Below, in pieces: positions 1 to 8,105 of a stretch of 8,105 nucleotides of DNA. This stretch comes from Ruminococcaceae bacterium UBA1447 (lineage in GTDB: Bacteria; Bacillota; Clostridia; Oscillospirales; Acutalibacteraceae), in NCBI GenBank assembly GCA_002329225.1, contig DCTF01000032.1, positions 335 to 8,439 of the forward strand. The letters run 5' to 3'. The notes beneath the pieces were generated by a model that saw only the letters and a list, made by a program, of their open reading frames with translations, did no database searches and was not told the DNA's origin. The position numbers and the translations under genes were made by a program. Each line of letters begins with the position of its first letter. The first letter of the stretch is position 1.

Positions 1-735
1 GCTTACGATGCTCCCGGAATATATCACCTGGCAGGTTTTGTAAACAGGACGGGTCTTATCGGCACTGAGAATGCTTATTATGACGATGAAGTCAGCTATG
101 ATGACGGCATGATAAAGACTCTTGTAATCCCGAGGACGGGAAGCGGAACGGTCAGTGTTACCCTTAGCGGCCCTCAGGGCAGTGTCGCAAAAGGCACTCC
201 GATTCAGATTACGGCGCAGTCACAGGGAGTAACGGGTACTGCTCAATACTCTTTCTGGCGCTATGATGCTACAGGTACTGTATTGATACAGGATTGGAGT
301 ACAAACGCCACCCTGAACTGGACACCGGGCCGTGTAGGCAGTTACCACATTGAAGTCAGGGTTAAGGGTGACGATGCGGGTTCTTATGAGGCGAAGAAGA
401 ACATATTGGTTGAGGTAACATCGTCAACTGAATCGAAAGCGAATGTAACCGCGATTACAGTCAACAGCGGCTATGTGAGTGCAAATGCCGCGGCGAAGAA
501 GCCGGTAACAATCCGAGCCAATGCAACGGCAACCAACGGAGCAGACCTGCTGTACAAGTTCTATGTTTATGATGAGCACATGAGGGAGATGACACTGAGG
601 GACTACTCCCCCAATCCCAACTGCGTATGGACGCCGAGAAAAGCGGGTCTGACTTACACCATTTATGTATTGGTTAAGAGCGATGATTCCTTCGGTAAGT
701 TTGACGCAAAAACATCTTTCAACGTAACGGTCTAA
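1..735 (+). CDS. Y_Y_Y (triple-tyrosine) repeat protein, C-terminal part, 5' end outside window
   Basis: The reading frame is open from base 1, so the first ATG at 109 is internal and the gene starts upstream of the window; 244 residues are visible. They form at least three related beta-sandwich repeats: a partial one at about residues 1-44, then about 51-140 and 150-244. Repeats 2 and 3 share the pattern YxFxxYD, D(W/Y)S, a Trp-Thr-Pro turn (WTPGRVG, WTPRKAG), then Y-x-I-x-V-x-VK, DD and (Y/F)(E/D)AK. This matches the Y_Y_Y domain common in secreted clostridial proteins, where it is thought to mediate binding or act as a spacer. The protein ends exactly at the end of the last repeat, without LPXTG or a membrane anchor, so any signal peptide or catalytic domain lies upstream. 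The domain call is fairly secure; the function of the whole protein is unknown. Confidence 0.75.
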   Translation, partial: AYDAPGIYHLAGFVNRTGLIGTENAYYDDEVSYDDGMIKTLVIPRTGSGTVSVTLSGPQGSVAKGTPIQITAQSQGVTGTAQYSFWRYDATGTVLIQDWSTNATLNWTPGRVGSYHIEVRVKGDDAGSYEAKKNILVEVTSSTESKANVTAITVNSGYVSANAAAKKPVTIRANATATNGADLLYKFYVYDEHMREMTLRDYSPNPNCVWTPRKAGLTYTIYVLVKSDDSFGKFDAKTSFNVTV

Positions 736-766
736 ACTCAAAAAACAACATACAAAAACCCTAAAG

Positions 767-798
767 CGGGGCTGCGGCTGTATTTTGCTGCAGCCCCG
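767..798. terminator. GC-rich hairpin after the Y_Y_Y gene
   Basis: A perfect 9-bp inverted repeat CGGGGCTGC (767-775) / GCAGCCCCG (790-798) with a 14-nt loop lies 31 bp past the stop codon at 735. Neither side has a good T run, so it may be an mRNA-stabilising or weak terminator structure that works with the next hairpin. Confidence 0.45.
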
Positions 799-829
799 AT
801 ACCGTAAAACGGTCAATCAAGCAAAAAAA

Positions 830-860
830 GAAGCCCCGCCTCTCAAAACGGCGGGGCTTC
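830..860. terminator. Intrinsic terminator shared by convergent genes
   Basis: A perfect 11-bp stem GAAGCCCCGCC (830-840) / GGCGGGGCTTC (850-860) with a 9-nt loop. Read on the minus strand, the stem is followed directly by a run of seven T (complement of 823-829), a classic rho-independent terminator 14 bp after the stop of the oxidoreductase gene at 874. Read on the plus strand it is followed by AAAACTTTTT, so it can probably also stop transcription from the Y_Y_Y gene. Confidence 0.85.
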
Positions 861-873
861 AAAACTTTTTGGA

Positions 874-1941
874 TTAAGCGTCAATTACAACTTCTCTGCC
901 GCTGTCCGAAGAATCATAAATGGCCTGCATGATTTTTGAAGTTTCAATCGCATAGTCAATGTTGGCTTGATTCTTTTTGCCGGTGAGTATGCAATCAACA
1001 AATGAATCAACTTCGGCTTTGTAAAAATCGTTAGGTTCAAAGTCGGGTTCGGTTGTGACCAGGTCCTTGTCTTTAATATGGAAATAAGCAAAATCTCCGC
1101 AGTAGTTTAAGCGAACCCCCGCTTTATCACCCATGAAGTCGATATAGGTTTCGCTGACAAAAATATTCTGTGCCCAAGCGCCGGTGAGGCTGATAACCGG
1201 ACCTTCCGTACGAATTACGGCGGTGACGGAGTCGTCCACGTCATAAATGCCGTCAGTCTTGGCAGTGTCTCTTGCCCACATGTCTTTATATACATAATTC
1301 GGGATATCTTTGCCGAGTTTGCAGAAAGCTTTGCCCGAGGCGGTCAAAGGCTTGGGGTCGCCGCAGCAGTACTGGATAAGATCAATATAGTGGACACCCC
1401 AGTCAATAAGGGAGCCGCCGCCGGAAATAGCTTTTGTGGTGAAGTCGCCGCCAAGCCCCGGTATGCTGCGGAAGGCACGGAAACTGGCATAGACGTGGTA
1501 AACCTCGCCCAAATCGCCGTTGTCAATCATATCTTTAATCATGTTAACCGCTGTGCCGAAACGGTTGCAAACGCCTATATTTAATGTCCTTCCGGTTTCG
1601 TGAGCAACCCTTTGCATTTCCAAGGCTTCTGGAAGAGTGCGTGCAGCAGGTTTTTCACAGAGTACATCTTTACCCGCTTTCATAAAATCTATTGAGATAA
1701 TTGAATGGAAGTCGTTATGAGTGCAAACGGAAACGGCGTCAAGGTCCGGGTCATTTACAATCTCCTTATAATCGTAAACAGCCTTGCCGCAACCGAATCT
1801 TTTCACAAACTCATCGGCTCTTTCTGGAATGATGTCGCAAAAATACTTGATTTCGCAGTTCTCGTTGGACAGATAGTGGGGAGCGTGGGAGCCGCGGGCG
1901 ATATTGCCGCAACCGATAATGGCGATTTTGAGCTTCTTCAT
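874..1941 (-). CDS. Gfo/Idh/MocA family NAD(P)-dependent oxidoreductase (A)
   Basis: Encodes 355 residues, a normal length for this family of cytoplasmic dehydrogenases acting on sugars, inositols and related polyols. The N-terminal Rossmann fold starts KIAIIGCGNIARGSH (residues 5-19, the GxGxxA-type dinucleotide site). The signature EKP follows at 96-98 (CEKPAA). The C-terminal alpha/beta domain carries GGGSLIDWGVHYIDL (174-188), with His184 at the usual catalytic position. The start at 1941 is chosen because GGAGGT lies 7 nt upstream and the dinucleotide motif begins right after it; the frame stays open to 2085 but that extension has no support. The gene is divergent from a paralogue at 2178 and ends at a strong terminator. 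The substrate cannot be deduced. The family call is secure. Confidence 0.93.
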   Translation of the reverse strand: MKKLKIAIIGCGNIARGSHAPHYLSNENCEIKYFCDIIPERADEFVKRFGCGKAVYDYKEIVNDPDLDAVSVCTHNDFHSIISIDFMKAGKDVLCEKPAARTLPEALEMQRVAHETGRTLNIGVCNRFGTAVNMIKDMIDNGDLGEVYHVYASFRAFRSIPGLGGDFTTKAISGGGSLIDWGVHYIDLIQYCCGDPKPLTASGKAFCKLGKDIPNYVYKDMWARDTAKTDGIYDVDDSVTAVIRTEGPVISLTGAWAQNIFVSETYIDFMGDKAGVRLNYCGDFAYFHIKDKDLVTTEPDFEPNDFYKAEVDSFVDCILTGKKNQANIDYAIETSKIMQAIYDSSDSGREVVIDA

Positions 1942-1948
1942 TGGTATT

Positions 1949-1954
1949 ACCTCC
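1949..1954 (-). promoter_or_regulatory. Ribosome binding site fixing the start of oxidoreductase A
   Basis: GGAGGT on the minus strand, 7 nt before the ATG at 1941-1939. It decides for this start over a longer open frame reaching 2085. Confidence 0.85.
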
Positions 1955-1986
1955 GCATATAATAAAAATATTTCAGTAGCCGACTT

Positions 1987-2015
1987 ATGATAGCATTCCA
2001 AACCGTAAAAGTAAA
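1987..2015 (-). promoter_or_regulatory. Sigma-A-like promoter for oxidoreductase A
   Basis: On the minus strand, TTTACT (2015-2010) and TATCAT (1992-1987) are separated by 17 bp. The -10 matches 5 of 6 consensus bases and the -35 matches 4 of 6. Transcription would begin at about 1980, leaving a leader of roughly 40 nt that includes the ribosome binding site. Confidence 0.55.
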
Positions 2016-2084
2016 CGAATTCAGGTGAAAATTTTGTGAAAAACTGTCTTTTTTGAATTTGGTGCAAAAAGATGCGGGAACTCA

Positions 2085-2113
2085 TTGAAAAGCGAACGTT
2101 TATCCGTTACAAT
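2085..2113 (+). promoter_or_regulatory. Sigma-A-like promoter for oxidoreductase B
   Basis: TTGAAA (2085-2090) and TACAAT (2108-2113) are separated by exactly 17 bp, each matching 5 of 6 consensus bases. The expected start point is near 2120, giving a leader of about 58 nt before the ATG at 2178. The spacer contains the small palindrome AACGTT (2095-2100). Confidence 0.7.
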
Positions 2114-2120
2114 TATATCG

Positions 2121-2152
2121 TTGCGCTAAACGGTTTGCGGAAAACTGCGCAA
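2121..2152 (+). promoter_or_regulatory. Leader stem-loop / possible operator before oxidoreductase B
   Basis: TTGCGC (2121-2126) and GCGCAA (2147-2152) are inverted repeats, and inside them GTTT (2133-2136) can pair with AAAC (2142-2145). The segment begins at the predicted transcription start, so it could fold in the 5' leader. It also contains AAACGGTTT (2128-2136), a short palindrome of the general kind bound by LacI-type repressors. No regulator gene is visible, so this is only suggestive. Confidence 0.3.
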
Positions 2153-2177
2153 ATACGAAAAAAACGGAGGATAAATC

Positions 2178-3344
2178 ATGGCATCATCAACAGGTATTCT
2201 TGACAAGTTTAAGGAAACTCAGGAAGAAGTCAAAGAGGTTAAGTCGGACAGAAAACTGAAAGTCGCTATTATAGGGTGTGGATGGATAGCTGAAGCCCAT
2301 GTCAAAAGCTATATTAAGTGCCCGGATGTTGAAATTGTCGCTGCGGCGGATTTGATTCCCGGCAAAGCGGAAGCGTTTTTTGACGGTTTAGGCTTTGATA
2401 CCGAAAAACTTCGCTTTTATCCCAGCCATAAAGAACTGCTCGACACTGAAGAGCTTGATGCGGTGAGCGTTTGTACTTACAACGCTACTCACGCCGAATG
2501 CACAATTTATGCTCTCGAAAAAGGCGTTAATGTTCTGCTTGAAAAACCCATGTGTGTTACTTTGCAAGAAGCTATTGAGATTTGCCGTGCGGAAAAAAAG
2601 AGCGGCAAAGTGCTTTCGATAGGCTTCCAACCGCGTTTCGATGAAAACATGAAGATGATTAAGAAAATTGTTCAGTCGGGCGAACTCGGTGAAGTCTACT
2701 ATATCCAAACAGGCGGCGGACGCCGCAGGGGCATTCCCACGCCTTTCGGAACCTCCTTTATTGAAAAAGAAACCGCCGGCCTAGGCGCACTCGGCGACAT
2801 CGGCTGCTATTCCTTGGACGTGGTTATGAATGCGGTAGGTTACCCCAAACCCTTGACGGTTACCGGCTACAAATCGGACTTCTTCGGCAAAAGCCCTAAA
2901 TACTCCAACAAACCCGAGTATGTGGATATTTTCGGAGTGGATGACTTCGCTGCCGGCTTTGTAAGGCTTGAAGGCGGAATAATTCTGGACTTCAGAATTG
3001 CTTGGGCTATGCATATGGATACTCCCGGCGACTCCCTGATTTTCGGTAAAGAGGGCGGTTTGAGAATTCCCTCGACGGATTGCTGGAACGGCAGTGTTGG
3101 CGGACCGATGAAAATTTACCATGATGTAGCCGGTGAACAAGTCGAAACGACTATTCCTATTTTGAACAACGGCGGGAAGGATTTGTTTGACATGAAAATC
3201 CGTTCCTTCCTGGATGCTGTCATTACAGGCTCTCCCTCGCCCGTACCCTCTTCCCAAATCATTTACAACCAGGCTATTTTGGACGGTATTGCCCGCTCAG
3301 CTGAACTTGGTAAAGAGATTGAAATAGAAATTCCCGAAATCTAA
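2178..3344 (+). CDS. Gfo/Idh/MocA family oxidoreductase (B)
   Basis: Encodes 388 residues. After a charged 26-residue N-terminal extension (MASSTGILDKFKETQEEVKE...), the Rossmann fold begins LKVAIIGCGWIAEAH (27-41, dinucleotide-binding loop). The family signature LEKPM is at 121-125. The C-terminal domain has GLGALGDIGCYSLD (201-214); in this motif most relatives have His where this protein has Tyr211, as in the glucose-fructose oxidoreductase-like branch. GGAGG (2166-2170) lies 7 nt before the ATG, which supports this start even though the extension precedes the core fold. The protein is a distant paralogue of the divergent oxidoreductase at 874-1941, and both share the order EKP, then G-x-L-x-D-x-G. 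It probably oxidises or reduces a sugar or sugar derivative with NAD(P) in the cytoplasm; the exact substrate is unknown. Confidence 0.93.
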   Translation: MASSTGILDKFKETQEEVKEVKSDRKLKVAIIGCGWIAEAHVKSYIKCPDVEIVAAADLIPGKAEAFFDGLGFDTEKLRFYPSHKELLDTEELDAVSVCTYNATHAECTIYALEKGVNVLLEKPMCVTLQEAIEICRAEKKSGKVLSIGFQPRFDENMKMIKKIVQSGELGEVYYIQTGGGRRRGIPTPFGTSFIEKETAGLGALGDIGCYSLDVVMNAVGYPKPLTVTGYKSDFFGKSPKYSNKPEYVDIFGVDDFAAGFVRLEGGIILDFRIAWAMHMDTPGDSLIFGKEGGLRIPSTDCWNGSVGGPMKIYHDVAGEQVETTIPILNNGGKDLFDMKIRSFLDAVITGSPSPVPSSQIIYNQAILDGIARSAELGKEIEIEIPEI

Positions 3345-3368
3345 TCGAAAAATAAAAGAACAGAAAAA

Positions 3369-3398
3369 CGCCCGCTTCTCCAAATTGAGAGGCGGGCG
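3369..3398. terminator. Bidirectional terminator between oxidoreductase B and tex
   Basis: A 12-bp stem with one G-T wobble pairs 3369-3380 with 3387-3398 around a 6-nt loop. On the minus strand it is followed by TTTTT, a strong intrinsic terminator 24 bp after the stop codon that closes the dnaD-dnaC-tex operon. On the plus strand it lies 24 bp after oxidoreductase B and is followed by the weaker TATTTTAG. Confidence 0.85.
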
Positions 3399-3767
3399 CC
3401 GTATTTTAGTTGCTAAGCCGACTTATACATCTTTATCGTTTTTTTGTGCCTGCGGCGGTTCTGCAGGTTTCTTCATTGTTAAACCTATTCTTCCCCGGTC
3501 AACCTCTACATTGACAACCCAGACCGTCACAACTTCCCCCACTTTAAGGACTTCCGAAGGGTGTTTTATATAGCGGTTTGTGATTTGTGATATATGTACA
3601 AGTCCGTCCTGATGTACCCCTATATCCACAAAGGCGCCGAAATCTATTACATTCCTGACTGTACCTTTTAGTTCCATTCCCGGGACTAAATCCTTAATAT
3701 CCATTACATCCGTGCGAAGCAAAGGGGGAGGGAGTTCGTCACGAGGATCTCTGCCTGGTTTAAGAAG

Positions 3768-3770
3768 TTA
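3768..3770 (-). other. In-frame nonsense codon in tex (codon 616)
   Basis: TAA interrupts the run [27 protein letters not shown] without a change of frame. In Tex relatives this linker has an acidic residue at this point followed by a conserved KPGRDPR. A single GAA to TAA change explains it. Confidence 0.8.
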
Positions 3771-4534
3771 TTTTATAATATCCCGTAAAGTCGGCAAGCC
3801 TACTCCGGCTTTTTCAGCCAACACTTCTTCTCCGGCAGCCTTAACCCGGTCGGACAACTCATCGAGTTTGCCTGCTGCAACATCATTTAAACTGTAACCG
3901 CATATACTCAAAGCTTTTTCAGCCGCCTCGTAACTTTCAGGGTGAACTCCCGTGTTGTCCAACACATTTTTGCTTTCGGCAACACGCAAAAAACCTGCAC
4001 ATTGTAAAAAAGCTTTTTCACCCAGTTTAGGTACTTTTTTCAGTTCTTTGCGCGACTTGAACAATCCGTTTTCTTCTCTGTAGGTCACAATGTTTTTAGC
4101 CACGGCGGCATTTATCCCGGATACTCGGGCAAGCAGGGGGGCGGAAGCGGTGTTAAGATCCGCACCCACCGTGGTTACGCAGTATTCCACAACGGCATCA
4201 AGTGCGTTGCCGAGCTCTTTTTGCGGCATATCGTGTTGATATTGGCCAACTCCTATGGCCTTAGGGTCAATTTTAACCAACTCTGCCAAAGGGTCCTGCA
4301 AGCGCCTTGCGATTGAAACGGCGCTTCTTATAGATACATCAAACTGAGGAAATTCTTCCGCCGCAAGTTTGGAGGCTGAATAAACGGAGGCCCCCGCCTC
4401 GTTGACTATCATATACGCAGTATCCGTTTTTGCTTCTTTAAGAACTTCAGCGGTAAAAATTTCCGTTTCTTTCGAGGCGGTGCCGTTGCCGATGGCTATA
4501 GCTTTAACACCGAACTTATCAATCCAAGCCTTTA

Positions 4535-4551
4535 CTTTCTGCTTTCTGCTT
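4535..4551. repeat. 7-bp tandem duplication that frameshifts tex
   Basis: On the plus strand CTTTCTG (4535-4541) is followed by CTTTCTG (4542-4548) and CTT (4549-4551). On the coding strand this reads AGCAGAA twice. Seven bases shift the frame by one. With one copy removed the coding strand reads [21 protein letters not shown], a smooth Tex sequence, whereas the present frame gives KAESKGLD and a stop at 4519. A further CTTTCTGCTT lies nearby at 4560-4569. Confidence 0.85.
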
Positions 4552-5634
4552 GGCGTCTTCTTTCTGCTTGTCGGAATGGGTCAAGTAGAGAACACCGGTA
4601 TCAAGCACCATGCCTGTTTGGTCAACCACCGCCGCTTTGCAACCTGTACGGTAGCCGGGGTCCAAACCAAGTACGGTCAGGCCTTTTATCGGAGGCTGCA
4701 AAAGCAGTTCTCTAAGATTGTCGGCAAAAACCTTAATGGCGGATGTCGCCGCATTTTCGGTAAGTGTACTTCTGACTTCTCTTTCAAGGGAGGGGAAGAT
4801 AAGTCTGTCATAAGAATCTCTTCCCGCTTCACGCACCGTTTCAGTGCAGGGAGAGTGATTCGGTGCAAGAATTTGCCCGTTTATTATTCCGGAAGCCTTG
4901 ACAGCGTCAACTAAAATTTTGACTTTCAAAAATTCTTCCCGTTCTCCTCTGTTGATCGCCAAAATCCGGTGACCGGCAATTTTGTTTACGGGTTCGGTAA
5001 AGTCATAATACATGGTGTAAACACTTTGCTCGTCTTCTTTGCTTGCTTTGCTTTCCACGATACCTTCAGCAGTAAAGAGTGTGCGCAACCGGCGGCGAAT
5101 GTCGGCACTGTCCGAAATATCCTCGGCAATAATGTCAAGCGCTCCTTGCAAGGCATCCTGAGGGGATTCAACACCTTTTTCAGCGTCCACATAGTCCGCC
5201 GCCATTTCAATAGGTGTTAAAGAGTTTGGTTCCTGAGCAAAAATTGCGGCGGCAAGGGATTCAAGCCCCTTTTCCCTCGCAACGGATGCTCGGGTTTTTC
5301 TCTTGGGTTTGAAAGGACGGTAGATATCCTCAACTTCCGCAAGAGTCTGCGCATCATTTATGGCCTTTGCTATCTCCGGGGTCATCTTATCCTGACTCTC
5401 AATGCTTGAAAAAACTTCTTCTTTTCGTTTTTCCAGATTGCGCAGATACTCAAGACTTTCAGAAAGCTCCCTAATAACCTGGTCATCAAGGGCGCCGTGA
5501 GCCTCTTTGCGGTATCGGGCTATAAACGGAATTGTGTTGCCTTCATCAATTAGTTTTACGGTATTTTCAACCTGCCAATCCTGCAGGTGAAGTTTTGTGC
5601 CGAGCGACTTGATAATATCCATTTTTATAAAAAA

Positions 5635-5638
5635 CTCC
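5635..5638 (-). promoter_or_regulatory. Weak ribosome binding site for tex
   Basis: GGAG on the minus strand, 12 nt before the ATG at 5622. The spacing is long, but MDIIKSLG is the standard Tex N-terminus, so this start is preferred over a TTG at 5667 that overlaps the dnaC stop codon. Confidence 0.5.
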
Positions 5639-5663
5639 GATTTGTATAATTCAAGTAATTCTG

Positions 5664-6653
5664 TCAACTTCTATTTCTTTTAATCTGACGTATATCCTTT
5701 CCCATAAAGGGGAGGGAAACATAGTTGCCGGTTATCCGGGAGGTAATGCGTTGGGAATACTTTTCTTCCAGCTCTTCGGGGGAGAGGTTTGTGTTTACTA
5801 TTGTTGGAACCCCTCGGGAAAGGCGTGTGTTAATAATGTTGTAAATTGCGGAAACGGTAAACTGGGTGGTAAACTCCGCCCCCAAGTCATCTAAAATAAG
5901 CAGGTCGCATTCCAACATGCTTTGCTCCGTGCCCTCGTTTTCATCCCCTCGGCGTGAAAATCTTTCCTTTTCAAGCTTGGTGAGCAGGTTTTGCGCCGAA
6001 CCGTAAATAACGCCGAAACCTTTATTTACCACCGTGCCGGCAATAGCAAGTGAAAGATGCGTTTTTCCCAGACCGGTTTTGCCGTGCAAAAACAAACTGG
6101 GTGAAGAAAGACCGAAGTCCTCGGCATAGGCCTTGCAGTACTCGAAGATTTCTTTCATCCGATTATACGGAACCAAGCCGGTTTCGGCATCTTGAGTTTT
6201 AGGATAATAATCAAGTTTAAAATCTTCAAAATCCGAAGATGCGGCAGGGCTCAGCTCGCTGAGTTGTGCGTAAGCTATTGAACGCAGCAAAACGGTTCTG
6301 CAATCACAAAAATATCCGTTCACAACCCCGTTGTCTTCACAATGCGGGCAGACAAATACGGCTTCAAGATAGTTTTTCGGGTATCCGGCATTTGTTAAAA
6401 GCCGGCCTCTTTCATCTTGTGCGGCAAGGTTTTGTTTTGCCAGATCCTCAATATACTTACCGGCATCCGCACCCATTCCGATAGCTTTAACGGTGGCAAG
6501 CCCCGTATCCGCCATCTCTTTTTCCAATTCCAATAGTCTTGGAATTTTTGCTGTTGCTTCATCGTGGCGTTTTTTCTGTTCGGCAAAAGCGCGGGTACGC
6601 CTTCTTTGCAGTTCTTCTGCCGCCAACTCATATATTTTAGGGCTGTAACTCAT
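5664..6653 (-). CDS. dnaC: DnaC/DnaI-type helicase loader ATPase
   Basis: Encodes 329 residues with the layout of Bacillota helicase loaders. A basic, helical N-terminal region (1-90) is followed by a zinc-binding cluster with Cys102, Cys105, Cys116 and Cys118 (CPHCEDNG, CDC). The AAA+ domain has Walker A GKTGLGKT (191-198), Walker B LLILDD (251-256), a sensor-1-like NTNL (287-290) and arginines at the end (QRITSRI, 301-307). By family knowledge it loads the replicative helicase at origins or restarted forks together with DnaD. GAGGA lies 7 nt before the ATG. The start overlaps the dnaD stop by ATGA, implying translational coupling. The gene could also be named dnaI; IstB transposition ATPases share the fold, but no transposase is present and the zinc cluster and DnaD partner point to the replication loader. 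Confidence 0.92.
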   Translation of the reverse strand: MSYSPKIYELAAEELQRRRTRAFAEQKKRHDEATAKIPRLLELEKEMADTGLATVKAIGMGADAGKYIEDLAKQNLAAQDERGRLLTNAGYPKNYLEAVFVCPHCEDNGVVNGYFCDCRTVLLRSIAYAQLSELSPAASSDFEDFKLDYYPKTQDAETGLVPYNRMKEIFEYCKAYAEDFGLSSPSLFLHGKTGLGKTHLSLAIAGTVVNKGFGVIYGSAQNLLTKLEKERFSRRGDENEGTEQSMLECDLLILDDLGAEFTTQFTVSAIYNIINTRLSRGVPTIVNTNLSPEELEEKYSQRITSRITGNYVSLPFMGKDIRQIKRNRS

Positions 6654-7687
6654 TTCTTATTCCTCTTTTCGTATAAAATCGGCTCATGAACCGATCTGTT
6701 GTTAAACTCGTCAAGGTCATAGGAGGCGGATTTGCCGGAACTTTGATTTTTCTCTTGCTGTTTTTTTCGGCTTCTGTCTTCTTTTTCCGCATCTTCGGGC
6801 GTCTTGATTCCTTTGGAATGCCAATTTTTAAGTACCTTATCCATGTAGGGGAAGCTGAGGCGGTGACAGTTGTTCGCCATTTGCTCATAAGCAAGAATAA
6901 TCATTTCCACATCGAACTTGAGCCGATTAACCCAATCAACAATGTATTCGGATTGCTTTGCGGTGGGGCGGGGGGTTGAAATACCGGTTCCGCGTGCAAT
7001 TTCCTGCCATAAGCGGGTAATGTTGTCCAAATGGTTTATTTCTTCTTCCGCCTTTTCAATGGTATCAATTTCTTTTTCAAACCAGTTTTGCCCCATTTTA
7101 CCTATATAAGAAAAAGAAATTTTGCCCACGGAAGCGGCATAAGAAAGTATCATCAGGATTACCTCAATGGGTAACCCGTATTGATCGTGCATCATCAACA
7201 ATGTACATTGGCCGTCATAACCGATGGTTCGGCCAAGCTTTACCTGCGCTTCGTTAAAAAGGTATGCTATGTCCGGCGACTCTTTCGCCCGGGCAAGAAT
7301 CTGGGAATGGCTGGGCTTGATTACCGGAAGCTCGGGAGGGGAGGGGCGCCGTGATGGTTCTTTCTCCTTTTCGATAATGCTCGGTTTTTCCTCTTCTTGA
7401 TTTTGCTGATTTTTGTTCTCGGTTATTTTGGACTGCTCTGTCTTTTTGTCATCATTAATTAAAATACCCGTTTCAACCCAATATTGAAGGGCGTCTACCG
7501 CATCTGCGGTTTTTTGCCCGATTGCTTTTGCCATTTCCTCAATGTCAAGCGGTTCGTTGGCATGGCGAAGCACCCAAAGCAGGGCTTTGAGTTGCGCGGC
7601 ACCGGCTAAACGGATGTGCTTATCAACAATTTGTGAAGGAACGGGGAAAATAACACCCCAAGCAGAGGGGTTAATACCATAACTCAT
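6650..7687 (-). CDS. dnaD: DnaD domain replication initiation protein
   Basis: Encodes 345 residues from the start MSYGINPSAW. The N-terminal part (about 1-78) resembles the winged-helix region of DnaD/DnaB-type primosome proteins. A charged, low-complexity linker rich in Glu, Lys, Gln and Pro follows (about 79-122). Two DnaD-type helical domains come next, at about 138-215 and 228-296; the second ends with the family hallmark FPYMDKVLKNWHSKGIKT (279-296). The tail is charged and ends with YDLDEFNNRS, seen in related clostridial proteins. It should act in primosome assembly with the helicase loader encoded by the next gene, which overlaps its stop by four bases. The start at 7687 is chosen because GGGAG lies 7 nt upstream; a GTG at 7726 in the same frame is less likely because it would precede the promoter's expected start point. 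Confidence 0.88.
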   Translation of the reverse strand: MSYGINPSAWGVIFPVPSQIVDKHIRLAGAAQLKALLWVLRHANEPLDIEEMAKAIGQKTADAVDALQYWVETGILINDDKKTEQSKITENKNQQNQEEEKPSIIEKEKEPSRRPSPPELPVIKPSHSQILARAKESPDIAYLFNEAQVKLGRTIGYDGQCTLLMMHDQYGLPIEVILMILSYAASVGKISFSYIGKMGQNWFEKEIDTIEKAEEEINHLDNITRLWQEIARGTGISTPRPTAKQSEYIVDWVNRLKFDVEMIILAYEQMANNCHRLSFPYMDKVLKNWHSKGIKTPEDAEKEDRSRKKQQEKNQSSGKSASYDLDEFNNRSVHEPILYEKRNKK

Positions 7688-7694
7688 ATCTCTA

Positions 7695-7699
7695 CTCCC
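7695..7699 (-). promoter_or_regulatory. Ribosome binding site fixing the start of dnaD
   Basis: GGGAG on the minus strand, 7 nt upstream of the ATG at 7687. It supports this start over the upstream GTG at 7726 and ATG at 7717. Confidence 0.7.
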
Positions 7700-7717
7700 G
7701 ATAATTTTATCGACCAT

Positions 7718-7746
7718 ATTATACACAAGAAGGGGATAAAAATAAA
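7718..7746 (-). promoter_or_regulatory. Candidate promoter of the dnaD-dnaC-tex operon
   Basis: On the minus strand a perfect TATAAT (7723-7718) lies 31 bp before the dnaD start codon, with a weak -35 TTTATT (7746-7741) at 17-bp spacing. The expected start point is near 7711, giving a leader of about 25 nt that holds the ribosome binding site. Confidence 0.55.
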
Positions 7747-7760
7747 ATGTATTTCCCCCG

Positions 7761-7783
7761 AAAAAGCGGCGGAAGCCGTTTTT
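7761..7783. terminator. Terminator-like hairpin between dnaD promoter and rRNA promoters
   Basis: AAAA-GCGGC, loop GGAA, GCCGT-TTTT: a compact stem with A and T runs outside it, so it could terminate in either direction. It may insulate the dnaD operon from the divergent rRNA promoters. No gene that obviously ends here is visible. Confidence 0.5.
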
Positions 7784-7831
7784 CTAACATCGTATTCAAA
7801 TAACGCAACAACTTGTGGATTGAACACCGTT

Positions 7832-7859
7832 TTGACACAAGCAATTTGGGCAATATTAT
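7832..7859 (+). promoter_or_regulatory. rRNA operon promoter P1
   Basis: TTGACA (7832-7837), a perfect -35, and TATTAT (7854-7859), 5 of 6 for the -10, with a 16-bp spacer. It points toward the rRNA leader and lies 121 bp upstream of a second promoter, the tandem arrangement usual for rRNA operons. Confidence 0.65.
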
Positions 7860-7893
7860 TAAATTGTTGTTGCTGCTATTCTTTTTTTGCTTA

Positions 7894-7928
7894 CCTTCAC
7901 GCAACGCCCGGATGCGTTGCAAAGAAGG
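7894..7928 (+). other. Stem-loop in the P1 leader, between the tandem promoters
   Basis: GCAACGC (7901-7907) pairs with GCGTTGC (7914-7920) around a 6-nt loop, and CCTTC (7894-7898) with GAAGG (7924-7928) extends the stem across a small internal loop. It is not followed by a T run on the plus strand, so it is not a standard terminator. It would be present only in transcripts from P1. Confidence 0.45.
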
Positions 7929-7952
7929 GGGTGGTATGGGCAAAAAAAGTAG

Positions 7953-7981
7953 TTGACAATACGGGATGTATTTGGTATTCT
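7953..7981 (+). promoter_or_regulatory. rRNA operon promoter P2
   Basis: A perfect TTGACA (7953-7958), a 17-bp spacer, and TATTCT (7976-7981), 4 of 6 for the -10. A seven-A tract (7942-7948) just upstream fits an UP element. Transcription would start near 7988 and give a leader running off the window end. Confidence 0.75.
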
Positions 7982-7990
7982 ATTCGGGCA

Positions 7991-8017
7991 CCTCAGGCGG
8001 CACTGCGCCGTCGGAGG
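7991..8017 (+). other. GC-rich hairpin at the start of the rRNA leader
   Basis: CCTC (7991-7994) pairs with GAGG (8014-8017), and GGCG (7996-7999) pairs with CGCC (8006-8009). It lies at the predicted 5' end of the P2 transcript, where rRNA leaders often have a structured element. Confidence 0.4.
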
Positions 8018-8082
8018 GGGCAAAAACAGCGTAAAATCAAGGTTTCGGCCTTAGAAAGCGTCTGTTGCGGCCCTGCAAAACG

Positions 8083-8103
8083 CACCTTGAAAATTAAACA
8101 ACG
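8083..8103 (+). promoter_or_regulatory. boxA-like antitermination / rRNA leader element
   Basis: CACCTTGAAAATTAAACA closely resembles the CTTTGAAAA(C/T)T-type element found just before 16S or 23S rRNA in Bacillota, where the Nus antitermination complex binds. Together with the tandem promoters it indicates that an rRNA (or tRNA-rRNA) operon begins just beyond base 8105. No mature rRNA sequence is inside the window. Confidence 0.7.
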
Positions 8104-8105
8104 AT

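Follow-up and report, generated by a model that had tools for sequence, protein, structure and literature searches.

The stretch of DNA analysed here, hereafter the window (8,105 nucleotides, starting at base 335 of a contig of 8,439 bp and running to its last base), carries one tex gene on the minus strand between positions 3423 and 5622, spread over three reading frames, as evident from translation of the open reading frames and from Pfam. The gene, its two lesions and the adjoining features are located as follows (window coordinates):

6650..7726, minus strand: DnaB_2 gene (replication initiation and membrane attachment), intact, in the tex unit (open reading frames, Pfam)
5664..6653, minus strand: DnaC-like ATPase gene (IstB/DnaA-type), intact, just upstream in the tex unit (open reading frames, Pfam)
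4519..5622, minus strand: tex piece 1, 367 amino acids from ATG, ending in a short shifted tail (open reading frames, Pfam, alignments)
4535..4548, no strand assigned: lesion 1, the 7-bp unit CTTTCTG (plus strand) twice in exact tandem, by which the frame is shifted (sequence; L112:4869)
3771..4538, minus strand: tex piece 2, with tex homology from about 4538 (open reading frames, Pfam, alignments)
3768..3770, minus strand: lesion 2, an in-frame TAA between pieces 2 and 3, where the public protein P0138 and each of the 119 other Tex proteins listed have a sense codon (sequence, alignments)
3423..3767, minus strand: tex piece 3, 114 amino acids, S1 RNA-binding domain (open reading frames, Pfam, alignments)
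3350..3412, minus strand: hairpin resembling a terminator, with a run of T, downstream of tex (−23 kcal/mol, z −4.35)

Pfam places Tex_N, Tex_central_region and positions 2-46 of the 126 of Tex_YqgF in piece 1, Tex_YqgF 47-126, HHH_3 and HHH_9 in piece 2, and S1 in piece 3. Piece 2 is part of a stop-to-stop frame (4580-3771), and its earliest possible start codon lies at 4412. Taken together, the three pieces display the domain order of the Tex family (Tex_N, YqgF-like, helix-hairpin-helix, S1). The original prediction that the three consecutive frames belong to one Tex protein with all its domains present is thus borne out by Pfam, and likewise by alignments to the Tex of the congener G002 and to the public protein P0138. 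The predicted length of 731 codons after mending also agrees with P0138, which has 730 residues plus the stop, as judged from the alignment. In place of the continuous frame of about 720-730 codons typical of the family, the window has three frames and two breaks; as the frame is broken twice, a complete protein is not predicted.

The DnaC-like and DnaB_2 genes just upstream on the same strand, together with the hairpin and Ts that follow tex, support the earlier proposal that tex closes a replication operon. Three congeners carry a gene for a PIG-L deacetylase between tex and Gfo/Idh (L113:4637-5467, L114:2723-3571, L115:4328-5185), whereas in the window tex and the Gfo/Idh gene are 78 bp apart (3345-3422) and PIG-L is missing at the locus. 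A PIG-L search of the host genome, made on a genome 65.9% complete and with no positive control, gave no match. In G017, which belongs to another genus, tex is followed by a YmdB-like gene. The presence of PIG-L in the congeners, its absence from the window locus and the YmdB-like gene of G017 show that the end of the unit varies. Divergent Gfo/Idh/MocA oxidoreductase genes (874-2085, minus strand, and 2178-3344, plus strand) adjoin the replication unit in the window; G003 shares this arrangement, as does G002, which has an extra copy.

A search of a public protein set with the congener Tex as query, in which 7,995 candidates were scored and the best 120 listed, yielded P0138, an intact Tex of 730 amino acids with 8 member sequences on 2 contigs, the longest of 69,030 bp. 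Pieces 1, 2 and 3 match its residues 1-363, 360-615 and 617-730, with 357/363, 254/256 and 113/114 identities, respectively (98-99%). Three of the six differences in piece 1 lie within the shifted tail; when the tail and the stop are set aside, P0138 and the pieces differ at six residues in total, including one directly at the duplication. Among 240 proteins compared, the runner-up for any piece is 88% identical. Such high identity indicates that P0138 very likely comes from the same species as the window, as far as can be judged from sequence. As P0138 is intact, the tex lesions have not become fixed in the species that the two sequences likely share. With its longest contig of 69 kb, the P0138 contig is also different from the 8.4-kb contig of the window. 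A public protein, P0241, is 100% identical to the DnaC-like protein and occurs on 3 contigs, the longest of 7,237 bp. In view of this length as compared to the 69,030 bp of P0138, the strain with the intact tex and the strain with the identical DnaC-like protein may be different strains.

Comparison of the locus in close relatives revealed an uninterrupted tex in 3/3 congeners. The Tex of G002 is intact, with 724 residues, and the pieces match its residues 1-359, 361-615 and 617-717; aside from the lesions, no part of this protein is absent from the window pieces. A second intact tex was also sought in the host genome, and tex was found at one place only, a weak absence at 65.9% completeness. 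A search with piece 1 (lengths of about 202-642) gave a best identity of 75% among the 120 matches listed. As none of the listed matches exceeds 75%, a second assembly with the same lesions or truncation was not seen among them. Several database proteins stop near residue 360-372, and two of these (P0001, P0010) look frame-shifted there by eye. Among the 120 listed, bins of 20 residues hold 12 proteins at 360-379 and 13 at 380-399, and 1 to 11 elsewhere. A truncation hot spot near residue 360-372 was considered and rejected, as this mild pile-up may reflect ranking by a 367-residue query. The nearest named relative in a contig search is JAAYFA010000313.1 of Clostridiales bacterium AS07pgkLD_232, and Acutalibacteraceae and Oscillospiraceae are among the names borne by similar proteins, so that the host probably belongs to one of these families.

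That tex bears two separate lesions, and that the downstream PIG-L is lost relative to the three congeners, would fit an old, fixed pseudogene that has long been decaying in the species, but the remainder of tex speaks against such a history. Over the three pieces, changes confined to the window number 50 and those confined to G002 46 with G003 as outgroup, and 52 and 40 with G017. Piece 1 alone leans to the window (35 vs 19, outgroup G003), and the intact DnaB_2 gene leans likewise (46 vs 28). A set of 119 listed Tex proteins, picked for their similarity to G002, served to define 403 columns conserved in 97% or more of them; the window departs in 16 of these columns and the intact P0138 in 15, and two of the 119 proteins depart as much (21 and 15 columns). 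Decay of tex beyond the two lesions is not measurable. The gene therefore shows what is expected of a recent pseudogene, namely disabling lesions while close relatives keep tex, and no further decay since. The lack of excess change suggests that the lesions are recent or else not real, and it fits equally a recent event or no event at all. The options named at the outset (recent loss, strain polymorphism or assembly artefact) hence prove to be the right ones, and long-standing decay is very improbable, given the intact P0138 at 98-99% identity and the absence of extra change.

The retention of all domains, and the high similarity of each piece to intact Tex, would also be consistent with a split or recoded gene, in which a frameshift at the repeat and readthrough of the TAA restore the protein, or the pieces work as separate proteins. 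The relatives argue otherwise. When 60 genomes including the host were searched with piece 2, the 59 related genomes gave 39 strong matches, all free of internal stops, 6 weak matches (to the helix-hairpin-helix part) and 14 cases without a match. Furthermore, the shift site has no notable structure (z −0.54), the first break splits the YqgF-like domain, and 4412 is the first place at which piece 2 could start. A functional split or recoded tex is thus scarcely credible, and the broken gene is a matter of ordinary gene decay or of artefact.

The quality of the host assembly bears directly on the second of these. The assembly (uncultured Clostridia bacterium, metagenome) comprises 1.61 Mb in 177 contigs and is 65.9% complete. 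Its 496 kb of readable sequence (61 stretches) contains 203 runs of N, 167 of them of exactly two N, or one run about every 2.4 kb (L112:233-334; stretches L124-L143, L164-L183, L224-L243). The congener G003 has 0 such runs in 949 kb, two wholly masked contigs (L195, L203) being left out. Among orthologous gene pairs, 19/129 host genes sampled change frame at an N run, so annotated pseudogenes of the host assembly deserve distrust. The low completeness and the 167 two-N joins make a consensus error credible, and false pseudogenes are reported in PMC11017572 to arise from assembler, platform and coverage, low coverage and assembler choice among them. If tex were in fact intact, both the 7-bp duplication and the stop would be errors of a few-read or mixed-strain consensus. 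Both the existence of the near-identical intact P0138 and the failure to see relaxed constraint in tex agree with this. On the other side, N is absent from the whole window, so neither lesion coincides with a visible join (a run of N) of the assembly, and two independent errors within one gene would be needed.

Breaks away from N were compared between the two genomes, leaving out overlapping places, pairs with less than 45% identity or an alignment shorter than 100 residues, and stops lying 8 residues or less from the alignment end. Interior breaks free of N, judged by eye, occur in 3/128 other host genes as compared to 1/130 in G003, which is not a significant excess (p 0.37); the reverse comparison that gave the latter value used own frames as tested against G003, and overlapping places were not collapsed there. 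The breaks in the three other host genes comprise one single-base homopolymer loss and two stops. Eleven host genes were flagged, of which four have real interior breaks by eye (tex, L233, L130:2931-3958 and L178:3472-4134). L224 adjoins an N join and is also in the N list; in four others (L178:6148-7212, L239, L128:10192 and L128:6732) the stop falls early in the stop-to-stop frame, ahead of the probable start codon; L128:65 is a stop near the C terminus and L243 an uncertain short frame. In the G003 control 5/130 were flagged, with one real shift (L193, near 4431-4503), two stops that precede a likely start codon (L114, L216) and two likely antisense frames (L162, L221). The G003 gene at L193 is substrate-binding-protein-like and is split by the frame shift.

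At the host rate, a single 2.2-kb gene would carry two N-free lesions with a probability of about 0.001, or 0.01 at the upper bound, values that overstate the case because tex was picked for being broken. Exact 7-bp tandem pairs are likewise not enriched, with 21 in 346 kb of the host (the first 41 of the 61 stretches) and 94 in 949 kb of G003, that is 6.1 vs 9.9 per 100 kb. The CTTTCTG pair is distinguished by its breaking of a conserved frame, 7-bp pairs themselves being common. Tandem units of 5, 6, 7 and 13-40 bp are rarer in the host than in G003, and those of 8-12 bp slightly commoner (5.8 vs 4.4 per 100 kb). Unmerged contig overlap as the source of the duplication is accordingly not favoured, as short tandem pairs are not enriched save for the 8-12 bp class. 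On balance these comparisons speak for real mutations, short of proof. An assembly or base-call artefact is the second most likely reading, a serious possibility at less than an even chance.

Tex is a widespread RNA-binding transcription factor and is often regarded as a core gene. A decaying tex had been called unusual on the ground that Tex is widely conserved; this does not hold in the host's family, where 105/248 other genomes have no tex match at E 1e-20, so that, against the core-gene view, about two in five of those sampled show no match to tex. With the host included, 144/249 family genomes match the congener Tex at E 1e-20 or better. The proportion is 143/246 when only genomes with a completeness of 90% or more and a contamination of 5% or less are considered, and 68/107 when counted by genus. 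G078, a single contig 99% complete, gave no tex match. Among the listed family matches, 16 (several of them partial) have one stop each, and all have open frames of at least 717 amino acids, which suggests that the stops probably lie past the end of tex. The 105 genomes, scored by a single search, suggest that tex has probably been lost many times in the family, and that the family can probably do without it.

The N-free position of both lesions, the rarity of N-free breaks, the intact P0138, the many family genomes without a tex match, the lack of excess change and the loss of PIG-L together favour a recent strain-level null allele of tex, a gene probably dispensable to the family; we assign this reading a probability of roughly 0.55. 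Against it weigh the rough assembly, the uninterrupted tex of all three congeners and the failure to see a second assembly with the same lesions among the 120 listed piece-1 matches. The most likely account of the broken tex is thus the recent and ordinary loss of a dispensable gene. The duplication may have arisen through slipped-strand mispairing at a short repeat rich in A and G. Translation would halt inside the YqgF-like domain, and no complete Tex with its S1 RNA-binding domain would be made. The second lesion would have been tolerated because tex was already dead after the first. A wider picture, in which intact and newly broken tex alleles coexist in one species, the family has undergone many tex losses, and the operon tail (tex, PIG-L) is being shed, is offered tentatively, at slightly less than an even chance.

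If the null allele is real, a species with intact and broken alleles offers a natural experiment on why tex can be lost, and the cost of its loss would be measurable by comparing near-identical natural strains. If it is an artefact, the lesson is one of caution, since about one sampled gene in seven shifts frame at an N join in this assembly.

The domain order of the window tex is shared with the bacterial Tex PA5201 of Pseudomonas aeruginosa (PDB 2OCE, 3BZC), which aligns to P0138 over residues 13-722 with an E value of about 6e-181; unlike PA5201 Tex, the window frame is broken twice. With the spurious assembly pseudogenes described in PMC11017572, the window tex shares broken frames, a doubtful assembly and a near-identical intact copy, but its breaks lie off visible N joins and one of them is an exact 7-bp duplication. 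With the ordinary recent bacterial pseudogene the window tex, known from a poor assembly, has in common a short tandem duplication and an early stop codon within a gene otherwise unchanged, together with an intact, near-identical allele elsewhere.
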